DNA of 64,000 bases, taken from positions 930,001 to 994,000 of the forward strand of contig WLXD01000002.1 of NCBI GenBank assembly GCA_012103255.1. Direction: 5' to 3'. A program made the translations under genes and the position numbers. Below are positions 1 to 64,000 of this stretch, piece after piece. The DNA comes from Acidobacteriota bacterium. Its GTDB lineage: Bacteria; Acidobacteriota; UBA890; WLXD01. The notes under the pieces were generated by a model that did no database searches, was not told where the DNA came from, and was given only the letters and a program-made list of their open reading frames with translations. Numbering within the stretch: position 1 is the stretch's first letter; every line of letters starts with the position of its first letter.

Positions 1-392
1 CGCGGCGCGCGGTACGCCTCATAGAGCCCGCCCATCGAACCGCCGCCAAGAGCGAGGCGCTCGACACCCTCGCCCTCGCCGCGGTCAAAGAAAACGTAGA
101 TCGTGCGTCGACGCGCCGCAAAACTGGTGGCCGAAACCAAGGCGCGGAAGACGGGGTCCTCGTTGTACTCGCGCATCGGAACGACCCACATATCAACGCC
201 CTGCTCGCGCATGACTTTCGGTAGGTTGACCGTCAACCGCTCCTCGAGCCACTGCTGCTGGATCGCGGCCTGCTCGCGCAACGTCCCGAATGGGCGATCG
301 TGGCGGAATCCAGACTGCTGGGCGTTGGCAGGGACGACAGTGGCGAGGGTCGCAATAGCAACCAGTAGTGCGGCGGCACGGCGAACTGACAT
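1..392 (-). CDS. M24-family (Xaa-Pro aminopeptidase-like) peptidase, N-terminal part
   Basis: This is the first 130 codons of a secreted protein; the rest lies beyond the window edge. The start at 392 is preceded by CAGGAG about nine bases upstream. Residues 1-23 form a signal peptide (LLVAIATLATVVPANAQQ). The following segment, with LTVNLPKVMREQGVDMWVV and a run of Arg-rich turn and strand residues (RRRTIYVFFDRG), resembles the creatinase-type N-terminal domain found before the M24 metallopeptidase fold. The catalytic domain is not visible, so activity cannot be judged. It sits 92 bases downstream of the orphan permease on the same strand and could be co-transcribed with it. Confidence 0.7.
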   Translation of the reverse strand, partial: MSVRRAAALLVAIATLATVVPANAQQSGFRHDRPFGTLREQAAIQQQWLEERLTVNLPKVMREQGVDMWVVPMREYNEDPVFRALVSATSFAARRRTIYVFFDRGEGEGVERLALGGGSMGGLYEAYRAP

Positions 393-484
393 GGGCAGGG
401 ACTCCTGAGGGTGCGTGGCTGTCGCGTCTTGGTACATCGCCAGAAGGCGCGAAGCAAACAGCTCGGCCGCAGCAGGGCCCTCGT

Positions 485-3226
485 CTACTCGCTGCGCAGC
501 GCGTCCACCGGATGCAGTCGCGCCGCACGACGCGCGGGAATCAAGGCTGCCGCACCGGCAACCAGAAGGAGAACTACTGCTGCGAGCAACATGGTGGTCG
601 GGTCGCTCGCGCTGAGCTCGTACAACTGATTCTCGACTCCACGCACGGCGTAGTAGCTCGCAACCAATCCGATCGCCACGCCTACGCCCACGGTCCGCAT
701 TTCGCGCATGATCATTCGCGTCACATCACGGCCGCGCGCGCCCAGCGCCATTCTCACGCCGATCTCACGAGTGCGGCGCGCAACCGCCTGGGAGAGCATG
801 CCGTAGAGCCCGATGCACGACAGCAAGAGCGCCACACCGCTCAGGCCAGCCGACAGAATGACGAAAGTCCTCTGCACCGCCACATTGCGACGCTGGAGAT
901 CGTCGTGAGCGCCCAGATCCTCAATCGACACGTCGGGATCAAGATCTCGGACGGCGGCTCGCACCAGCGGCGCCAACTCCGCAGCGCCGGTCGCCGAGCG
1001 GATCGCGAAACTCTGACGCGACAGCGATTCCAGCTGACTGTAGAGCAGATGTACGGCCGGCCAGGGATTGTCGCTCAAACTCTGGTACTTCACGCTCTCG
1101 ACCGCTCCGATGATCTCGAAACGACGTACGTTGTCCCCCGACCCGAAAGTCAGTTCCCGTCCAACAGGGTTCAGCCCGCTCAGGAATTGGTCTATGAACT
1201 CCTCGTTCACAACCGCTACTTGAGCCGTCCCCGCCCCATCGGTGGCATCAAAGACGCGCCCCCGCGTGGTCGGAATTTCGAAAGTCGGCAGGAAACCCTG
1301 ATCGATGATGTTGAGATAGACGCGAGCGCGGTCGCCCTCGTCAGGCTCGTAACCCTCGACATCGACGCTGGTACTCGACATCGTCCCGCTCACCGGCACA
1401 TGCGTGGCCATCCCAACGCTTGTCGCGCCCGGTATCCGGCGCAGCTCGCGCGCCAGCTCTTCGTAGTACTCGGTCAGTGCCGCATCGCGGTAGCCGCTGA
1501 TGCGCGGATCCATCGACAGGGTGAGTACCCGCTCGCCGTTGAAGCCTGTAGCTTCGTCGAGCAAACGCGCCAGCGAGCCGCTGAACAGACCGGCCACCAC
1601 CAGCAGCGTGAGCGACAGCCCCACCTGAAGTACCAGGAGAAACCGGCCCAGCCCCACACGACTGCCGCCCACCTTCTGAGGCTCGTCCTTCAGGGCGGGC
1701 GTGAGGTCGAACCCGGTCGCACGGAGTGCGGGGACGATTCCGAATACGAGGCCGGTCATCACGGCCACGCCAATCGTGAAGCCAAGGACCCGCGCGTTGA
1801 GCGTCACGGCCAACACGCTGTCTTCGAGTTCAAGCACTGGCAGCAACAGGTCGCGCAATCCAACGGCCAGAACGATGCCCAGTCCCGCCCCGACGAAAGC
1901 CAACATCAGGCTTTCTGCCAGCAGCTGGCGCGCCACCCGACCGCGACTCGCACCGAGCGAGCGCCGCACCGCGATCTCCCGTCCGCGCGAACTGGCGCGC
2001 GCAACGAGCAGATTCGCGAGGTTCACGCAGGCGATCAACAACACCGTGACCACGACCGCCACAACGATCTTCAAGGGCCCGACGATCTCGCTACGCGCCT
2101 CTGTCATTCCCCGGCCGCCGGGCAGGGCCTTGAGATAGAGAGTGCTGTCGGTTGCCTCGACATCCTCCACGAGCCCGCCCAGAAACACCGCTTCCGTGGA
2201 GACGCGTACCTGTTCGAGAGATGTACCCGGCGCTCTGCGACCCAGTACGTGGAGCCACCAATAGTCGGCACGAGGCAACAGTTCACGGTCGCGCATGACC
2301 GGCGCCTGGTGAGCCAGCGGCACGGTGACGCGTGGGGAAGATCCCACCTGCAGCGCACCATGGAATCCGGGCGGGGTCACCCCGACAAGCGTGAACGGCG
2401 CACCGTTCAGAGTGATCTCCGCACCAACCGCTGTTTCCGCTCCGGCGAACCGCGTTTGCCAGTATGAATGCGAAATCACCACCGCCGGCGGCGCATCCGC
2501 GCGATCATCGTCGGCCGTAAGGAGCCGGCCACGGTGAGCCTGGACAGCGAGCATGTCGAAGTAGTTGCCGGCCACTACCTGGCCGCGACCCAGTTCGGCG
2601 GCTCCGTCGACCCCGATATTCAGTCGGTACAGCTCACCGTAGGCAGTCAGGTCCGCCAGCGCTGTGTCCGCGTCGCGCAGCCGCTCGTACATCGGATACG
2701 AGAACGACGAACTCTCGGGATGTCCCTGGTCATCCGTCAGCATCCAACCGCTCTGGCTGATGTCGGGGTAGCCGTCGTAACTCGGCGCAGCCATGTGGAG
2801 CACCACGAGCTCTTCCGGGTTCTCCACCTGCAACTGCCGCAGGACCGCGGCATCGAGCAGCGAGAACACCGCGGTGTTCGCCCCGATTCCGATGGCAAGC
2901 GACGCAATCGCGACCGACGTGAAGACAGGGCTTTTGCGCAGAATGCGCGCACCGTAGATGAAGTCCCCGAAAATGCTATTCAGACCGCGAGGCTCGCCAC
3001 CGGGGACGTTCGATCCGCCACCGCCACTGCGCACGTCGTCAAACCGTGCGGCAAGGCCGTTGCGCATGAGATCCCAGATCATCGCGAGTCGAGATCCACG
3101 CGGGCGTCCCGTCTGGAAGTCCTGATACGTCGCGACGAGATCGGCGGCCATCGTCCCGCGGAATCGCCGCGGAAAGGCATAGAGGGCGAGGGCGACAAAC
3201 CTGTCGTGTGCAACCGCTTCAGACAT
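485..3226 (-). CDS. ADOP-family orphan ABC permease (MacB/FtsX type)
   Basis: A 913-residue membrane protein of the Acidobacterial duplicated orphan permease family. After a short helical prefix (residues 1-80, with FVALALYAFPRRFRG) come two copies of a MacB periplasmic domain plus FtsX permease. The first FtsX follows SIFGDFIYGARILRKSPVF and AIGIGANTAVFSLLD; the second ends with ARRTREIGVRMALGARG and PARRAARLHPVDALRSE. No ATPase is adjacent, as is usual for these orphans. I chose the ATG at 3226 because it overlaps the PadR stop region by 8 bp and gives the usual prefix; an upstream in-frame ATG at 3310 lies deep inside the PadR gene. Its substrate is unknown, and export or envelope stress roles are only inferred from MacB relatives. 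Confidence 0.88.
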   Translation of the reverse strand: MSEAVAHDRFVALALYAFPRRFRGTMAADLVATYQDFQTGRPRGSRLAMIWDLMRNGLAARFDDVRSGGGGSNVPGGEPRGLNSIFGDFIYGARILRKSPVFTSVAIASLAIGIGANTAVFSLLDAAVLRQLQVENPEELVVLHMAAPSYDGYPDISQSGWMLTDDQGHPESSSFSYPMYERLRDADTALADLTAYGELYRLNIGVDGAAELGRGQVVAGNYFDMLAVQAHRGRLLTADDDRADAPPAVVISHSYWQTRFAGAETAVGAEITLNGAPFTLVGVTPPGFHGALQVGSSPRVTVPLAHQAPVMRDRELLPRADYWWLHVLGRRAPGTSLEQVRVSTEAVFLGGLVEDVEATDSTLYLKALPGGRGMTEARSEIVGPLKIVVAVVVTVLLIACVNLANLLVARASSRGREIAVRRSLGASRGRVARQLLAESLMLAFVGAGLGIVLAVGLRDLLLPVLELEDSVLAVTLNARVLGFTIGVAVMTGLVFGIVPALRATGFDLTPALKDEPQKVGGSRVGLGRFLLVLQVGLSLTLLVVAGLFSGSLARLLDEATGFNGERVLTLSMDPRISGYRDAALTEYYEELARELRRIPGATSVGMATHVPVSGTMSSTSVDVEGYEPDEGDRARVYLNIIDQGFLPTFEIPTTRGRVFDATDGAGTAQVAVVNEEFIDQFLSGLNPVGRELTFGSGDNVRRFEIIGAVESVKYQSLSDNPWPAVHLLYSQLESLSRQSFAIRSATGAAELAPLVRAAVRDLDPDVSIEDLGAHDDLQRRNVAVQRTFVILSAGLSGVALLLSCIGLYGMLSQAVARRTREIGVRMALGARGRDVTRMIMREMRTVGVGVAIGLVASYYAVRGVENQLYELSASDPTTMLLAAVVLLLVAGAAALIPARRAARLHPVDALRSE

Positions 3227-3545
3227 TGTCAGTGCCCTCGGCCGCCAAGACGCCGGCTGCCACACTCGCAAGAATCTCCGCCTGGCTGGCCAGCATCTGC
3301 CGACCAGCATCGGTGATCGCGTAGTTGGTGCGGCGCCCGGATTCGGTGCTCCCCTCTCCCGCTTCCTGCAACAACCTCGCTTTCTCCATGCGATACAGGA
3401 CCCGGTATACGTCGCCCGGACGAAGCTGGACCGCCCCGTCAGTCAAGGCGTCGAGTTGCCGCACGATTCCGTAACCGTGCAGAGGCCCCTTCCGGAGAAC
3501 GGCGAGAACGAGGAAGTCGATCTGCTTGAGATTCGTGTTGCTCAT
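3219..3545 (-). CDS. PadR-family transcriptional repressor
   Basis: A 108-residue winged-helix regulator. FLVLAVLRKGPLHGYGIVRQL is the typical PadR N-terminal helix-turn-helix opening, and RPGDVYRVLYRMEKARLLQ with the following GRRTNYAITDAGRQML is the recognition helix and wing. It overlaps the downstream orphan permease by 8 bp, the standard PadR-permease arrangement, so it probably controls that permease. A large dyad at 3565-3602 lies about 20 bases upstream of its start and covers a possible -10 element, which suggests autorepression. The effector is unknown. Confidence 0.9.
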   Translation of the reverse strand: MSNTNLKQIDFLVLAVLRKGPLHGYGIVRQLDALTDGAVQLRPGDVYRVLYRMEKARLLQEAGEGSTESGRRTNYAITDAGRQMLASQAEILASVAAGVLAAEGTDNV

Positions 3546-3564
3546 GGCGGGCTCAGTTCAAGGA

Positions 3565-3602
3565 ATGTGCGCAGATTGCGTATATGCGCATTCTACGCAC
3601 AT
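3565..3602. promoter_or_regulatory. 38-bp dyad, probable PadR operator with embedded -10
   Basis: Two 19-base halves, atgtgcgcagattgcgtat and atgcgcattctacgcacat, are inverted repeats matching at 16 of 19 positions, with perfect ATGTGCG/CGCACAT ends. ATGT...ACAT ends are typical of PadR operators. On the minus strand TAGAAT (3595-3590) lies inside the dyad, with TTGCGC 18 bases upstream of it, so repressor binding would block the padR-permease promoter. The dyad is seen directly; the assignment to PadR is inference from position and family. Confidence 0.7.
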
Positions 3603-3637
3603 ACTCTTGAGGAGCGCAACTACTCGTGGAACGCGGC

Positions 3638-4579
3638 CTATGACTTCGGTGCGCTGAGCGACCGGGCGAACACATCCAGCGGGACCAGCAGCTCGTACAG
3701 TTCGTTCAGTTCCCGCTCGTGGAACGGCCGGAGCGGGAGTCGCACGTCGCCGCAGTCCACGTCGAGCATGCCCATAATGGCCTTCGTCGCACGGACCACA
3801 CCAAACCGCTCCAGCACGATGTGGAGTTCGAGCGCCTTGGCATGTTCTTCCTGGGCCTTGGCGAGGTCGCCTACGTCCATGGCCTCGCGAATTCGTCGGT
3901 ACACGGGAGCGGCAAAGTTCACGCTAGCCCCGATCACCCCCGGCGCGCCCAGAGTGAGAGCCGGCATCCAGGTCTCCTCGTAGCCGACGAGGACATTGAA
4001 CGGCGGCTCCAGGCGTCGGCATCGAGCGTAGGTGCGCAGGTCGGTGGAAGTGAACTTGGCACCCTGCAAGTTCGGAATGCGTAGCCGTCCCCACTCGAGC
4101 ACCTGCTCCGTTGGGAAGCGCACGCCGTTGAAGTCCGGCGCGTCGTAAAAGTAGAAGGGAAGGTCAGGCGCGGCGGCAGCGATGGCGGCGAGGTACTCGA
4201 TGAGCTCCTCGAGTGTCTGCGGCTTGTAGTAGATCGGAGCCATCGCCGCGATCGCCCACGCGCCGGCTTTCGCGGCGTGCTCTGCCAGCCGCACTGCATC
4301 GCGAATGCTCGCATGGCCGATGTGAGCGACAACCGGGAATTTCCCGTCGCTCACACCAACCCAGGCGTCTAGGACCGTCCGTCGTTCGGCACAGCTGAGC
4401 GAGTGTCCTTCGCCGGTGGTGCCGCAAAGGAAAACGCCGTCAACGCCCGTTTCAACGAACAGTTCGTACTGCTGATGGATGATGTTTGCGTCGAGTCGGC
4501 CGCCGCGATTGAACGGCGTGTGCGCCGCCGCTAGCAAACCAATCAGTTGCTCGCTGCGAGGTGTCGTCGAGTCGTTCAT
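3638..4579 (-). CDS. Dihydrodipicolinate synthase/N-acetylneuraminate lyase superfamily aldolase
   Basis: A 313-residue class I aldolase with a TIM-barrel. GTTGEGHSLSCAERR (residues 53-67) is the carboxylate-binding loop in the form typical of eukaryote-like N-acetylneuraminate lyases. FYFYDAP at 142-148 holds the catalytic tyrosine region, and LQGAKFTSTDL carries the Schiff-base lysine at K175. The GxGHSLS and GAKFTSTDL signatures favour a sialic-acid-lyase-like sugar acid aldolase over true DapA, but the substrate is not certain. It overlaps the M15 dipeptidase by 4 bp and is the last gene of a coupled trio with that enzyme and a zinc dehydrogenase. Confidence 0.85.
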   Translation of the reverse strand: MNDSTTPRSEQLIGLLAAAHTPFNRGGRLDANIIHQQYELFVETGVDGVFLCGTTGEGHSLSCAERRTVLDAWVGVSDGKFPVVAHIGHASIRDAVRLAEHAAKAGAWAIAAMAPIYYKPQTLEELIEYLAAIAAAAPDLPFYFYDAPDFNGVRFPTEQVLEWGRLRIPNLQGAKFTSTDLRTYARCRRLEPPFNVLVGYEETWMPALTLGAPGVIGASVNFAAPVYRRIREAMDVGDLAKAQEEHAKALELHIVLERFGVVRATKAIMGMLDVDCGDVRLPLRPFHERELNELYELLVPLDVFARSLSAPKS

Positions 4580-5925
4580 TGGGATGCATCCAGGGAATCG
4601 AAAGGCACATCAAGGATCGGATACTGCGCCCAGTCGCGATAGTCGAAGTGCCACCATTCATACTCGTAGACCGCGAAGCCGGCAGCCTGCATCTCCGTGC
4701 GCAACAACGATCTATGCCAACGCTGAAGATCGGTGCCGCCGGGGTAGAACGGATACGAGCGCTCGGTGAATTCGTCGTAGCCGCCGGTCATGGCCACCGG
4801 CTCTCCCGTCGCCAGGTCGACAAGGGTGAGATCAACCGCCGCGCCACGGTTGTGCCGCGAACCTCGCGATGGGTCGGCGACGAAATGCCGCTGCGACTCG
4901 GGCGTCGCATCCCAGAACATCTTGGTCGCAAACCATGGTCGGTAGGCATCGTAGATGAGCAGCCCGAGTCCGCGCTCCGCTAGACGCTGCTGCACCGCTA
5001 CCAACGCTTCTGCCGCCGGGCGCTGCAAGAACGCTCGCGGCTCGGCGTAGAAGGTCGCCCCCATGAAGTTGTTGGTACTGGCGTAGCGAATGTCGAGCTG
5101 CAACCCAGGAACCACGTCCACGAGCTCTGTGAGATCCGGAGATCGCAGATCCGCCGCCTCTGCCGGCGGCGCTGCGGCCATGGCCTCACGACGCAGGTCG
5201 TCCACCGGTCGTACCGGGTCGATCTTGAAGGTCGGCCCCGCGCCGATGCCCAGCTCGCGACGATACGTCGTGCCGGCAAGCTCGAACCCCGGTTCTCCTT
5301 CCGGACTATCAGACCAGGCGGCGCCCGCCAGACCAAGGCTATTCGCGCCCAGCTCGAGCCCCATGGGGCCGATGGCCGCCGGAATCATGAAGGCAGTCCC
5401 GATCTGCAGCCAGAGACGTCCCTCCCACTGCAGCAAGTAGACCGGCGTAGCCCCGTCGCGGCCAGGGGAAGGGAGATAAGTCCCGAGGATGGGCGCGAGC
5501 GAAGGGGCAACCTCTGCAGGCGCCGCTCCATGTTCGAGCGCCCATTGTGCGCCACGAAAGTCGAGTTCACTTGGCGCCGGACTGTACAAGTCTTCCGCGA
5601 CGAAGCCCTCGGCAGCCGGCCACCACACAATGATGAACGCTTCTTCCATTCGAATGGGAGCCATCGCGACGCCGGCGGCGCGCATGTAGATCTCGTTCTC
5701 TCCGACGACGACATGGAGCGCGGCCCCGTCGGCGCGGACATAGCGACCACGCAGTTCGGCCATGAACTCCGCATCCGGAGAGGTCCCGGGGAGCGCGGCG
5801 ACGGCATCGGCTCTTGCAGCGACGGCAGCCTCGATGTCGATCGGCGCGGCGCTCGTGGCCGGTTCACCAGACGCCCCGCAGGCCGCCAAGACCAACAGGC
5901 TCAGCGGCACGACAAACCGCTTCAC
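4576..5925 (-). CDS. Lipoprotein D-Ala-D-Ala dipeptidase (M15D, VanX/DdpX-like) with an extra N-terminal domain
   Basis: A 449-residue lipoprotein starting at a GTG that overlaps the upstream stop (GTGA). The lipobox LVLAAC gives a lipidated Cys near residue 16. The C-terminal half, from about residue 255, is a VanX-type zinc dipeptidase: GLQLDIRYASTNNFMG opens the domain, SRHNRGAAVDLTL supplies the zinc-binding His and Asp, and YEYEWWHFDY supplies the catalytic Glu and third ligand. Residues 25-240 are an additional, probably beta-rich region (AELRGRYVRADGAALHVVV) that I do not recognise in standard VanX enzymes, which are about 200 residues. It probably acts in the periplasm on peptidoglycan-derived dipeptides. 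Confidence 0.85.
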   Translation of the reverse strand: MKRFVVPLSLLVLAACGASGEPATSAAPIDIEAAVAARADAVAALPGTSPDAEFMAELRGRYVRADGAALHVVVGENEIYMRAAGVAMAPIRMEEAFIIVWWPAAEGFVAEDLYSPAPSELDFRGAQWALEHGAAPAEVAPSLAPILGTYLPSPGRDGATPVYLLQWEGRLWLQIGTAFMIPAAIGPMGLELGANSLGLAGAAWSDSPEGEPGFELAGTTYRRELGIGAGPTFKIDPVRPVDDLRREAMAAAPPAEAADLRSPDLTELVDVVPGLQLDIRYASTNNFMGATFYAEPRAFLQRPAAEALVAVQQRLAERGLGLLIYDAYRPWFATKMFWDATPESQRHFVADPSRGSRHNRGAAVDLTLVDLATGEPVAMTGGYDEFTERSYPFYPGGTDLQRWHRSLLRTEMQAAGFAVYEYEWWHFDYRDWAQYPILDVPFDSLDASQ

Positions 5926-6968
5926 GGCTTCAGAACGACCTTCGTGCAGTTGTCGCGCTTTTCATCGAAGAGGCGATACGCATCAGCTCCATCGGCCAGA
6001 GGCACGCGATGCGAGATCACGTCATCCACGACCAGATCCCCGGATTCCACAAACGGTGCCAGCCTCTGCATGTACGCCCGAGCCGGGCAGCGCCCCACCT
6101 TGTAGGTGAGGTTCTTGTCATAGGCTTCCGCCGGTGAGAACGCGAACTCGGTCTCCGTGTGCACCCCGACGACGGACACGACGCCTCCCGGCCGCACAAG
6201 CTCGATCGCCGAGCGTGCCGATCCGAAAGAACCGACGGCCTCCATCACGCCATCAGCGCCGCGACCGTCGGCGGCCTCATGCAGGGCGAGCACGGGGTCC
6301 TCAGACTCATAGTTGATTGGCACAGCCCCGGCACGGCCGGCCATCTCGAGACGTTCCGAAACGCTGTCGATCGCATAGACCATCTCGGCACCGAGATGGC
6401 GCGCCGCGCGCACCGCCATGATGCCCACGGGGCCGCACCCGATCACCGCGTAGATGCCGTCCGGCTTGATGTCGGCCTGCTCGGCGCAGAAGTAGCCGGT
6501 CGCGGCCACATCACCCAGCATGAGCGCCTGCTCATGGGTCAGGTTGTCGCCGACTCGGGCCAGAGTGGTGTCCGCGAGCGGCACACGAACACCGTCAGCC
6601 TGGCCGCCGTGAAGCCCTTCGCCCATCCCGACCCAACCAAACAACTGGCCGCGTGTGCAGCGACTCGTCAGGCCGACACTGCAGTAGTGGCACTCGCCGC
6701 AGTTGGTCGTGAACGGGCAGTACACGACGTCGCCAACCTTCACGCGGGTCACGTCGGCGCCCACCTCGGCCACACGACCAACGAACTCGTGCCCCATCAC
6801 CGTGCCGAAGTCGAGCCCTTCCTCGCGCTCGTGATACGGGTGCAGGTCGGAGCCGCAGATTCCGGCTACCGCGACCTCCACAATGGCGTCCGTCGGAGCC
6901 TCGATGCGAGGATCCTCAACCGTCTCGAATTCCACGTCGCGGAAACCCGCGAAAGTTATTGCCTTCAT
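5922..6968 (-). CDS. Zinc-dependent medium-chain alcohol/polyol dehydrogenase
   Basis: A 348-residue MDR-family enzyme. CGSDLHPYH and GHEFVG give the catalytic zinc ligands, and CGECHYCSVGLTSRC gives the structural zinc cysteines. AVIGCGPVGIMAVRAA is the Rossmann NAD(P)-binding motif. The pattern is that of glutathione-independent formaldehyde or threonine/sorbitol dehydrogenase-like proteins, but the substrate cannot be read from sequence. It is the first gene of a three-gene coupled unit, overlapping the M15 lipoprotein by 4 bp, and is divergent from the orphan permease at 7062. Confidence 0.88.
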   Translation of the reverse strand: MKAITFAGFRDVEFETVEDPRIEAPTDAIVEVAVAGICGSDLHPYHEREEGLDFGTVMGHEFVGRVAEVGADVTRVKVGDVVYCPFTTNCGECHYCSVGLTSRCTRGQLFGWVGMGEGLHGGQADGVRVPLADTTLARVGDNLTHEQALMLGDVAATGYFCAEQADIKPDGIYAVIGCGPVGIMAVRAARHLGAEMVYAIDSVSERLEMAGRAGAVPINYESEDPVLALHEAADGRGADGVMEAVGSFGSARSAIELVRPGGVVSVVGVHTETEFAFSPAEAYDKNLTYKVGRCPARAYMQRLAPFVESGDLVVDDVISHRVPLADGADAYRLFDEKRDNCTKVVLKP

Positions 6969-7025
6969 GGCAGCCGATCATACAGCCCCGCCGAAACCGA
7001 GACAGCGGCGCAACTCCCCACTCGG

Positions 7026-7031
7026 TAGAAT
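7026..7031 (+). promoter_or_regulatory. Possible -10 element (TAGAAT) of the second orphan permease
   Basis: TAGAATCAAC lies 36 bases before the ATG at 7062, in the 93-base divergent gap to the dehydrogenase. The same TAGAATC core recurs before the bolA (31766) and M16 peptidase (62242) genes. I see no clear -35 box. Confidence 0.4.
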
Positions 7032-7061
7032 CAACGCATCGGCAATTCCCCGAGGATGCAC

Positions 7062-9530
7062 ATGGACACTTTCGTTCAGGATCTGCGCTACGGCGCCCGC
7101 ATGTTGATCAAACGGCCGATCCTGACGGCGATCGCCGTTCTCTCGCTCGCGTTGGGGATCGGCGCCAACGCCACGATCTTCACAATGATCCGGGCCGTAT
7201 TCCTCAGCCCGATTCCCGTGGCCGACAGCGGTGGCCTAGTGGAGATCTACACGCAGGATGCGCGGGGCACTTCGTTCCAGTTCGCCCCCACCTCGTATCC
7301 GAACGCTCGCGACTATCGTGAGCAGAACACAGTGCTCGAGGGCATGGCAGTTGTGCTCGGTGGGCTGCCCGCCGGGCTCCGCGTGGAAGGTGACCAAACA
7401 GCCCCTCAGAACGTGCCGATCACGGTTGTGAGCGGCAACTATTTCGGCGTACTCGGTGTGGAGGCTGCGGCGGGGAATCTCTTTCACCTATCTGCGGCTG
7501 AGGATGAGCGTCCCGGCGCCCATGACGTAGCCGTGCTGAGCTACGGAATCTGGCAGACCCGGTTTGCAGCCGACTCTGCGGTCGTCGGAGCCACCGTCCT
7601 TCTCAACAACATCCCGTTCACCGTCGTGGGTGTTGCCACGGAGAACTTCAAGGGCACGCAGTCGATCGGCAATCCGAACCAGATCTGGGTCCATGCGTCG
7701 ATGCGCGAACTGTTACTACCGCCTGGCTTCGTGGAGTGGTTCGACGACCGCCGGGCACTACTGACCACCTCTTTTGGCCGCCTGAAGCCTGGGGTCACGC
7801 TCGAGCAGGCGCAGGCTGACTTCACCAATATTGCGAGCCGCCTGGAATCGGAGTACCCCGAGCCCAACGGCGGACGCACCGCGCAGTTGGTGGCGTTCTC
7901 TCCGGTGAATCCCAACCAACGTGGCCAGTTCGCAGGAGCCGGAACCCTGCTGATGGGCGTGGTCGGGCTCGTGCTATTCATCGCCTGCGCAAACGTCGCC
8001 AATCTGATGCTCGCGCGTGCGGCCGAGCGCGAGAAGGAAATCGCGATGCGCGTCGCTCTCGGGGCGCAACGTGGCCGCCTGATTCGCCAACTCCTTACCG
8101 AGTCGGTACTGATGGCGCTTGGTGGCGGAGTGGTCGGCCTGCTCGTGGCGCTGTGGAGCCGAGAGATTCTGTGGAGCTTCCGACCTCCGTTCCTGAATGC
8201 CGATGCCATCGATCTGGCCATCGACCCCATTGTGCTCGCGTTCACCCTGGGGATCTCTCTCCTGACGGGGCTCGTATTTGGCCTGGTCCCAGCGCTTCAG
8301 TCGTCCAACCCACAATTGAAAGAGACGCTTCAGGAGGGCGGTGGCCGCGGCGGTTCGGGTCGTTCACGGCTGTGGCTTCGCAGCGGACTCGTGGTGGCAG
8401 AGGTTGCGCTCTCCGTGCTCACGCTCGTCGGCGCAGGGTTGTTCGTGAGGAGCATGCAGAACGCGCAAGAGATCAACCCGGGCTTCGAAACAGACCGCTT
8501 GGCGATGCTCTTTCTCAACCTCGACAACGTCGGCTACGACCGCGGACAGCAGGACATCTTCTTCAAGGAGTTGATCGATCGGGCAGAGACACTCCCCTCG
8601 GTCGAGGTCGCATCTCTGTCGCAGAACTACCCCTTCGGCGGCGGGTTCCTGCGCAGCGTCTTCCCCGAGGGGAAGGAAGTTGACCCCGAGCTACGCGTCC
8701 TCACAACGACCAACCCTGTGTCGCCTGGCTACTTCCGGACGCTCGGGATTCCGATGCTGCAGGGGCGAGACATCAGTGATCTGGACACCGCTGACTCGCG
8801 CTACGTCGCTGTGATCAACGAAGCGATGGCCGAGAAGTTCTGGCCGGGCGAAGACCCTCTAGGGCAGCGCTTCGACTTCTACGGCGAGACCACCACTCTC
8901 GAGATCGTTGGTGTCGTGGCAGATCAGGCGATCCAGCTCGGACAGGGGCCGGAACCCATCGCCTATACCGCGTACGAGCAGTGGTTCGCCGGCGGGCAAA
9001 CCCTCAACGTCCGATCGACAGGCGAGCCGGAACAAGCCCTCGGTGCCGTCCAGGAACTCATCCGATCGATGGAGCCGAATCTCCTGATTGGTGGGCCGAC
9101 GACGGTGCGCGAAACGCTCAGCCAGCAACTCTGGGCGCCCCGCATGGGCGCCGGGCTCCTGACGATCTTCGGAGGATTGGCTTTGTTGCTTGCCATGATC
9201 GGCGTCTACGGGGTGATGTCGAATTCGGTGGACCGAAGGGCTCACGAGATGGGGATCCGGATGGCGCTCGGCGCTGGACGCAACCGGGTGATCGTCATGA
9301 TGATCCGCCAGGGCATGTGGCTCGTTCTCGCCGGACTCGGCGTGGGTTTGGCCATCGCGGTGCCGGCCGGGATGCAGGTTCAAGGCATGCTCTTCGGCCT
9401 CTCGGGGACTGATCTTCCGACCTACGCCGTCGTCAGCGGCGCGCTGCTCCTGGTAGCAGCTCTCGCAACCTTCCTCCCGGCGCGGAGGTTGACCACGGTA
9501 GACCCTTCGCGGGCATTGCGCGCCGAGTAA
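7062..9530 (+). CDS. ADOP-family orphan ABC permease (MacB/FtsX type)
   Basis: An 822-residue duplicated permease beginning MDTFVQDLRYGARMLIKRP with LALGIGANATIFTMI, followed by a MacB periplasmic domain, a first FtsX block (CANVANLMLARAAEREKEI, VALGAQRGRLIRQLL), a second periplasmic domain and a second FtsX block (DRRAHEMGIRMALGAGR, PARRLTTVDPSRALRAE). The ATG at 7062 is chosen over 7056 because GAGG lies six bases before it. It lacks the long N-terminal prefix of PadR-linked members and has no PadR neighbour. It ends two bases from the convergent transporter gene. Confidence 0.88.
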   Translation: MDTFVQDLRYGARMLIKRPILTAIAVLSLALGIGANATIFTMIRAVFLSPIPVADSGGLVEIYTQDARGTSFQFAPTSYPNARDYREQNTVLEGMAVVLGGLPAGLRVEGDQTAPQNVPITVVSGNYFGVLGVEAAAGNLFHLSAAEDERPGAHDVAVLSYGIWQTRFAADSAVVGATVLLNNIPFTVVGVATENFKGTQSIGNPNQIWVHASMRELLLPPGFVEWFDDRRALLTTSFGRLKPGVTLEQAQADFTNIASRLESEYPEPNGGRTAQLVAFSPVNPNQRGQFAGAGTLLMGVVGLVLFIACANVANLMLARAAEREKEIAMRVALGAQRGRLIRQLLTESVLMALGGGVVGLLVALWSREILWSFRPPFLNADAIDLAIDPIVLAFTLGISLLTGLVFGLVPALQSSNPQLKETLQEGGGRGGSGRSRLWLRSGLVVAEVALSVLTLVGAGLFVRSMQNAQEINPGFETDRLAMLFLNLDNVGYDRGQQDIFFKELIDRAETLPSVEVASLSQNYPFGGGFLRSVFPEGKEVDPELRVLTTTNPVSPGYFRTLGIPMLQGRDISDLDTADSRYVAVINEAMAEKFWPGEDPLGQRFDFYGETTTLEIVGVVADQAIQLGQGPEPIAYTAYEQWFAGGQTLNVRSTGEPEQALGAVQELIRSMEPNLLIGGPTTVRETLSQQLWAPRMGAGLLTIFGGLALLLAMIGVYGVMSNSVDRRAHEMGIRMALGAGRNRVIVMMIRQGMWLVLAGLGVGLAIAVPAGMQVQGMLFGLSGTDLPTYAVVSGALLLVAALATFLPARRLTTVDPSRALRAE

Positions 9531-9532
9531 CT

Positions 9533-11008
9533 TCAGAGACGCAGGCCACGAGGCACGACGATCTTCTCGACGCCCCCGAAGAGGCCCTGCGCAACGAGCG
9601 CCAGGGCCGCCGCGGGAATCGCACCTTCGAGAATCAGGGCCGTGTCCGCGAGACGGATCCCGGTGAGAATCGGCTGCCCGTATCCGCCTGCCCCGATGAG
9701 CGCCCCGAGCGTCGCCGTACCGACGTTGATCACGGCAGCAGTTTTGATGCCGGCGAGGATCGACGGCGAAGCGAGTGGCAACTCGACCAGCCGAAGACGC
9801 GCGCTTGGTGACAGTCCGAGCGCATCTGCCGACTCCAGCAGGTGTGGCGAGATCGTGGTCACACCGGTCACGGTGTTCCTCAGGATCGGCAACAGGCTGT
9901 AGAGGAACAGCGCCGTGATAGCCGGCGGTGCGCCGATGCCCAGCACCGGCACCAGGAACACGAGCAGCGCCAGGGACGGGATCGTCTGGACGATCCCACC
10001 TACGCCGAGCACCAGCGCTCCGAGGCGCGGACGGTGGGCGGCCCAGAGACCGGCGGGAATCGCGAGCGCCATCGCCGCGAACAACGACACCGCGACGAGC
10101 CAGAGGTGCTCCATGGTGCGACTTGCGATGCGCTCCCCGGCGCTGTCATCCACCGCAGTCACCGCCGTACCGAAGCGATCACTCAGGAACTCCGCTGCGG
10201 CGACCTCCTCGCCGCGCCCGTCGAGACGCACCGCTGCGTTCATCGCGATCATCGCTGCCGCATCGATCGCTCCTTCAAGGTCCACGAGCGCGCTCCGGAA
10301 GCCTTCAGTCGATGCGGCTGTCACGCCGTAGAGCACGACCGCCCGATAGTCCGGGAAGAACGCGCGGTCATCCTCCAGGGCGACGAGATCGAAGGCGCGG
10401 ATCTCGGCGTCTGTCGTGTAGAGATCCGTCACGTCGAGCTCGCCTGCCGCGAGCGCCCGATACGCGAGGTCATGATCCAGCCCAGTGACAGACTCCGGTG
10501 CGAGGCGGTAGCGGTCACGGACGCCCGGCCAGCCATCCGGACGGTCCATGAACTCCGTGGAGAACCCGAACTGCAAGGGATGATTCGCCAGATCTGTGAT
10601 CGAGTTGATCCCGAGTTGCGAGGCCCGTTCTCGGAGCATTCCGAGCGCGTATGTATTGCCAAATCCCAGCGGATCACTCATCCCGACGCCCATGTCGCTC
10701 AGCGCCTCTCGTAGCGAGACAGGATCAGCGCCGACCGCGCCGCCCAGGATCTCCTGCGCGATCGTTCCGGTGTAGTCGACGTACGCATCGATCTCGCCCG
10801 CCAACAGTGCATTCCACAGCACCCGCGTGCCGCCCAGTTGACGTTCGTGGCGTGCGGGGACTCCGTAGTCTGACGCGCGCAGTCGGACGAGCTCACCGAG
10901 CACGATCCCTTCTGTGAAGGCTTTGGATCCCACGACGAGTCCCTCGGGCGCCGCGCAGCCACCCGTGGCGAATGCAGCCATGCAGACGACGCAGCCGATG
11001 AATCTCAT
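9533..11008 (-). CDS. Quaternary-amine-type ABC transporter, fused substrate-binding lipoprotein and permease
   Basis: A 491-residue fusion. The N-terminal part (about 1-285) is a lipoprotein (lipobox ATGGC) with a ProX/OpuAC-like binding fold: VVGSKAFTEGIVLGELV, GGTRVLWNALLAGEIDAYVDYTGTI and later GFSTEFMDRPDGWPG. The C-terminal part (about 300-491) is an OpuAB/OpuB-type permease with GGIVQTIPSLALLVFLVP and LPILRNTVTGV, then GALIGAGGYGQPI. Most fusions of this family that I know carry the binding domain after the permease, so the reverse order is notable. The 4-bp overlap with the ATPase confirms the pairing. Glycine betaine, choline, carnitine or ergothioneine-like ligands are family precedents; the actual ligand is unknown. 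Confidence 0.85.
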   Translation of the reverse strand: MRFIGCVVCMAAFATGGCAAPEGLVVGSKAFTEGIVLGELVRLRASDYGVPARHERQLGGTRVLWNALLAGEIDAYVDYTGTIAQEILGGAVGADPVSLREALSDMGVGMSDPLGFGNTYALGMLRERASQLGINSITDLANHPLQFGFSTEFMDRPDGWPGVRDRYRLAPESVTGLDHDLAYRALAAGELDVTDLYTTDAEIRAFDLVALEDDRAFFPDYRAVVLYGVTAASTEGFRSALVDLEGAIDAAAMIAMNAAVRLDGRGEEVAAAEFLSDRFGTAVTAVDDSAGERIASRTMEHLWLVAVSLFAAMALAIPAGLWAAHRPRLGALVLGVGGIVQTIPSLALLVFLVPVLGIGAPPAITALFLYSLLPILRNTVTGVTTISPHLLESADALGLSPSARLRLVELPLASPSILAGIKTAAVINVGTATLGALIGAGGYGQPILTGIRLADTALILEGAIPAAALALVAQGLFGGVEKIVVPRGLRL

Positions 11009-11787
11009 GGCGTCTCCAGGGAAACGCCGCGCTGCGCGCGTACGAACGCCGCTACGAATTCGTTCGCCGGCCGGCGCATGAGGTCACTCGCCGTCCCCTT
11101 CTGAACGATCCCTCCATCTCGCAACAGCACCAGCTCATCGGCCAGGTGCGCCGCCTCCGCCAGATCGTGACTCACCAGCAAAACGGTCATCTCGAGTTGC
11201 TCGAAGATGAGCTTCAGATCGTCCTGAAGTCGGGAGCGGATCATCGGATCGAGCGCGGCCATCGGTTCGTCCAGGAGAAGCACCGCCGGCTCGAGCATGA
11301 GAGCTCGCATCAGCGCCACACGTTGGGCCTGGCCGCCAGACAGTTCGCGTGGGAATCGCTCCAACAACGCCGAATCCAGATGAACGAGCTCGGCCAGCGC
11401 AGCGAGTCTTGCGGCGGTGCGATCCTCGGACCAGCCGAGGTGCCGAGCGAGCAGGGTGACGTTGTCCGCTGCAGACAAGTGAGGGAACAAACCGCCGTCC
11501 TGAATGACGTAGCCCATCCGGTGCCGCACTCCGAGCAACGAGTCCGCGGCGAGCGGCGCGCCCTCGACCCGCACACTACCCCCATCCGGAACCAGCAAGC
11601 CGTTGCACAGGCGCAGCAAGGTGGGCTTGCCGCAGCCACTCGGTCCGATCAGGGCTGTAACGCGTCCCTGGGGCACTAGGAGGTCGACGCCGTCGAGGGC
11701 AATGGCAGACCCGAAGCGCTTCACGACTCCGCGAAATTCAAGGGCGGCCGGGACGAGCGCGTCGACGCCGCCGACCGAGGCCGTCAC
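11005..11787 (-). CDS. ABC transporter ATP-binding protein (OpuAA-like) with a Walker A proline
   Basis: A 260-residue ATPase with a GTG start one base beyond the stop of the zinc-ribbon gene. The Q-loop region VIQDGGLFPHLSAADNV, signature LSGGQAQRVALMRAL, Walker B AVLLLDEPMAALD and H-loop LLVSHDLAEA are all intact and typical of the proline/glycine-betaine family. The Walker A reads GPSGCGKPTLL (48-58): the Ser or Thr that normally follows the lysine and binds magnesium is Pro55 (codon CCC at 11625-11623). One base change would restore Ser. Either the enzyme is impaired or unusual, or this is a sequence error. It pairs with the downstream fusion permease. Confidence 0.9.
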   Translation of the reverse strand: MTASVGGVDALVPAALEFRGVVKRFGSAIALDGVDLLVPQGRVTALIGPSGCGKPTLLRLCNGLLVPDGGSVRVEGAPLAADSLLGVRHRMGYVIQDGGLFPHLSAADNVTLLARHLGWSEDRTAARLAALAELVHLDSALLERFPRELSGGQAQRVALMRALMLEPAVLLLDEPMAALDPMIRSRLQDDLKLIFEQLEMTVLLVSHDLAEAAHLADELVLLRDGGIVQKGTASDLMRRPANEFVAAFVRAQRGVSLETP

Positions 11788-11788
11788 T

Positions 11789-12001
11789 TCAGTCGCCGCG
11801 TACCCGATCGAAGGTCGTGCGGCACGAATGGCAGAAGTACTGGGACGTCAGCATGTGACATCCGTACATCGATGTCGGCTCAGTTTCGGAACTGCCACAG
11901 AACGCACAGTCAACATCGGGCATCGCCTGCCGCGGCAACACCGCGCGGTGACGTTTCACCTCGCCGCCAGGCCGAGGAAAGTCGAGGACCTTGGCGGGCA
12001 T
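11789..12001 (-). CDS. Zinc-ribbon protein equivalent to the PaaD C-terminal domain
   Basis: A 70-residue protein with CAFC at 33-36 and CHSC about 20 residues later, in the context GSSETEPTS and FCHSCRTTFDRVRG. This matches the C-terminal zinc-binding tail of PaaD (typically CPxC...STxxxxxYxCxxCxxPFDYFK). In known PaaD the tail is fused behind the DUF59 domain; here that domain is a separate gene at 13098-13478 and two genes lie between them. It starts with GGAGG seven bases before the ATG and is separated by two bases from paaC. The ABC ATPase start follows its stop directly. Confidence 0.75.
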   Translation of the reverse strand: MPAKVLDFPRPGGEVKRHRAVLPRQAMPDVDCAFCGSSETEPTSMYGCHMLTSQYFCHSCRTTFDRVRGD

Positions 12002-12003
12002 CG

Positions 12004-12828
12004 TCAGTCCTCCACGCCCATCGCCCGTGCGTGAGCTCCGGTGATCATCTCGAACGACGGCGCGTCGAAGTCAGGCGCTGTCATACGGCGAGACAACGGG
12101 TCCCAGTCCGCCAGATCCGGCTCGGCGGTCAACACCCAGTCGTCGCCCTGCTGCGCGGCCCCGAGATCGAGGTCGGCCATCATCGGCAGCGTGATCGCAA
12201 TGAAGCGTCGTCTCAGCTCGGCGGCGTCGCCGTCCAGTACGCCGGCGGCGGCCAGCCTATCCAGGCTGTTGTCGCCCTCCAAGGGCCCAAACCAGGCAAT
12301 GCAGTCGCTCCAGGCGGCCCGCACTGCCGTCTCGAACCGCTCCAGAATCTCGGGGGGCGCGGTCCACATACGTTCAAACCATGCCTCGGCGTGGAGCGTG
12401 TGGTAGTGCTCTTCGGAAACGGCCTTGCGTAGCCGCTGCGCGAGCGGCGCGACGTTGCCGTTCATCGCCGACTCGAGATTCACGGTCAGCAGCACGTCAA
12501 CGAGTCCGTTGAGCGCGACCACTTGAATCCAGTCGCCGGCCGGCTTGTCGAGCGACGCCATCGACCGCCAGGTGGACATATCCGTCTGGCGAGCATCGGT
12601 CCGCGGATCTTCGTCGAGCCGACTGAGCACCCCTCGCAACAGACGAGCATGGCCGAGCTCGTACTGCGCCATCGCAGAAATCGTTACATCGGCTTCAAGC
12701 TCCGGTGCGCCGGTCGCCCACTCGGCGTAGCGCAGGCCGAGCACACGCTTGGTATCTGCGACGCTGAGCAACCAGTCCGCAAGATCGCGGCGCGATTCCG
12801 CGGGTAGATCTGTGGCCTTGTCGTACAT
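12004..12828 (-). CDS. paaC: PaaC-like ferritin-fold subunit of a phenylacetyl-CoA epoxygenase-type complex
   Basis: A 274-residue helical protein matching PaaC by length, by context and by ADWLLSVADTKRVLGLRYAE and APELEADVTISAMAQYELGH. In E. coli PaaC is a structural subunit that has lost iron ligands. Here E57xxH60 (YELGH) and E140xxH143 (EEHYH) are both present, with D111 between them at the same spacing as in the neighbouring PaaA-like protein. The helix-A glutamate position appears to be K27, so the site is not clearly complete. A GGAG lies seven bases before the ATG, and the paaB stop is nine bases upstream. Confidence 0.82.
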   Translation of the reverse strand: MYDKATDLPAESRRDLADWLLSVADTKRVLGLRYAEWATGAPELEADVTISAMAQYELGHARLLRGVLSRLDEDPRTDARQTDMSTWRSMASLDKPAGDWIQVVALNGLVDVLLTVNLESAMNGNVAPLAQRLRKAVSEEHYHTLHAEAWFERMWTAPPEILERFETAVRAAWSDCIAWFGPLEGDNSLDRLAAAGVLDGDAAELRRRFIAITLPMMADLDLGAAQQGDDWVLTAEPDLADWDPLSRRMTAPDFDAPSFEMITGAHARAMGVED

Positions 12829-12837
12829 GTCCGTCTC

Positions 12838-13050
12838 CTATCCCTCGGGATCGAGCAAGGGTTCGAGCTCGAGCACCGGAATGATCGCCGAGCGCGGTAC
12901 GACCATGAGTTCAGCCCAGTTTTCTTCGTCGTAGGTGTTCCGTGCGTAAACCCGCGCGAACACGTCACTCGACGCGCGAACCGTACCGATGTGGCCGAGG
13001 GGCTCTTCGCGCTTCTGCCTGGCGAAAACTTCGTAGAGCGTCTTGTTCAT
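12838..13050 (-). CDS. paaB: PaaB-like small subunit
   Basis: A 70-residue protein beginning with MNKTLYEVFARQKREEPLGH, the usual PaaB opening (LYEVFxRxKxGxxHxHxGS), followed by SSDVFARVYARNTYDEENWAE and VVPRSAI, which match the body of PaaB. It is shorter than the roughly 95-residue E. coli subunit and lacks its C-terminal extension. PaaB bridges PaaAC heterodimers in the known complex. Position between the PaaD-like and PaaC-like genes supports the call. Confidence 0.8.
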   Translation of the reverse strand: MNKTLYEVFARQKREEPLGHIGTVRASSDVFARVYARNTYDEENWAELMVVPRSAIIPVLELEPLLDPEG

Positions 13051-13097
13051 TCCCAGGGCCCTTCCCTACTGCCCGGACGGCCCTGACGGGCCTCCAA

Positions 13098-13478
13098 TCA
13101 GAGTGTGATGCCGTAGCGCTTCATCTCATCGCGCCCGCCACCGGAAATCCGCGCCGCGGTCCAGCTGACCTCCCAGGTCTCCTCCACGTGCACTGTCGCC
13201 ACGTCGGATTCCTTCAGGAGGCGCTTCTGAATGTCTTCCTTGATGATCGTGACGGCCGGACAGGCCGTAGACGTAAACGTCACGTCGACTTCGACGGAGC
13301 CGTCGAGCCGACGGATGTCGCAGATCAGACCGAGGTCCACGATGTTGACGGGGATCTCGGGGTCGAGCACCTCTCGAAGCGCTTCCCACAGGGTCGCCGT
13401 TTCAGGACGGATCTTCTGTGCAACGTCTGCAGACTGCATGTTGCGCAGACGCTCGGCGATCGCTTCGCAGACGGCCAT
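13098..13478 (-). CDS. paaD: PaaD N-terminal (MIP18/DUF59) domain as a stand-alone protein
   Basis: A 126-residue protein with LWEALREVLDPEIPVNIVDLG, TSTACPAVTIIKEDI and the PaaD-specific ending RDEMKRYGITL. In standard PaaD, about 165 residues long, the GI-ending segment continues into a Cys4 zinc ribbon. Here the protein stops and the ribbon is encoded separately at 11789-12001. DUF59 proteins act in Fe-S or metal-centre assembly, and PaaD is needed for epoxygenase activity. The ATG follows the paaA stop immediately (TAGATG), so translation is coupled. Confidence 0.82.
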   Translation of the reverse strand: MAVCEAIAERLRNMQSADVAQKIRPETATLWEALREVLDPEIPVNIVDLGLICDIRRLDGSVEVDVTFTSTACPAVTIIKEDIQKRLLKESDVATVHVEETWEVSWTAARISGGGRDEMKRYGITL

Positions 13479-14417
13479 CTAGAGGTCCTTGAACATCCAG
13501 CGGAAATCGCCGCGTGAGCGCTGAATCTCTTCGATCATCGCCTCGTTGCGCGGACCGCGTCCCTTCCACCGTTTCACCACCTGCTCCCAGGTGATGTGCT
13601 CGTCCCAAAGCCAACGCTTGTCGATCGCGTCAAACTGAATCGGCAAGTGGTATTCCAGCTCGTACGCGGTGTCATCGGCGTTCCGATGCGCCGGCACCTT
13701 GAGTCCGAGACTCTCGCAGAACGGCACGACCTCGCCCATCCAGACCTGGCGGAGTTCGTCGTTGCTCAACCCCTTCATCTTGTAGTCGAGCTGTCCGCTG
13801 TGGGTCTTGAGCTTGTCGGGCAGGCCGAACCACTCCACCGTGAGCGGGAACATCCAGTCGACGGCCTCTTGAACGAGCTGCCGGCCGTGATCGCCACTCT
13901 CGACGATACGCTTCATCCAGCGCTGGCCATGGAGAAGATGAAATGTCTCCTCCTTGCTGACCTTCACGAGCGCGCGCTTCCACGGCCCGTAGGACGTGTT
14001 GTTGAAGACGTCGCCAAGCAGCGTGTAGCCGGCCTGGTCGTAAAGTGCGTTGGCCACGCAGAGCTCGACCCAGCTGTCGAGCGGAATGTCGAATGCGTAC
14101 GGGTACCGGAACTCGTGCGGCTCACGGTCGTACATCAGCCACTCACGATCGACGCCCAGATCCTCGAGGATGCGGTAGGCGATGTGGGCGTGCCCCATCT
14201 CGTCCTGGATGATCGCCATGGCGGAGATCATCGCGTTGACGGACGGTGCTTTGCGCGCCGCGTAGTAATACGCCGGGGCACTCAGAAGCTCGGTGTCACC
14301 AGACACGGTCACGATGTGACGGAGTTCGCGCTTGTACTCGTCCGTCATCTCGTCGACAGACTCGATCAGGCTGCCTTCTTGGACCTTCTGGCGCAGGATG
14401 GCGTCGGGGCTGCTCAC
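13479..14417 (-). CDS. paaA: PaaA-like catalytic diiron subunit of a CoA-ester epoxygenase-type complex
   Basis: A 312-residue ferritin-like protein. Diiron ligands can be placed at E43 (GDTELL), E73xxH76 (QDEMGHAH), probably D127 (ANALYDQAG) and E157xxH160 (KEETFHLLHG), the PaaA pattern. The GTG at 14417 has GGAGG seven bases upstream and is preferred over an ATG at 14465. In the known pathway PaaABCE converts phenylacetyl-CoA to its ring-1,2-epoxide using electrons from PaaE. No PaaE reductase, PaaK ligase, PaaG or PaaZ is seen here, so the substrate may not be phenylacetyl-CoA. It is the first gene of the operon that continues to 9533. Confidence 0.83.
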   Translation of the reverse strand: MSSPDAILRQKVQEGSLIESVDEMTDEYKRELRHIVTVSGDTELLSAPAYYYAARKAPSVNAMISAMAIIQDEMGHAHIAYRILEDLGVDREWLMYDREPHEFRYPYAFDIPLDSWVELCVANALYDQAGYTLLGDVFNNTSYGPWKRALVKVSKEETFHLLHGQRWMKRIVESGDHGRQLVQEAVDWMFPLTVEWFGLPDKLKTHSGQLDYKMKGLSNDELRQVWMGEVVPFCESLGLKVPAHRNADDTAYELEYHLPIQFDAIDKRWLWDEHITWEQVVKRWKGRGPRNEAMIEEIQRSRGDFRWMFKDL

Positions 14418-14471
14418 GTAGTTCCTCCGAGCGGGTAGATATCCAGGGCGACCAGCGTCGGCCACCCGGTT

Positions 14472-14500
14472 ACCTTAGAACCACCCCGAAGCCCCGGCAA
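14472..14500 (-). promoter_or_regulatory. Weak promoter candidate for the paa-like operon
   Basis: On the minus strand TTGCCG (14500-14495) and TAAGGT (14477-14472) are separated by 17 bases, upstream of the paaA GTG at 14417. Both boxes are poor matches, so this is only a candidate within the roughly 100-base non-coding leader. Confidence 0.3.
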
Positions 14501-14514
14501 GCGCGCCACCGTGG

Positions 14515-14709
14515 CTACGACTCTTCGTCGGGCCAGCCTGCAGGGACTGGCTGCGGAGAAGCCCGCAGCATGTGTTCGAGCCGCGCCGTGCACCAGGGAC
14601 ACAGCGCGCAGTGGGCGAACACAGCAGCGGCGCGCGAGCCGCCGAGTGTTCCGTGCACATAACGAACGAGCTCCACCCGCCCAGGATGGAGCTCGCCCAG
14701 TTTCGGCAT
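14515..14709 (-). CDS. Small HCC zinc-finger protein, anti-sigma-like
   Basis: A 64-residue protein starting at 14709 behind AGAAGG. GRVELVRYVHGTLGGSRAAA followed by HCALCPWCTARLEHML fits the His-x3-Cys-x2-Cys zinc-binding helix of anti-sigma (zf-HC2/ZAS) domains. There is no transmembrane segment and no further domain. It lies 14 bases behind the thioredoxin-like gene, third in a short unit with the eight-cysteine peptide. A regulatory role toward an ECF sigma factor is possible, but this one is separate from the sigma/anti-sigma pair at 15756-17176. Confidence 0.6.
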   Translation of the reverse strand: MPKLGELHPGRVELVRYVHGTLGGSRAAAVFAHCALCPWCTARLEHMLRASPQPVPAGWPDEES

Positions 14710-14723
14710 GCGTTGCCTTCTCG

Positions 14724-15290
14724 TCAGGGCGAGGCAGCTCCTCGATGCACCCCGGCCCAGGCCAAAATGGCACCGTGATCCGGCTCGCGAAGCACGCCCG
14801 ACCACGAAGCAACAGCGCCGCTGTTGGGGTCGACGGCCAGAGTCGCCGGATAGCCGCCAACTCCGAGGAGCGGCAGCACGGACTTGTCGATCAGCCGGAC
14901 ATCCACGTCGAGGCCGTGCCGATCGAGGAACTCGCGGGTCGCGTCAGCTCCACTGACCGACAACACGACCGGCCTCGGGCCGTCCGGACCCACGCCCCGA
15001 AGCGACGCACTCAGGGCGCGCCACTCCGACATGTTCTGTTCGCAGAACTGACACTCGGTGCTCAGCACATAGAGCATCTTGGGCGTGTCCACATCGCGCA
15101 GGGCGAGTGGACTCTTGGCGCCATCCAGCCCGGACGCGGGCAACGCCAACGGGGCCGTCACCAGTCCCGATGTGGCCGTCGCCCCATGCACCACGTAGTT
15201 GTGATGGACTTGGCGACCCAGCCACGCGGTTCCCACTAGTAGCGCCGCGACGAGCCCGACTTCGACCCAGTTGGTTCGACTGATTCGCAT
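14724..15290 (-). CDS. Membrane-anchored thioredoxin-like (TlpA/MauD-type) protein
   Basis: A 188-residue protein with an N-terminal anchor (WVEVGLVAALLVGTAWLG) and an extracytoplasmic thioredoxin fold. LYVLSTECQFCEQNMSEW holds a CxxC redox site, and GVGGYPATLAV holds the cis-proline. I start it at ATG 15290, four bases after the stop of the cysteine-rich peptide gene; upstream in-frame codons run through that gene. The tight coupling to a secreted peptide with eight cysteines suggests it handles that peptide's disulfides, as MauD does for the methylamine dehydrogenase small subunit, but this is inference. Confidence 0.75.
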   Translation of the reverse strand: MRISRTNWVEVGLVAALLVGTAWLGRQVHHNYVVHGATATSGLVTAPLALPASGLDGAKSPLALRDVDTPKMLYVLSTECQFCEQNMSEWRALSASLRGVGPDGPRPVVLSVSGADATREFLDRHGLDVDVRLIDKSVLPLLGVGGYPATLAVDPNSGAVASWSGVLREPDHGAILAWAGVHRGAASP

Positions 15291-15294
15291 GACT

Positions 15295-15525
15295 CTACTC
15301 GGCGTTGCAAATGTGGCTGCCGGTCGAGCCGTCAACACACACCCAGTCACAACTGCAACCGCTTGGGGTCGCCCGCTTGCACGAGCCACCGCAGTCAGCA
15401 TCGCACAAATCCCAGCAGCTGGTGTGGAGCGCCTGAGCCTCAGCCCCAGTAAACGCAAGCGACGCAACCAGCGCCACGGCCCAGATCAAGTACACAACAC
15501 GACGTTCGCCCAACAGATCCCGCAT
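15295..15525 (-). CDS. Secreted eight-cysteine small peptide, unknown family
   Basis: A 76-residue precursor with an excellent AGGAGG four to five bases before the ATG. Residues 1-31 form a signal peptide (VVYLIWAVALVASLAFTGAEA). The mature part is about 45 residues and contains eight cysteines (CWDLCDADCGGSC, then CSCDWVC and a last Cys four residues from the end) and two tryptophans. An even number of cysteines after a signal peptide suggests four disulfides or covalent cross-links. I do not recognise the family. It heads a three-gene unit with a membrane thioredoxin-like protein and a small zinc-finger protein, downstream of an ECF sigma/anti-sigma pair. Confidence 0.7.
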   Translation of the reverse strand: MRDLLGERRVVYLIWAVALVASLAFTGAEAQALHTSCWDLCDADCGGSCKRATPSGCSCDWVCVDGSTGSHICNAE

Positions 15526-15687
15526 GGTCCCTCCTACCAGCAGATGAACAATGCGGTAAGGAAGAGCAAGCGCCGTGCCAGGTCTTCTAAACGAAAGACT
15601 CAAAGCCTAGCGACGCAGGTGCACACTGGCTTCTCACCAGCGTCAGCGCGCAGAGGCCGAGCTGAGTTCCCTGTTGAAACAACGGCC

Positions 15688-15722
15688 GGCCAGCAGTAGA
15701 ACCATGCCGATGCCGGCTGGCC
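15688..15722 (-). terminator. Hairpin between the sigma/anti-sigma and cysteine-peptide units
   Basis: GGCCAGC (15688-15694) and GCTGGCC (15716-15722) can pair around a 21-base loop. The loop region can itself fold, and on the minus strand GTTGTTTC follows a few bases later. It lies in the 230-base gap after the anti-sigma stop. There is no strong U tract, so it is a weak terminator candidate. I see no further gene in this gap. Confidence 0.3.
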
Positions 15723-15755
15723 ACCAGCGGCGCCTCCCGTAGAGCGCGTCGGGTT

Positions 15756-16622
15756 TTACGAGTCGCCTATCGCCACTTCGCGCCAGGTTCGGGCGATCTT
15801 GCCTACTTCTGCCAGGGGCTGGGTGTAGTCGACGAGTTCGTGCGCGCCCTCGACATCGCCACGCGCATGCAGCTCCCGCGCGAGGATAAAGAAGACCGTG
15901 TCCCATCGGTGATCCTGATCCGTTGGCGGCATGGGGATCTCTGCGTCTGCTACGTACGACTCGAATACCTGAAAAGCGTCGGCGTTCCGATCGAGATAGA
16001 GCGCGTAGCCAAGCATCGCCGTACCGTCGACGTCCCACTCGCCGCCCGGGCCGAACCGACGGAGGGTCGCTATGGCCTGTTCATGGTTTCCCGCAGCGAG
16101 GGCACGCACGCCAGCCTTGACATCCTCCAGCGCGGATCTCCCGCCAGCGTCGACCTGCGCCCCGTCGCCATGAAGTTGAAGAAACCAGCCCACATCACCG
16201 TCGATGAGATAACCATCGACCTCGGATGGCTCAGCCGATGGCTCATAGGGCCTGAGCGAAGGCTCATCGGTTCCAAGATCGGCCGCACCGTCCAGAGTAG
16301 GACGAGACAGCCCAAACGCAACTAATGCTACGCCTACCGCTGCGGCAACGGCCCCTCGCCGCCCCAGCTTAGATCGGCCGAAGCCGCCTCGAATCACCTG
16401 GGCTTTCGGCGCCGACGCAACCGGCCGAACGAATTCTTCCGGTTCGTGCGCCAGCAGAATGAGCGCTGCGAGCTGGTCGCCACAGGAGACGCAGTCGGCG
16501 CAGTGCATGCGAACCTCGGCCGCGCGCTCCCGATCAAGCTGTCCACGCGAATACGCGATGAGATCGAGCGACTCAGGATGCTCGACGGTGGGGACGGATC
16601 GAAGATGGCTATCCCTAGTCAT
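15756..16622 (-). CDS. Anti-sigma-like membrane protein with zinc-finger and tetratricopeptide-like C-terminus
   Basis: A 288-residue protein. LDLIAYSRGQLDRERAAEVR followed by HCADCVSCGDQLAAL gives a zf-HC2-type HxxxCxxC motif (residues about 15-55). A single transmembrane helix at about 89-107 (AAVAAAVGVALVAFGLS) follows, and the C-terminal part (ALEDVKAGVRALAAGNHEQA, AMLGYALYLDRNADAFQVFE) looks like tetratricopeptide helices outside the membrane. It overlaps the ECF sigma gene by 4 bp and is very probably its membrane-bound regulator. Confidence 0.78.
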   Translation of the reverse strand: MTRDSHLRSVPTVEHPESLDLIAYSRGQLDRERAAEVRMHCADCVSCGDQLAALILLAHEPEEFVRPVASAPKAQVIRGGFGRSKLGRRGAVAAAVGVALVAFGLSRPTLDGAADLGTDEPSLRPYEPSAEPSEVDGYLIDGDVGWFLQLHGDGAQVDAGGRSALEDVKAGVRALAAGNHEQAIATLRRFGPGGEWDVDGTAMLGYALYLDRNADAFQVFESYVADAEIPMPPTDQDHRWDTVFFILARELHARGDVEGAHELVDYTQPLAEVGKIARTWREVAIGDS

Positions 16623-17176
16623 TCGAACTCGGCACTCAGGTCTACGGCGAGACTCCCCAGTGCAGCCTGGAGCCGGGAATAAACGGTGCTGATGGGCGCG
16701 TCCTGTATTTCGGCGACCTCGCGGAGCTTCATCGGGGGTTCGCGGAGAACCAGCAGTTCGATCACCTGGCGATGCAGAGGTGCCAAGCGTGAGACGACGG
16801 CAAGCGCTGTAGTTGTCATGCGCTTCTTCTGGTCTCGCTCCTCCACCGTGAGCACCTGGTGCAGTGCGTCGGAGGACACGTTCTCGTCAACGACGTCGCC
16901 GCTCAACTGGCGGCGGCGACCGCGGCGCGAAAACATGCGGTAGGCGCTGCTGCGAATCGCAACGATCACGTACTGATACGCCTCCTGCTCGTTGGCCAGC
17001 GGCGGTGCGGCCCGCATGGTTCTTGCAATTGCTTCCTGAACAATCTCATCGGCGTCCGTCGGATTACCTGTAAGAGACAGTGCGTAGGCCCTCCAACGAT
17101 GAAACCGATTAGTCCACGCGTTTTCGATGGCCTCGCGCGAAATATCAGAAAGCCGCGCTGTTCGGGGTTTGCTCAT
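16619..17176 (-). CDS. ECF-type RNA polymerase sigma factor
   Basis: A 185-residue sigma-70 family protein with a region 2 (WRAYALSLTGNPTDADEIVQ and EAYQYVIVAIRSSAYRMFSR) and a region 4 helix-turn-helix (LAPLHRQVIELLVLREPPMK, DAPISTVYSRLQAAL). It is co-translated with the anti-sigma-like gene. Unlike its neighbours it has no purine-rich ribosome site: an 11-base C run in the mRNA sits five bases upstream of the ATG. Confidence 0.88.
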   Translation of the reverse strand: MSKPRTARLSDISREAIENAWTNRFHRWRAYALSLTGNPTDADEIVQEAIARTMRAAPPLANEQEAYQYVIVAIRSSAYRMFSRRGRRRQLSGDVVDENVSSDALHQVLTVEERDQKKRMTTTALAVVSRLAPLHRQVIELLVLREPPMKLREVAEIQDAPISTVYSRLQAALGSLAVDLSAEFE

Positions 17177-17181
17177 ATGCC

Positions 17182-17192
17182 GGGGGGGGGGG
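17182..17192. repeat. Homopolymeric tract of 11 G
   Basis: Eleven consecutive G (C in the sigma-factor mRNA) occupy the ribosome-binding position of the ECF sigma gene. Six more G follow at 17199-17204. They lie in the 40-base gap between the sigma gene and the divergent activator. Such tracts slip easily, and two G runs could take part in quadruplex structure. An assembly or base-calling artefact is also possible. Confidence 0.85.
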
Positions 17193-17216
17193 CGATCAGG
17201 GGGGAGTAAGAGGTAG

Positions 17217-18293
17217 TTGCATCGTGACCCGGAAGACCCGCCTCAGTCAACGTCGCACAGTAGAACGTCACCCACGAACACGGCGGTCACCGGCCAGCCC
17301 ATGGTAGGGCCCGCACCGACCGAACTCGTCGGCACTAGCGCCCATACGGTCTCGGTGCGCGAACGCATCGATCGCTGGAGGGCGTGCGAGGAACCGGTAC
17401 TAATTGTCGGAGAAAGCGGAACCGGGAAAGAGGTCGCCGCGAGATCGGTCCATGCGAACAGCGCACGCGCCGACAAGCCCTTACACGTTGTGAACTGCGC
17501 CGGCTTGGCCGAGGACGTCCTCATGGCCGAGTTGTTCGGACACGTCCGCGGCGCATACACCGGTGCATTGGCTTCCCGGCAGGGCCGCTTGCGCCGCGCC
17601 GAGGGGGCGACCCTACTGCTGGACGAAGTGACGGAGGCGCCAGCAGCCTTGCAGAGCGCGCTCCTGCGAGTTCTCGAGCATGGCGAGATCCAACCCGTCG
17701 GATCAGACACTGTGGAGCATATTGACGTCCGACTCATCGCAACCACGAATCGCAGCGCTCAGGAGTTGGCCGACGGCTCTGCCTTGCGGGCCGACCTTCG
17801 CCATAGGCTGGGCGCACTGGTTCTGCGACTGGCGCCGCTGCGGCACCGGCCCGAGGACATCGCTCCGCTCGCGGACCTGTTCCTCGATCAACTCGCGGAG
17901 CATCGTGGAATGCGCTACCGACTGTCCACGGAGGGTCTCCGGGTGCTCACCGATTCGCCGCTCGCCGGGAATGCCCGCGAACTGCGGCAGGTTCTAGTGC
18001 GCGCATCGATCGATTGCCCGGACGGCGTGATCCATGCCCTTGCGGTGACTGAGGCACTCCGCTCAGGGTTCCAGATCGAAGCATCCGATGCATGCGGGGC
18101 GATCTACGACAACGGCGCCACCCTGGCCGACGTCATTCGGCGGCATCTCTCAGCTACGCTAGACGCCACCGGCGGCAACTTGAGCGAAGCGGCGAGACGT
18201 CTCGACATTCCCCGCAGTACGCTGCAGCACCACCTGGCGCGCTATGCGATCGAGCGCCCGAGCAGGGCTCAGTCCAGAACGCGCTCAGCCTGA
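17217..18293 (+). CDS. Sigma-54-type AAA+ transcriptional activator lacking a sensor domain
   Basis: A 358-residue protein consisting of a sigma-54 interaction AAA+ domain and a Fis-type helix-turn-helix. VLIVGESGTGKEVAAR is Walker A, MAELFGHVRGAYTGALASRQ carries the GAFTGA loop in the GAYTGA form, ATLLLDEVTE is Walker B, and RADLRHRLGALVLRLAPLR is the sensor region. ATGGNLSEAARRLDIPRSTL is the C-terminal HTH. There is no receiver, PAS or GAF domain, as in PspF-like activators. The start is uncertain: a TTG at 17217 gives a short N-terminus, and an ATG at 17301 is the alternative. It is divergent from the ECF sigma gene. Confidence 0.83.
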   Translation: MHRDPEDPPQSTSHSRTSPTNTAVTGQPMVGPAPTELVGTSAHTVSVRERIDRWRACEEPVLIVGESGTGKEVAARSVHANSARADKPLHVVNCAGLAEDVLMAELFGHVRGAYTGALASRQGRLRRAEGATLLLDEVTEAPAALQSALLRVLEHGEIQPVGSDTVEHIDVRLIATTNRSAQELADGSALRADLRHRLGALVLRLAPLRHRPEDIAPLADLFLDQLAEHRGMRYRLSTEGLRVLTDSPLAGNARELRQVLVRASIDCPDGVIHALAVTEALRSGFQIEASDACGAIYDNGATLADVIRRHLSATLDATGGNLSEAARRLDIPRSTLQHHLARYAIERPSRAQSRTRSA

Positions 18294-18646
18294 CCGGTGT
18301 TCGCCACGGCCAGAATGAAACCGGCGGCGCCCGGCGTGGGAGTGCTCACCGTGTAGCTGTAGTCGATGTTCATGCCGGCTTCACCAAGAGCTCTCGCGAT
18401 TTCCGCGAGATTGCCAGGCTCGTCCGGGACGACGAGCTTCAACACGTCCGCGACGTGCAACTGAAAGCCCTCTTCGCGCAGCAACACGGCCGCAGTGTCG
18501 GGATCCGAGGTCAAGATGTGCGCCGTGGCCACCCACACACCGAAACCCTCGATGTTGATGCCGTGCTCCCCCAGGATCTCGGAAATTGTCCCGAGCGCTC
18601 CTGGTTCGTTGGCAATCTGCACTTGTAGTTCGCGCGCGGCGGCCAT
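18269..18646 (-). CDS. ACT-domain protein (tandem ACT)
   Basis: A 125-residue protein with two ACT repeats: VQIANEPGALGTISEILGEH with GINIEGF, and KLVVPDEPGNLAEIARALGE with GMNIDYSY. Stand-alone tandem ACT proteins usually bind amino acids and act as small regulators. I start it at ATG 18646, which has GGAGG six bases upstream. Its 3' end overlaps the convergent activator gene by 25 bases. No enzyme partner is adjacent. Confidence 0.83.
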   Translation of the reverse strand: MAAARELQVQIANEPGALGTISEILGEHGINIEGFGVWVATAHILTSDPDTAAVLLREEGFQLHVADVLKLVVPDEPGNLAEIARALGEAGMNIDYSYTVSTPTPGAAGFILAVANTGQAERVLD

Positions 18647-18724
18647 CGTGTCCTCCCGAGTCGCCCCGAAACGGGACGCACGCCACATCCTACCAGGGCG
18701 ACTGTCGGGTCAGTAGACCGCCCG

Positions 18725-19471
18725 CTAGTGGCGATGGGCCGCCCAGATCGCGGCCGCGTGACGCCCAGCGGCGCTGTCCACCACTTCCTCGCGGAATGTC
18801 GACATCTGCTCGGGAACCGTCCCCTCGGTTGCCCACGGCGAACCCGGGATGTTCAGGAATGGCGCAATGAGGGCCCCGGCGGCCAGATCGGCCGCCGTGA
18901 ACTCGTTGCCGACCAGGAACTCCGTCTCGCCCGTCGCCAGGCGCTCGTTGATACGCCCGAGCGCCGCCAAAGCGGCCTCGCGGTATCCCGGCATCATGTC
19001 CGGCGTCAGGCGCCGGCCGCGGCGCATCGCGGGGACCAACAGCGGCATCGCGAGCCCCAACGCGAGCCGTTGGTGCCATCGCAAGCCCTCTGCCCACCGC
19101 TGCCGGAGTTCTTCCGGACTCTGGATCATGCAGCAGTACGCAAAGGCGGATGCATTTGGAGCCCACTCCGAATCGAGTACGTCTTCCACTTCCGCGACCG
19201 TTGTCGCCGCCACCGCATCACGCGGGAACAGTGGCGGGTCAGGTCGAATGTGGTCGAGGTAGTGCAGGATCTCAGTGGAGTCTGGGATCACCTGATCGGA
19301 ATCTGAGTCAACCAGAATCGGCACGGAGCGTGTTCCCGCCAGTCTGCGGGCCGTAGCAATGTGGAACCCGGGTGTCAGTAGTCGCGACGTGTATTCGAGT
19401 CCCTTGTAGTCGAGCGCCCAGCGCGCCTTCTCGCAGAAATGGGAAATCCGCAGGTGGTAGAGCGTCAGCAT
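18725..19471 (-). CDS. Glutathione S-transferase family protein
   Basis: A 248-residue protein with an N-terminal thioredoxin-like GST domain (MLTLYHLRISHFCEKARWAL, RSVPILVD, DSTEILHYLD) and a helical C-terminal domain ending in EFLVGNEFTAADLAAGAL, the GST C-terminal signature. HFCEKARW places a Cys or Ser-type catalytic position in the first helix. The ATG at 19471 directly precedes the LTLY strand. Glutathione or another thiol is the likely cosubstrate. It follows the kinase-like gene after 168 bases in which I see no gene. Confidence 0.8.
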   Translation of the reverse strand: MLTLYHLRISHFCEKARWALDYKGLEYTSRLLTPGFHIATARRLAGTRSVPILVDSDSDQVIPDSTEILHYLDHIRPDPPLFPRDAVAATTVAEVEDVLDSEWAPNASAFAYCCMIQSPEELRQRWAEGLRWHQRLALGLAMPLLVPAMRRGRRLTPDMMPGYREAALAALGRINERLATGETEFLVGNEFTAADLAAGALIAPFLNIPGSPWATEGTVPEQMSTFREEVVDSAAGRHAAAIWAAHRH

Positions 19472-19639
19472 CAGCCCGCCGGTCTCGTACGCGATGACTT
19501 CAACACCGCCGTACTGTCGCACGCCGCGAGGGGCGCGTCCTACTTGGCGCGCGCTGGTCGAGAATGAGCCCTACATCGTCAGCGGCGCCAGCAAGCCCAG
19601 GAAGATCGTTGCGATCGCGCCCCGAGATCGGTCCGAGAA

Positions 19640-20386
19640 CTAGCCGAGCAGCATGAACGCGGCCGCCGACGCGGCAATCTGAATCGTCAGATTGTCGAGC
19701 CCATGGTTGCTGAATGACTCGACCAGTGCGCCGAACACACCGCAACTGACGCCGACGCCGAGCGCGGTGACAGGCGGTAGTCCGAAGAGCCACAGCCCGA
19801 CGGTGGCTGCGAATACGCCGCCAAGACACACTGCCGCTGATCCTTCCAGCGTTCGATGCGCCGGAACCCCGCCGATTGAAGGGACCCGGTAGTCATGGCG
19901 GCCCCAGCGGGCGCCGACCGGCTCCCCGAGCGCGTCGCCCCAGCCGCAGACCAGATAACCCACGAACGCAAACTGCGGAAACAGCAGATTGCTAGCCAGT
20001 CCTCCCACAGCGGTCGTCGCGAGGGGCACGAGAATGAACATGGAGCGATGCGGTCGGTCAGTGTCCCTGGCCATGGCCTCGTAGAACGAAAAGCCATCGC
20101 CACGCCACACCGCGTATAGAACGAGCAGGGCGACGATCCCGCCAAACAGCGATACCGCCGGGAGTCCCCACTGCAACTGCACCAGGCCGGCCGTCGTGAA
20201 GATGCTGAAGTGGAAGATCTTGCGCGTGTAGGACGTCTTGAGGCCGCGTGACATGCGAAGCCACCCGGCGAACCAGGCTGCAGCAGCGCCGTAGACGGCG
20301 AACACCGGTCCCAGGGCCAACCACATCCAGCCCTCTGGAAACGCCGCCACGGCAAACTCGACTACTTTCTCGACGAGATGAATCAC
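19640..20386 (-). CDS. CTP-dependent lipid kinase-like membrane enzyme (dolichol/phytol/DAG kinase family)
   Basis: A 248-residue polytopic membrane protein with about seven transmembrane segments. KTSYTRKIFHFSIF near residue 51, CGWGDALGEPVGARWGRHDY and RTLEGSAAVCLGG are the conserved motifs of the SEC59/DGK1/VTE5 family, which phosphorylates dolichol, diacylglycerol or phytol using CTP. It starts at GTG 20386, three bases after the stop of the phosphatase gene, so it belongs to the polysaccharide operon upstream. A role in making or recycling a lipid phosphate carrier is plausible but unproven. Confidence 0.78.
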   Translation of the reverse strand: MIHLVEKVVEFAVAAFPEGWMWLALGPVFAVYGAAAAWFAGWLRMSRGLKTSYTRKIFHFSIFTTAGLVQLQWGLPAVSLFGGIVALLVLYAVWRGDGFSFYEAMARDTDRPHRSMFILVPLATTAVGGLASNLLFPQFAFVGYLVCGWGDALGEPVGARWGRHDYRVPSIGGVPAHRTLEGSAAVCLGGVFAATVGLWLFGLPPVTALGVGVSCGVFGALVESFSNHGLDNLTIQIAASAAAFMLLG

Positions 20387-20389
20387 CGT

Positions 20390-21888
20390 CTACTGCCCCG
20401 CTGCGGCTGGCGGCACCGTCTTGGCGACTGCAGAAATGCGTTCGATCTTCGTCTCGAGTTCGGACTGGATCGCGCCGAGACCGGGGCCGTAGACGTACCA
20501 CGGCCCGCCCGTCGCAACTGCCGCGGCGATACTGACGGCGTCCGCAGGTTGAGACACGTAATCGAGCCCGGCCTCCTTCTCAGCGACCACGCGGTCGTGC
20601 TGGGCATCCGGGTGCGACGCATCTCCGACGAACACCACGCCACGCACCCCACGCCGTCGCAGGAAGCTACCGAACTCCGGGCCACGCGGGCGCGGACCTA
20701 CAACAACATGTGGCGCCAGCACGATGGCCTGCCCCCCGGCGAGCGCTTCTTCGAAGCCACGGATCGAGACCGAGGGGAGCCCGGTGCGGTAAGCCAGCGA
20801 GAACGCCTGTGCCGCCGTGCCATCGGCAGTAAACGCGTGCACAAGGACAGGCCGCGGGAGTTGACGCACCCGCTCAGCGGCCTGCATGGCCGCCTCCGGC
20901 GAGAATTTCATCCAAGGCACCGGCAGCAACTCGAGCGCGATTCCGTAGTCGTCTGCCACGGCCTGCTCCCTCTCGATCCACTGCACGTCGTCGGGGTTTG
21001 CCGGGTCGAGGAGCGAAACAACAGTGGCAAAGGCACCGCCGGCCACCCACTTGAACATCTCTTCATCGGTCGGATAGGGCGCAAGAAACACACCTGTGTC
21101 GATCTCAACAACAGGCCCGCGCTCGAAAATCGATCGATCGAAGTCGAGCGCCGTCTGCACCACGATTGGCCCCGATGGCGAAGCTGCGCCGATACGCTCG
21201 ATCAATCCGCGCACTGTGCCCACCCGATCTCTACCGAGGTAACAATGGACGTAGTAGCGGCCATGGTTGCGCTCCGCGAGCTCCTTGAGCAGATCGAGCG
21301 AGGCGGCGTTGTCTCCGATCCACGGCAGCATCGGCGCGTGGATGAACTCGATGTCAAATTCCTCGGCGAGGGCACGCTCGCGTGCTCGCGTGCAAGGAGC
21401 GTGGGCTCGAATGGAACCACCGCAGGATGGAGCAACGACACGACCGCCGTGTATCCGTCGGCCTTCAGTTGCTCGAATTGGGTGCGCTCCGGATACGGCC
21501 CAAACGTGAACCTCTGCACGTCCTCGACCTGCACGGGTTGGAAACCGTTCACAACGGCAGGAGTCATCCACAGCCATAGACAGGCTAGCGCCGCCGACCA
21601 CGCGAATGCCGCCGGTGCGAACCGGCGCCAACCGACCGCCCTTTGGCCTACACGGTGCAGCGCCATGCTGGCGCCGAACGAGAGCGCAACGTAGACGCCG
21701 ATAATGGCGAGCACGGCTAGACGCTCCGCCGTCTCCGACGAGCCTCCATCGCGCATCGCGGTTGTAACCCAGCGGACCGGACCGAGGAGGGTCATGGTGC
21801 CTGCGGCGAAGCCGATCGCGAGCCAGACGACCGCGAATGCTCCGACGTCCCGGACGTTCAAACGCGCTTCAGATGATGGGGACGCCAT
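20390..21888 (-). pseudogene. Membrane-anchored tandem dual-specificity phosphatase-like protein, interrupted by a frameshift
   Basis: Two reading frames together make one protein. The first (start 21888) has three transmembrane helices and the beginning of a phosphatase domain (GYTAVVSLLHPA). The second carries HCYLGRDRVG, an HCx5R active site, then a second similar domain (ATVVSLLDPANPD) whose loop HAFTADGTA lacks the cysteine and arginine. An 8-base unit (GCTCGCGT) is tandemly duplicated at 21376-21391. With one copy, LLARERALAEEF reads through in frame and gives 496 residues. The start overlaps the YaiO-like stop by one base. It may be a real null allele, a switchable allele or an assembly error. 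Confidence 0.75.
21376..21393. repeat. 8-bp tandem duplication causing the frameshift
   Basis: The unit GCTCGCGT occurs twice in a row (21376-21383 and 21384-21391), followed by GC, the start of a third unit. Eight is not a multiple of three. Removing one unit fuses the two halves of the phosphatase-like gene in frame. Confidence 0.9.
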
Positions 21889-23135
21889 CAGAACCTCCGT
21901 TCCAGACCGAACGCGAAGTCGAACTGATTGCGCTCACGACCGCGGACGAGTTCTTCCCAGCCGTACTTTGCGCCGGCCTTGACGATGAATAGATCCGTCA
22001 CAGCCCATGAGATACGAAGACCAACCTTCCTCGAGTCGAGTCGGGCGAGATCCGTGACGTCCTGGACGTCGCTCGGCGACGACCCCGTCCCGGCCGTGAG
22101 TCCGACGTAGGTGTCGCGATCGCCCAGGTATCGACGCATCGACAGCGACCAGGATTCGGACGTTCCCAGGCTCTTCGGCGTGATGTAGGGCCGAAGCGAG
22201 ATCCACCAATTGCCGACGTATTTCGCCACGGTCCCGGTGTAGATCGTCACCTCCGAGGAGTCGAAGTTGAGGTGTCGGACACCCGCTGACAGCTCGATAC
22301 CCTCGGGCAGGTTCGCGTAGAGCTCGCCACCGAATCGGTGGTTCGGGTAGAGCCTGTCGGCGGAGTAGCCGTAGCTCACATAGGCGTAGAGGCCGTCGAC
22401 GATGCGCGGGTAGGCATCGATCTCGAACTGCTTCGCATTGCGATCGAAACGACGCGACCAGTTGGCGCGCAGAATTACCGATCCGATCGGTGTTCGACGC
22501 GACAGCTGTGCCGAAGCTCCGTGCCAGGCGCTCGAGACGGTGTCCACATCGGTGTAGCCGTAGCCAAGGCTGAACTTGTTCTTTGCGTTCTCGGATCGGA
22601 GGCCGGCGAACATGCTCGCGCCACGTTCGTGTGATGGGTTCCGATCGAGCAGGCGATCGAGCGTGATCATCGCTTCGCCGTCGCGATCCAGATCTCGCAG
22701 CGCACGCGCCTTCTTGAATAGGAAATCTTCGTTGTTGGGATCGCGCGCGAGACCGTCATCCAGCAGGGCGATCGCAGCCGTCGGATGGTCCGACCAGAGC
22801 TCGACATCCGCCAGCGCATTCCGCGCGTCGTTGTAGCCGGGCTTCGCCCGCACCACGATCAGTAGTTGCTCACGGGCCTCGTCGTAGCGGTCGTCCCAGG
22901 CAAGAGTCCGGCCCAGCAGGATCCGGGCATCCCAATGCTCCGGACGCTCCTCGAGCAGGTCGCGAAGTACCTCACGGGCCGCCTCGCGTTCGCCGGAGAA
23001 TGCGAGTTCACGAGCCTGGTCGAAACGACTCTGAGTCGCCTCAGCGGCGCCGCCCCAGAGAACGGCCAGAGCCAGCAACGCAACGAGCCGCTGCAGGCTC
23101 CGCGTACCACCGGCGATTTGAAGCATCGAGTTCAT
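21888..23135 (-). CDS. YaiO-family outer-membrane beta-barrel protein with TPR domain
   Basis: A 415-residue exported protein. After the signal peptide (LVALLALAVLWGGAAEA) come three or four tetratricopeptide-like repeats (RFDQARELAFSGEREAAREV, ARILLGRTLAWDDRYDEARE, ARNALADVELWSDHPTAAIA). From about residue 180 a beta-barrel follows (KFSLGYGYTDVDTVSS to the terminal FDFAFGLERRF, with C-terminal Phe). This is the YaiO arrangement, linked to exopolysaccharide export. The start at 23135 has GGAGG eight bases before it. It lies directly behind the glycosyltransferase. Confidence 0.87.
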   Translation of the reverse strand: MNSMLQIAGGTRSLQRLVALLALAVLWGGAAEATQSRFDQARELAFSGEREAAREVLRDLLEERPEHWDARILLGRTLAWDDRYDEAREQLLIVVRAKPGYNDARNALADVELWSDHPTAAIALLDDGLARDPNNEDFLFKKARALRDLDRDGEAMITLDRLLDRNPSHERGASMFAGLRSENAKNKFSLGYGYTDVDTVSSAWHGASAQLSRRTPIGSVILRANWSRRFDRNAKQFEIDAYPRIVDGLYAYVSYGYSADRLYPNHRFGGELYANLPEGIELSAGVRHLNFDSSEVTIYTGTVAKYVGNWWISLRPYITPKSLGTSESWSLSMRRYLGDRDTYVGLTAGTGSSPSDVQDVTDLARLDSRKVGLRISWAVTDLFIVKAGAKYGWEELVRGRERNQFDFAFGLERRF

Positions 23136-23146
23136 GGGAAGCCTCC

Positions 23147-24586
23147 TCAACTCTCGTCCGTTGCAGAAATTTTGGTGGAACCATCTGGTCCCCAAGGGGC
23201 GCGGCGCTGCATGTCACCCCAGTTGTGGCGAGCGCCGAAGATCCACTGGAGGGTGCCGATCAAGCGGTAGACCGACATCAACTGCCGGAACCCGAAATTC
23301 TCGATTACGGCGATCGCGAAGAGCCGCACCATCTGGCCGGCGTGCGAGTAGACCTTGAAAGACATCTCTTCGAGCACGAGGCCCATGACCGACAGCAACG
23401 TGCCGAAACCGACCGCCACCGCCAGGAACACGAGCATCACGGGCAAGTCGACCCACCCCATCGCGAGGCCGATGAACATGTAGGCGTAGCCAAACACCTC
23501 GACGATCGGCGATAGCCACTCGACGAGGACCATGAACGGAAACCCGACCCAACCAGCCGCCCCGCCCTGCGGGTGAAACAACAGCCTCCGGTTCGACCAC
23601 AGGCTTTCGGACAGGCCGCGCTGCCAACGCGCGCGCTGGATCCGGAGCGTCCGCAGATCTTCCGGAACTTCTGTCCAGCAGATGGGCTCGGGGACGAAGG
23701 TAATCCGGTAGTCGCGGCGCGCTGCGCGGAGAATTCGGTGCATTCGCACCGTCAACTCCATGTCCTCGCCGAGCGTCTGGGTGTCGTACCCGCCGACCTC
23801 CACCACGGTGGCGCGATGAAACAGGCCAAAGGCTCCCGACACCACGAGCAGCGAGTTGATCTGCGCCCAGCCCATCCGACCGAACAGGAAGGCGCGCAGG
23901 TATTCGACGATCTGGAACAGCGGGAGGAAGCCCGTTGGCAGTGCGGGCTCGATCACCATGCCGTCTTCGACCTTGCACCCGTTGGCGATGCGAACCGTGC
24001 CGCCAACCGCAACGGTGCGAGAGTCTTCGATGAACGGGAGCACCACGCGGCTGAGGCTGCGACGCTCCAGAATCGAATCCGCATCGATGCTGCAAAACAG
24101 CGGGAACCGCGCGACGTTGATTGCGGCGTTGAGGGCATCCGCCTTACCGCCGTTCGTCTTGTCGATCACGCGGAGGTTGCGATAGGTGCGCGACCGATAC
24201 GTCGCGTGGACCTCTTCCGTGTCGAGATCCCGCCTGTAGACATCCGGGGTCGGTTCACACTCGAACTCGCGTAGCAGCGTTTCCAGAGTCCCATCGGTGG
24301 AACCGTCGTTCACGACCACGATTTCGTGTTCGGGATACTCCAGCTGCAGCAGCGAGTACACGGTCGTCGCGATCGTCTTCTCTTCGTTGAAAGCCGGCAC
24401 CAGAAGACTGATCGGCGGCTCCAGGCCGGTGTAGTTGACCGAGAACTTCTCGAGCGCTGTCTCGGCCAGGTGCGCGAATACCCGCAGCACCGCGAGGTAG
24501 TTCAGCAGCATGTAGAACACGGTCGTGAAGATGAAATAGAGGAGGAAGAACCACTCCACGGGCCGGATCGCGTCGATCGGGTTCAT
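23147..24586 (-). CDS. Processive GT2 glycosyltransferase (polysaccharide synthase type)
   Basis: A 479-residue membrane glycosyltransferase. Residues 13-35 are a membrane helix, followed by PISLLVPAFNEEKTIATTVY, VVNDGSTDGTLE, KTNGGKADALN, FCSIDADS (DxD), TLGEDMELTVR (ED base) and RIQRARWQRG (QxxRW), the complete set for processive synthases such as BcsA, PgaC or HasA. Four C-terminal membrane helices follow. There is no PilZ domain. It overlaps the HEAT gene by 4 bp (ATGA) and precedes the YaiO-like barrel, so the polymer is probably exported. The sugar is not predictable. Confidence 0.9.
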   Translation of the reverse strand: MNPIDAIRPVEWFFLLYFIFTTVFYMLLNYLAVLRVFAHLAETALEKFSVNYTGLEPPISLLVPAFNEEKTIATTVYSLLQLEYPEHEIVVVNDGSTDGTLETLLREFECEPTPDVYRRDLDTEEVHATYRSRTYRNLRVIDKTNGGKADALNAAINVARFPLFCSIDADSILERRSLSRVVLPFIEDSRTVAVGGTVRIANGCKVEDGMVIEPALPTGFLPLFQIVEYLRAFLFGRMGWAQINSLLVVSGAFGLFHRATVVEVGGYDTQTLGEDMELTVRMHRILRAARRDYRITFVPEPICWTEVPEDLRTLRIQRARWQRGLSESLWSNRRLLFHPQGGAAGWVGFPFMVLVEWLSPIVEVFGYAYMFIGLAMGWVDLPVMLVFLAVAVGFGTLLSVMGLVLEEMSFKVYSHAGQMVRLFAIAVIENFGFRQLMSVYRLIGTLQWIFGARHNWGDMQRRAPWGPDGSTKISATDES

Positions 24587-25641
24587 GCCGCCACCTCGGC
24601 GCCGAGGACTTCGTGAAGAATGTCGCGCGCGTAGCGATCGGTCTGAACGTCGCGGAGCGCCGCGAGTCGCTGGGTATCCATGGTCGGCAATTTGGCGAGA
24701 GCTTCGGCCGCGCGCAGACGGATCCAGTACTTGCGGTGACGCAGCATCCTGGTGAGGTCTTCGACGTCGGCTTCGTTGCCCATCCGGCCGATTCCCTGAA
24801 CGGCATGCAACTGAATCAGCCAGTTCGGGTGCTCGAGATAGATGCGAACAATTCGCAGTCCATCCGGATGCGCCATGCGCGCGAGCTGATAGAGCCCGGT
24901 GATGATCACCTGCTGGTCGTCCGTGGCGATCAGGACTTCCTTGATCGCCCGGAGAGCTGACGGCTCATCGGCGGTGCCGAGGAACACGAGCAGCAACGGT
25001 TGATAGGCAACGTCCGCGCGAATTGCGGCTTCCGCGAGCGCAGGACCAACGACTTCCGGGCCGGCCTCCTGCAAGATCGCCATCACCTTGGCTGGCGGCC
25101 AATCCGGCCGGCGAGCGATCATCGGAATCAGATCGTTGATCGACTCGCGCGGGCTGATCCGCATCAGGGCGTGGGCTGCCGCCAGAGACAGATACGGATT
25201 CGAGGTCCGCGAAATGGGCCGAAGGAGACCCCGTGTCTCGCGATCGCGCAGGTTGCCGAGCACGTGAATCGAGAGCAGCCGATGGCGAATGCTGTCGGAC
25301 CGCAAGCCGCGTTTCGCATGCAGGTCGAGTCCAGCAAGGTGTGCGAGTCGATTGAGATTTGCCTTGCAGTCTCCGCGAAGGAACTCGTGGTAGTAGCCCC
25401 ACATCGACATGATCTCGGGAGCGTCCCGTCGACTCACCTTGATACTGGCCGTGGGCTCCTCAACCACTGCCCGCGAGAGCAGGCTTCGCCACCGCCGGGT
25501 GAGTTCCTCGGAGCGCCGCCGCTGCCGCGACTGACTCAGTCGAATCCCGACGATCACGGCGAAGAGCAACAGCGTGAGGATGAAAACCCCCACGCTGGCC
25601 CAGAGCGCGAGAACGACGGTGAACGACTGGAGGCCGAGCAT
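24583..25641 (-). CDS. Membrane-anchored HEAT-repeat protein
   Basis: A 352-residue protein with one N-terminal transmembrane helix (VVLALWASVGVFILTLLLFAV), a basic linker (SQSRQRRRSEELTRRWR) and a series of HEAT repeats in the cytoplasm, for example LLSIHVLGNLRDRETRGLLR, AAAHALMRISPRESINDLI and AVQGIGRMGNEADVEDLTRM, which are common scaffolding repeats. It lies between the response regulator and the synthase in the same operon and may scaffold or regulate the synthase. GGGAG lies seven bases before the ATG. Confidence 0.82.
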   Translation of the reverse strand: MLGLQSFTVVLALWASVGVFILTLLLFAVIVGIRLSQSRQRRRSEELTRRWRSLLSRAVVEEPTASIKVSRRDAPEIMSMWGYYHEFLRGDCKANLNRLAHLAGLDLHAKRGLRSDSIRHRLLSIHVLGNLRDRETRGLLRPISRTSNPYLSLAAAHALMRISPRESINDLIPMIARRPDWPPAKVMAILQEAGPEVVGPALAEAAIRADVAYQPLLLVFLGTADEPSALRAIKEVLIATDDQQVIITGLYQLARMAHPDGLRIVRIYLEHPNWLIQLHAVQGIGRMGNEADVEDLTRMLRHRKYWIRLRAAEALAKLPTMDTQRLAALRDVQTDRYARDILHEVLGAEVAA

Positions 25642-25688
25642 CAGGCGACTCCCGCGTCGAGTTGGGGCGTCGCGCTGGAGTCGCGCAC

Positions 25689-26087
25689 TCAGCCCCGAGT
25701 GATCTGAGCGCGAACGCGCGCCACGAGTTCGCGCGGGCGGAATGGCTTGGTCAGATAGTCACTCGCCCCGGCCTCGATCGCAGCAACGATGTCTGACTCC
25801 GACCCCTTGCCCGAGACCATCATCACGGGCACGTCCCGCCAGCCAGCCTGCTGACGAAGCGCACGAACCACCTGGATGCCACTGGCAAAGGGCATCATCA
25901 CGTCCAGAATCACCAGATCAAACGGATCTTCGACGGCAATGGCGCGCAGCGCGTCGCGACCGTCCTTGGCGAGACGGACGCTGAAACCCTCGCGGGACAG
26001 GAGAAACTCCAGGACATGCGACATGTCCGGGTCATCCTCCGCGACCATCACGCGGACCGGGTTCGAGAATGGGGTTTGATGTGTCAT
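25689..26087 (-). CDS. Single-domain response regulator (CheY-like receiver)
   Basis: A 132-residue receiver domain. MVAEDDPDMSHVLEFLLSRE holds the acidic pair, LVILDVMMPFASG the phosphorylated Asp, MMVSGKGSE the switch Ser, and YLTKPFRPRELVARV the conserved Lys. There is no output domain. The ATG at 26087 has AGG six bases before it; an upstream in-frame start adds an unlikely leader. It is the first gene of the polysaccharide operon and probably relays a kinase signal to the HEAT protein or synthase. No histidine kinase is nearby. Confidence 0.85.
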   Translation of the reverse strand: MTHQTPFSNPVRVMVAEDDPDMSHVLEFLLSREGFSVRLAKDGRDALRAIAVEDPFDLVILDVMMPFASGIQVVRALRQQAGWRDVPVMMVSGKGSESDIVAAIEAGASDYLTKPFRPRELVARVRAQITRG

Positions 26088-26149
26088 GCGCGGCCTGGCT
26101 GGTGCTTCGGGGTACACGGAATGCCCCCGAGGCACAGACGTCTGCAAAC

Positions 26150-26300
26150 GATCGTATCAATGCTCAATCAACATCCCGAAGCTGAATTACTATCTAAACA
26201 CCAGAATAACTACTGATTTAATCATTAAAAGTCATCAAAACACAGTTTGAGTCATACCCCACAACAGACCTCACCCCACGCTTCAGCGGAGATGACACAA
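26150..26300. promoter_or_regulatory. AT-rich divergent promoter region with palindromes
   Basis: This stretch between the divergent response-regulator genes is strikingly AT-rich compared with everything around it. It contains the perfect palindrome TTTAATCATTAAA (26217-26229), overlapping a second one, TGATTTAATCA (26214-26224). It probably contains the promoters of both the polysaccharide operon and the HD-GYP gene, and it is a natural binding site for a regulator or nucleoid protein. No gene is seen. Confidence 0.6.
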
Positions 26301-26307
26301 TGGCGGC

Positions 26308-27447
26308 ATGGAGTCGGAACTCGCTGAACTGACAAAGCCGCGCATCGAAGACGGCTACCTACGCGTCCTCGTCGTGGAGGACGATCCCGAGCTTCGAGAG
26401 CTTGTGATCGGCACGCTCGCCGAGTTCGGATTCGGCTGCCAGGCCGCGGACGACGCGCGCGAGGCGGTCGCTATTCTGGAGTCGACGCACGACCGGCCTG
26501 TCGGCGACTCTGTGGGCGGATCCACCGGTCGATACGAAAGTATGCGGACTGACTATGGACTGGTGATCTGCGACGTTCGGCTGCCTCACCGCGACGGTCT
26601 CTGGTTTCTCGATCAGGTGATCCCGCGCTTCCCCGACGTCCCGGTGATCATGCTGTCGTCGGTGGATCGAGGTCGCGTTGCTGTGGAATGCCTGCGGCGC
26701 GGCGCGACCGACTATCTGGTGAAGCCACTAGATATCGACGACCTGCTGGTTTCGGTCCACCAAGCGCTGGAGCGTCGCCGGCTTGTGATGGAGAACCGTC
26801 TCTACCAGACGAAGCTAGAGACCCTCGTGCAGGAACGCACCAAGGAGCTCCGTACCACGCTCGACAAACTACGCGACAGCTACGGCGAGACGCTCATGGC
26901 TTTGGCCGCGGCGCTCGACGCGCGGGAACAGGAAACCGCGAATCACAGTTCGCGCGTGTCTGAAGGCTGCCGAGACCTACTCCAGAGGCTCGGCGTGGAT
27001 GACGAGGCCGCCCTTACGATTATCGAGGCGGGAGCTCTTCTGCATGACATCGGGAAAATCGGCATCCCGGATGCCATCTTGTTGAAGCCCGGCCCGCTCA
27101 ACGACGAGGAGCGCTTGATCATGCGGGAGCATCCGCAGATCGGCTACGAGATGCTCCGGGGAATTCGATTCTTGGAACCGTCGCTTGAGCTGGTTCTCTA
27201 CCACCAGGAAAAGTACGACGGAACCGGCTATCCGTATGGACTCGCCGGCGACGACATTCCCATCGAGGCCCGAGCATTCGCGGTTGTGGACGCATGGGAT
27301 GCGATGACCAACGAGCGGCCATATCGAAAGCCGATGTCAACGGAGCATGCGGCGACCGAGCTCGTCGAGTGCTCGGGTGGCCACTTCGACCCGGTGGTCG
27401 TCGATGCCTTTCTCGAGATGAAGCGCGAAGAAGGAGTGATTAGCTGA
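26308..27447 (+). CDS. Response regulator with HD-GYP phosphodiesterase domain (RpfG-like)
   Basis: A 379-residue protein. An N-terminal receiver (residues about 18-160: LVVEDDPELRELV, LVICDVRLPHRDG, TDYLVKPLDI) is followed by a coiled-coil linker (LETLVQERTKELRTTLDKL) and an HD-GYP domain (about 195-370: EAGALLHDIGKIGIPD, then HQEKYDGTGYPYGLAGDDIP). The receiver has an insertion of about 20 residues before its phosphorylation strand (DRPVGDSVGGSTGRYES). HD-GYP domains hydrolyse c-di-GMP. It is divergent from the polysaccharide operon and so probably lowers c-di-GMP in its control circuit. Confidence 0.9.
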   Translation: MESELAELTKPRIEDGYLRVLVVEDDPELRELVIGTLAEFGFGCQAADDAREAVAILESTHDRPVGDSVGGSTGRYESMRTDYGLVICDVRLPHRDGLWFLDQVIPRFPDVPVIMLSSVDRGRVAVECLRRGATDYLVKPLDIDDLLVSVHQALERRRLVMENRLYQTKLETLVQERTKELRTTLDKLRDSYGETLMALAAALDAREQETANHSSRVSEGCRDLLQRLGVDDEAALTIIEAGALLHDIGKIGIPDAILLKPGPLNDEERLIMREHPQIGYEMLRGIRFLEPSLELVLYHQEKYDGTGYPYGLAGDDIPIEARAFAVVDAWDAMTNERPYRKPMSTEHAATELVECSGGHFDPVVVDAFLEMKREEGVIS

Positions 27448-28736
27448 GCGCGCCGGTCACCCGTGCGCCGGCGCGCGAGATCTTCGCCTGGTGCACGTTC
27501 GACTTCGCGAACTCCGGGTATACGACCGTCATCATCACGGCGGTCTTCAACGTCTACTTCGTGAACGTGGTGGCGGAGAACCGACCATCGGCGACCCTGC
27601 TCTGGACCCTCGCACTCTCGTGCTCGTATCTGGTGGTCTTGCTCACCGCACCGATCTTGGGGGCGATCGCCGACTACTCCGCGTCGAAGAAGCGCTTCCT
27701 CGTGTGGACGACCACGGCGTGCGTGATCGCCACGGGCTCGCTCGCGTTCGTCGGACCCGGTCAGATCTGGCTAGGCGCCATTTTGATCATTCTGAGCAAC
27801 ACCTTCTATGCGGCCGGCGAGAATCTAATCGCCGCCTTTCTGCCTGAACTCGCGCCCCCCGAGGAGATGGGGAAGCTGTCTGGCTACGGTTGGGCCTGGG
27901 GGTATATCGGTGGCCTTGTGGCCCTTGCCCTGTGCCTCGTCTATTTGCAGTGGGCAACGGGCCGGGGAATGACCGAGGCAGCCGCGGTGCCCCACACGAC
28001 TCTGATCACCGCAGCCCTGTTCGGACTGGCAGCGTTGCCGACATTCCTCTGGCTACGCGAACGCCGTGAGGAGGCCGAGATTGCCTCGATGAGGGAGTAC
28101 ATCGGCGTGGGTTTCGAGCGACTCACTCGGACCGTCCGGGAAGCGCGTCAGTTCGAAGATCTGTTCCGACTGCTTCTGTGCATCACCGCCTACAGTGCAG
28201 GTATCACGGTGGTGAGCACCGTGGCGGGCGTCTACGCGCAGCAGGTCCTCGCCATGACCCAGATCGAGACCATTTCGCTGCTGGTGGTGGTCAACGTGGC
28301 AGCCGCGATCGGCGCCTTCGCGTTCGGGTTCGTCCAGGACCGACTCGGCTCGAAGAAGACCATTGCCGCCACGCTGCTCCTCTGGACGGCAACGGCGATT
28401 GCGGCCGCTCTGATCCAGAGCAAATTTCAACTCTTCATCGTCGGCAACATGGCCGGGATCGCGATTGGCTCTAGTCAATCCGCTGGGCGCGCAATGATCG
28501 CACTGCTGTCGCCACCGACGAAGACCGGGGAGTTCTTCGGCCTCTGGGGTATGGCCGTGAAGGCAGCTTCAATCGTGGGGCCCGTGACCTACGGCCTCAC
28601 CAACTACGTCTCCGGGTCACACCGCGTCGCCGTTCTGGTAACGACCGTGTTCTTCCTCGGGGGTCTCGCGCTACTAATCCCGGTAGACGAGGAGCGCGGC
28701 CGCCGTGCCGCTCTCGCCTACTCGGACTCTGACTGA
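27444..28736 (+). CDS. UMF1-type major facilitator superfamily transporter with CTG start
   Basis: A 430-residue protein with about twelve membrane helices. The family opening REIFAWCTFDFANSGYTT (WxxxDFANSxYxT in UMF1 proteins) lies upstream of the first conventional start codon (GTG 27561). The frame is closed by TAG at 27441-27443, so the only start that keeps this motif with good signals is CTG 27444: AAGGAG lies seven bases before it, and it overlaps the HD-GYP stop. The C-terminal half has the usual MFS loop (FVQDRLGSKKTIAATLLLW). The substrate is unknown; yeast Atg22 relatives export amino acids. Its end overlaps the convergent cyclase gene by 19 bases. Confidence 0.82.
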   Translation: MSAPVTRAPAREIFAWCTFDFANSGYTTVIITAVFNVYFVNVVAENRPSATLLWTLALSCSYLVVLLTAPILGAIADYSASKKRFLVWTTTACVIATGSLAFVGPGQIWLGAILIILSNTFYAAGENLIAAFLPELAPPEEMGKLSGYGWAWGYIGGLVALALCLVYLQWATGRGMTEAAAVPHTTLITAALFGLAALPTFLWLRERREEAEIASMREYIGVGFERLTRTVREARQFEDLFRLLLCITAYSAGITVVSTVAGVYAQQVLAMTQIETISLLVVVNVAAAIGAFAFGFVQDRLGSKKTIAATLLLWTATAIAAALIQSKFQLFIVGNMAGIAIGSSQSAGRAMIALLSPPTKTGEFFGLWGMAVKAASIVGPVTYGLTNYVSGSHRVAVLVTTVFFLGGLALLIPVDEERGRRAALAYSDSD

Positions 28737-31567
28737 CGCGCCGGCGCCACCGCCACGCGATTACGCCCGGTGGTCTTCGCTTCGTACATCGCTTCGTCCG
28801 CTCGCCGAATGAGATCCGCCTCGACCTCCGGGGTGTAACGCTTCGGAGCGTCGATCGTGGCGACGCCAACGGAGATCGTCACGGGCACAACGACGCTGTC
28901 GTGCCGAACGGGAGCGGCCTCGACCTCAGCCCGGAGCTTCTCGGCCAGGAAACCTGCGCCTTGTTCGCCGGTATCGGGAAGCAGAATCGCGAACTCCTCC
29001 CCCCCGTAGCGTGCCGGAAGATCGGTGGCGCGAACCGCCTGACCAAGGCGTCCGGCGACCTGCCGCAGAACGGCGTCGCCCGTGGCGTGACCGAACCGAT
29101 CGTTCACGGATTTGAAACGATCGAGATCGATCACCAACAGCGACATCTGCTGATCGGTCGAGATACGCGTGAGCTTCCGGAGTTCACGTTGGAGGGTGTC
29201 CAGGAAAAACCTGCGATTGGGCAGCCCAGTCAACTCGTCGGTGGTTGCCATCCGCTCGAGCAGCGCGTTCTTCTCGACCAACTCGCGGGTGCGCTTGTCG
29301 ACCATTGCCCGAAGGGCTTGCCGTTCGCCATCGACGATACGTAGCCGACGCCATACCAGGACGCCAATCACCAGGAGGCCGAGAAGCGAGGCGCCCCCGC
29401 GGAACCACACCGTCTCCCAGGGTCGCGGCAGAATCGTGAAACGCACGCGTGCAGGTTCCGCGCTCCAGAGGCCAGCCTCGCCGATCGCCTGGACCTCGAA
29501 CATGTACTCCCCGGGCCCAAGCGCCGCATAGGACACGGTTCGGCGCGCCGTTGGGCGCGACCACAGCTCTGTCTGACCGAGCAGGCGATACTGAAATCTC
29601 GTGCTTGCCTCATCGCGAAACGCGAGCGCGCTGTATCTAAACGTCAGGTTTGCGTGTTCCGCAGTAAGTCGTAGATGCGACGAGGGGTCCTGGCTCTGGC
29701 CCGCCGCGTTCACGGCGGAGACTACGACCACCGGTGGCAACGGCTGCGCGACGGCCGTCCGTTCGCCCAGCGTTGTGAGCCCCTCAGGTGTACCGAACCA
29801 GAGCCGGCCAGTCCCATCGCGGGCGGCGGCCCCGGGATTGCAGCCTAGTGTCGGCAACCCGTCGGCCAACCCGTGGTGTGTGATCCCCTGTTCGGGACTC
29901 CAGAAGTCGATACCACGCGTGGTGCAGGCCCAAACCGAGCCGCCTCCCGCAATGACGATGGCCCTCACCTGATCACTGGCCAGACCATTCGCGGCACGCG
30001 TCAGCCGGCTGACCGCCCCATCCGGCGTGACCTTCACAACGCCTTGCCCGCGCGTCGCCAGCCAGACGTTTCCGCCAAGTGCATCGACATCAACTGCGAC
30101 CACAGGGATTCCGTCAAAAGCGATCGCCACCTGCGCGATGCCGTCGGGGGTGCGGCTCCAGATCGAGCCCGAGGTATCTACAGCCCAGAGTCGGCTGCTG
30201 ATCGGATCCACGGCCGTCGCGACGAACCCCAGCCCGGGACGCGCGCCCGACAGCCTTTCGACGCCGGTTCCTCTGAGCAAGTACAGGCCGTCGACTGTCC
30301 CCACGATGACCTCGCCGTCCACGGCCGCCAGAGTTTCCACCGGCGCTGTGGGTACGATCCGGCTCTCGCCACCCCGCCGAGCGCGAACGATCACCCCACG
30401 CTTGGTCCCAACAAACAGACTCTCGCCCTGTTGCACAACGGCGGTAATCTCCGCAGACCCGGGTGGATCGACACGCAGCTCCGGTGCAAACCGTCGGCCG
30501 TCGGTCGATCGCACGACGCCACTACGGGTCGCAGACAACACACCGTCCGCGGTCGCGGCAACGGCTACAACAAAATCGTCAGCCAGCCCGTGCTCTCGGC
30601 CGAATGACACGAATGGAGCATCAACCCACTTGATCACGCCGTTGTCCGTGCCGAACCACACGCTGCTCTCTCGGTCCACCAATACCGCGTTAACGGCAGC
30701 GTCGCCCAGACCAGAGGTGCGGCCGAGTTCGTCGACTTCTCCATCCGAGACGCGCAGCGCTCCGCGCGTTGTGCCGAACCACAGCTCGTTAGCACGTCGA
30801 GCGCCTGCGGTAACCACGAAACGCCTGGTACCTGAGACGAGTGTTGCCCCCGAGTTGGTGACTCGATACAGGCCAGCGCTGGTCCCAGCCCAAAGATTCT
30901 CTTGCGCGTCGCCGAGCAACACGCTCACGGCGACGTCACGTGGGAGCCCGTTCCGGAACGCCTCGTAGCGTCCACCAATCAACCTGAACAGCCCCGCGTC
31001 GCCGCCTGCCCACAGCCCGCCACGATCGTCGCGCCAGGCAGTTCTGCAGCAGCCAGCCGGAGGCGCGCCGCCGGGTGTAGCCAGGGTGTCGCCCTGGAGT
31101 TCGCCCAGACCGCCGAGTCCGGCCAGCAAGAGCGCGCCGCGGGAATCAGTGCGGATCTCGTTGATGGGCTGGTCCGAGTCGACGGCGAGGAGCGGCCGTC
31201 GTGCCGAGTCCCCGATCAGGCCAGCGCCGCCCTCGCTGGTGGCGTACACGATTCCTGATGCCACCGGGGCCACGGCCTGTACCTGTTGGCCCGCAACTCC
31301 CGCGACCAGAGGAATCGTGGTGAAAGTCGAACCGTCGTAGCGGCCGAGACCGCCGTCGGTCCCAACCCACAGGTAGCCAACGCTGTCCTGCGCAAGGCTG
31401 AGCACCCGGTTCGAGGGCAGTCCCTCTGACGAGGAGTAGCGCGCCAGGCTGTACTGCTGAGCCGTGGCGGGCACACCTCCCCCGACAACAAGCGCTGCTA
31501 CCAGCGCAGCCAGCGCGACATCGCGGACGCGATGGCAGCTTGGCTTGTGGGGGCGCACTGCGGACAC
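28718..31567 (-). CDS. Two-component-regulator-type beta-propeller diguanylate cyclase
   Basis: A 949-residue membrane sensor. After a signal or anchor segment (VALAALVAALVVGGGVPATA) come many Reg_prop propeller repeats (GYLWVGTDGGLGRYDG, ENLWAGTSAGLYRV, SSVWFGTDNGVIKW, GRLWFGTPEGLTTL), a Y_Y_Y domain (SRFQYRLLG-like segment with GPGEYMFEVQAIGE), a membrane helix (ASLLGLLVIGVLVW), and a C-terminal GGDEF domain with active site ARYGGEEFAILLP and I-site RATD. It should make c-di-GMP in response to a periplasmic ligand. I prefer GTG 31567, with GGAGG just upstream, over ATG 31630. Confidence 0.87.
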   Translation of the reverse strand: MSAVRPHKPSCHRVRDVALAALVAALVVGGGVPATAQQYSLARYSSSEGLPSNRVLSLAQDSVGYLWVGTDGGLGRYDGSTFTTIPLVAGVAGQQVQAVAPVASGIVYATSEGGAGLIGDSARRPLLAVDSDQPINEIRTDSRGALLLAGLGGLGELQGDTLATPGGAPPAGCCRTAWRDDRGGLWAGGDAGLFRLIGGRYEAFRNGLPRDVAVSVLLGDAQENLWAGTSAGLYRVTNSGATLVSGTRRFVVTAGARRANELWFGTTRGALRVSDGEVDELGRTSGLGDAAVNAVLVDRESSVWFGTDNGVIKWVDAPFVSFGREHGLADDFVVAVAATADGVLSATRSGVVRSTDGRRFAPELRVDPPGSAEITAVVQQGESLFVGTKRGVIVRARRGGESRIVPTAPVETLAAVDGEVIVGTVDGLYLLRGTGVERLSGARPGLGFVATAVDPISSRLWAVDTSGSIWSRTPDGIAQVAIAFDGIPVVAVDVDALGGNVWLATRGQGVVKVTPDGAVSRLTRAANGLASDQVRAIVIAGGGSVWACTTRGIDFWSPEQGITHHGLADGLPTLGCNPGAAARDGTGRLWFGTPEGLTTLGERTAVAQPLPPVVVVSAVNAAGQSQDPSSHLRLTAEHANLTFRYSALAFRDEASTRFQYRLLGQTELWSRPTARRTVSYAALGPGEYMFEVQAIGEAGLWSAEPARVRFTILPRPWETVWFRGGASLLGLLVIGVLVWRRLRIVDGERQALRAMVDKRTRELVEKNALLERMATTDELTGLPNRRFFLDTLQRELRKLTRISTDQQMSLLVIDLDRFKSVNDRFGHATGDAVLRQVAGRLGQAVRATDLPARYGGEEFAILLPDTGEQGAGFLAEKLRAEVEAAPVRHDSVVVPVTISVGVATIDAPKRYTPEVEADLIRRADEAMYEAKTTGRNRVAVAPARQSESE

Positions 31568-31579
31568 GGAGCCTCCGAA

Positions 31580-31598
31580 GCCTTTCCCACGGAAAGGC
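31580..31598 (-). promoter_or_regulatory. Hairpin in the leader of the diguanylate cyclase gene
   Basis: GCCTTTCC and GGAAAGGC form a perfect 8-bp stem with a three-base loop, ending 13 bases before the GTG start and next to its GGAGG. It could affect ribosome access. I compared it with c-di-GMP riboswitch cores and found no match. Confidence 0.5.
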
Positions 31599-31614
31599 AA
31601 TAAAGACCATTGAT

Positions 31615-31628
31615 GATCAGAACTGATC
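31615..31628. promoter_or_regulatory. Palindrome in the AT-rich divergent region before bolA
   Basis: GATCAG-AA-CTGATC is a perfect inverted repeat within an AT-rich stretch (31600-31690) between the cyclase and bolA starts. It may be an operator. No other gene is seen in this 257-base gap. Confidence 0.4.
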
Positions 31629-31765
31629 ACTCAAGTGTAGTGATGACTTTCCGAGGCATTCAATCTTCTTTTGTCTCTATCGAAAATCACCTGCTGGGTA
31701 CCGGTGTCGGCTGCGAAGGCGCGATTCGCCGGGAGGCTGCGCCGACCGGACCGCCGAGCGTGCTC

Positions 31766-31771
31766 TAGAAT
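31766..31771 (+). promoter_or_regulatory. Possible -10 element (TAGAAT) for bolA-grx
   Basis: TAGAATCGTC lies 59 bases upstream of the bolA ATG and shares its core with elements at 7026 and 62242. No convincing -35 box is seen. Confidence 0.4.
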
Positions 31772-31824
31772 CGTCACAGGCGCCGCACTTCAAATACCAA
31801 CCGCCGCCTTACCCGGACCCGGAT

Positions 31825-32067
31825 ATGAACCAGACCGGCCAACTCGAGCCCGCACAGCTGGAAGAACTGATTCGCGTCGGGATTCCTGGCGCGCAGGTGT
31901 CCGTCACTGACCTGACGGGCACCCGTGACCACTACCGCGTAGAGGTGGTGGCAGCGGCGTTCGAAGGCAAGAGTCGTGTTCAACAGCATCAAATGATCTA
32001 CGCAGCCGTTGGCGGTCATATGACGCAGGCGGTCCACGCACTGCAAATCCGCACCAGCACTCCCTGA
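31825..32067 (+). CDS. bolA: BolA/IbaG-family protein
   Basis: An 80-residue BolA fold. LEELIRVGIPGAQVSVTDLT and HYRVEVVAAAFEGKSRVQQH followed by QMIYAAVGGHM fit the BolA family, with the conserved His (HQMIY) used for Fe-S binding. It is nine bases before the monothiol glutaredoxin, the classical BolA-Grx partnership in Fe-S cluster trafficking. Confidence 0.9.
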   Translation: MNQTGQLEPAQLEELIRVGIPGAQVSVTDLTGTRDHYRVEVVAAAFEGKSRVQQHQMIYAAVGGHMTQAVHALQIRTSTP

Positions 32068-32076
32068 GGTATTCCG

Positions 32077-32412
32077 ATGACCGAGCAACTCCAGGATCAG
32101 ATCAAGGCCCAGGTGTCGGGCAGCCCAGTTCACGTGTTCATGAAGGGCACGCCGGAATGGCCCCAGTGCGGCTTTTCGAAAGCCGTTTGTGACGTGTTCA
32201 ACGCGCTCGGCGTTCAGTTCACTGCCACTAACACCTTGGAAAACCTCGACGCATATCGTCCGGCACTCCATGCCGTGACGCAGTGGCCGACGATTCCGCA
32301 GATCTTCGTGAACGGCGAGTTCATCGGCGGCTGCGACATCCTTATCGAGATGTACAACAGCGGCGAGCTCCAGCAGCTCCTCGGACTGCAGGCTGCGGTA
32401 CCCGCCGAGTAG
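32077..32412 (+). CDS. grxD: Monothiol CGFS glutaredoxin (Grx4/GrxD)
   Basis: A 111-residue glutaredoxin. VHVFMKGTPEWPQCGFSKAV has the CGFS active site and the upstream lysine, WPTIPQIFVNGEFIGGCDI the cis-proline loop and the glutathione-binding GGCD. Such proteins carry bridging [2Fe-2S] clusters with glutathione and pass them on, often in complex with BolA, encoded directly upstream. Its presence implies a glutathione-making host. Confidence 0.95.
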   Translation: MTEQLQDQIKAQVSGSPVHVFMKGTPEWPQCGFSKAVCDVFNALGVQFTATNTLENLDAYRPALHAVTQWPTIPQIFVNGEFIGGCDILIEMYNSGELQQLLGLQAAVPAE

Positions 32413-32440
32413 TCGGTAGCCAGCAGGCAACCGCTAGCCG

Positions 32441-33295
32441 ATGCAGATCGAGAACCTCACCCGGAGTTTCGGACGTGCCATGGGCATGGCCGCGCGGAAC
32501 TTCTGGTTCGAGAACCGGTTCAACGACTGCGCCGCCATCTCGTACTACGCCCTGTTGTCGGTCGTCCCGCTGGCTGCGCTCGTCGTGGCCGTCCTCAGTC
32601 GAGTGATGGGTGCGACCGCCGCGGACGTCGAGCAACTGCTCCAGGGCGGCGGCCTTCTAGTGCCTGAGTTCGGCGAAGTGGTTAACGGGGCTGTGGCCGA
32701 GATGATCCTCTACCGACGAACGATCGGGGCGGTGTCGCTAGCGATCACGATCTGGTTCGCCAGCTTCGTCTTCGGCTCGATTCAGTCGGCATTCGACCGC
32801 ATCTTCAAGACGTACCATCCGGCCCTCTGGGGGTTCATGAAACCGCGCCTTGTCACGTTGGCGGCCGCGGTTCTGCTCATGATCGGATTCGTTTTCAGCA
32901 CCATGCTCACGGTGGTGCGCAGCATCGAATCGCCGGTCGCAGCCCAACTCATCGCAGCGCTGGAGAGGGCGGCCTTTCTTGGTTTCGCATCGTCCTTCGT
33001 GGTGGACATGTTTGTGTTCATGCTGATCCTGTACACGTTGCCGCCGCAACGACTCCACGATTGGCGAATGGTGATCCCGGCGGCGCTTGTCGGCGCCATC
33101 GGATGGCGCGCAGCGCGCTACGGTTTCGGGATCTACGTCGGCTACGCGACCGAGCGCCTGACCTTCTCCGGGTCTGCCGGCGCGGCGGTGATCTTCATGC
33201 TCTGGATCTACTACGCAGCGCTCGTCCTTCTGTACAGCGCGGAACTCCTGGCAGCGCTGGACCGGCTCCGACGGGAAGCGACGGCGAAAGCCTAG
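32441..33295 (+). CDS. YihY/BrkB-family inner-membrane protein
   Basis: A 284-residue protein with six membrane helices. NRFNDCAAISYYALLSVVPL, IRFxxxHP-like FKTYHPALWGFMKPRLVTL and a final GSAGAAVIFMLWIYYAALVLLYSAEL are the conserved blocks of the family, once annotated as ribonuclease BN. The function is unsettled; membrane transport is suggested for relatives. It is 28 bases behind the glutaredoxin gene and its stop overlaps the convergent decarboxylase gene by 4 bases. Confidence 0.87.
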   Translation: MQIENLTRSFGRAMGMAARNFWFENRFNDCAAISYYALLSVVPLAALVVAVLSRVMGATAADVEQLLQGGGLLVPEFGEVVNGAVAEMILYRRTIGAVSLAITIWFASFVFGSIQSAFDRIFKTYHPALWGFMKPRLVTLAAAVLLMIGFVFSTMLTVVRSIESPVAAQLIAALERAAFLGFASSFVVDMFVFMLILYTLPPQRLHDWRMVIPAALVGAIGWRAARYGFGIYVGYATERLTFSGSAGAAVIFMLWIYYAALVLLYSAELLAALDRLRREATAKA

Positions 33296-34767
33296 GCTGA
33301 CGCGCCCTCGAACTGTGCTCCGAGCGTCTCCATGCCGCGGCGGATATCGTCGAGTCCGGCTTCCAGTCGATCTGCGTGAGTTCGGAACGAGAGCACACAG
33401 ATTCGGATGACGAACTCGCCGTTCAGCCGAGTTCCCGTCAGGTAGACCCTCTGTCGAGTGTTCACCTCACCGAGCAGGCGGCGATTCAATTCGTCCAACT
33501 GATCGGGTGCCGCACCCTTCGGGCACCAACGCCAGGCAACGATCGACAATTGCGGTCCAGCAACGATCTCGACATCTGGCATAGCGCGGAGCGCGGCCTC
33601 GGCGGCTTCGGCCAGATCGATTTTCTCGTCGAGCGAGTCGCGGAACGCCGACAGTCCGTGTCTCTTCAGTGGGAGCCAGACCTTGAGTCCGCGGAATCCA
33701 CGAGACAACTCAGGCGAGATTTCACAGAAGTCGACCAGGTCAGCGTCATCCTGCATTGGCGGCATGTAGTCGGCGTGAATCGCGTGGGCCCGCCGCAGTG
33801 CCTCGCCGTCCCGCACGAGCAGACACCCGACTCCGTACGGCAGGAACAGGCTCTTGTGAGGGTCGAGCACAACGGAGTCCGCGCGCCCCAGGCCGGCCAG
33901 AGTTCTACCGCCGCGTTCGGTCATCGCGAAGAACCCGCCGTAGGCAGCGTCAACGTGGAACCACAGCCCTAGATCGGCCGCAGCGTCGGCAATGGCATCG
34001 AGATCATCGACCGCACCGCTGTTTGTCGTGCCGCCGCTCCCGACCACCAGGAACGGACTCAGACCTGCGGTCCGATCAGCTTCCGCGGCGGCCCGGAGTG
34101 AGTCGACGTCCATCCTGAAATCGGAGTCGCTCGGGAGCACCCGGACTGCCTCGGGCGCGAACCCAGCAATGGCCGCGGCCTTGAGCACGGAATGGTGGAT
34201 CTGATCCGAGGTATAGATCACGCCGCCCAGGAGGTCATTCCCTAGCTTCTCGCGGCGAGCAGTCACAAGACCGGAGAGGTTGGCGAGGGACCCACCGCTC
34301 GTGAGGAATCCGTGAGACTTGCTCGGGTGTCCGATGATTTCCGCGAACCACGCGACAACGTTCGCCTCGAGTTGCGACAACACCGGGGCCGCGTCGAACA
34401 CCCCGACGTAGCGGTTCACCGCATCGGCGATCCAACTGGCCAGACAGGAGTCGAAGAGTCCACCGCCGGGGATGTAGGCCATGTAGCCCGGCCCGGCCGT
34501 GTTGTACGTGCGCGGTATGGCTTCACTGAACAGGTACTCGAGCAGCGGCTCTAGCTCGGCACCATGCTGCGGCACCCGCTCCCGGGCCTGCTTGACCGCG
34601 CGGCTGACGTCGGCCGCGTCCTCGGTGCCCCACGCCGGCTGCTCGGGCAGCGAATCAACGTGGTCGATGATGCGCCGCGCCACGAGATCGATCGCCTCGC
34701 GCATGGCGCCGGACGACGGCTCAAGCGGCCAATCCGCGCGCTGCAACGCGTCGTCGTTCTCGGGCAT
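33292..34767 (-). CDS. PLP-dependent aromatic L-amino acid decarboxylase family protein
   Basis: A 491-residue group II decarboxylase. GFLTSGGSLANLSGLVTARR binds the cofactor phosphate, WFHVDAAYGGFFAM stacks on the pyridoxal ring, and VVLDPHKSLFLPYGVG holds the Schiff-base lysine. RSFTVWLPL-like LKVWLPLKRHG and VNTRQRVYLTGTRLNG follow as in the family. ATG 34767 has GGAAG upstream; an earlier in-frame ATG (MVASASVAAV) near 34850 would add about 28 residues. The substrate could be tryptophan, tyrosine, DOPA or diaminobutyrate and cannot be fixed. Confidence 0.87.
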   Translation of the reverse strand: MPENDDALQRADWPLEPSSGAMREAIDLVARRIIDHVDSLPEQPAWGTEDAADVSRAVKQARERVPQHGAELEPLLEYLFSEAIPRTYNTAGPGYMAYIPGGGLFDSCLASWIADAVNRYVGVFDAAPVLSQLEANVVAWFAEIIGHPSKSHGFLTSGGSLANLSGLVTARREKLGNDLLGGVIYTSDQIHHSVLKAAAIAGFAPEAVRVLPSDSDFRMDVDSLRAAAEADRTAGLSPFLVVGSGGTTNSGAVDDLDAIADAAADLGLWFHVDAAYGGFFAMTERGGRTLAGLGRADSVVLDPHKSLFLPYGVGCLLVRDGEALRRAHAIHADYMPPMQDDADLVDFCEISPELSRGFRGLKVWLPLKRHGLSAFRDSLDEKIDLAEAAEAALRAMPDVEIVAGPQLSIVAWRWCPKGAAPDQLDELNRRLLGEVNTRQRVYLTGTRLNGEFVIRICVLSFRTHADRLEAGLDDIRRGMETLGAQFEGASA

Positions 34768-34905
34768 CGGCGTGGCTTCCAAGGGCGCGTCGGGACGAAA
34801 TAAGGGCGGCCGCGTTGCGCCCACGGCCGCCACCGAGGCGGATGCTACCATGGCGCGCCGGTGGGCTCGGAGCCTGCCCGAATCGCTAATCTGCGAGGCC
34901 CTATC

Positions 34906-35601
34906 GTGTGCGGACGCTTCACATTGAGGACGCCAGCCGACATCCTCCGGGATCATTTCGGCCTGCCGGCGCTGCCTGGATTCGAGCCGCGCTACAACAT
35001 CGCTCCGACTCAGCCGGTGCTCGCGATCCGAAGCCAGGACGGCGCCCCCGAGTGGGCGGATCTTCGGTGGGGACTGGTGCCGTTCTGGGCGGAAGATCCG
35101 TCCATCGGCGCGCGCATGATCAACGCTCGCGCGGAGACGCTGTCCGAACGCCGGGCCTATCGGGAGCCCTTTGAGCAACGCCGATGCATTGTGCCAGCAG
35201 ACGGATTCTACGAGTGGATGCGTCGCGAGGACGGCAGCAAACAGGCGTACCACCTCACGCGGACCGACGATGCGGTCTTCGCGTTCGCCGGACTGTGGGA
35301 GCGGTGGCGGGATCGGAAGACCGGTGTCTCAATAGAGTCGTGCTCGATCATCACGACCACACCAAACGAAATCGTCGCGCCGGTGCACGATCGCATGCCC
35401 GTGATTCTTGATCAGGAAGGCGGGCACGAATGGTTGCTGGACGATGCCGTGACCGGAGCGCTTGAGGTGCTCCTACAGCCCCTGCCGGCGGAATTGACGA
35501 AAGCCACACCGGTGAGCAACCACGTGAATCGTCCAGCAAACGACGACCCCGCCTGTGTCCGACCAGTGGATCCAGCGCCGGTGGATCGCCGCCTGTTCTA
35601 G
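34906..35601 (+). CDS. yedK: SRAP/HMCES (YedK) abasic-site processing protein
   Basis: A 231-residue SOS response-associated peptidase. The catalytic cysteine must be residue 2, exposed by removal of the initiator, so the start is fixed at GTG 34906 (VCGRFTLRTPADIL) despite an upstream in-frame ATG at 34861. RYNIAPTQPVLAI, LRWGLVPFWAED, MINARAETLSE, RRCIVPADGFYEW and VHDRMPVIL are the family motifs, including the active-site Asn, Glu and His. It forms a DNA-protein crosslink with abasic sites in single-stranded DNA. No SOS box is seen. Confidence 0.93.
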   Translation: MCGRFTLRTPADILRDHFGLPALPGFEPRYNIAPTQPVLAIRSQDGAPEWADLRWGLVPFWAEDPSIGARMINARAETLSERRAYREPFEQRRCIVPADGFYEWMRREDGSKQAYHLTRTDDAVFAFAGLWERWRDRKTGVSIESCSIITTTPNEIVAPVHDRMPVILDQEGGHEWLLDDAVTGALEVLLQPLPAELTKATPVSNHVNRPANDDPACVRPVDPAPVDRRLF

Positions 35602-35757
35602 ACCGCCCCAACCGGCCCCGCACGAACTGCTGCAAGTTCGTGGCCGCATCCGTCCCCTCGACCGAAGCGCACCGGAGATAGGGGTTCGCGCCGCGTGGCC
35701 TGCCCTCTAGCCTGCACCTGCATCGCCCCTGATGCCCGCCCCGAGGTTCTGCCGCGC

Positions 35758-36762
35758 ATGACGTTGTCATCTCGTCTCCATCTCATCTCGTCGACGCCAC
35801 AATGCGACACCTCCAAGGACCAGATCAGCACTGTCCGACGTGCGGCACACTGGGCTGAATCAGCCGGTCACGATGCACTCCTCGTGGGCACCGACACAGG
35901 TCCCGCTGACCCCTGGGCGCTCGCGAACCTCGTCCTCGATGAGACGGAGCAGCTCGTTCCTGTGGTCGCGGTACAGCCAGCCATGGAGCATCCCTACGCT
36001 GTCGCTCGGCGCATTTCTACGCTGCATCGCCTGCACGGACGTGCACCGCACATCGAACTTGGAGCCCGTGCCGGAGCCCGAGATCTCGTCTCAGTTGGCG
36101 ATCGCGCGCCGGCCGAAGCAAGACACGTACGCCTGCTGGAATTCGGTCAGGCCGTGCGAGCCTTGCTGTCGAACGCCGGCCCGATTAGCTTGCACGGCGA
36201 GTTCTACGAACTCCGGAACCCACCGCCCCTGCCTGCGCTCGCACCTGAAGCTCAGCCTCAGTTCTTTGCGGCCGCCACCAGTCGGGGAGCCGAACGAATC
36301 TCTCGCCAGATCGACGCCACGCTCGTGCACGACGTGACCTGTGCCGACGGCCGACCGTCGTGCATCCGAGTGGGCATCATCGCCCGGGACACCGATGCAG
36401 ACGCCTGGGACGTGGCGGCAAGCCGTTTCCCGGAAGAACGCAGCGGCATGACCTTCGATCGCCGCCTTGAGGCTGCCTGGACAGACGATCCGACGCAGAC
36501 GAGTCTGCTAGCTGCCGCGGCGGAGGAGACGCACCGCGACCGAGATCTATGGCTGGCTCCGTTCGAGCGTCGACAAGCCCCGTGCGCCTACTTCGTTGGC
36601 AGCCACGCTGATGTTGCCCGCCGCGTACGTCCCTGGCTCGAAGCGGGCACATGTACGTTCATGCTCGACGCCGCCGCCTGCGAAGAGGACCTACTGCACA
36701 CGGGAGTGGTGTTCGAGCGGGCGTGGCGCAGACTTCAGTCGCCTCTGGCGGTTAGCGGGTAG
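35758..36762 (+). CDS. LLM-class (luciferase-like) flavin-dependent oxidoreductase
   Basis: A 334-residue protein with the bacterial luciferase fold: TVRRAAHWAESAGHDALLVG, the repeat-like ANLVLDETEQLVPVVAVQPA, HPYAVARRISTLHRLHGRAP, ISLHGEFYELRNPP and PQFFAAATSRGAERISRQID align with SsuD-type alkanesulfonate monooxygenases. The substrate is unknown. RutA, which opens the uracil ring, is also of this class, and nucleobase transporters lie just downstream, so a heterocycle role is possible. The ATG at 35758 is preferred; one 63 bases earlier is possible. Confidence 0.72.
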   Translation: MTLSSRLHLISSTPQCDTSKDQISTVRRAAHWAESAGHDALLVGTDTGPADPWALANLVLDETEQLVPVVAVQPAMEHPYAVARRISTLHRLHGRAPHIELGARAGARDLVSVGDRAPAEARHVRLLEFGQAVRALLSNAGPISLHGEFYELRNPPPLPALAPEAQPQFFAAATSRGAERISRQIDATLVHDVTCADGRPSCIRVGIIARDTDADAWDVAASRFPEERSGMTFDRRLEAAWTDDPTQTSLLAAAAEETHRDRDLWLAPFERRQAPCAYFVGSHADVARRVRPWLEAGTCTFMLDAAACEEDLLHTGVVFERAWRRLQSPLAVSG

Positions 36763-36767
36763 CGCGA

Positions 36768-36790
36768 CGACCGAAACGGCTATTCGGTCG
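36768..36790. terminator. Hairpin at a convergent gene junction
   Basis: CGACCGAA (36768-36775) and TTCGGTCG (36783-36790) form a perfect 8-bp stem around a 7-base loop, between the stop of the LLM gene and the last codons of the coxG-like gene. It could end transcription in both directions, but neither side has a T run. Confidence 0.4.
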
Positions 36791-37226
36791 CCGCGACGAT
36801 CGCCTTGCTCAAGCGGTCAAGCGCCTGCTTGGTCAACGTACGCGAGACCATCTCCAGCATGCGCTGCCCTACCCCGGCAATCTTGCCGCCGACGGTGACC
36901 TCTACGTCATAGAGCAGCGTCGTCCCCTCAGGCGAAGCCTCCAACTTCACTTCGCCTTCGCCATCAACGAATCCGGGCGCGCCACGGCCATCGAGATGTA
37001 GCCGATAGCTCGATGGCGGCTGTAGCTCCTTCAGCGAGAGCTTCCCGTTGAAGCGTCCCTGCACCGGCCCGACGCCGAGTGCCAGGCTGCCCTCGAAGAC
37101 GTTCTCCGCTACCTCCTCCAGGCTCTTGAAGCCTGGGAGTGTCCCCGCCAATACCTCGGGATCCATCAGCGCCTCCCACACCCTCTCCGGCGGCGCCTCG
37201 ATCGTGTACTCTCCGGCAACTCGCAT
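36780..37226 (-). CDS. coxG: CoxG-like SRPBCC protein
   Basis: A 148-residue SRPBCC-fold protein beginning MRVAGEYTIEAPPERVWEAL, with LAGTLPGFKSLEE and LHLDGRGAPGFVDGEGEVKL and GGKIAGVGQRMLEMVSR, the usual CoxG pattern. In CO dehydrogenase systems CoxG is an accessory factor for the molybdenum hydroxylase, and a CoxMLS-type hydroxylase lies 5 kb away. The start at 37226 is preferred over an upstream in-frame ATG. It is divergent from the NCS2 permease by 40 bases. Confidence 0.82.
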   Translation of the reverse strand: MRVAGEYTIEAPPERVWEALMDPEVLAGTLPGFKSLEEVAENVFEGSLALGVGPVQGRFNGKLSLKELQPPSSYRLHLDGRGAPGFVDGEGEVKLEASPEGTTLLYDVEVTVGGKIAGVGQRMLEMVSRTLTKQALDRLSKAIVAATE

Positions 37227-37266
37227 GCTTACTCCCTTTTGGGGCGATTGTACGCCGAGGCGCGGC

Positions 37267-38598
37267 ATGGCCGAACTGGCATACCGGATCGATGAGAAGC
37301 CCCAGCGGCTCTGGGAGGCCGTGCTCTACGGCTGGCAGCACACGCTGGTCGACATCTCCCCGTTTGTTCTTCCCCTGGCCGTCGCCACGGCAGTCGGAAT
37401 GGACGCCGCAGCACAGGCTCAACTCATCAGCTACACGCTGGTTGCGATGGGCGTCGCGACTCTGCTCCAGACAACCCTGGGCAACCGACTCCCCATCATC
37501 CAAGGCCCGTCGGCGACGATCATCGGGGTGATGGCACCGGTTGGTGCGCAACTAGGCGCAGCGGCGATGTGGGGCGGAGTGTTCGTGGACGCGCTCATCG
37601 AAACAGTCTTCGGGGCGACCGGCGTTCTCGGCTTCCTTCGACGCCTCTTCCCCCCGGTTGTCTCGGGCATCGTGGTGGTCACGATCGGATTGGCCCTCGG
37701 GCAGCTGGCGATTCGCCTCAGTATCGGAGCCGGCACCGTGATCGAAATCGCCCTTGCTGTCGCGACTGTCGCATTGGTGTTGGTTCTGCAGGAGTGGGGC
37801 AGCCGCACCAACCGTGGCCTCGTGGCGCGGGCAGCGGTTTTCATCTCGATCTGGGTGATCGGCATCGGTGTTGGCGGACTGCTGGGTCGCGTGGATTGGG
37901 GGCTCGTCGGGGCACAGCCGTGGATCCGACTGCCTACCCTGTTCCCCTTCGGCACCCCGCTGGAGTGGGACTACCGACTGGTGGCCGTCGTGGCGATATT
38001 CACTGGCTACGTCGGCTCGATGGTCGAATCAGTCGGCGACTACGTGGCGACCTGCGCAGTCGCGGAGGAGCCGTTCGAGCGCAAGCATGTTGATCGCGGG
38101 ATCGTAGCCGAAGGCGTGGGGTGCCTCTCGGCTACCGCCCTCGGCGGCATGCCCTGCACGAGTTTCACTCAGAACATCGGGATCATCGCCGCGACCGGCG
38201 TAGCCAGCCGACACGTTGTCCGGATCGCCGCGGTGATTCTGTTGCTGTACGGGCTCTGTCCGAAGTTCGGGGCCCTCCTGGTCGCAATGCCACGCTCCGT
38301 GCTGGGCGGTGTCTTCGTTCTTGTGTGCGGTCTGATCGTGAGATCCGGCATCTCATTGCTGCGGAGCACGCCCAGAACCGACGCGGACGGGCTCGTGGTC
38401 GGACTGTCTCTCGTCGTAGCACTTGGTGTCCCCGCCTACGTAGCGAGCGGTCTTGGCGAGGCGTGGCTGGCCGAGGCGGGCATGTTCGCCCGCGTCGTGC
38501 TCACGAGTCCCATCGTCATCGGGGTGATCATGGCGCTCGGACTCAATCTCGCCCTCAACGGCGTTCGCGAGCCTGACGCGCCTACGAGTCGGTCGTAG
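37267..38598 (+). CDS. NCS2-family nucleobase permease (xanthine/uracil type)
   Basis: A 443-residue membrane protein with 12-14 helices. YGWQHTLVDISPFVLPLAVA, LPIIQGPSATIIGVMAPVG, GYVGSMVESVGDYVATCAVA, CLSATALGGMPCTSFTQNIG and SVLGGVFVLVCGLI match nucleobase:cation symporter-2 proteins; the Glu in VESVGDY and the GxPxxxxxxNxG loop are substrate-binding features. It starts at ATG 37267 and ends overlapping the convergent amidase by 17 bases. It probably imports a purine, pyrimidine or related heterocycle. Confidence 0.9.
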   Translation: MAELAYRIDEKPQRLWEAVLYGWQHTLVDISPFVLPLAVATAVGMDAAAQAQLISYTLVAMGVATLLQTTLGNRLPIIQGPSATIIGVMAPVGAQLGAAAMWGGVFVDALIETVFGATGVLGFLRRLFPPVVSGIVVVTIGLALGQLAIRLSIGAGTVIEIALAVATVALVLVLQEWGSRTNRGLVARAAVFISIWVIGIGVGGLLGRVDWGLVGAQPWIRLPTLFPFGTPLEWDYRLVAVVAIFTGYVGSMVESVGDYVATCAVAEEPFERKHVDRGIVAEGVGCLSATALGGMPCTSFTQNIGIIAATGVASRHVVRIAAVILLLYGLCPKFGALLVAMPRSVLGGVFVLVCGLIVRSGISLLRSTPRTDADGLVVGLSLVVALGVPAYVASGLGEAWLAEAGMFARVVLTSPIVIGVIMALGLNLALNGVREPDAPTSRS

Positions 38599-39991
38599 GC
38601 GCTGTGCCGACCGGACGTAGCTCCTGAATCCGTGCAGCGAGACCCAATACTTGCGCCTCGCCCGCCGGAGGCCCCACTACCTGCAGTCCCGTCGGAAACC
38701 CGTTGGCGTCCAAACCAGCTGGGACCGAAGCAATCGGCAGACCCGCCAAGCTGAGCAAGAACGTAGGCGCGACCCAATCGATGTACGTATCCATGGGTTT
38801 GCCACCGATGGTCTGCGGATAGTTCTCCTCGACCGGGAAGGGAGGAATAGCCATCGTCGGAGTCAGGAGATGGTCGTATTGCTGCAGGAGGCGGTGGAAC
38901 ATGTCCCAGACGAAGCCGCGAGTCGCCTCTGCCTTGCCCAATTCCTCAGGTGCGACAGCAAGGCCAGCCTCGATGTTGCCGCGCAAGTTGTCGCCGAACT
39001 CGTCGAGGCGATCGAGGCGAGACGCCTGTTGAGCCACCATCCAGTGACCCCGAAGTGCCAGGAAGGCGTCGCGCGCAAAGCTCAGATCGAACTCGATCTC
39101 CTCAACATTGGCGCCCGCATCCGCCAGGGCATCGATAGTCGCGCGGCAGGCCGCCTCCACCTCGTCGTCGATACCGATGCCCGCGATGTCCTTGCAGTAG
39201 GCAAGACGCAGTCCGGCCATCGGGCGCCCGGCAATCATCTCGCCGAAGTCGCGAAAGTCCACAGACTGCCCGATCGGCGCCAGCGGACTGGGGCCAGCAA
39301 CCGCCTGTAGGGCAAGCGCGATGTCCTCCGCATGGCGGGCCATCAGGCCCGTTACCTGCATCGTGTCCCAGGGATAGTCGGATGGCCAGGTGGGGATCAG
39401 CCCGGGCGTCGGACGCAACCCCACCACCCCGCAAAACGAAGCTGGAATCCGGCATGAGCCACCCAGATCGGTGCCCTCTGCGAGCCCGATCATCCCGGTC
39501 GCCAGAGCGGCCGCGCCGCCTCCAGTGGACCCCCCGGCGGACATCGCCGTGTTCCAGGGATTGCGAGTCGCGCCGAAGACTTCGTTGAACGTGTTGCCAC
39601 CCGTGGCGAATTCGGGCGTGTTCGTCTTGCCTAGAATGATCGCGCCGGCGTCTCGCAGGCGCTGCACCACGACGGCATCGAACTTCGCGACATGGTCCGA
39701 GTACATCGAGCTGCCAAACGTGTGGCGCAATGCCCGCACCGGGGTGACGTCCTTGATTCCCGCCACGACGCCGCCAAGCGGCCCCGGCGATTCGCCGGCT
39801 GCGACCCTAGCGTCTACATCACGCGCCTGATCCATCGCCGTATCGGCTGCGGTGACCAGCGCGTTGATCTCGTCGTTTCTCAGACGCACGCGATCGAGCG
39901 TCGCGCGCATCAGATCAGCGGCGCGCAACTCACCGGCGGCGATCCGGCGGGCCTGCTCGGCCGCCCCGAGCAGGAGAACATCGTCAGTCAT
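38582..39991 (-). CDS. Amidase signature family enzyme
   Basis: A 469-residue amidase with the Ser-cisSer-Lys triad: K80 in VVAGIKDVTP, S155 in MSAGGSTGGGAAAL and S179 in EGTDLGGSCRIPA. The C-terminal LLTPTMAIPPFPVEENYP and GLPIASVPAGLDANGFPTGLQ are also typical. GGAGAG precedes the ATG. It is the last gene of the heterocycle island, 48 bases behind the cyclase-type hydrolase, and would release ammonia or an acid from a ring-opened amide. Confidence 0.9.
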   Translation of the reverse strand: MTDDVLLLGAAEQARRIAAGELRAADLMRATLDRVRLRNDEINALVTAADTAMDQARDVDARVAAGESPGPLGGVVAGIKDVTPVRALRHTFGSSMYSDHVAKFDAVVVQRLRDAGAIILGKTNTPEFATGGNTFNEVFGATRNPWNTAMSAGGSTGGGAAALATGMIGLAEGTDLGGSCRIPASFCGVVGLRPTPGLIPTWPSDYPWDTMQVTGLMARHAEDIALALQAVAGPSPLAPIGQSVDFRDFGEMIAGRPMAGLRLAYCKDIAGIGIDDEVEAACRATIDALADAGANVEEIEFDLSFARDAFLALRGHWMVAQQASRLDRLDEFGDNLRGNIEAGLAVAPEELGKAEATRGFVWDMFHRLLQQYDHLLTPTMAIPPFPVEENYPQTIGGKPMDTYIDWVAPTFLLSLAGLPIASVPAGLDANGFPTGLQVVGPPAGEAQVLGLAARIQELRPVGTAPTTDS

Positions 39992-40039
39992 CGAACTCTC
40001 CGGACTAGGGTCTTCCGGAAAAGGGCAATCACGTCCCTA

Positions 40040-40828
40040 CTACTCTTCGACGAACGCCACGGCGCGGCAGAAGGCGGCCTCGCCGCCCTTGAACAACCAC
40101 GGGAAGATACCGATGGTAATCCGACGGTCATGCAGGTCCGGGCTGTTGATCTCGCCGCCGAGGTTCTCCACGTGCATGCAGTCGGCGGGGAAGAGCGCGT
40201 TGTGGGTGAGCTGGTAGTCCGTGTCGGGAAAGAGCTCGGCAACCCCTTCCGGGCCGCCGAACTTGTCCTCGCACTGCTGACGAACGCGATCACAGTGGTT
40301 GAACATTCCCTTGCCCAGGAAACGTCCGATCGGCAGGTTCATCGGGTGGTCCGTCGACACGGCGTCGACACCCCAGACATGAATCTTCTTCTCTAGCAGC
40401 CACGGCACCATGTCGGGGTGAGCGCCCGGATGGCGATGGATGTACTTCTCCTCGTCGGGCTCCGAGCCGAACTGCGCGTACTTCTCCCAGCCCGTATGCA
40501 GCAGGAGAATGTCGCCTTCCCGGATCTCGACGCGCGCCTCGATCATCTCCGGCGTGTAGACGTCGAGTTCGTCCAGCTCGGGCGCAAGGTTGACGATCAC
40601 CCCAGGCCCGTAGAGCCAGTCCAGCGGCAGTTCATCGATGGTCTTGCCATTGGTAACGAAATGCCGCGGTGCATCGATATGCGTGCCCATGTGGTTGGAG
40701 GTCTGGATGTACTGCGCATTCACGCCGTGCTCGGACTTCCGCTTGATGTACTTCACCTCGAAAGGTGGGTAGTACGGCCAGAACGTGACTTCCTGGTTAA
40801 GTGGTTGAGACAAATCGCGCGGCTTCAT
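40040..40828 (-). CDS. Cyclase-family metal-dependent hydrolase (kynurenine formamidase/isatin hydrolase-like)
   Basis: A 262-residue protein of the 'cyclase' fold. SNHMGTHIDAPRHF is the HxGTHxDxPxH metal-binding motif, GDILLLHTGWEKY and VWGVDAVSTDHP follow as in the family, and HVENLGGEI provides the Glu. Family members hydrolyse cyclic or N-formyl amides such as isatin or N-formylkynurenine. Its 4-bp overlap with the NCS1 permease and position before the amidase suggest opening of an imported, hydroxylated ring. Confidence 0.87.
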   Translation of the reverse strand: MKPRDLSQPLNQEVTFWPYYPPFEVKYIKRKSEHGVNAQYIQTSNHMGTHIDAPRHFVTNGKTIDELPLDWLYGPGVIVNLAPELDELDVYTPEMIEARVEIREGDILLLHTGWEKYAQFGSEPDEEKYIHRHPGAHPDMVPWLLEKKIHVWGVDAVSTDHPMNLPIGRFLGKGMFNHCDRVRQQCEDKFGGPEGVAELFPDTDYQLTHNALFPADCMHVENLGGEINSPDLHDRRITIGIFPWLFKGGEAAFCRAVAFVEE

Positions 40829-42330
40829 CCTTCCTCCTGAATCGGTCCGGGAGACGCGATCGTATCGCGCATCATCAACCAGTAGACGGTGCAGCTAACG
40901 AAAGCCGCGGAGAACCAGGCCCCCTCGAACAGGGCGTATAGGGACGGCACCCACAATCCGACCAGAGCCGTCAGAATCCCGGCGGCCGTCGCCGTCATCG
41001 CGGCGTAGTTCACGCCGTTCGCATAGTGGTACGGCCCGTCGCTCTTGTAGAGGCCTTCAACGTCGAGCTTCGTACGCCGCAGCACCAGGTAGTCGCAGAT
41101 CATCACGCCACCGACCGCGCCGAGAAGCCCCGAGTAGCTGATCAGCCAACCCTGGTACGCCTCGAGGAGGCGCCACGGCATGATCAGGATGCCGGCCAAC
41201 GCTGCCAGCAAACCGCCGGTGCGGAAACTGATGCGGCGCGGCATCAATGCCGACAGGCTGTTGGCTGGCGCCACGACGTTGGCTGCGATGTTGGTACTCA
41301 GCGTGGCAATCGCCAACACCGCCATGGCTCCAACCCCGAGGAGCGGACTGGCCGCGTCCGCCGTCAGTCGCGCGAGCAGATCAACCGGGTTCCAGATGGC
41401 CTCGCCAAACAGAATCACCGTGGCTGCCGTGACTGCGACGCCGATGAATGCGAACAGCGGCATGGTGGTGAGGAGTCCGATGGCCTGGCCATACACCTGA
41501 TCCCGCTGACTGCGGGCGTACCGCGTGAAGTCCGGGATGTTCAGCGAAAGCGTGGCCCAGTAGCCCACCATCGCGGTGAGCCATGGCATGAAGAAACCGA
41601 AGAACCACGCCAGGGTCGAGGTTTCCTCGCTGGTCGCGGCGAGTTGGTCGGAGCGCTCGAGGATGACCCCGATGCCGCCCACCGCCGACGCTGCCCAGGC
41701 CAGCAACGCCAGGCCGACAATCAAAAGGAAAGGCGCGGCGGCCGTCTCGAGCCAACGGATGGACTCGGTCCCAGCCCAGACGAAGTAGACGTTCATGGCC
41801 CAGAAGACGAGGAACGCCAGATACTCGGGCGTGGTGTGACCCATGAACGCGACGCCGCCGCCGATGGAATCCCACCCGGGCCACAAAGTCGCGAGGATCA
41901 CATGGAGCGCCGTTCCCCCGATCCACGTTTGTATCCCGAACCAGCCGCAGGCAACAACCGATCGGAGCAGCGACGGAACGTGAGCGCCGCGTGTGCCGTA
42001 CGCGGCGCGCGCCATCGCAGGGAAAGGGATGCCGTACTTCGTTCCAGCATGACCGTTCAACGCCAGCGGGATCAACACGATCGCGTTGCCGAGAATGATC
42101 GTCGCGATTGCCATGCGCCAGGACATCCCGGCCAGGATCATGCTCGAGGCGAGCATGTAGGTCGGAATACATACGCTCATGCCCACCCAGAGCGCGGCGA
42201 TGTTCCAACGGCTCCAGGTGCGGTCGGCGAGCGTCGTTGGCGCCAGGTCGGCGTTGTGAAGTTCGCCCGGGGGCAACGGGTGCTCTAGCTCAATTGGAGG
42301 CTCGTCGAGCAATCGACTGAGCCAGCTCAT
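40825..42330 (-). CDS. NCS1-family nucleobase/hydantoin permease
   Basis: A 501-residue protein with twelve membrane helices. NADLAPTTLADRTWSRWNIA, WVGMSVCIPTYMLASSMI, GIPFPAMARAAYGTRGAHVP, SLNIPDFTRYARSQRDQVYG and NIAANVVAPANSLSALMPR are signature stretches of nucleobase:cation symporter-1 transporters of cytosine, allantoin, uracil or hydantoin. It overlaps both the cyclase-like gene and the CoxM-like gene by 4 bp, so the transporter is an integral part of the catabolic operon. Confidence 0.92.
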   Translation of the reverse strand: MSWLSRLLDEPPIELEHPLPPGELHNADLAPTTLADRTWSRWNIAALWVGMSVCIPTYMLASSMILAGMSWRMAIATIILGNAIVLIPLALNGHAGTKYGIPFPAMARAAYGTRGAHVPSLLRSVVACGWFGIQTWIGGTALHVILATLWPGWDSIGGGVAFMGHTTPEYLAFLVFWAMNVYFVWAGTESIRWLETAAAPFLLIVGLALLAWAASAVGGIGVILERSDQLAATSEETSTLAWFFGFFMPWLTAMVGYWATLSLNIPDFTRYARSQRDQVYGQAIGLLTTMPLFAFIGVAVTAATVILFGEAIWNPVDLLARLTADAASPLLGVGAMAVLAIATLSTNIAANVVAPANSLSALMPRRISFRTGGLLAALAGILIMPWRLLEAYQGWLISYSGLLGAVGGVMICDYLVLRRTKLDVEGLYKSDGPYHYANGVNYAAMTATAAGILTALVGLWVPSLYALFEGAWFSAAFVSCTVYWLMMRDTIASPGPIQEEG

Positions 42331-43205
42331 CCGCGGTCCTCGATGCCGGCGCGAGCTTCTACGACCGCCCGCCTCACGAGTACGCGTACCAGGTGCCGCC
42401 GATAGTCGGCCGAGGCGTGCAGGTCACCCGTCGGGTCGATCTCACCGGCGGCGAGCTCCGCAGCGCCTTCGGCATCAGACAACTCCACGGCCGTGCCGAC
42501 CAACGCCGAGGCCGCCTGAACAGCCAACATCGGTGCCTCGCTCACCGAGAGCAGACCCAGCGCGGCGGACTCACATGTGCCGTCGCTGCCGAGGGTGAGC
42601 GTCACGGCAACGCCAGCGAGCGCGTAGTCGCCGTGCCGGCGTGCGAACTCGACGAACGCTGTTCCGGAGCGTGGCGCCTGAGCTGGAATTGAAATAGCAG
42701 TCAGCATCTCGTCGGGCGCCAGAGCGGTCATGAGGAGGCCGAAGAAGAACTCGTCCGCAGGAATCGCACGCTCGCCGGAAGGGCCCCGCGCATGAAACTC
42801 CGCGCCGAGCGCCAGCATCACGGCCGGCAACTCCGCCGCCGGATCGGCATGCGCGATGCTTCCCCCGAGGGTTCCGCGAGCCCGAATCTGAGGATGAGCG
42901 ATCCAGGGCATGGCCTTGTGGAGCAGTGGCGCGGCGGCCCGCACCTGATCGCTGCTCTCAACGACGTTCTGCCGGGTCATCGCCCCGATGCGCAGCGATC
43001 CGTCGGCTGCCGTCTCGATTCCCGAAAGCTCGTCGACACCGTTGATGTCGATCAGAATCGCGGGTGAGGCCAGCCGAAAGTTCATCGCAGGCACGAGGCT
43101 CTGTCCGCCGGCAAGAATCTTCGCTTCCCACGCATGCTCGCCTAGCAAGGCCAACGCCTCATCCGTCGATCCGGGTGCGTGATACTCGAATACCGGGGGC
43201 TTCAC
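42327..43205 (-). CDS. coxM: FAD-binding medium subunit of a molybdenum hydroxylase (CoxM-like)
   Basis: A 292-residue subunit with FEYHAPGSTDEALALLGEH, AKILAGGQSLVPAMNFRLA (FAD loop) and ARGTLGGSIAHADPAAELPA (second FAD motif, TxGGxxxxxDPxxE). The C-terminal CO dehydrogenase flavoprotein domain follows. It starts at GTG overlapping the large-subunit stop (GTGA). It passes electrons from the [2Fe-2S] subunit to FAD. Confidence 0.9.
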   Translation of the reverse strand: MKPPVFEYHAPGSTDEALALLGEHAWEAKILAGGQSLVPAMNFRLASPAILIDINGVDELSGIETAADGSLRIGAMTRQNVVESSDQVRAAAPLLHKAMPWIAHPQIRARGTLGGSIAHADPAAELPAVMLALGAEFHARGPSGERAIPADEFFFGLLMTALAPDEMLTAISIPAQAPRSGTAFVEFARRHGDYALAGVAVTLTLGSDGTCESAALGLLSVSEAPMLAVQAASALVGTAVELSDAEGAAELAAGEIDPTGDLHASADYRRHLVRVLVRRAVVEARAGIEDRG

Positions 43206-45557
43206 TCCGGCGCCTCCTCGCGGGCGCCACGCGCGAGCTCGAACAGACGATTAGGCGACAACGGGATCTCCAGAAGTTCGAGTCCCTCGATGCCCAGCGC
43301 GTCCTCGACCGCCTGAGCAAAGAGCGCCCCGGTGGGAATGCAGCCTGCTTCACCGGCCCCCTTCACACCGAGCGGCGTGTCCGCAGCCGGGGTTTCGACA
43401 TGATCGATTCGGATGCGAGGCACGTCGCTGGCGGTAGGCAGCAGGTAGTCCATGAACGACGCGTTCTGCAACTGTCCGGCGCTATCGACGACGAGGTGTT
43501 CGAAGAACGCATTGCCAACCCCCTGCGCCACGCCTCCGTGAATCTGACCGTCGAGAATCAGAGGATTGATTACCCGTCCGCAGTCATGCACCACAACGTA
43601 GTCGCGGATCTGCACGTCGAACGTCTCCGGGTCGACAACAATCTCGCATAGCGTGCACGCCGCTTGCCGTCGCGCCGCGCGCGGGCCCGAAGTAGGCGGT
43701 CGCTTCAAGCCCCGGCTCAGTGCCCGGCACCACCGCGCCGCGGAGCGGGTTCGCCAGGCTCGCGAGATCGCCGAGCGTAATCGAACGATCGGGCTCGGCG
43801 GCCACCGTGACCTTCCCCGCGCCGAGTTCGAGTGATTCGCCGTCGACGCCGAAATGCGTCGCCGCACATTCGACGATCTTCTCGCGCACCGCCATGCCGG
43901 CCGCGTGGCAGGCATGGCCAGCCACCACGGCACCGCGACTGGCGAACGTCCCTGTGCCCCAGTTGAACTCCCGGGTATCACCCGTAACCACGTGCACCCG
44001 CGCGACGTCCGCGCCGACCGCGTCGGCTACGATCTGCGCCAGAGTGGTGTAGTGGCCCTGCCCCTGCGTTCCCACCCCGGTGGCGACGTGAACCTCGCCC
44101 GACGGGTCAATCGACACTCGCGCGCCTTCGTATGGCCCGATTCCGGTGCCCTCGACGTACGACACTATGCCCACACCTTCATGCGCGCCCGCCGCGTGAG
44201 CTTCCTCTCGACCGCCATCGCGCCATGCCGGAAAGTCGATCATCTCGGCCGCGCGCTCGAGCGCAGGAGCGTAGTTGCCGGAGTCGTAGGTCAATGACGA
44301 GAAGTCCTGATAGACGAGCCCGTGATCGTGCGGGAAATCATCCGGCGCGAGGTAGTTGCGGCGACGGATCTCCACGCGATCGATATCCAGTTCGCGCGCT
44401 GCCAGGTCGAGCATGCGTTCCATCACGAAGACGCCATGCTGCCGGCCCGCGCCGCGAACGGGCGTAACGATCGGCCGATTGGTGAACACCGCTGTGAATT
44501 CTGAGTAGTACGCCGGGACGTCGTAGCAACCGAGCAGCGTGCACTGCGCGTTGATCGCCACGGTGAGTCCGTACGGATCGTAGGCTCCGGTGTCGTGAAG
44601 GAATACGTCGTGAACGCCGAGGATGCGTCCGTCGGCGTCGAACGCCACCTTCGCGTCGTGGATTTGTGACCGCTCCTGCGTGGTCGCGTAGAAATTCTCC
44701 GACCGATCCTCGATCCACTTCACCGGACGTCCGAGCTGCATGGCGATCCACGGCACCACGACCTCTTCCGGGTAGAACATCATGATCTTCGGTCCGAAGC
44801 CGCCGCCGATGAAGGGCGCAATCACATCGACCTGACGCTCGGCGAGGCCGTACAACCCCGCGAGACCGTTCCGGATCGGGATGGGTGCCTGAGTCGTGTC
44901 CCAGATCGTCAATTTGCCGTTCGAATCGTCCCAGTTCGCCACCACGCCGCGGTTCTCGATCGCGGCCGAGGCGCCGCGGTCGTAGTGAAAGCGTCGCTCC
45001 AGCACCAGTTCGGCGTTCGCGCTCGCTTCTTCGTAGTTACCTTTCTGCTGCACGCAATGCGCGGCCAGATTGCTGTCGAGCCCTTCGTGGAGGACGGGCG
45101 CATCCTGCTCAAGAGCAGCGTGAAGATCGACGACTGCATCGATCGGCTCGAGATCCACGCGGACGTCCTCGAGCGCGTCTTCGGCGGCGTAGCGACTGGT
45201 GGCCACGATCGCGACGACCGGCTCGCCGGCGTGCAAGACTCGGTCCCGTGCCAGCGGCACCTGACAACGCTCGTGAAAGACGATGTCCTCGATCGGCGGC
45301 GGCGGCACCAGCAGGGGGCCAGGCCCCCAGATGTCTCCTAGATCGTCGGCGACGTAGGCCGCGACAACGTCCGGGCGAGCGCGAACCGCGCTGAGATCCA
45401 CCCCGGTGATACGAGCGTGGGCAAAGTCACTGCGCCAGAACGCGACATGGAGCATGTCGGGCAGATCAACGTCGTCAATGAACTGCGCCCGCCCGGTGAG
45501 CAGCGTCGCATCCTCATTGCGCGGCACACGGCGACCGAAGTAAGGCGTGTCAGTCAC
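43202..45557 (-). pseudogene. coxL: Molybdopterin-binding large subunit of a xanthine dehydrogenase/CoxL-type hydroxylase, one frameshift
   Basis: Frame 1 (GTG 45557) covers the ferredoxin-like domain and most molybdopterin motifs (PFIGGGFGPKIMMFYPEE, TPVRGAGRQHGVFVMERML, VATGVGTQGQGHYT). Near 43650 it runs on into nonsense, while another frame continues exactly where the family continues (CEIVVDPETF, VVVHDCGRVINPLI, GVKGAGEAGCIPTG with the catalytic Glu). Removing one base within the GCATAGC region at 43647-43653 fuses them into about 784 residues, the normal length. The active loop is of the form II RGAGR type, not the CO-oxidising AYRCSFR, so an N-heterocycle or aldehyde is more likely than CO. 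Confidence 0.82.
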
Positions 45558-46044
45558 CGTCGGCCTCCGGATTCATGCTCTGGATTGCGTCGACGATGTG
45601 CTGGTAGCCGGTGCACCGACACAAGTTCCCGGACAGTCGCTCGCGGATAGCGTCCTCGTCGAGGGCCGCGATCTCGTCCAGGTCGGGCGCCAGGCTCATC
45701 AGGATCCCGGGAGTACAGAACCCACACTGCAGGGCATGGGCCTCCCGGAATGCCTCCTGCAGCGGGTGCAGTTCTTCCTCAGAGTTCGCCAGCGATTCGA
45801 CGGTTTCGATCGTGTGCCCATTCGCCTGGACGGCGAAGATCAGACATGCGCGCACGGGCTCGCCGTCGAAAAGAACGGTGCAGGCGCCGCATACGCCGTG
45901 CTCGCAGCCGACGTTGGTGCCCGTGAGCCGCAGATCCTGGCGCAGAAAGTCTGTGAGCAGCGTGCGCGACTCGACCTCGGCGTGTACGGAAGTCCCGTTT
46001 ACGCGGGTTTCGATCGCGATGCGCTGCGGGTCGTTGTCGCTCAC
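45550..46044 (-). CDS. coxS: [2Fe-2S] small subunit of the molybdenum hydroxylase (CoxS-like)
   Basis: A 164-residue iron-sulfur subunit. NVGCEHGVCGACTVLFDGEP binds the plant-type cluster, and ALQCGFCTPGILMSL with LSGNLCRCTGYQHIV binds the second cluster. The GTG start at 46044 has no ribosome-binding site. A TATAGT hexamer ends eight bases before it, so the message may be leaderless. It is the first gene of the operon running to the amidase and overlaps the large subunit by 8 bases. Confidence 0.92.
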   Translation of the reverse strand: MSDNDPQRIAIETRVNGTSVHAEVESRTLLTDFLRQDLRLTGTNVGCEHGVCGACTVLFDGEPVRACLIFAVQANGHTIETVESLANSEEELHPLQEAFREAHALQCGFCTPGILMSLAPDLDEIAALDEDAIRERLSGNLCRCTGYQHIVDAIQSMNPEADGD

Positions 46045-46052
46045 AGGGTCGA

Positions 46053-46060
46053 ACTATACT
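46053..46060. promoter_or_regulatory. Overlapping divergent -10 elements (ACTATACT)
   Basis: On the minus strand TATAGT (46058-46053) and on the plus strand TATACT (46055-46060) overlap. They are placed to start the coxS transcript at or near its GTG and the sulfatase-like transcript about 65 bases before its ATG. The -35 regions are weak. Confidence 0.5.
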
Positions 46061-46129
46061 CGGCAGAACAGGCGCCGTGACTGGACCTCTTCGTCCCACC
46101 GCCGAACTCGCGCCTTCGCCAGGAGTTCC

Positions 46130-47527
46130 ATGCGTCGTTTGTGCGCCGTTGTAATGCTCGCAGCCACGGTTGGCTGCACAGCCGCAGCCCCCCCGCCGCC
46201 GCCCTGGCCGGCGGTACGCAACGTGATCTTCGTCACGATCGATACGTTGCGCGCCGACCACACTTCCGTTGGCGGCTACCCCGCCCCGACGACACCGTTC
46301 CTCGAGCGGCTGGCCGCACGCGGCGTCACCTTTGATCGGGCCTACTCGCATTCGGCCACGACAGCGCCGTCGCACGCCTCGATGTTCACCGGCCTGCTGC
46401 CGATCCAGCATCGGGTCCAGACGAATGGCCTGCGCCTTGCCGACGAGCTCGCCACGCTGCCGGAGGTTCTCTCGGAGGCCGGGTGGGACACTGCCGGTGT
46501 TGTTGCCGTGCCGATGATCTTCCGGAGTTCCGCGCTGACCCGCGGATTCTCCGAGTTCACTTCCCGCACCGTTGTTCGACGCCCGGAAACCTATCGGCCG
46601 GCGGACGCGACGGCGGCAGCGGCTGCGGACTGGCTCAGGGCGCGCGACGGAGACACCGACCCGTTCTTCCTCTGGATGCACGTCTACGACCCGCATAATC
46701 CCCTGCGACCGCCCGACGAGGCCATCGAGGCAGTCTCGCCAACGAATGAACGTTCCGAGCGCCAGCGCCGTCGCGCGCTCCGCGAACAGAACATCCAGCG
46801 CCGTCCCACGAGTCGGACAAACCGGCAGGTTCTGCAGTACGACGCCGAGATCCGTTTCGTGGACGATCAACTCGAACGGCTGCACGCCGTTACCGAGGAA
46901 CTGGGACTCAACGACGATACCCTCTGGGTCGTGACCGCCGACCACGGCCAGGGACTCGGAACGCACCGCTGGTACGGCCATCATGTGCAGCTGTACAACG
47001 AGCAACTGCACGTCCCGATGATCCTGAGGTTCCCGGGAGACTGGAACGCCGGCCACCGCGTCAGCGAGCACGCTGCGACGCATGTCGACCTTGCGCCGAC
47101 GTTGCTCGAGATCCTGGGACTGGGACCGCTCGCACAAGCCCTGCCGCTCCCCGGCCGCTCGCTCGTGCCGCTGTTCGGAACCACCCCGGAATGGGATCGC
47201 ACCGCGGTCTTCGCCGAACGCCGCATCGCGATCGAAGACGGTCGAGGTCTGGGCAACGCTGGACCCAAGCTCGAAGAAGGAACGCGCCAGGCCCTGCAGA
47301 CACTGACGCGCAAGTACATGCTCGTGAGCCACGGGCCGGACGAGTACTACCACCTCGATGCCGACCCGTATGAACAGATCAACCTCATCGACGAGGCCGA
47401 CATCGAAGCACGGCTACTCCGCGATCAACTGATGGCACTGGTCGCAGCGCTCGACACCGGTGGCACGGCTGCGACGGTGAGCGAGGCCGATCTTGAGGAG
47501 CTGCGCGCGCTCGGCTACGTGCAGTAG
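46130..47527 (+). CDS. Sulfatase-fold lipoprotein hydrolase without a formylglycine site
   Basis: A 465-residue lipoprotein (lipobox LAATVGC) with AGGAG five bases before the ATG. NVIFVTIDTLRADHTSVGGY gives the first metal Asp pair, TADHGQGLGTHRWYGHH the second metal site, and HVDLAPTLLEILGL is common to the fold. At the nucleophile position SATTAPSHASMFTG has Thr where true sulfatases have Cys or Ser (C/S-x-P-x-R) and His in place of the Arg. It probably belongs to the Thr-nucleophile branch that hydrolyses or transfers phosphoesters. It acts outside the cytoplasm. Confidence 0.83.
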   Translation: MRRLCAVVMLAATVGCTAAAPPPPPWPAVRNVIFVTIDTLRADHTSVGGYPAPTTPFLERLAARGVTFDRAYSHSATTAPSHASMFTGLLPIQHRVQTNGLRLADELATLPEVLSEAGWDTAGVVAVPMIFRSSALTRGFSEFTSRTVVRRPETYRPADATAAAAADWLRARDGDTDPFFLWMHVYDPHNPLRPPDEAIEAVSPTNERSERQRRRALREQNIQRRPTSRTNRQVLQYDAEIRFVDDQLERLHAVTEELGLNDDTLWVVTADHGQGLGTHRWYGHHVQLYNEQLHVPMILRFPGDWNAGHRVSEHAATHVDLAPTLLEILGLGPLAQALPLPGRSLVPLFGTTPEWDRTAVFAERRIAIEDGRGLGNAGPKLEEGTRQALQTLTRKYMLVSHGPDEYYHLDADPYEQINLIDEADIEARLLRDQLMALVAALDTGGTAATVSEADLEELRALGYVQ

Positions 47528-47531
47528 CCCG

Positions 47532-48641
<1,110 letters not shown>

Positions 48642-48762
48642 GCCATTTCTCCTTTGAGCGCCGTCGCGGTACCCGATTCAGGCCCGCGCGGCCACTAGGA
48701 TGCTCTGTTTCCGGGCAAGTTCAAACCAGGTGAGCGCTTCCCGGCGAAAAAGGACTGCGCGA

Positions 48763-49224
48763 CTAGCCCTGACGTCCCTTCGCAGCGCGCTCCTCGATCA
48801 ACTCGATTACCCGCGCGATTCGCTTACGGCGAGTGCCTTCACTCTTCGCGCTCCCGACGAAATCGAGCATCTGTCGACGAAGCCCGGGCGGCAGCAGTTC
48901 GACCGTCTCGAGACCCCCACCCATCGCGATCGCCGCCGCCATCACCTCGTCGGGCATCGGCCGCAACGGTGATTCGTCGAGATCGATTTCGACCTCGATC
49001 GAATCGCCCGTATCCACTCCGACAGCTTTGCGAAGCTCATCGTGGAGAAATAGTCGGAGGCCGCCTTCGCGACGCGGTGTGAGTGTCGTCGAGCGCTCGG
49101 CCCCACCGGCGCGCACCGTCACGGGAGGGTACTCCCAGTCCGCGAACTCGGTCGCAATCCCCTCTGGCACGTCCACCGCGCGCAGAATGCCCTGGCGGTA
49201 GATCACGGCCGTGAAAGTGCCCAT
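48763..49224 (-). CDS. DUF1905/YdeI-OmpD-associated family protein
   Basis: A 153-residue protein. Residues 1-90 form a DUF1905 barrel (TFTAVIYRQGILRAVDVPEG, LRKAVGVDTGDSIEVEIDLD). The C-terminal PGLRRQMLDFVGSAKSEGTRRKRIARVIE is the YdeI-type helical tail that follows DUF1905 in bacteriocin-protection-like proteins. The molecular role is unknown. Confidence 0.8.
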   Translation of the reverse strand: MGTFTAVIYRQGILRAVDVPEGIATEFADWEYPPVTVRAGGAERSTTLTPRREGGLRLFLHDELRKAVGVDTGDSIEVEIDLDESPLRPMPDEVMAAAIAMGGGLETVELLPPGLRRQMLDFVGSAKSEGTRRKRIARVIELIEERAAKGRQG

Positions 49225-49234
49225 TCGCGGAGCT

Positions 49235-49588
49235 CTAGAGCAGCGCGGCCGCGGACCAGAGCAGGCGTAGCAAGCCTAGAAGTACGGCCAGAAGCATGGC
49301 GCCGACGATGTAGCGCGAACCACGCCAGAACACCTGGTCGTGCCGTCGCACGTCGTAGATGACGAAGGGGACCAGCAACAACGCCGCGAAAATCGAGCCG
49401 AACACGAACGCGGGCTGACCGTAGGCCGTTCCCTCAAGCGCATCGACGCGCGAGAAGACGATGAAATTTCCCATCCAGTACGTCACAACGTGAACGAACG
49501 CCAGGCTCGACACAGCGACGAGGCTCGGCCATACGCGCTGCTGAAGGTCGACTCGGTGAGTCGACAGACTTTCATGCAAGAACGTCAT
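49235..49588 (-). CDS. Small membrane protein, unknown
   Basis: A 117-residue protein with three predicted membrane helices (VAVSSLAFVHVVTYWMGNFI, FVFGSIFAALLLVPFVIYDV, IVGAMLLAVLLGLLRLLWS) and a basic, charged loop between the second and third (RRHDQVFWRGSR). A GAGGAGG-like site lies before the ATG. I do not recognise the family. It lies between an S9 peptidase and the YdeI-like gene on the same strand. Confidence 0.7.
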   Translation of the reverse strand: MTFLHESLSTHRVDLQQRVWPSLVAVSSLAFVHVVTYWMGNFIVFSRVDALEGTAYGQPAFVFGSIFAALLLVPFVIYDVRRHDQVFWRGSRYIVGAMLLAVLLGLLRLLWSAAALL

Positions 49589-49607
49589 ACATCCTCCTCA
49601 CACGAGC

Positions 49608-51641
49608 CTAGCGCGCTCGGTTGTTCGTATCCATGGAATCGTCGCCGTCCCTCGCGTCGACCGGCAACTCCCACTCCTCACCCCACACGTGGCGACCGAA
49701 CCACATCCAGTTGTGCCACATCGCCACGAGGCGCTCCTTCGGCTTCGTAATCCCGTGACCGAATCCCTTGTAAATCACCAGTTCGGTCTCGGCGCCGACG
49801 TCCTGCAGGCCCTGGTACAGCTCGTAGGCGTTGGGCGTCGGTACGCGAGCGTCGAACTCGCCGTGCTGGATCAACGTCGGGGTCACCGCGTCGTTGATGT
49901 TGGTCATCGGCGAGGTCACCGCATAGATCTCGGGATCGCTCCAGGGCGTCGACTCGAGATACTGCTGGGTGAAGCCGTGGATGTCGGTGTTGACGTAGTA
50001 GGTCATCCAGTTGGAGATCCCGGCTCCCACCGAGATGGCCTCGAACATGTCGGTGTTCGTGGTCAGGAACGCGGAGATATAGCCGCCCTGGCTCCAACCC
50101 ATCGACCCGAGCCGATCCGGGTCGGCAATCCCTTCATCCACCAGATGCTGCACACCGGACATCACATCCCATGCATCGCCAACGCCGAGATTGCGGACGT
50201 TGAGGGCGCGGAAGTCGGCGCCGTAGCCCGCGGATCCCCGGTAGTTCGGCATGAGAACCATCGCGCCTTTCTGGAGCCACTGCGTCACCGGATAGACGTA
50301 GCCGGAAACCAGGCTAGGGCGCGAAGTGCCCGTCGGTCCGCCGTGAATCACAACCATCAGAGGATGTCGGGCCGAGGAATCGAAGTTGTCCGGCTTGTAG
50401 AGAACCCCCTCGACCTCGGCACCATCCTCGCTGGTCCACTGGATTACCTCGCGCGACCCGAGGTCCCAGTCCTCAACCTGTGCCGTGGTGTTCGTGAGTT
50501 GCTCGAGATCGAAGTCCGCCGGACTCCCGACGAACAGCTCGTCGAGCGTGTCGCGACTTGCCGCTTCGACCACGACCACACGGCCGTCGTCGGAGAAGTC
50601 CACACCCCAGATCATCTCGGGAGAAGCCAACTTCTCGGTCACCGCACCGCTGGCGGGATCCAACAGGAAGAGCGCCCGGCGGGTCCGCTGAGAGGCGGTA
50701 AACCAGATGCCCTCCTCGCGCCATTCAACCAGGCCAGGGTTCTCGTCGAAGCTCGCCGTGATGACGCGCGACTCTCCGCCGTCCGCCGGCACCAGGGCGT
50801 ACTCATTGTTGCCGTAGTAAGGGTTGGCGCCCGCGTTCGTGGAATACAGCACGGTCGAACCGTCCGGAGACCACGAAGGTCCGCTGTCGGGTCCCGCGTC
50901 GGTCACCAGAGCCGTGCGGTCTCCTGAAGCCACGTCTACCCACGAAATGTCTGCCTGCGGAAACGAATTCACCTGCGGGGTTGGCCGGTGATCGAAGACA
51001 ATGCGCGCGCCGTCGGGCGACCAACGAAAGCTCCCGACCGTGAAATCTCCCTCGGTGAGTCTCCTCGGCTCGCCCTTCCCGTCCGCCCCGATCACCCACA
51101 GGTGCGTCATACGGAACTCGGCGTCCTCCACGGCATAGCCGCCGTAGAGCTCAGCGCGAGCCTTCGACTCATCTGACTGCTCGTCGGTCGCGCTGTAGGC
51201 AATCCAGGCGCCGTCCGGCGAGAAGGCAAAACCACCCAGGCCGCCGGCGATGTCGGTCAGCTGAATCGCTTCCCCGCCCATGGGGCGAATCGTGTAGATT
51301 TGCCGACTGCCCGAGCGGTTCGCTGCGAAGGCCAGGTAGGCGCCGTCGGGATGCCAGGCGTGTGAACCGCTGGAGCCCGACTCGGTGCGAGTCAACTGGT
51401 AGGGCTCAACGCCCGGCCCAGTGATCCAGATCTCGCTGTCGAATCGGTTCGCGTCCCATTCGGTGCTATTCACGGAGTAGGCCACGAGGCTGCCGTCGGG
51501 CGAGATCCTGGGAGCTCCGATTCCTTCGAGTCCAATGACATCGCGGAAGCCTGCGTCGATGGCGTCGGCCTCCTGGGCGATCGCAGCGGGCGTAGCCAGG
51601 GTGGCAGCTAGAACAGCGGCAGCCGTCGTGAGTTTCCGCAT
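49608..51641 (-). CDS. S9-family prolyl oligopeptidase-like peptidase
   Basis: A 677-residue secreted peptidase with a signal peptide ending APAAIAQEAD. Residues about 35-400 are a propeller of PD40/TolB-like repeats (GAPRISPDGSLVAYSVN, FAFSPDGAWIAYSAT, GPSWSPDGSTVLYST). The C-terminal alpha/beta hydrolase has VVIHGGPTG (oxyanion region), GSMGWSQGGYISAF (nucleophile Ser), HGEFDARVPTPNAYELY (Asp) and GFGHGITKPK (His). It probably degrades peptides in the periplasm. The class V aminotransferase lies upstream on the same strand. Confidence 0.92.
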   Translation of the reverse strand: MRKLTTAAAVLAATLATPAAIAQEADAIDAGFRDVIGLEGIGAPRISPDGSLVAYSVNSTEWDANRFDSEIWITGPGVEPYQLTRTESGSSGSHAWHPDGAYLAFAANRSGSRQIYTIRPMGGEAIQLTDIAGGLGGFAFSPDGAWIAYSATDEQSDESKARAELYGGYAVEDAEFRMTHLWVIGADGKGEPRRLTEGDFTVGSFRWSPDGARIVFDHRPTPQVNSFPQADISWVDVASGDRTALVTDAGPDSGPSWSPDGSTVLYSTNAGANPYYGNNEYALVPADGGESRVITASFDENPGLVEWREEGIWFTASQRTRRALFLLDPASGAVTEKLASPEMIWGVDFSDDGRVVVVEAASRDTLDELFVGSPADFDLEQLTNTTAQVEDWDLGSREVIQWTSEDGAEVEGVLYKPDNFDSSARHPLMVVIHGGPTGTSRPSLVSGYVYPVTQWLQKGAMVLMPNYRGSAGYGADFRALNVRNLGVGDAWDVMSGVQHLVDEGIADPDRLGSMGWSQGGYISAFLTTNTDMFEAISVGAGISNWMTYYVNTDIHGFTQQYLESTPWSDPEIYAVTSPMTNINDAVTPTLIQHGEFDARVPTPNAYELYQGLQDVGAETELVIYKGFGHGITKPKERLVAMWHNWMWFGRHVWGEEWELPVDARDGDDSMDTNNRAR

Positions 51642-51654
51642 CGTATTCCTCTCC

Positions 51655-52770
51655 TCAGCTCAGAGTGGCGAACGCTTCCGTGAGCTTCGCCAGATCAGAT
51701 TCGTCGTTGTAGAAGTGTGTCGAGCAGCGCAGTCCGTCCCCGCGGGCGGACACATACACGCCACGATCGAGCAGCTCGTTCCGGAGCGCAGTCGAGTCGG
51801 CCTCGGCCTCCGCGTAGACAATCCCGCTCCGCAGGTCCGTCTCCGACAACGGCAGGACACCCAGACCGGCATCGGACAGTGCCTGGCGGAGTCGCGCGCT
51901 CAAGTGCAGCACACGAGTCTCGATCGCCAGGGCGCCAATCTCAGACTGCATCTCCAGTGCCGCACCCAGCGCGAACACGGCGGCGAACGGCGGGTGCCCC
52001 AACTCCAACGCGGGGGCGTCTTCGCTCAGATTCATATCGTCCGAGATCAGCGCGTAGGGGTCGCTGGAACTGCGCCAGCCGGCAGCTGCTCGCCGTGTAC
52101 GGTCGAGCGGCTCGCGGGCATAGAGCAGTCCCATGCCGTAGCCGGCCGTAAGCCACTTGTAGCCGCTGCAGACCATGTAGTCGACGCCAAGGCTCTCCGC
52201 ATCGAACTGCACCGCGCCCAGCCCCTGGGTGGTGTCGACGACCAACTTGATGCCGCGCTTTTTGCAGATCGCGCTCAGCGCATTCAAGTCGTAGCGGAAA
52301 CCTGTGCGGTATTGCACCCAGCCAACAGAAATCGCACGAGTTCGATCCGTACAGGCGGCCGCCAACGCTTCGATGTCCGCGCCTCCGTGAATGTCGGGCT
52401 CAACGAACTTCACGTCATACCCGCCCACCATCCAGGGATACGTCACCGACGGGAAGTCACCGCGCACTAGCACCACCTCGCCGTCGCCTCCCAGCTCTGC
52501 TGCGACGAGATTCATGGCGGCGGAGCAGTTCTGCACAAATGCGATTTGCTGGCTGCTACCACCCACTAGCGGCGCGGCTTGCGCGCGCACAAGTTCCACC
52601 CGCGCCAGCCAGTCGTCCCAGTGGACGTCACCGTCGCGGACGGTGGCCTCGTAGTACTCGCGTCCCGCCGTCCCGGCCGCGCGCGACATCGGTGCGCCCG
52701 CCGCCGTATTGAGGTAGGCCTGCGAGGCAAGGGCAGGAAATTCGGCGCGATACTTGGCCCAATCAGTCAT
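51655..52770 (-). CDS. Class V PLP-dependent aminotransferase/cysteine desulfurase-like enzyme
   Basis: A 371-residue fold-type I enzyme. [20 protein letters not shown] opens it, [16 protein letters not shown] binds phosphate, [16 protein letters not shown] is the PLP-ring Asp region, and [20 protein letters not shown] has the Schiff-base lysine. The N-terminal pattern is like that of SufS/CsdA, kynureninase and isopenicillin-N epimerase relatives. It overlaps the nitrilase end by 4 bp. With a diaminopropionate ammonia-lyase-like gene upstream, an amino-acid catabolic or epimerase-like role fits, but the substrate is unknown. Confidence 0.83.
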
Positions 52771-53749
52771 GACTCCTGAGGTCCCTCCGGCGTGGCGACG
52801 TTGACCTGGGGTTCGGTTTCCACATGCAACGTGAAGATATCCGGCCGCGAGTAGTGGCCGTCGGTATCGAGGTACATCCTGCCTTCGATCACAGCGTCTG
52901 GCGTAACCTCCGCCGCCAGCACCGCCTCATCCTGATCAGCTGCCGCCAGCACAGTAGCGTCTGGGCCGATGAGGCAACTCCCCCCTCGGAGCATGAGTTC
53001 ATCATCGCTCCCCGGCATGCTCGCGAGAATCTCGCGTGCGGCGGGTTCGGTGACATTCAGCGAGTCAAACCCGGCAAGGACGTCTTCTCGCCGCATGACG
53101 CAGCCCGAGGCAGCAACGAAGCATTGCGCCTCGAAGGCGTACTGGCGGCTGCAGATCTGGTGGATCTCACGTACCCAGGGCCATTGAGCGACGTGCAACA
53201 ACTCGTGCTGGGCGTGCATTGCGGCGCGTGCCAACGGCATCCAGTGCTCCCAGCAGATCAGTCCGCCCACGGTTCCGACGGGCGTGTCCATCGCACGCAA
53301 GGTGCTGCCGTCCCCCACGCCCCACAGGAGTCGCTCCGTGTAGGTCGGCGTGAGCTTCCGATGGAGGTTCATCCCACCGGCACCATCGTGTTGTAGAGCG
53401 TCGCGCCGACGCGCTCGTGAGCACCGATGACGACGACAACCTCGTGGGAGTCTGCCGCTGATGCGATCCTGCAGAGCCACGCGTCGCCAACTTCCACGCT
53501 GTTGTGCACGAGAAGTCGATAGAGCGCCTTGGCGCCCGCGGCGTCCCACAGTGCGGCACCAGGCGCCGCGTCGATCCACACTGGATAGCCGGGCAGCCAC
53601 GTCTCCGGGAACACGATCACGCGGGCGCCCTGAGAAGCGACCTCGGCAATCAGTGCCTCGACGCGCGACACCGTCGCCGCCAGATTCAGAAATACAGGCG
53701 GCTCCTGGACAAGGGCCACGGTGTACGGCGCTGACTGCGAATCGGTCAC
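52767..53749 (-). pseudogene. Nitrilase-family C-N hydrolase, frame-disrupted
   Basis: The first frame (GTG 53749) contains [34 protein letters not shown] (catalytic Glu) and ATLYNTMV, then stops. A second frame takes up [19 protein letters not shown] (catalytic Lys) and [17 protein letters not shown] (catalytic Cys), ending in a normal C-terminus. The family usually has about ten residues between YNT and HRKL. Here the link at 53371-53395 is short and out of frame, so a small deletion is likely, not a single inserted base. All three catalytic residues survive, but no single frame holds them. It lies between the ammonia-lyase-like and aminotransferase genes. Confidence 0.75.
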
Positions 53750-53810
53750 GGTGCGGATCCTGGTGGCAGTTGGGACTCCGCCAATGTACACGCGCGAGCA
53801 GACGACCGAG

Positions 53811-54932
53811 TCATGCCCCAGCGACCGTTGCACGATAGACCTCTGGATCGGTATCGCCCTCGGTCGAGATCAGCAGCACCCGGGCGTCCGCATCGAGTCC
53901 GAGTCGCGCGCGGGAGCCGATCGCATCTCGGCAGGTTTCGATCAGCGCACCCGTCGTTGCCGCGCCCGATTCACCGGACACGATCGCCGGATCGGCGCCG
54001 CGCGGCGTCGCCAGTTCCCGCATGCCGAGCCTTGCCACGTCGTCGTCTGCCACGATCAGAGCATCAGCGTGGCGTCGCAGAATGTCCCAACCCACGGTAC
54101 TCAGCTGCGCGCAGGCGAGACACGCCATGAAGGGATGTCCGGTCACCGTAGCCAGTGGCGGCGCATCGGTTCCGGCCGCAAAGGCCGCCTCGGCTGAAGC
54201 GGACGCAGCAGGTTCGACGAGAATCACCTGTGGCGCGGGCTCGAAAACGTGTAGGCAGTAGGCTGCCACCGCACCGGCGAATGATCCGACGCCGCACTGC
54301 AGCAGCACGTGCGTTGGACTCTCACCGGCCATCTGTTCGACCGCCTCGTCCATAAGCGTCAGATAGCCCTGCATGATGAAGCGAGGAATCATGTCGTAGC
54401 CTGGCCAGGCGACATCCTGAAGCAGGGTGGCGTCGGAGTTGTCGGCGAGATCCGCCGCCTCCCGACAGGCTGCTTCGTAGTCGCCGTCCGTCCGCCGGAT
54501 TTCCGCGCCCAGTTCAGCAATCGCCTCGGCACGACCCACACTCGCCGCCTCGGGCAGGTAGACGATCGAACGGTGCCCCATGCGTTGGGCGGCCCACGCC
54601 ACTGCGCGGCCATGATTGCCGTCGGTCGCGGTGACGAAGGTCTGTGGACCGGCTGCGCCCTCCACGATGCGCGCCATCGCGTAGCTCGCGCCGAGTCCCT
54701 TGAACGCCTTGAGCCCAAACCGGTGCCCTTCGTCCTTCACCCACACCTGCCCGAGGCCTAGCTCGCCGGCGAGTCCCGGCAAGGCGTGTAGTGGAGTCGC
54801 CGCGTAGTCGTCCAACGTGGCATGAAATCCGCGAACCTCGCGCGCGGTCTCAGCGCCGAACGGCGCCAGACACTCGCGAGCGTCGGGCTCGCGCCACGGA
54901 TTCAGAACAACTCGAACGGGAGGATCTGACAA
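53811..54932 (-). CDS. Diaminopropionate ammonia-lyase-like PLP enzyme
   Basis: A 373-residue fold-type II PLP enzyme. VWVKDEGHRFGLKAFKGLGA holds the cofactor lysine (K78 in AFKGLG), TATDGNHGRAVAWAA is the SxxNxG-like carboxylate loop, and QCGVGSFAGAVAAY is the glycine-rich phosphate loop. The RFGLxAFK pattern is that of diaminopropionate ammonia-lyase; E. coli YgeX is about 25 residues longer. The start is TTG 54932, six bases after the acylase stop and behind AGGA. Substrate assignment is by similarity only. Confidence 0.82.
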   Translation of the reverse strand: MSDPPVRVVLNPWREPDARECLAPFGAETAREVRGFHATLDDYAATPLHALPGLAGELGLGQVWVKDEGHRFGLKAFKGLGASYAMARIVEGAAGPQTFVTATDGNHGRAVAWAAQRMGHRSIVYLPEAASVGRAEAIAELGAEIRRTDGDYEAACREAADLADNSDATLLQDVAWPGYDMIPRFIMQGYLTLMDEAVEQMAGESPTHVLLQCGVGSFAGAVAAYCLHVFEPAPQVILVEPAASASAEAAFAAGTDAPPLATVTGHPFMACLACAQLSTVGWDILRRHADALIVADDDVARLGMRELATPRGADPAIVSGESGAATTGALIETCRDAIGSRARLGLDADARVLLISTEGDTDPEVYRATVAGA

Positions 54933-54938
54933 CGCGTC

Positions 54939-57275
54939 CTACGGCTCTTCCGAGGGCAACAGGAGGAGACGGTGGGCTACGTTTTGAGTCACCGCCTCCC
55001 GGGTGAACAACAGCGGAAAGTACTCGCCGTCCGTCCACATCTTGCCTAGATTCCGATAGAACGGACTCAGCGGCTGGCCGGACTGGCCTGGCGTACTCGT
55101 GGCGACGGAGTTGTCCCAATTCGACACGTCCAGAACCTCACGGAACGAAGCCCCGTGCGCCGGCCGGCCGAGGTTCACGGTCGTGCCGTCACCGGGACGC
55201 TCGACAGTCGGCAAATCGAACGTATCCACCAACTGATGCGGCCGATCCAGGCGGTTCACGGCTCCCCAGCGCCACGTGTTCCAGTCGCCGCCATGGTCAG
55301 CCTCGAGCGTGGCGATCGACGCTAGGACTGCCGCCTCCGCGTCCTGCTCGGCTACCGAGTCCGGATCGGCTCCTAACTCGTTCACGAAGCGCTCCCACGT
55401 CTTGTAGAGCAAGGCCGGAGCGCTATCGACGCCCAGCACTGCGTCCCACTGCTGCAGAAACTCGCGGGCACGTTCGGCCTGCGCGTCCTCGAACGTCCAC
55501 TCGGCCATCCGGGCGACACGATCCGCAGCCACCTGCGAGAAGACCTCGTACTGAAGCGCCTTGAAGTGATCAATGTTGAAGGGCCCACCGTTCGAAAGCA
55601 GCGTCCGCAGACGTTCGAAACGCGTCGGATTCGCCCAGCGATAACCCAGCGGTGGGGCGTAGTCCGCAGGCATGATGTTGTGGTTCGCGGTCGCTATGAA
55701 GCGGCGTCCCGGGTTGTACTCCTGCGGCAATTCGCGAGTATCGCGGAAGCCTTGCCACTCGAAGGACCCGTCTCCCGGCACGGGCAATCGACCCACCCAG
55801 CCGTCGCGCAGCGGCGTCAAACCAGCCGCCAACCATCCGATGTTGCCGTCAACATCGGCGTAGATCATGTTCTCTGATGGAACCTTCCAGGCCGCCAGCG
55901 CGTCGACGTACGAATCCCAATCCGTCGCCTGGTCGACGCTGAGCGATCCGAGGTAGCCGGCCGTACCGGGTTCGGTCAGCACTGTCTTGAATGCATACGC
56001 GACGCCGCGCTCAGCGTCCTCCCACAGGATCGGGCCGTGGTGCGAAAACTTGAGTTGCACCGTCATCGCCGATTCCCCGCGCACCGCGATCTCCTCTTCG
56101 AGGATGTGCAATGGCTCCCACGCGTCGTTGTGCCATACCTGGTCCGGCGACTCCGGGTTGAGCGTCTCGACGAAGATGTCGCCCTGATCGATCCCGACGA
56201 TGGTGAGCCCCCAGCCAACGCGCTCGTTGTGGCCAATAGCCACCCCCGGCAGCGCCGGCTCGCCGCCGCCGATGACGTTCCACCCGGGAGCGTTGAGATG
56301 AGTCAGGTAGCGCAACGAGGGCAACGCGATCGACCGGTGAGGATCGTTGGCCAGGAGCGGGGCTCCCGTCGCGCTCATCGAGCCATCCACCACCCAGTTG
56401 TTGGATCCCTCTCCCGGACTACGGCGCGTCACACCGGCCCTGGCGGCGGTCAGCGGCCCGGCAAGTGCAATCGACGTGAGTGGCTGGAACAGGTCGGCGG
56501 AATCCGAGTACTTGTCGCGCAGCGCCGGCGTCGGCAATGGCGCGCCGAGCATCTGGAGCCGGAAATCCTCGGGCACGATGGCGGGATCGAGGCCGTCCGG
56601 AACGCGCAGTTCTTGCCAGGGGTCCGGGGCCGCGAGTCGATTTGCCTCCTCCACCCCCAACTCTGCGACCCGTCGAGCAAGATCGAGCTCGCGTAGGTTG
56701 TTCCCGGTCATCGCGAGGCCCGCCATGCGAAGAATCGGCACCTCGGCGGTCCACTCGCCGGGCTCGATTCCCGTGAGCTCGAATTCCACGGGCAACACGC
56801 CGCGTTCGCTGGCCCATCCGATCCAGGCGTTCACCCCGGCGGCGAAGGCCGTCAAGATGCGTTCGCCCTCCGGATGATAGCTGGTGAACTCTGCCTGGAG
56901 ATCGCCGCGATACCGCAACAGGCGAGCAAACCGGTCGGGGGGAACGGCGGCAGGCCCCAACACCTCGGCCAGTTCACCGGCGCCATAACGGCGCCACCAT
57001 TCCATCTGCCAGAGCCGATCCTGCGCCGCAACGAGCCCCTGGGCGAAAAACAGGTCGTCGATGTTGTCGGCGTAGATATGCGGAACGCCCCAACGATCGC
57101 GCAGAATCTCGACAGGCGCGGTGACTCCCGCAAGCTCCAGCGCGCCGTCGATCTGAGCGAGCGCCCCACGCGCAAGTCTCCGCAACTCTTCCGCGTGATC
57201 GTCCGGCCTCGGCGCCGAACAACTCACAGTTGCCGTTAGTAGAAGAATCAGACCCAGCCGCGCCGTGCGCTTCAT
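54939..57275 (-). CDS. Penicillin acylase/acyl-homoserine-lactone acylase family lipoprotein
   Basis: A 778-residue Ntn hydrolase precursor with a lipobox (ATVSC). VEILRDRWGVPHIYADNIDD and FAQGLVAAQDRLWQMEWWRR belong to the alpha chain, and GEGSNNWVVDGSMSATGAPL contains the autocatalytic cleavage point before Ser291, which becomes the N-terminal nucleophile of the beta chain. PHRSIALPSLRYL and FIATANHNIMPADY follow as in the family. It probably cleaves amide-linked acyl groups in the periplasm. GAGGGGG lies just before the ATG. The ammonia-lyase-like gene is coupled downstream. Confidence 0.9.
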   Translation of the reverse strand: MKRTARLGLILLLTATVSCSAPRPDDHAEELRRLARGALAQIDGALELAGVTAPVEILRDRWGVPHIYADNIDDLFFAQGLVAAQDRLWQMEWWRRYGAGELAEVLGPAAVPPDRFARLLRYRGDLQAEFTSYHPEGERILTAFAAGVNAWIGWASERGVLPVEFELTGIEPGEWTAEVPILRMAGLAMTGNNLRELDLARRVAELGVEEANRLAAPDPWQELRVPDGLDPAIVPEDFRLQMLGAPLPTPALRDKYSDSADLFQPLTSIALAGPLTAARAGVTRRSPGEGSNNWVVDGSMSATGAPLLANDPHRSIALPSLRYLTHLNAPGWNVIGGGEPALPGVAIGHNERVGWGLTIVGIDQGDIFVETLNPESPDQVWHNDAWEPLHILEEEIAVRGESAMTVQLKFSHHGPILWEDAERGVAYAFKTVLTEPGTAGYLGSLSVDQATDWDSYVDALAAWKVPSENMIYADVDGNIGWLAAGLTPLRDGWVGRLPVPGDGSFEWQGFRDTRELPQEYNPGRRFIATANHNIMPADYAPPLGYRWANPTRFERLRTLLSNGGPFNIDHFKALQYEVFSQVAADRVARMAEWTFEDAQAERAREFLQQWDAVLGVDSAPALLYKTWERFVNELGADPDSVAEQDAEAAVLASIATLEADHGGDWNTWRWGAVNRLDRPHQLVDTFDLPTVERPGDGTTVNLGRPAHGASFREVLDVSNWDNSVATSTPGQSGQPLSPFYRNLGKMWTDGEYFPLLFTREAVTQNVAHRLLLLPSEEP

Positions 57276-57305
57276 CGCAACCCCCTCGCTTACGCGGTCG
57301 CGAGT

Positions 57306-57656
57306 CTACAGCAGGTCGCGGACCGCTTCGGGCGGCCGCCCGAGAACAGCCCTTCCATCAGACGAGATCACGACCGGGCGCTCTATCAACGTCGGGTTGT
57401 CAGCAAGAACCTGGGCCCATTCGGCATCCGTCTTGTCGGCATCTTTTAGTCGCAATTCCCTGGCGCAGGCCTCGCAGAACCGCACCAGGTCGCGCACGGG
57501 ACGCGCCATCGACCGCACAACCGCGAGAATCTCTGCAGCGTTCGGCGGTGCGTCTTGGTAGCGGCGGACTTCCAACTCCACGCCAGCGGTCTGGAGGATC
57601 TCGAGCGCGGCTCGCGACTTGCTGCAACGGGGATTGTGCCAGATCACGTATTTCAT
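57306..57656 (-). CDS. ArsC/Spx-fold arsenate reductase-like protein
   Basis: A 116-residue ArsC-family protein. IWHNPRCSKSRAALEIL contains the active Cys in NPRCSKSR, and NPTLIERPVVI with SSDGRAVLGRPPEAV includes the conserved RPxx Arg region. It is close to the YfgD group, for which arsenate reduction is not certain. GAGGAGG precedes the ATG. There are no other arsenic genes nearby. Confidence 0.88.
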   Translation of the reverse strand: MKYVIWHNPRCSKSRAALEILQTAGVELEVRRYQDAPPNAAEILAVVRSMARPVRDLVRFCEACARELRLKDADKTDAEWAQVLADNPTLIERPVVISSDGRAVLGRPPEAVRDLL

Positions 57657-57727
57657 CCGACCTCCTCAGGCCGCCCAGGCTACGTGATCTGCGACCGGGC
57701 CGATAGCGGTCCCAAGTGCGTCATTGC

Positions 57728-57741
57728 ATCTCATATCTGAT
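57728..57741. promoter_or_regulatory. Imperfect palindrome upstream of the second padR
   Basis: ATCTCATATCTGAT has ATC...GAT ends around a central ATAT, 17 bases before the padR ATG in an unusually AT-rich leader (TTGTATTTATTTGAA). It may be the PadR operator and promoter, but it is weaker than the dyad at 3565 and does not share its sequence. Confidence 0.35.
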
Positions 57742-57758
57742 TGTTGTATTTATTTGAA

Positions 57759-58076
57759 ATGGCCCGTCACCGAACACTTGCTCAATTCGAACTCTTCGTG
57801 CTGATCGCGATCCGAGCGCTCGGCGATGAGGCCTGGAGCGTCGCCATCGAGCAACTCCTCGAAGACACTGGCGGCCGTTCGACTTCGCTAGGGGCGGTGT
57901 ACGTAACCCTTCGGCGACTCGAGACGAAAGGGCTAGTTCGCGCGATGCCGATCAAAGTCGAGGGCAGCCGGCGGCCGCGGAACTACTATCGGCTAACTGC
58001 GAGTGGCGCTCGCGAGTTGAACGCGACCACCGACCTGGTTCAGCGGATGATCTCCCTGGGCGGCGACTCGACATGA
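57759..58076 (+). CDS. PadR-family transcriptional repressor
   Basis: A 105-residue winged-helix regulator. FELFVLIAIRALGDEAWSVA and STSLGAVYVTLRRLETKGLV with RRPRNYYRLTASGARELN are the PadR helix-turn-helix and wing. It is the DNA-binding half of the usual PadR-permease pair and overlaps the permease by 4 bp. ATG 57759 gives the standard N-terminus. The leader is AT-rich and has no clear ribosome site. Confidence 0.88.
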   Translation: MARHRTLAQFELFVLIAIRALGDEAWSVAIEQLLEDTGGRSTSLGAVYVTLRRLETKGLVRAMPIKVEGSRRPRNYYRLTASGARELNATTDLVQRMISLGGDST

Positions 58077-60658
58077 GTTGGGGAAGGGATCGGATCGATC
58101 GAGCGTCGCGGGCACTGCTCGCGGCCTGCAAGCGCGACGACTTGCTGTCAGATCTAGAAGCCGGCGCCGAGCAACTCCGGCGAGAACGGACGGATGAAGC
58201 CGTCGCCGCGTGGTATTCGCGCCAGCTGCGGAGGTCCGCCCTACCCGTGCTCGCGGACACTCTAGGGATCGGGGCGCGCCGCACCGCACGCGCGGGGTTG
58301 GCCGAGGGTCGCGGGGCAGTTCGTGCGCTGTGCGCAGCGCCTGGCTTCAGCGTCACCTCGATCGCGATCCTCTCGCTTGGCATCGGTATCTCAGTGGCCG
58401 CGGCATCCGCGTTCCAGGCGGTCTTGCTGGCCCCTCTGCCGTACGAGGCCCCCGATCGGCTCGCAAGTCTGAATACGCTCGACTCGCGGCGCGATACCAG
58501 CCTCCGAGGGGTGCCAGGCCCCGACGTCTTCGAGGCGCTCCCCGACGTCAACGGCTTCGCTGAGTATGCGGCGTTCGACAGCTTCTTCGCTGTGGTCGGC
58601 TTCGACGGTCAGACACGCCGCGTTGAAGGCGCCGCTGCCACCTCCTCGGCGCTTGGCGTTGTCGGCTTGACGCCCAGGCTCGGCCGGTTCTTCAGCGACG
58701 CGGAAGATTCCGCCACCGGGGCCGCGGTGGTCGTGCTCTCGGAACGGTTCTGGCGCGCTGGGTTCGGCGCAGATCCGATCGGCCAGACACTCTCCATAGA
58801 CGACGTACCCCACACGATCATCGGCGTCGCGCCGAGCAACTTCGAGCTGCCTACGGCGGAGGCTGATCTCTGGGTCCCAATGGGGGTCGGGCCGGCGAGC
58901 TACAACCGCAGAGCCCCGGTGCTGGACGTCATTGCGAGACTGGCACCGGGGACTTCTCTCCAAACCGTCCAGGGCGAAATCGAGGCGATGGACGCGGCGC
59001 TCGCGCTCGCCTATCCCGAGACACACGCCAACCGTCGATTCCTGGTTACGGATCTACACGAGAGATTGCGAGGCTCGCGACGAGGCCCATTGATGATCAT
59101 CCTGCTTGCGGCGGGGTTCCTGCTGCTGGTGTCGACGCTGAACGCAGCTTCTTTGCAGCAGGAGCGATGGAATCGACGGGCCCGAGAAATCGCGACGCGT
59201 CGCGCGCTCGGCGCCTCGAGCGCGCGGCTGATGACCCAGCTGGTGTTCGAAACAGGGCTGCTGGCCGTGGCGGCGGTTCCCGCGGCGCTCGGCGTCGCGT
59301 CAGGTCTCGTATCCACTCTCCGAACCTGGGCGCCGGCTTGGCGCATCGATGAGGTGGCGATCCTGGACTCACCGATTGCCATCGGGTTCGCGCTCGCGTG
59401 CGCGGCCTTGGTTTCCGGCATCGGCCTGATCCCCGTTGCTGTCGCGGCGCTGGTCCAGGCACCCAGCCAGCGCGACGACTGGAGATCCTCTCCGCGAGCC
59501 TCACGTTCACTCGTCGTCGCCCAGGTCGGAGCCGCCGCGTTGCTCGCCACCAGTTCGATCGCCCTGTTGAGTGCGCTGAGCGATATCGCCGACCGCGACC
59601 GCGGCATCGACGCCAGCAGGATTCTGGTCGGCCGTGTCGATCTTCCGTCGACCCGGTACCCGACCGGGATGCAGACATATCCGGACTGGCCAGAGGTCCA
59701 CCGCTTCGCACAGGAGCTCATGGCCCGATTGGACGTTGAACCCGGGGTCGTGGCCAACGCAATGTCGTCCCAGGTGCCGGCCAGCGCGGCACCGTTCCTG
59801 TCAGAACTTGCGGTGCAGGGTATGGAGGACGATGTCACGACGAACGTGCAACACGTGACACCAAACTGGTTCGACGTCCTCGGTCTTCGGCTCGTTGACG
59901 GTCGCCGTCTGACGAGCGACGACACTGCGCAGAACGCCTACGTGGCCGTGGTGAATGTAGCCTTCGCCCAACGACTCGGTGGAATCGATCGAGCTCTGGG
60001 CGCTCGCTTCACCATGTACGGCCGCGAGCGCGAGGTCGTCGGCGTGGTGAGCAACACGGATGCCGTCGGGCAGGGCGCGATCCCATCAGTGCTGCTTCCC
60101 TTTGCACAGGCCCCAAACGAGTTCATCGTCTTCGCACTGAGAACCGATCTCGACCCGGCGACGATGGCCGCATCCGTGCGCACCCATATCCGGGAAATCG
60201 ATGCCGCTCTGGCGCCGTACGAAATCGAATCACTGCCCCAGTTCATGCAGCGGCAAACGGCCGGCGGAACCAGAATGGCGGGACTCATCGGACTGCTCGC
60301 CGTGGCCGCGACCATTCTCGGCGCCTCCGGAGTGCTCGCCACCCTGTCGAGAGCAGCCGAAGCTCGTCGGAAGGAAGTCGGAATCCGCCTGGCCCTCGGC
60401 GCCAGACCCATCGGACTCTTCATGAGGGTCGTCGGCGAAGGCGTCCTACTCATCTGCAGCGGTCTGCTGATCGCGCTGCCGCTATTCATGGTGAGTTGGA
60501 CACGACTCGCCGCGCTCGCGCCCGAAACGCCCTCGCTCTCTATAGCTTCAATCGCTGCCGCGGCGACGGCGTTCCTGCTTCTCGCCGTGGTCTCCAGTTG
60601 GATACCGGCGTGGCGCGCTGCGAGAGTCGCCCCGGCTACGGCAATCAAGGACGGCTAG
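58073..60658 (+). CDS. ADOP-family orphan ABC permease (MacB/FtsX type)
   Basis: An 861-residue duplicated permease. A helical prefix (LLAACKRDDLLSDLEAGAEQ) is followed by VRALCAAPGFSVTSIAILSL and GIGISVAAASAFQAVLLAPL, two MacB periplasmic domains (RRVEGAAATSSALGVVGLTP; QHVTPNWFDVLGLRLVDGRR) and two FtsX blocks (RWNRRAREIATRRALGASSA; EARRKEVGIRLALGARPIGL). It ends PAWRAARVAPATAIKDG. The usual TANVANL-type segment is degenerate (STLNAASLQQERWN). It is controlled most probably by the overlapping PadR. Confidence 0.87.
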   Translation: MSWGRDRIDRASRALLAACKRDDLLSDLEAGAEQLRRERTDEAVAAWYSRQLRRSALPVLADTLGIGARRTARAGLAEGRGAVRALCAAPGFSVTSIAILSLGIGISVAAASAFQAVLLAPLPYEAPDRLASLNTLDSRRDTSLRGVPGPDVFEALPDVNGFAEYAAFDSFFAVVGFDGQTRRVEGAAATSSALGVVGLTPRLGRFFSDAEDSATGAAVVVLSERFWRAGFGADPIGQTLSIDDVPHTIIGVAPSNFELPTAEADLWVPMGVGPASYNRRAPVLDVIARLAPGTSLQTVQGEIEAMDAALALAYPETHANRRFLVTDLHERLRGSRRGPLMIILLAAGFLLLVSTLNAASLQQERWNRRAREIATRRALGASSARLMTQLVFETGLLAVAAVPAALGVASGLVSTLRTWAPAWRIDEVAILDSPIAIGFALACAALVSGIGLIPVAVAALVQAPSQRDDWRSSPRASRSLVVAQVGAAALLATSSIALLSALSDIADRDRGIDASRILVGRVDLPSTRYPTGMQTYPDWPEVHRFAQELMARLDVEPGVVANAMSSQVPASAAPFLSELAVQGMEDDVTTNVQHVTPNWFDVLGLRLVDGRRLTSDDTAQNAYVAVVNVAFAQRLGGIDRALGARFTMYGREREVVGVVSNTDAVGQGAIPSVLLPFAQAPNEFIVFALRTDLDPATMAASVRTHIREIDAALAPYEIESLPQFMQRQTAGGTRMAGLIGLLAVAATILGASGVLATLSRAAEARRKEVGIRLALGARPIGLFMRVVGEGVLLICSGLLIALPLFMVSWTRLAALAPETPSLSIASIAAAATAFLLLAVVSSWIPAWRAARVAPATAIKDG

Positions 60659-60659
60659 G

Positions 60660-60704
60660 GAGGTCACCGCTCGGCTGGGCGATTCGGCCGAGTGGCGGCA
60701 CCTC
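60660..60704 (+). terminator. Hairpin after the third orphan permease
   Basis: CCGCTCGGC (60667-60675) pairs with GCCGAGTGG (60687-60695), including one G-U pair. Outer arms GAGGT (60660-60664) and ACCTC (60700-60704) can extend it. It starts two bases after the stop codon. There is no T run, so factor-independent termination is uncertain. Confidence 0.45.
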
Positions 60705-60733
60705 GACTCTGGGGCGGGCGGACAAGAAAAGGG

Positions 60734-60778
60734 CAATTCACACATTGTGAGATACTCAATTAGCACATTGTGAGATAC
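60734..60778 (+). promoter_or_regulatory. Tandem 22-bp operator-like repeats upstream of the amidohydrolase
   Basis: Two direct copies (60734-60755 and 60757-60778) match at 20 of 22 positions and have a 23-base period. Each contains the odd palindrome CACATTGTG and the common tail GTGAGATAC. They end 23 bases before the amidohydrolase start, in a locally AT-rich stretch, so they probably bind a regulator. The two-turn spacing suggests cooperative binding on one face of the DNA. Confidence 0.7.
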
Positions 60779-60801
60779 CTCCCCGAATCGAGCTCCTGGC
60801 C

Positions 60802-62166
60802 ATGTTCCGTGAACGTTCGAGAGACCGTCGCATCGCCGCTACGGTGATTGCGACCCTGGCACTTGCCCTCCACTCCCCTGCCTCTGGCATCCCGAGTCAG
60901 CTCGAGGAGGCTTCCAGCGCGTTGGTTCTCCGGAACGCGAGGATCCTCTCGATGGCGGCCGAGTTGTCCGATCGGGCGCCTTTGCTGCCGAGCGGGACCA
61001 TCGTCGTGCAAAACGGTGTGATCGCGCGCATCGGCCAGGACGAGGATGAGGCCCTCCCGGAGGACGCTCGGATTATCGATCTCGCCGGGGCTGTGGTGAT
61101 GCCCGGACTGGCGGACATGCACGCCCATATCGCCGAGAATGATCTCGACCTGTTCCTCGCCCATGGCGTCACCACGGCGCGCGAGATGAACGGCTCCGCC
61201 CGCCACCTCGAATGGCGGCGTCAGATCGAGGCCGGCGAACGTCGCGGGCCTCGCTTGTTCGTAACCAGCACGTTGCTGGCCGGCGAACCGGTGGACGGCG
61301 TTCGGTTTGAACTCGTCACCGACCCCGATCAGGCTCGCGAATTGGCGAGGTCTGCGGCAAACGTCGGCTACGACATGCTGAAGGTGTATGACGGACTCGG
61401 CGCCTCCACGTACGAAGCCCTGGCAGGAGAGGCGGCGCTACTGGATCTTCCGATGACCGGACACGTGCCCTCAGCCGTGGGCGTCGCGGGCGTGCTCGCC
61501 AGCCGCCAGCACCTCGAGCACACGGAAAAGCTCGTCCACGCGGGCGTCGGAATCGAAGAACTCGTAGAGCAAATCCGCGTAGCGGAAGTCTGGCTCACGC
61601 CGACGCTTGCCGTGCAAGAAGCGCTGTCGCTCGCCGGCACGCTGGAGTATTCGGCGGCGCTCGACGATCCCTCGATGGAGTTCATGCCAGCAGGGATACT
61701 CGGTTGGTGGCACTCCCTCGCTGGGCAACGGCCGACGCCCACCCAAACCTCTCCATTCGTCGAGCGTCAGCAATTACTGCTCCGGGCCGCCTACGATGCA
61801 GGAGTTCCGCTGCTCGCGGGATCGGACACCCCGAACCCCCTGATGGTTCCCGGCCTGTCACTGGTCGACGAACTCGAGGCACTAGTCCGGGGTGGATTGA
61901 GCGCGCATGCCGCGCTGGTCACGGCCACAAATGCCGCGGGGAGGTTCGCAACGACGGTACTCAAGAGCCCCGACTCGTTTGGGGTCGTTGAAGTAGGCGC
62001 CGCCGCGGACCTGGTGATCCTCGAACAGGATCCACGCGAGATGCTTTCAACGCTGCGCGCCCCGCGAGCTGTCGTGGCGGGCGGTACCTGGTTCGACCGG
62101 GAGGCCCTCGATGCGATGTTGCGTGGTGTGGCAGCACGGCGGGCTCCAGCCGTGGACGGCGAGTAG
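60802..62166 (+). CDS. Imidazolonepropionase-like amidohydrolase, exported
   Basis: A 454-residue metal-dependent hydrolase with a signal peptide (IAATVIATLALALHSPASG). MPGLADMHAHIAEND gives the HxH metal site, DMLKVYDGL the bridging lysine, MTGHVPSAVG and RQHLEHTEK the further histidines, and LLAGSDTPNPL the catalytic Asp. It falls in the Xaa-Pro dipeptidase/prolidase-like branch of amidohydrolases common in secreted enzymes. No good ribosome site is seen before the ATG. Its transcription is probably governed by the tandem repeats directly upstream. Confidence 0.88.
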   Translation: MFRERSRDRRIAATVIATLALALHSPASGIPSQLEEASSALVLRNARILSMAAELSDRAPLLPSGTIVVQNGVIARIGQDEDEALPEDARIIDLAGAVVMPGLADMHAHIAENDLDLFLAHGVTTAREMNGSARHLEWRRQIEAGERRGPRLFVTSTLLAGEPVDGVRFELVTDPDQARELARSAANVGYDMLKVYDGLGASTYEALAGEAALLDLPMTGHVPSAVGVAGVLASRQHLEHTEKLVHAGVGIEELVEQIRVAEVWLTPTLAVQEALSLAGTLEYSAALDDPSMEFMPAGILGWWHSLAGQRPTPTQTSPFVERQQLLLRAAYDAGVPLLAGSDTPNPLMVPGLSLVDELEALVRGGLSAHAALVTATNAAGRFATTVLKSPDSFGVVEVGAAADLVILEQDPREMLSTLRAPRAVVAGGTWFDREALDAMLRGVAARRAPAVDGE

Positions 62167-62241
62167 GCAGCTTCGCCCGGAGGGTCTCAGGGCCTACGAA
62201 CGGCGGCCGCGAAGACTGAGCGGGCGACGAACGTCGGCTGC

Positions 62242-62247
62242 TAGAAT
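62242..62247 (+). promoter_or_regulatory. Possible -10 element (TAGAAT) of the M16 peptidase gene
   Basis: TAGAATCGAC lies 54 bases before the ATG at 62296, in a 129-base gap. It has the same core as the elements at 7026 and 31766. No -35 box is evident. Confidence 0.4.
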
Positions 62248-62295
62248 CGACGCTCGCGCTCGATCATCAACCGAACCCTCACTCGGAGGCCGCCC

Positions 62296-64000
62296 ATGCG
62301 GCGAATCAGCCTGGCCCTTGGTGTGTTCCTGTGTCTGTCCGCTCCGGCGACGGCTCAGCAGGTCACCCCCATCGTTCACGAACTCGACAACGGGATGAAG
62401 TTCCTCCTCATCCCGCGACCCGGCGACCCCAACATCTCCGCGGGCTGGGTGACGAAGGTCGGCTCAGTTAATGAGAGCGCCGGTACAACCGGCGTTGCCC
62501 ATTTGTTCGAACACATGATGTTCAAGGGCACCGATACGATCGGCACGACCGACGCCGAAGCCGATCGGCGCGTCATCGAACACCTCGATGGTCTGCATGC
62601 TCAGATCCGTGAGCACGAGCAGGAACTGATCCGCCAGGAGCGCCTGGGGCTGATCGACGACTGGAAGAACCCGGAGCACCGGACTCCGGCGCATCAGGAG
62701 TTGATGGACGACTTCCAGACGGCGCTCGACGAGCAAAAAGGGCTGATCATCAAAGATGACTTTGACCGGATCTACACCGGCCAGGGTGCCTCCGGAATGA
62801 ACGCCGGAACCGGCAACGACTTCACCGTCTACTTCATCAACGTTCCCGCCAACAAGCTGGAGCTGTGGTTCTGGATGGAGTCCGATCGGCTGCAGAATCC
62901 GGTATTCCGGGAGTTCTACAGCGAACGCGACGTTGTGCACGAGGAGCGCCGTCTTCGAGTCGATAGCACCCCCACGGGGCTACTGACCGAACAGTTCAAC
63001 GCCATGTTCTGGGAGTCCTCGCCCTACGGCTGGCCGATCGGCGGTTGGCCCAGCGACCTCTATGGCATGACGCGCGAGGAGGCTCTGGCCTTCTTCGACG
63101 TGTACTACGCGCCCAACAACCTGGCAGCGGCGCTGGTCGGCGATTTCGATCCCGACGAGGCCATCGCCTGGGCCGAACAGTACTTCGGCGGCATTCCGCG
63201 CGGGCCGCGTGAGCCCGAGCCCGTGCGCACCTGGGAGATGGAGCAGCAGGGCGAGAAGCGGATGTACGGCACGGCTGACACAACGCCACAGGTACAGATT
63301 CGGTACCACACGGTGGCCGACGGTCACGTCGATGAGCCCGCCTTGGTCGTGATGGGGCAGGTGCTGTCGGGCCGCACTGGGCGGCTGTTCAAGTCGATCG
63401 TCGAGGAGCAGGAACTCGCCACCCAGGCATCGGGTGGGCAGAACGGCTTCAAGTACGACGGATACTTCCAGCTCACCGGTCTCGCCAAGGACGGGGTAAC
63501 GCCCGAGCAGGTCGAAGAGGCGATCTACTCCGAGATCGAGAAACTGAAGAGCGAGGTCGTGGGTGAGCGCGAGCTGCAGAAGGTCAAGAACCAGAATGCA
63601 GCGGCCGAATTCAGACGGCTTCAGGGCAGTTTCGGCCTGATGGTCCAGCTGTTGCTCAACGAAGCTGGCCGAGGCTGGGATGTCATCAACACCGTGGGCC
63701 CCAAGCTTCAGGCTGTGACGGTCGAGGACATCCAGCGCGTCGCCAACGAATACTTCGATGATGACAAACGCGCGGTGGCCATCTATACGCGCGACGAAAA
63801 CGCCGCCCCGGTCGACCCACGTCTTGCGGGCCTCGACGACGCCGAGCGCCAGCAGATCGGCATGGTCCAGCAACAGCTCGCTGGAGCCACAGCCGAGCTG
63901 CTACCACAGCTGCAGCAGCAGCTCGTCGGTATGGAAGCTCAAGCATCGCAGGTACCGGAAGAGAACCAGGACATGTTCCAGCTGATACTGGAACTTGTTC
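62296..64000 (+). CDS. M16-family zinc peptidase, cut by the window end
   Basis: At least 568 residues of a secreted insulinase-type peptidase. CGGAGG lies before the ATG, and a signal peptide ends at PATAQQ. VAHLFEHMMFKG is the inverted HxxEH zinc motif; the third ligand is in VVHEERRLRVD. Between them is an insertion of about 60 residues with coiled-coil character (VIEHLDGLHAQIREHEQELI). DVYYAPNNLAAALVGDFDPD begins the substrate-recognition part of the first domain, and the inactive-type second half starts before the window ends. It probably works in the periplasm. Confidence 0.9.
   Translation, partial: MRRISLALGVFLCLSAPATAQQVTPIVHELDNGMKFLLIPRPGDPNISAGWVTKVGSVNESAGTTGVAHLFEHMMFKGTDTIGTTDAEADRRVIEHLDGLHAQIREHEQELIRQERLGLIDDWKNPEHRTPAHQELMDDFQTALDEQKGLIIKDDFDRIYTGQGASGMNAGTGNDFTVYFINVPANKLELWFWMESDRLQNPVFREFYSERDVVHEERRLRVDSTPTGLLTEQFNAMFWESSPYGWPIGGWPSDLYGMTREEALAFFDVYYAPNNLAAALVGDFDPDEAIAWAEQYFGGIPRGPREPEPVRTWEMEQQGEKRMYGTADTTPQVQIRYHTVADGHVDEPALVVMGQVLSGRTGRLFKSIVEEQELATQASGGQNGFKYDGYFQLTGLAKDGVTPEQVEEAIYSEIEKLKSEVVGERELQKVKNQNAAAEFRRLQGSFGLMVQLLLNEAGRGWDVINTVGPKLQAVTVEDIQRVANEYFDDDKRAVAIYTRDENAAPVDPRLAGLDDAERQQIGMVQQQLAGATAELLPQLQQQLVGMEAQASQVPEENQDMFQLILELV

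What the first reader, a model, noticed from the sequence alone, without database searches (positions are those of the whole stretch)
11789..14417. PaaABC-like diiron oxygenase with PaaD split into two separate genes
The PaaD DUF59 domain (13098-13478, ending RYGITL) and its Cys4 zinc ribbon (11789-12001) are complete stand-alone genes placed on either side of paaB and paaC. Both have their own start signals and the order is A-D(N)-B-C-D(C), so this is not a simple frameshift. In described phenylacetyl-CoA epoxygenases PaaD is one protein. No PaaE, PaaK, PaaG or PaaZ is present, so this may be a distinct oxygenase with a different CoA ester or other substrate.
Basis: partly seen in the sequence, partly recalled or inferred. 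Interest (0 to 1): 0.78.

Follow-up and report, generated by a model that had tools for sequence, protein, structure and literature searches.

The report
Third lineage of PaaABC-type aromatic oxygenases
An Acidobacteriota genome carries a small operon for an oxygen-using iron enzyme that belongs to a widespread but apparently undescribed third branch of the enzymes that open aromatic rings attached to coenzyme A; its assembly factor PaaD is always encoded as two separate genes in a fixed order, and the neighbouring genes of its relatives point to benzoate-like rather than phenylacetate substrates.

Summary
On the minus strand five tightly packed genes run A - DUF59 - B - C - Cys4 ribbon, followed by an importer. 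It is not a local rearrangement: in 80 loci from many phyla, 70 show the complete order A-D(N)-B(-B)-C-D(C), the other 10 are cut by contig ends, and none has a fused PaaD. Thermus and haloarchaeal plasmids carry the same order, with the ribbon often unannotated. The PaaA-like subunits form their own clade beside BoxB and canonical PaaA. They keep all six diiron ligands, lack PaaA's lysine bridge (Lys68/Glu49), and carry two BoxB-type second-shell residues. Clade neighbours are enoyl-CoA hydratases, aldehyde dehydrogenases, benzoate-CoA ligases and 4-hydroxybenzoyl-CoA-reductase-like genes. None of 18 host genomes has BoxB above cut-off; 13 have benzoate-CoA ligase. Best reading: a third lineage of CoA-ester aromatic epoxidase acting on benzoyl-type CoA esters, with split PaaD as its maturation pair. 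The focal substrate is unproven. New variant of a known kind.

The parts
13479..14465 (-). PaaA-like diiron oxygenase subunit; ligands E59, E89, H92, D143, E173, H176
   Evidence: PF05138 198.6 bits, below the TIGR02156 PaaA cut-off (147 vs 280); AlphaFold pLDDT 88.9, nearest solved fold PaaA, TM 0.75-0.87
13098..13478 (-). PaaD N-terminal part: stand-alone DUF59 protein, D39-P-E41 and C73-P74 conserved
   Evidence: PF01883; best NCBIfam model is haloarchaeal PaaD NF041868, 82.5 bits, below cut-off
12838..13050 (-). PaaB-like bridging subunit, 70 aa
   Evidence: PF06243 28.0 bits vs cut-off 27; 29 relatives have a second tandem copy
12004..12828 (-). PaaC-like subunit that keeps all six ligand letters (E36, E57, H60, D111, E140, H143)
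   Evidence: PF05138 132.8 bits; EEHDEH in 46 of 80 clade members; AlphaFold pLDDT 88.5, PaaC/PaaA fold
11789..12001 (-). PaaD C-terminal part: stand-alone Cys4 zinc ribbon
   Evidence: PF23451 42.3 bits; NF041869 paae_haloarch and TIGR02159 C-terminus as sub-cut-off hits
11005..11787 (-). ABC importer ATPase, starts right after the ribbon stop codon
   Evidence: PF00005; ProV-like; same linkage in G007, locus L050
9533..11008 (-). ABC importer, substrate-binding domain fused to permease
   Evidence: PF04069 + PF00528; nearest solved proteins are ProX and ergothioneine transporter EgtUC

Best explanation
The operon encodes a multicomponent diiron oxygenase of the PaaABC architecture that belongs to a third lineage beside canonical phenylacetyl-CoA epoxidase (PaaA) and benzoyl-CoA epoxidase (BoxB). 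A is the catalytic subunit, C its paired subunit (possibly metal-binding itself) and B the bridge. The DUF59 protein and the Cys4 ribbon act together as the PaaD-type factor that loads or protects the metal centre. The most likely reaction across the lineage is epoxidation of the ring of a benzoyl-type CoA ester, followed by enoyl-CoA-hydratase-type ring opening and aldehyde dehydrogenase oxidation, as in the Box pathway. Shown: composition, fixed gene order, separate clade, intact ligands, loss of the lysine bridge, neighbourhood. Inferred: CoA-ester epoxidation, substrate class, role of split PaaD. In the focal genome the electron donor and downstream genes are unlinked and the exact substrate is open.
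For: Order A-DN-B(-B)-C-DC complete in 70/80 loci, the rest cut by contig ends, 0 fused. Same order in Thermus, haloarchaeal and Agrobacterium plasmids. Monophyletic clade, support 98/94, separate from PaaA and BoxB. Six ligands in 86-87 of 87. PaaA Lys68 becomes Ile in 81/87 and Glu49 becomes Tyr in 85/87; BoxB Thr119 is T in 85/87 and Ser123 is S in 86/87, where canonical PaaA has S and G (residue roles from PMC4498308 and PMC5489048). Neighbours: ECH at 48/80 loci, ALDH at 33/80, 10 of 11 tested AMP ligases of clade loci above the benzoate-CoA ligase cut-off, molybdenum-hydroxylase genes at 6 loci, the one tested best matching 4-hydroxybenzoyl-CoA reductase. Of 18 host genomes: BoxB over cut-off 0, canonical-strength PaaA 1, benzoate-CoA ligase 13, PaaK 0. 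Focal genome: benzoate-CoA ligase 626 bits and no BoxB-like match.
Against: BoxB Gln116, which holds the benzoyl-CoA carbonyl, is Ser in 81/87, and Thr210 is Tyr or Phe. PaaY-like genes in 12 loci and PaaK-like genes in some genomes fit phenylacetate instead. The predicted fold is closer to PaaA than BoxB. The focal operon has no linked ligase, hydratase or reductase, and its importer is of the betaine/ergothioneine type. TIGR02262 is a family model that includes other aryl-CoA ligases.
Confidence: 0.55

Rival explanations
1. It is a divergent phenylacetyl-CoA epoxidase: same substrate as PaaABCE, merely an old lineage with split PaaD and missing linked genes.
For: Same subunit set; fold nearest PaaA; PaaY-like genes in 12 loci; PaaK-like ligases under E 1e-80 in 8 of 18 genomes; a paak_haloarch-like ligase beside some loci.
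Against: No PaaK above cut-off in 18 genomes and none in the focal genome. Lysine bridge lost. G171 and the genome of L069 carry both a canonical and a split set, which suggests different substrates. Linked ligases are mainly of the benzoate type.
Confidence: 0.2
2. In the focal Acidobacteriota order the enzyme was recruited to another compound brought in by the linked OpuB/EgtU-type importer, for example a betaine-like or aromatic quaternary amine later bound to CoA.
For: Importer genes follow the ribbon with a 1-nt gap and are linked again in G007 (L050). The binding domain resembles ProX/EgtUC. ECH and ALDH are not linked here, unlike elsewhere.
Against: The same-genus genomes G001 and G002 (L042/L053, L043/L052) have a zinc alcohol dehydrogenase in that place, not the importer. 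PaaA residues stay typical of the clade.
Confidence: 0.15
3. The split is an artefact: a frameshift or recent rearrangement of a normal fused PaaD.
For: None found.
Against: B and C lie between the two halves; the same order is conserved in Bacteria and Archaea with no fused member.
Confidence: 0.01

Closest known systems
1,2-phenylacetyl-CoA epoxidase PaaABCE with PaaD (E. coli, Klebsiella)
   Same: A, B, C subunits of the same families, six diiron ligands, DUF59 plus Cys4 ribbon accessory
   Different: Order A-B-C-D-E with fused PaaD; has the Lys68/Glu49 bridge; PaaC ligand site degenerate; PaaA about 25-30% identical
Haloarchaeal PaaABCDE (NF041868 PaaD, NF041869 PaaE; Haloferax gibbonsii)
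   Same: PaaD split into a DUF59 protein and a small ribbon protein
   Different: Order A-B-C-D(N)-D(C); its PaaA is canonical (lysine bridge present) and belongs to the canonical PaaA clade
BoxB benzoyl-CoA 2,3-epoxidase
   Same: Six ligands, Thr119 and Ser123 equivalents, no lysine bridge; expected pathway partners ligase, crotonase, ALDH
   Different: BoxB is about 475 aa, works without PaaB/PaaC-type subunits, has Gln116; not the nearest fold
Thermus thermophilus pTF24b/pTF19b paaA_2 - paaC_2 cluster
   Same: 55.6% identical A; same order A-DN-B-B-C-DC; a true member of this lineage
   Different: Linked to ECH, ALDH and a LIV-type importer; annotated as phenylacetyl-CoA epoxidase, ribbon unannotated

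Membership tests
PF05138 PaaA/PaaC superfamily | Model score above gathering cut-off | tested here: met
   198.6 and 132.8 bits vs 28.5
Diiron epoxidase catalytic subunit | E, E, H, D, E, H ligand set | tested here: met
   Conserved in 86-87 of 87
1,2-phenylacetyl-CoA epoxidase (TIGR02156/02158/02157/02159) | NCBIfam equivalog cut-offs | tested here: not met
   A 147 vs 280; C 98 vs 133; B 24.8 vs 85; DN 60.2 and DC 27.7 vs 108
1,2-phenylacetyl-CoA epoxidase | Lysine bridge Lys68-Glu49 | tested here: not met
   Ile and Tyr in the clade
1,2-phenylacetyl-CoA epoxidase | PaaE reductase, PaaK, PaaZ in the genome | tested here: not met
   Nothing above cut-off
1,2-phenylacetyl-CoA epoxidase | Activity on phenylacetyl-CoA | not testable with these tools
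   Needs an enzyme assay
Benzoyl-CoA epoxidase BoxB (TIGR03225) | Model cut-off 499 bits | tested here: not met
   18.6 bits
Benzoyl-CoA epoxidase BoxB | Second shell Gln116, Thr119, Ser123, Thr210 | tested here: inconclusive
   Thr119 and Ser123 equivalents kept; Gln116 and Thr210 replaced
PaaD | DUF59 with DPE and CP motifs | tested here: met
   PF01883; D39, E41, C73, P74 100% and P40 95%
PaaD | Cys4 ribbon PF23451 | tested here: met
   42.3 vs 27 bits
PaaD | Both domains in one chain | tested here: not met
   Separate genes with B and C between; 0 of 80 loci fused

The most novel reading that the evidence does not exclude
A third, so far undescribed family of aroyl-CoA epoxidases that replaces BoxAB in BoxB-lacking bacteria of many phyla and in haloarchaea. 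It works without the PaaA lysine bridge, may carry diiron sites in both A and C, and uses a two-protein PaaD that represents the ancestral state before PaaD fused in bacterial phenylacetate operons.
Probability: 0.33. Interest if true: 0.76.

Novelty: new variant of a known kind. Interest (0 to 1): 0.6.

Why it matters
Two CoA-dependent ring epoxidases (Paa and Box) define the aerobic hybrid pathways. A third lineage found across many phyla, annotated today as phenylacetyl-CoA epoxidase or left unnamed, would change how aromatic degradation is read from genomes; a recent survey (PMC13186573) proposes PaaA and PaaC as robust markers of phenylacetate potential, and this lineage could give false positives. 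Natural loss of the lysine bridge makes its proposed role directly testable. The separate halves of PaaD offer a way to find out which half does what, an open question since PaaD is needed in vivo but not in vitro (PMC4498308).

Tried and rejected
A frameshift or rearranged fused PaaD: rejected. A PaaE candidate next to the focal benzoate-CoA ligase: the weak TIGR02160 hit lies in an NqrF-like gene of an Nqr operon, by my reading of the sequence. The second benzoate-CoA ligase of the genome sits in a kynurenine / 2-aminobenzoyl-CoA type cluster with a salicylyl-CoA 5-hydroxylase-like protein, so it is explained without the oxygenase. BoxC in the genome: only weak crotonase hits. Thermus TTHB138 (PDB 2CU6) as the split PaaD DUF59: similar to, but not the same protein as, the Thermus DN, so this idea was dropped. 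Branching order among split-A, PaaA and BoxB: either sister pairing survives the AU test (p 0.113 and 0.125), so unresolved. Literature searches found no description of the lineage, but only open-access papers are held.

Full report
WHAT IS THERE. Five minus-strand genes at 14465-11789 encode, in order of transcription, a PaaA-like protein, a stand-alone DUF59 protein, a 70-aa PaaB-like protein, a PaaC-like protein and a stand-alone Cys4 ribbon protein; an ABC importer ATPase and a fused binding-protein/permease follow with a 1-nt gap and an overlap. Pfam confirms each part, including the PaaD-specific ribbon family PF23451. NCBIfam equivalog models for PaaA, B, C and D all match, far below their cut-offs; the best DUF59 match is the haloarchaeal PaaD model, and the ribbon also matches the haloarchaeal model named PaaE. 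So a split PaaD was already recognised in haloarchaea, where Haloferax has A-B-C-D(N)-D(C).

IT IS A CONSERVED LINEAGE. The window lies in an Acidobacteriota genome, judged from the records of its nearest relatives. A profile search of GTDB genomes returned 80 best loci from Acidobacteriota, Chloroflexota (Ktedonobacterales, Anaerolineae and others), Actinomycetota (Rubrobacter, Solirubrobacterales), Bipolaricaulota, KSB1, Armatimonadota, Gemmatimonadota and more. Seventy have the complete order A-D(N)-B(-B)-C-D(C), 25 of these with two tandem B genes; the other ten end at a contig edge; none has a fused PaaD. Thermus thermophilus plasmids (A 55.6% identical), Haloterrigena, Halosolutus and Halobaculum plasmids and an Agrobacterium plasmid (A 39.8%) share the order; in several the ribbon is an unannotated ORF straight after paaC. 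Within Acidobacteriota the set is rare and patchy: about 10 of 396 genomes.

A THIRD CLADE. With C subunits as outgroup, the split-lineage A proteins form one clade (98/94) apart from canonical PaaA and from BoxB-type proteins. The order of branching of the three is unresolved. Because haloarchaeal canonical Paa also has split PaaD, and the split lineage lies outside the canonical clade, one fusion in the bacterial canonical line is the simplest history (one change against two); this is my inference and the gene orders. The BoxB rows were recognised by their motif QADTEPASVEQQ, which matches BoxB residues 116-123; three more rows are only BoxB-like.

ACTIVE SITE. All six diiron ligands of PaaA are kept (ligand list from PMC4498308). 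The lysine bridge proposed to take part in electron transfer (Lys68 with Glu49) is absent: Ile in 81/87 and Tyr in 85/87. BoxB's second-shell Thr119 and Ser123 are present (85/87 and 86/87), where canonical PaaA has Ser and Gly; BoxB's Gln116 and Thr210 are not kept. The C subunit keeps the six ligand letters in 46 of 80 members, the window's among them; a betaproteobacterial PaaC does not, a haloarchaeal canonical PaaC does. Whether C binds metal is untested. Confident models of A and C have the PaaA/PaaC fold.

NEIGHBOURHOOD AND LIKELY SUBSTRATE. Across the 80 loci the recurrent neighbours are enoyl-CoA hydratases (48 loci), aldehyde dehydrogenases (33), AMP-forming ligases (17), PaaY-like proteins (12), amidohydrolases (10), CoA transferases (7) and LIV-type importers. 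Of 11 clade-locus AMP ligases scanned, 10 exceed the benzoate-CoA ligase family cut-off; a Haloterrigena one falls just short (370 vs 375). Six loci carry molybdenum hydroxylase genes; the one tested has 4-hydroxybenzoyl-CoA reductase as its best model, below cut-off. Among 18 host genomes, BoxB is never above cut-off, canonical-strength PaaA appears once (L069's genome), benzoate-CoA ligase is above cut-off in 13 and PaaK in none. This pattern is what one expects if the complex does the BoxAB job. It is circumstantial, and the loci are not all independent.

THE FOCAL GENOME. It has no PaaE, PaaK or PaaZ above cut-off and no BoxB-like match. It has two benzoate-CoA-ligase-family proteins, one in a kynurenine / 2-aminobenzoyl-CoA type cluster and one unlinked. 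In relatives of the same genus and family (L052-L054) a zinc alcohol dehydrogenase lies at the ribbon; in the window a homologue lies at 6968-5922, beyond the importer and a plus-strand permease gene. The importer resembles ProX and EgtUC. The focal substrate is therefore the weakest part of the case.

VERDICT. Split PaaD alone is known in haloarchaea; the separate A-D(N)-B-C-D(C) lineage, its loss of the lysine bridge and its benzoate-type context are what is new here as far as the tools reach. It should be filed as a new variant of the PaaABC/BoxB kind, not as a phenylacetyl-CoA epoxidase.

Noticed in passing
29 loci, e.g. L058, L065, L112, L124: Two tandem PaaB-like genes; B2 may allow a hetero-B bridge or regulate subunit pairing.
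   Followed up: partly
L132 about 14370-14520; L133 12260-12600; L141 11270-11600; L134 10280-11070: The ribbon ORF directly after paaC is unannotated in the Thermus, Haloterrigena, Halosolutus and Agrobacterium plasmid records.
   Followed up: yes
window 12838-13050: The PaaB-like protein weakly matches NCBIfam TIGR04031 'rSAM-partnered candidate RiPP' (26.4 bits, below cut-off); that family may in fact be PaaB-like.
   Followed up: no
G000 C6 about 442-452 kb (L157 9348-18763): Cluster with benzoate-family CoA ligase, salicylyl-CoA 5-hydroxylase-like protein and a protein that reads like tryptophan 2,3-dioxygenase: probable tryptophan to 2-aminobenzoyl-CoA pathway.
   Followed up: partly
L134 (Agrobacterium tumefaciens pAtCFBP5499b): Distant member (39.8%) on a conjugative plasmid beside an AMP ligase, CoA transferase, importer and coniferyl aldehyde dehydrogenase: possibly lignin-derived substrates.
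   Followed up: partly
L143 (Alteromonas mediterranea pAMDE1): Single PF05138-like protein beside a radical SAM protein and a MaoC dehydratase, no C or B partner annotated: another divergent branch.
   Followed up: no
window 9533-11787: Importer with the binding domain N-terminal to the permease in one chain, ProX/EgtU-like; linked to the oxygenase in G007 too but not in same-genus genomes.
   Followed up: partly
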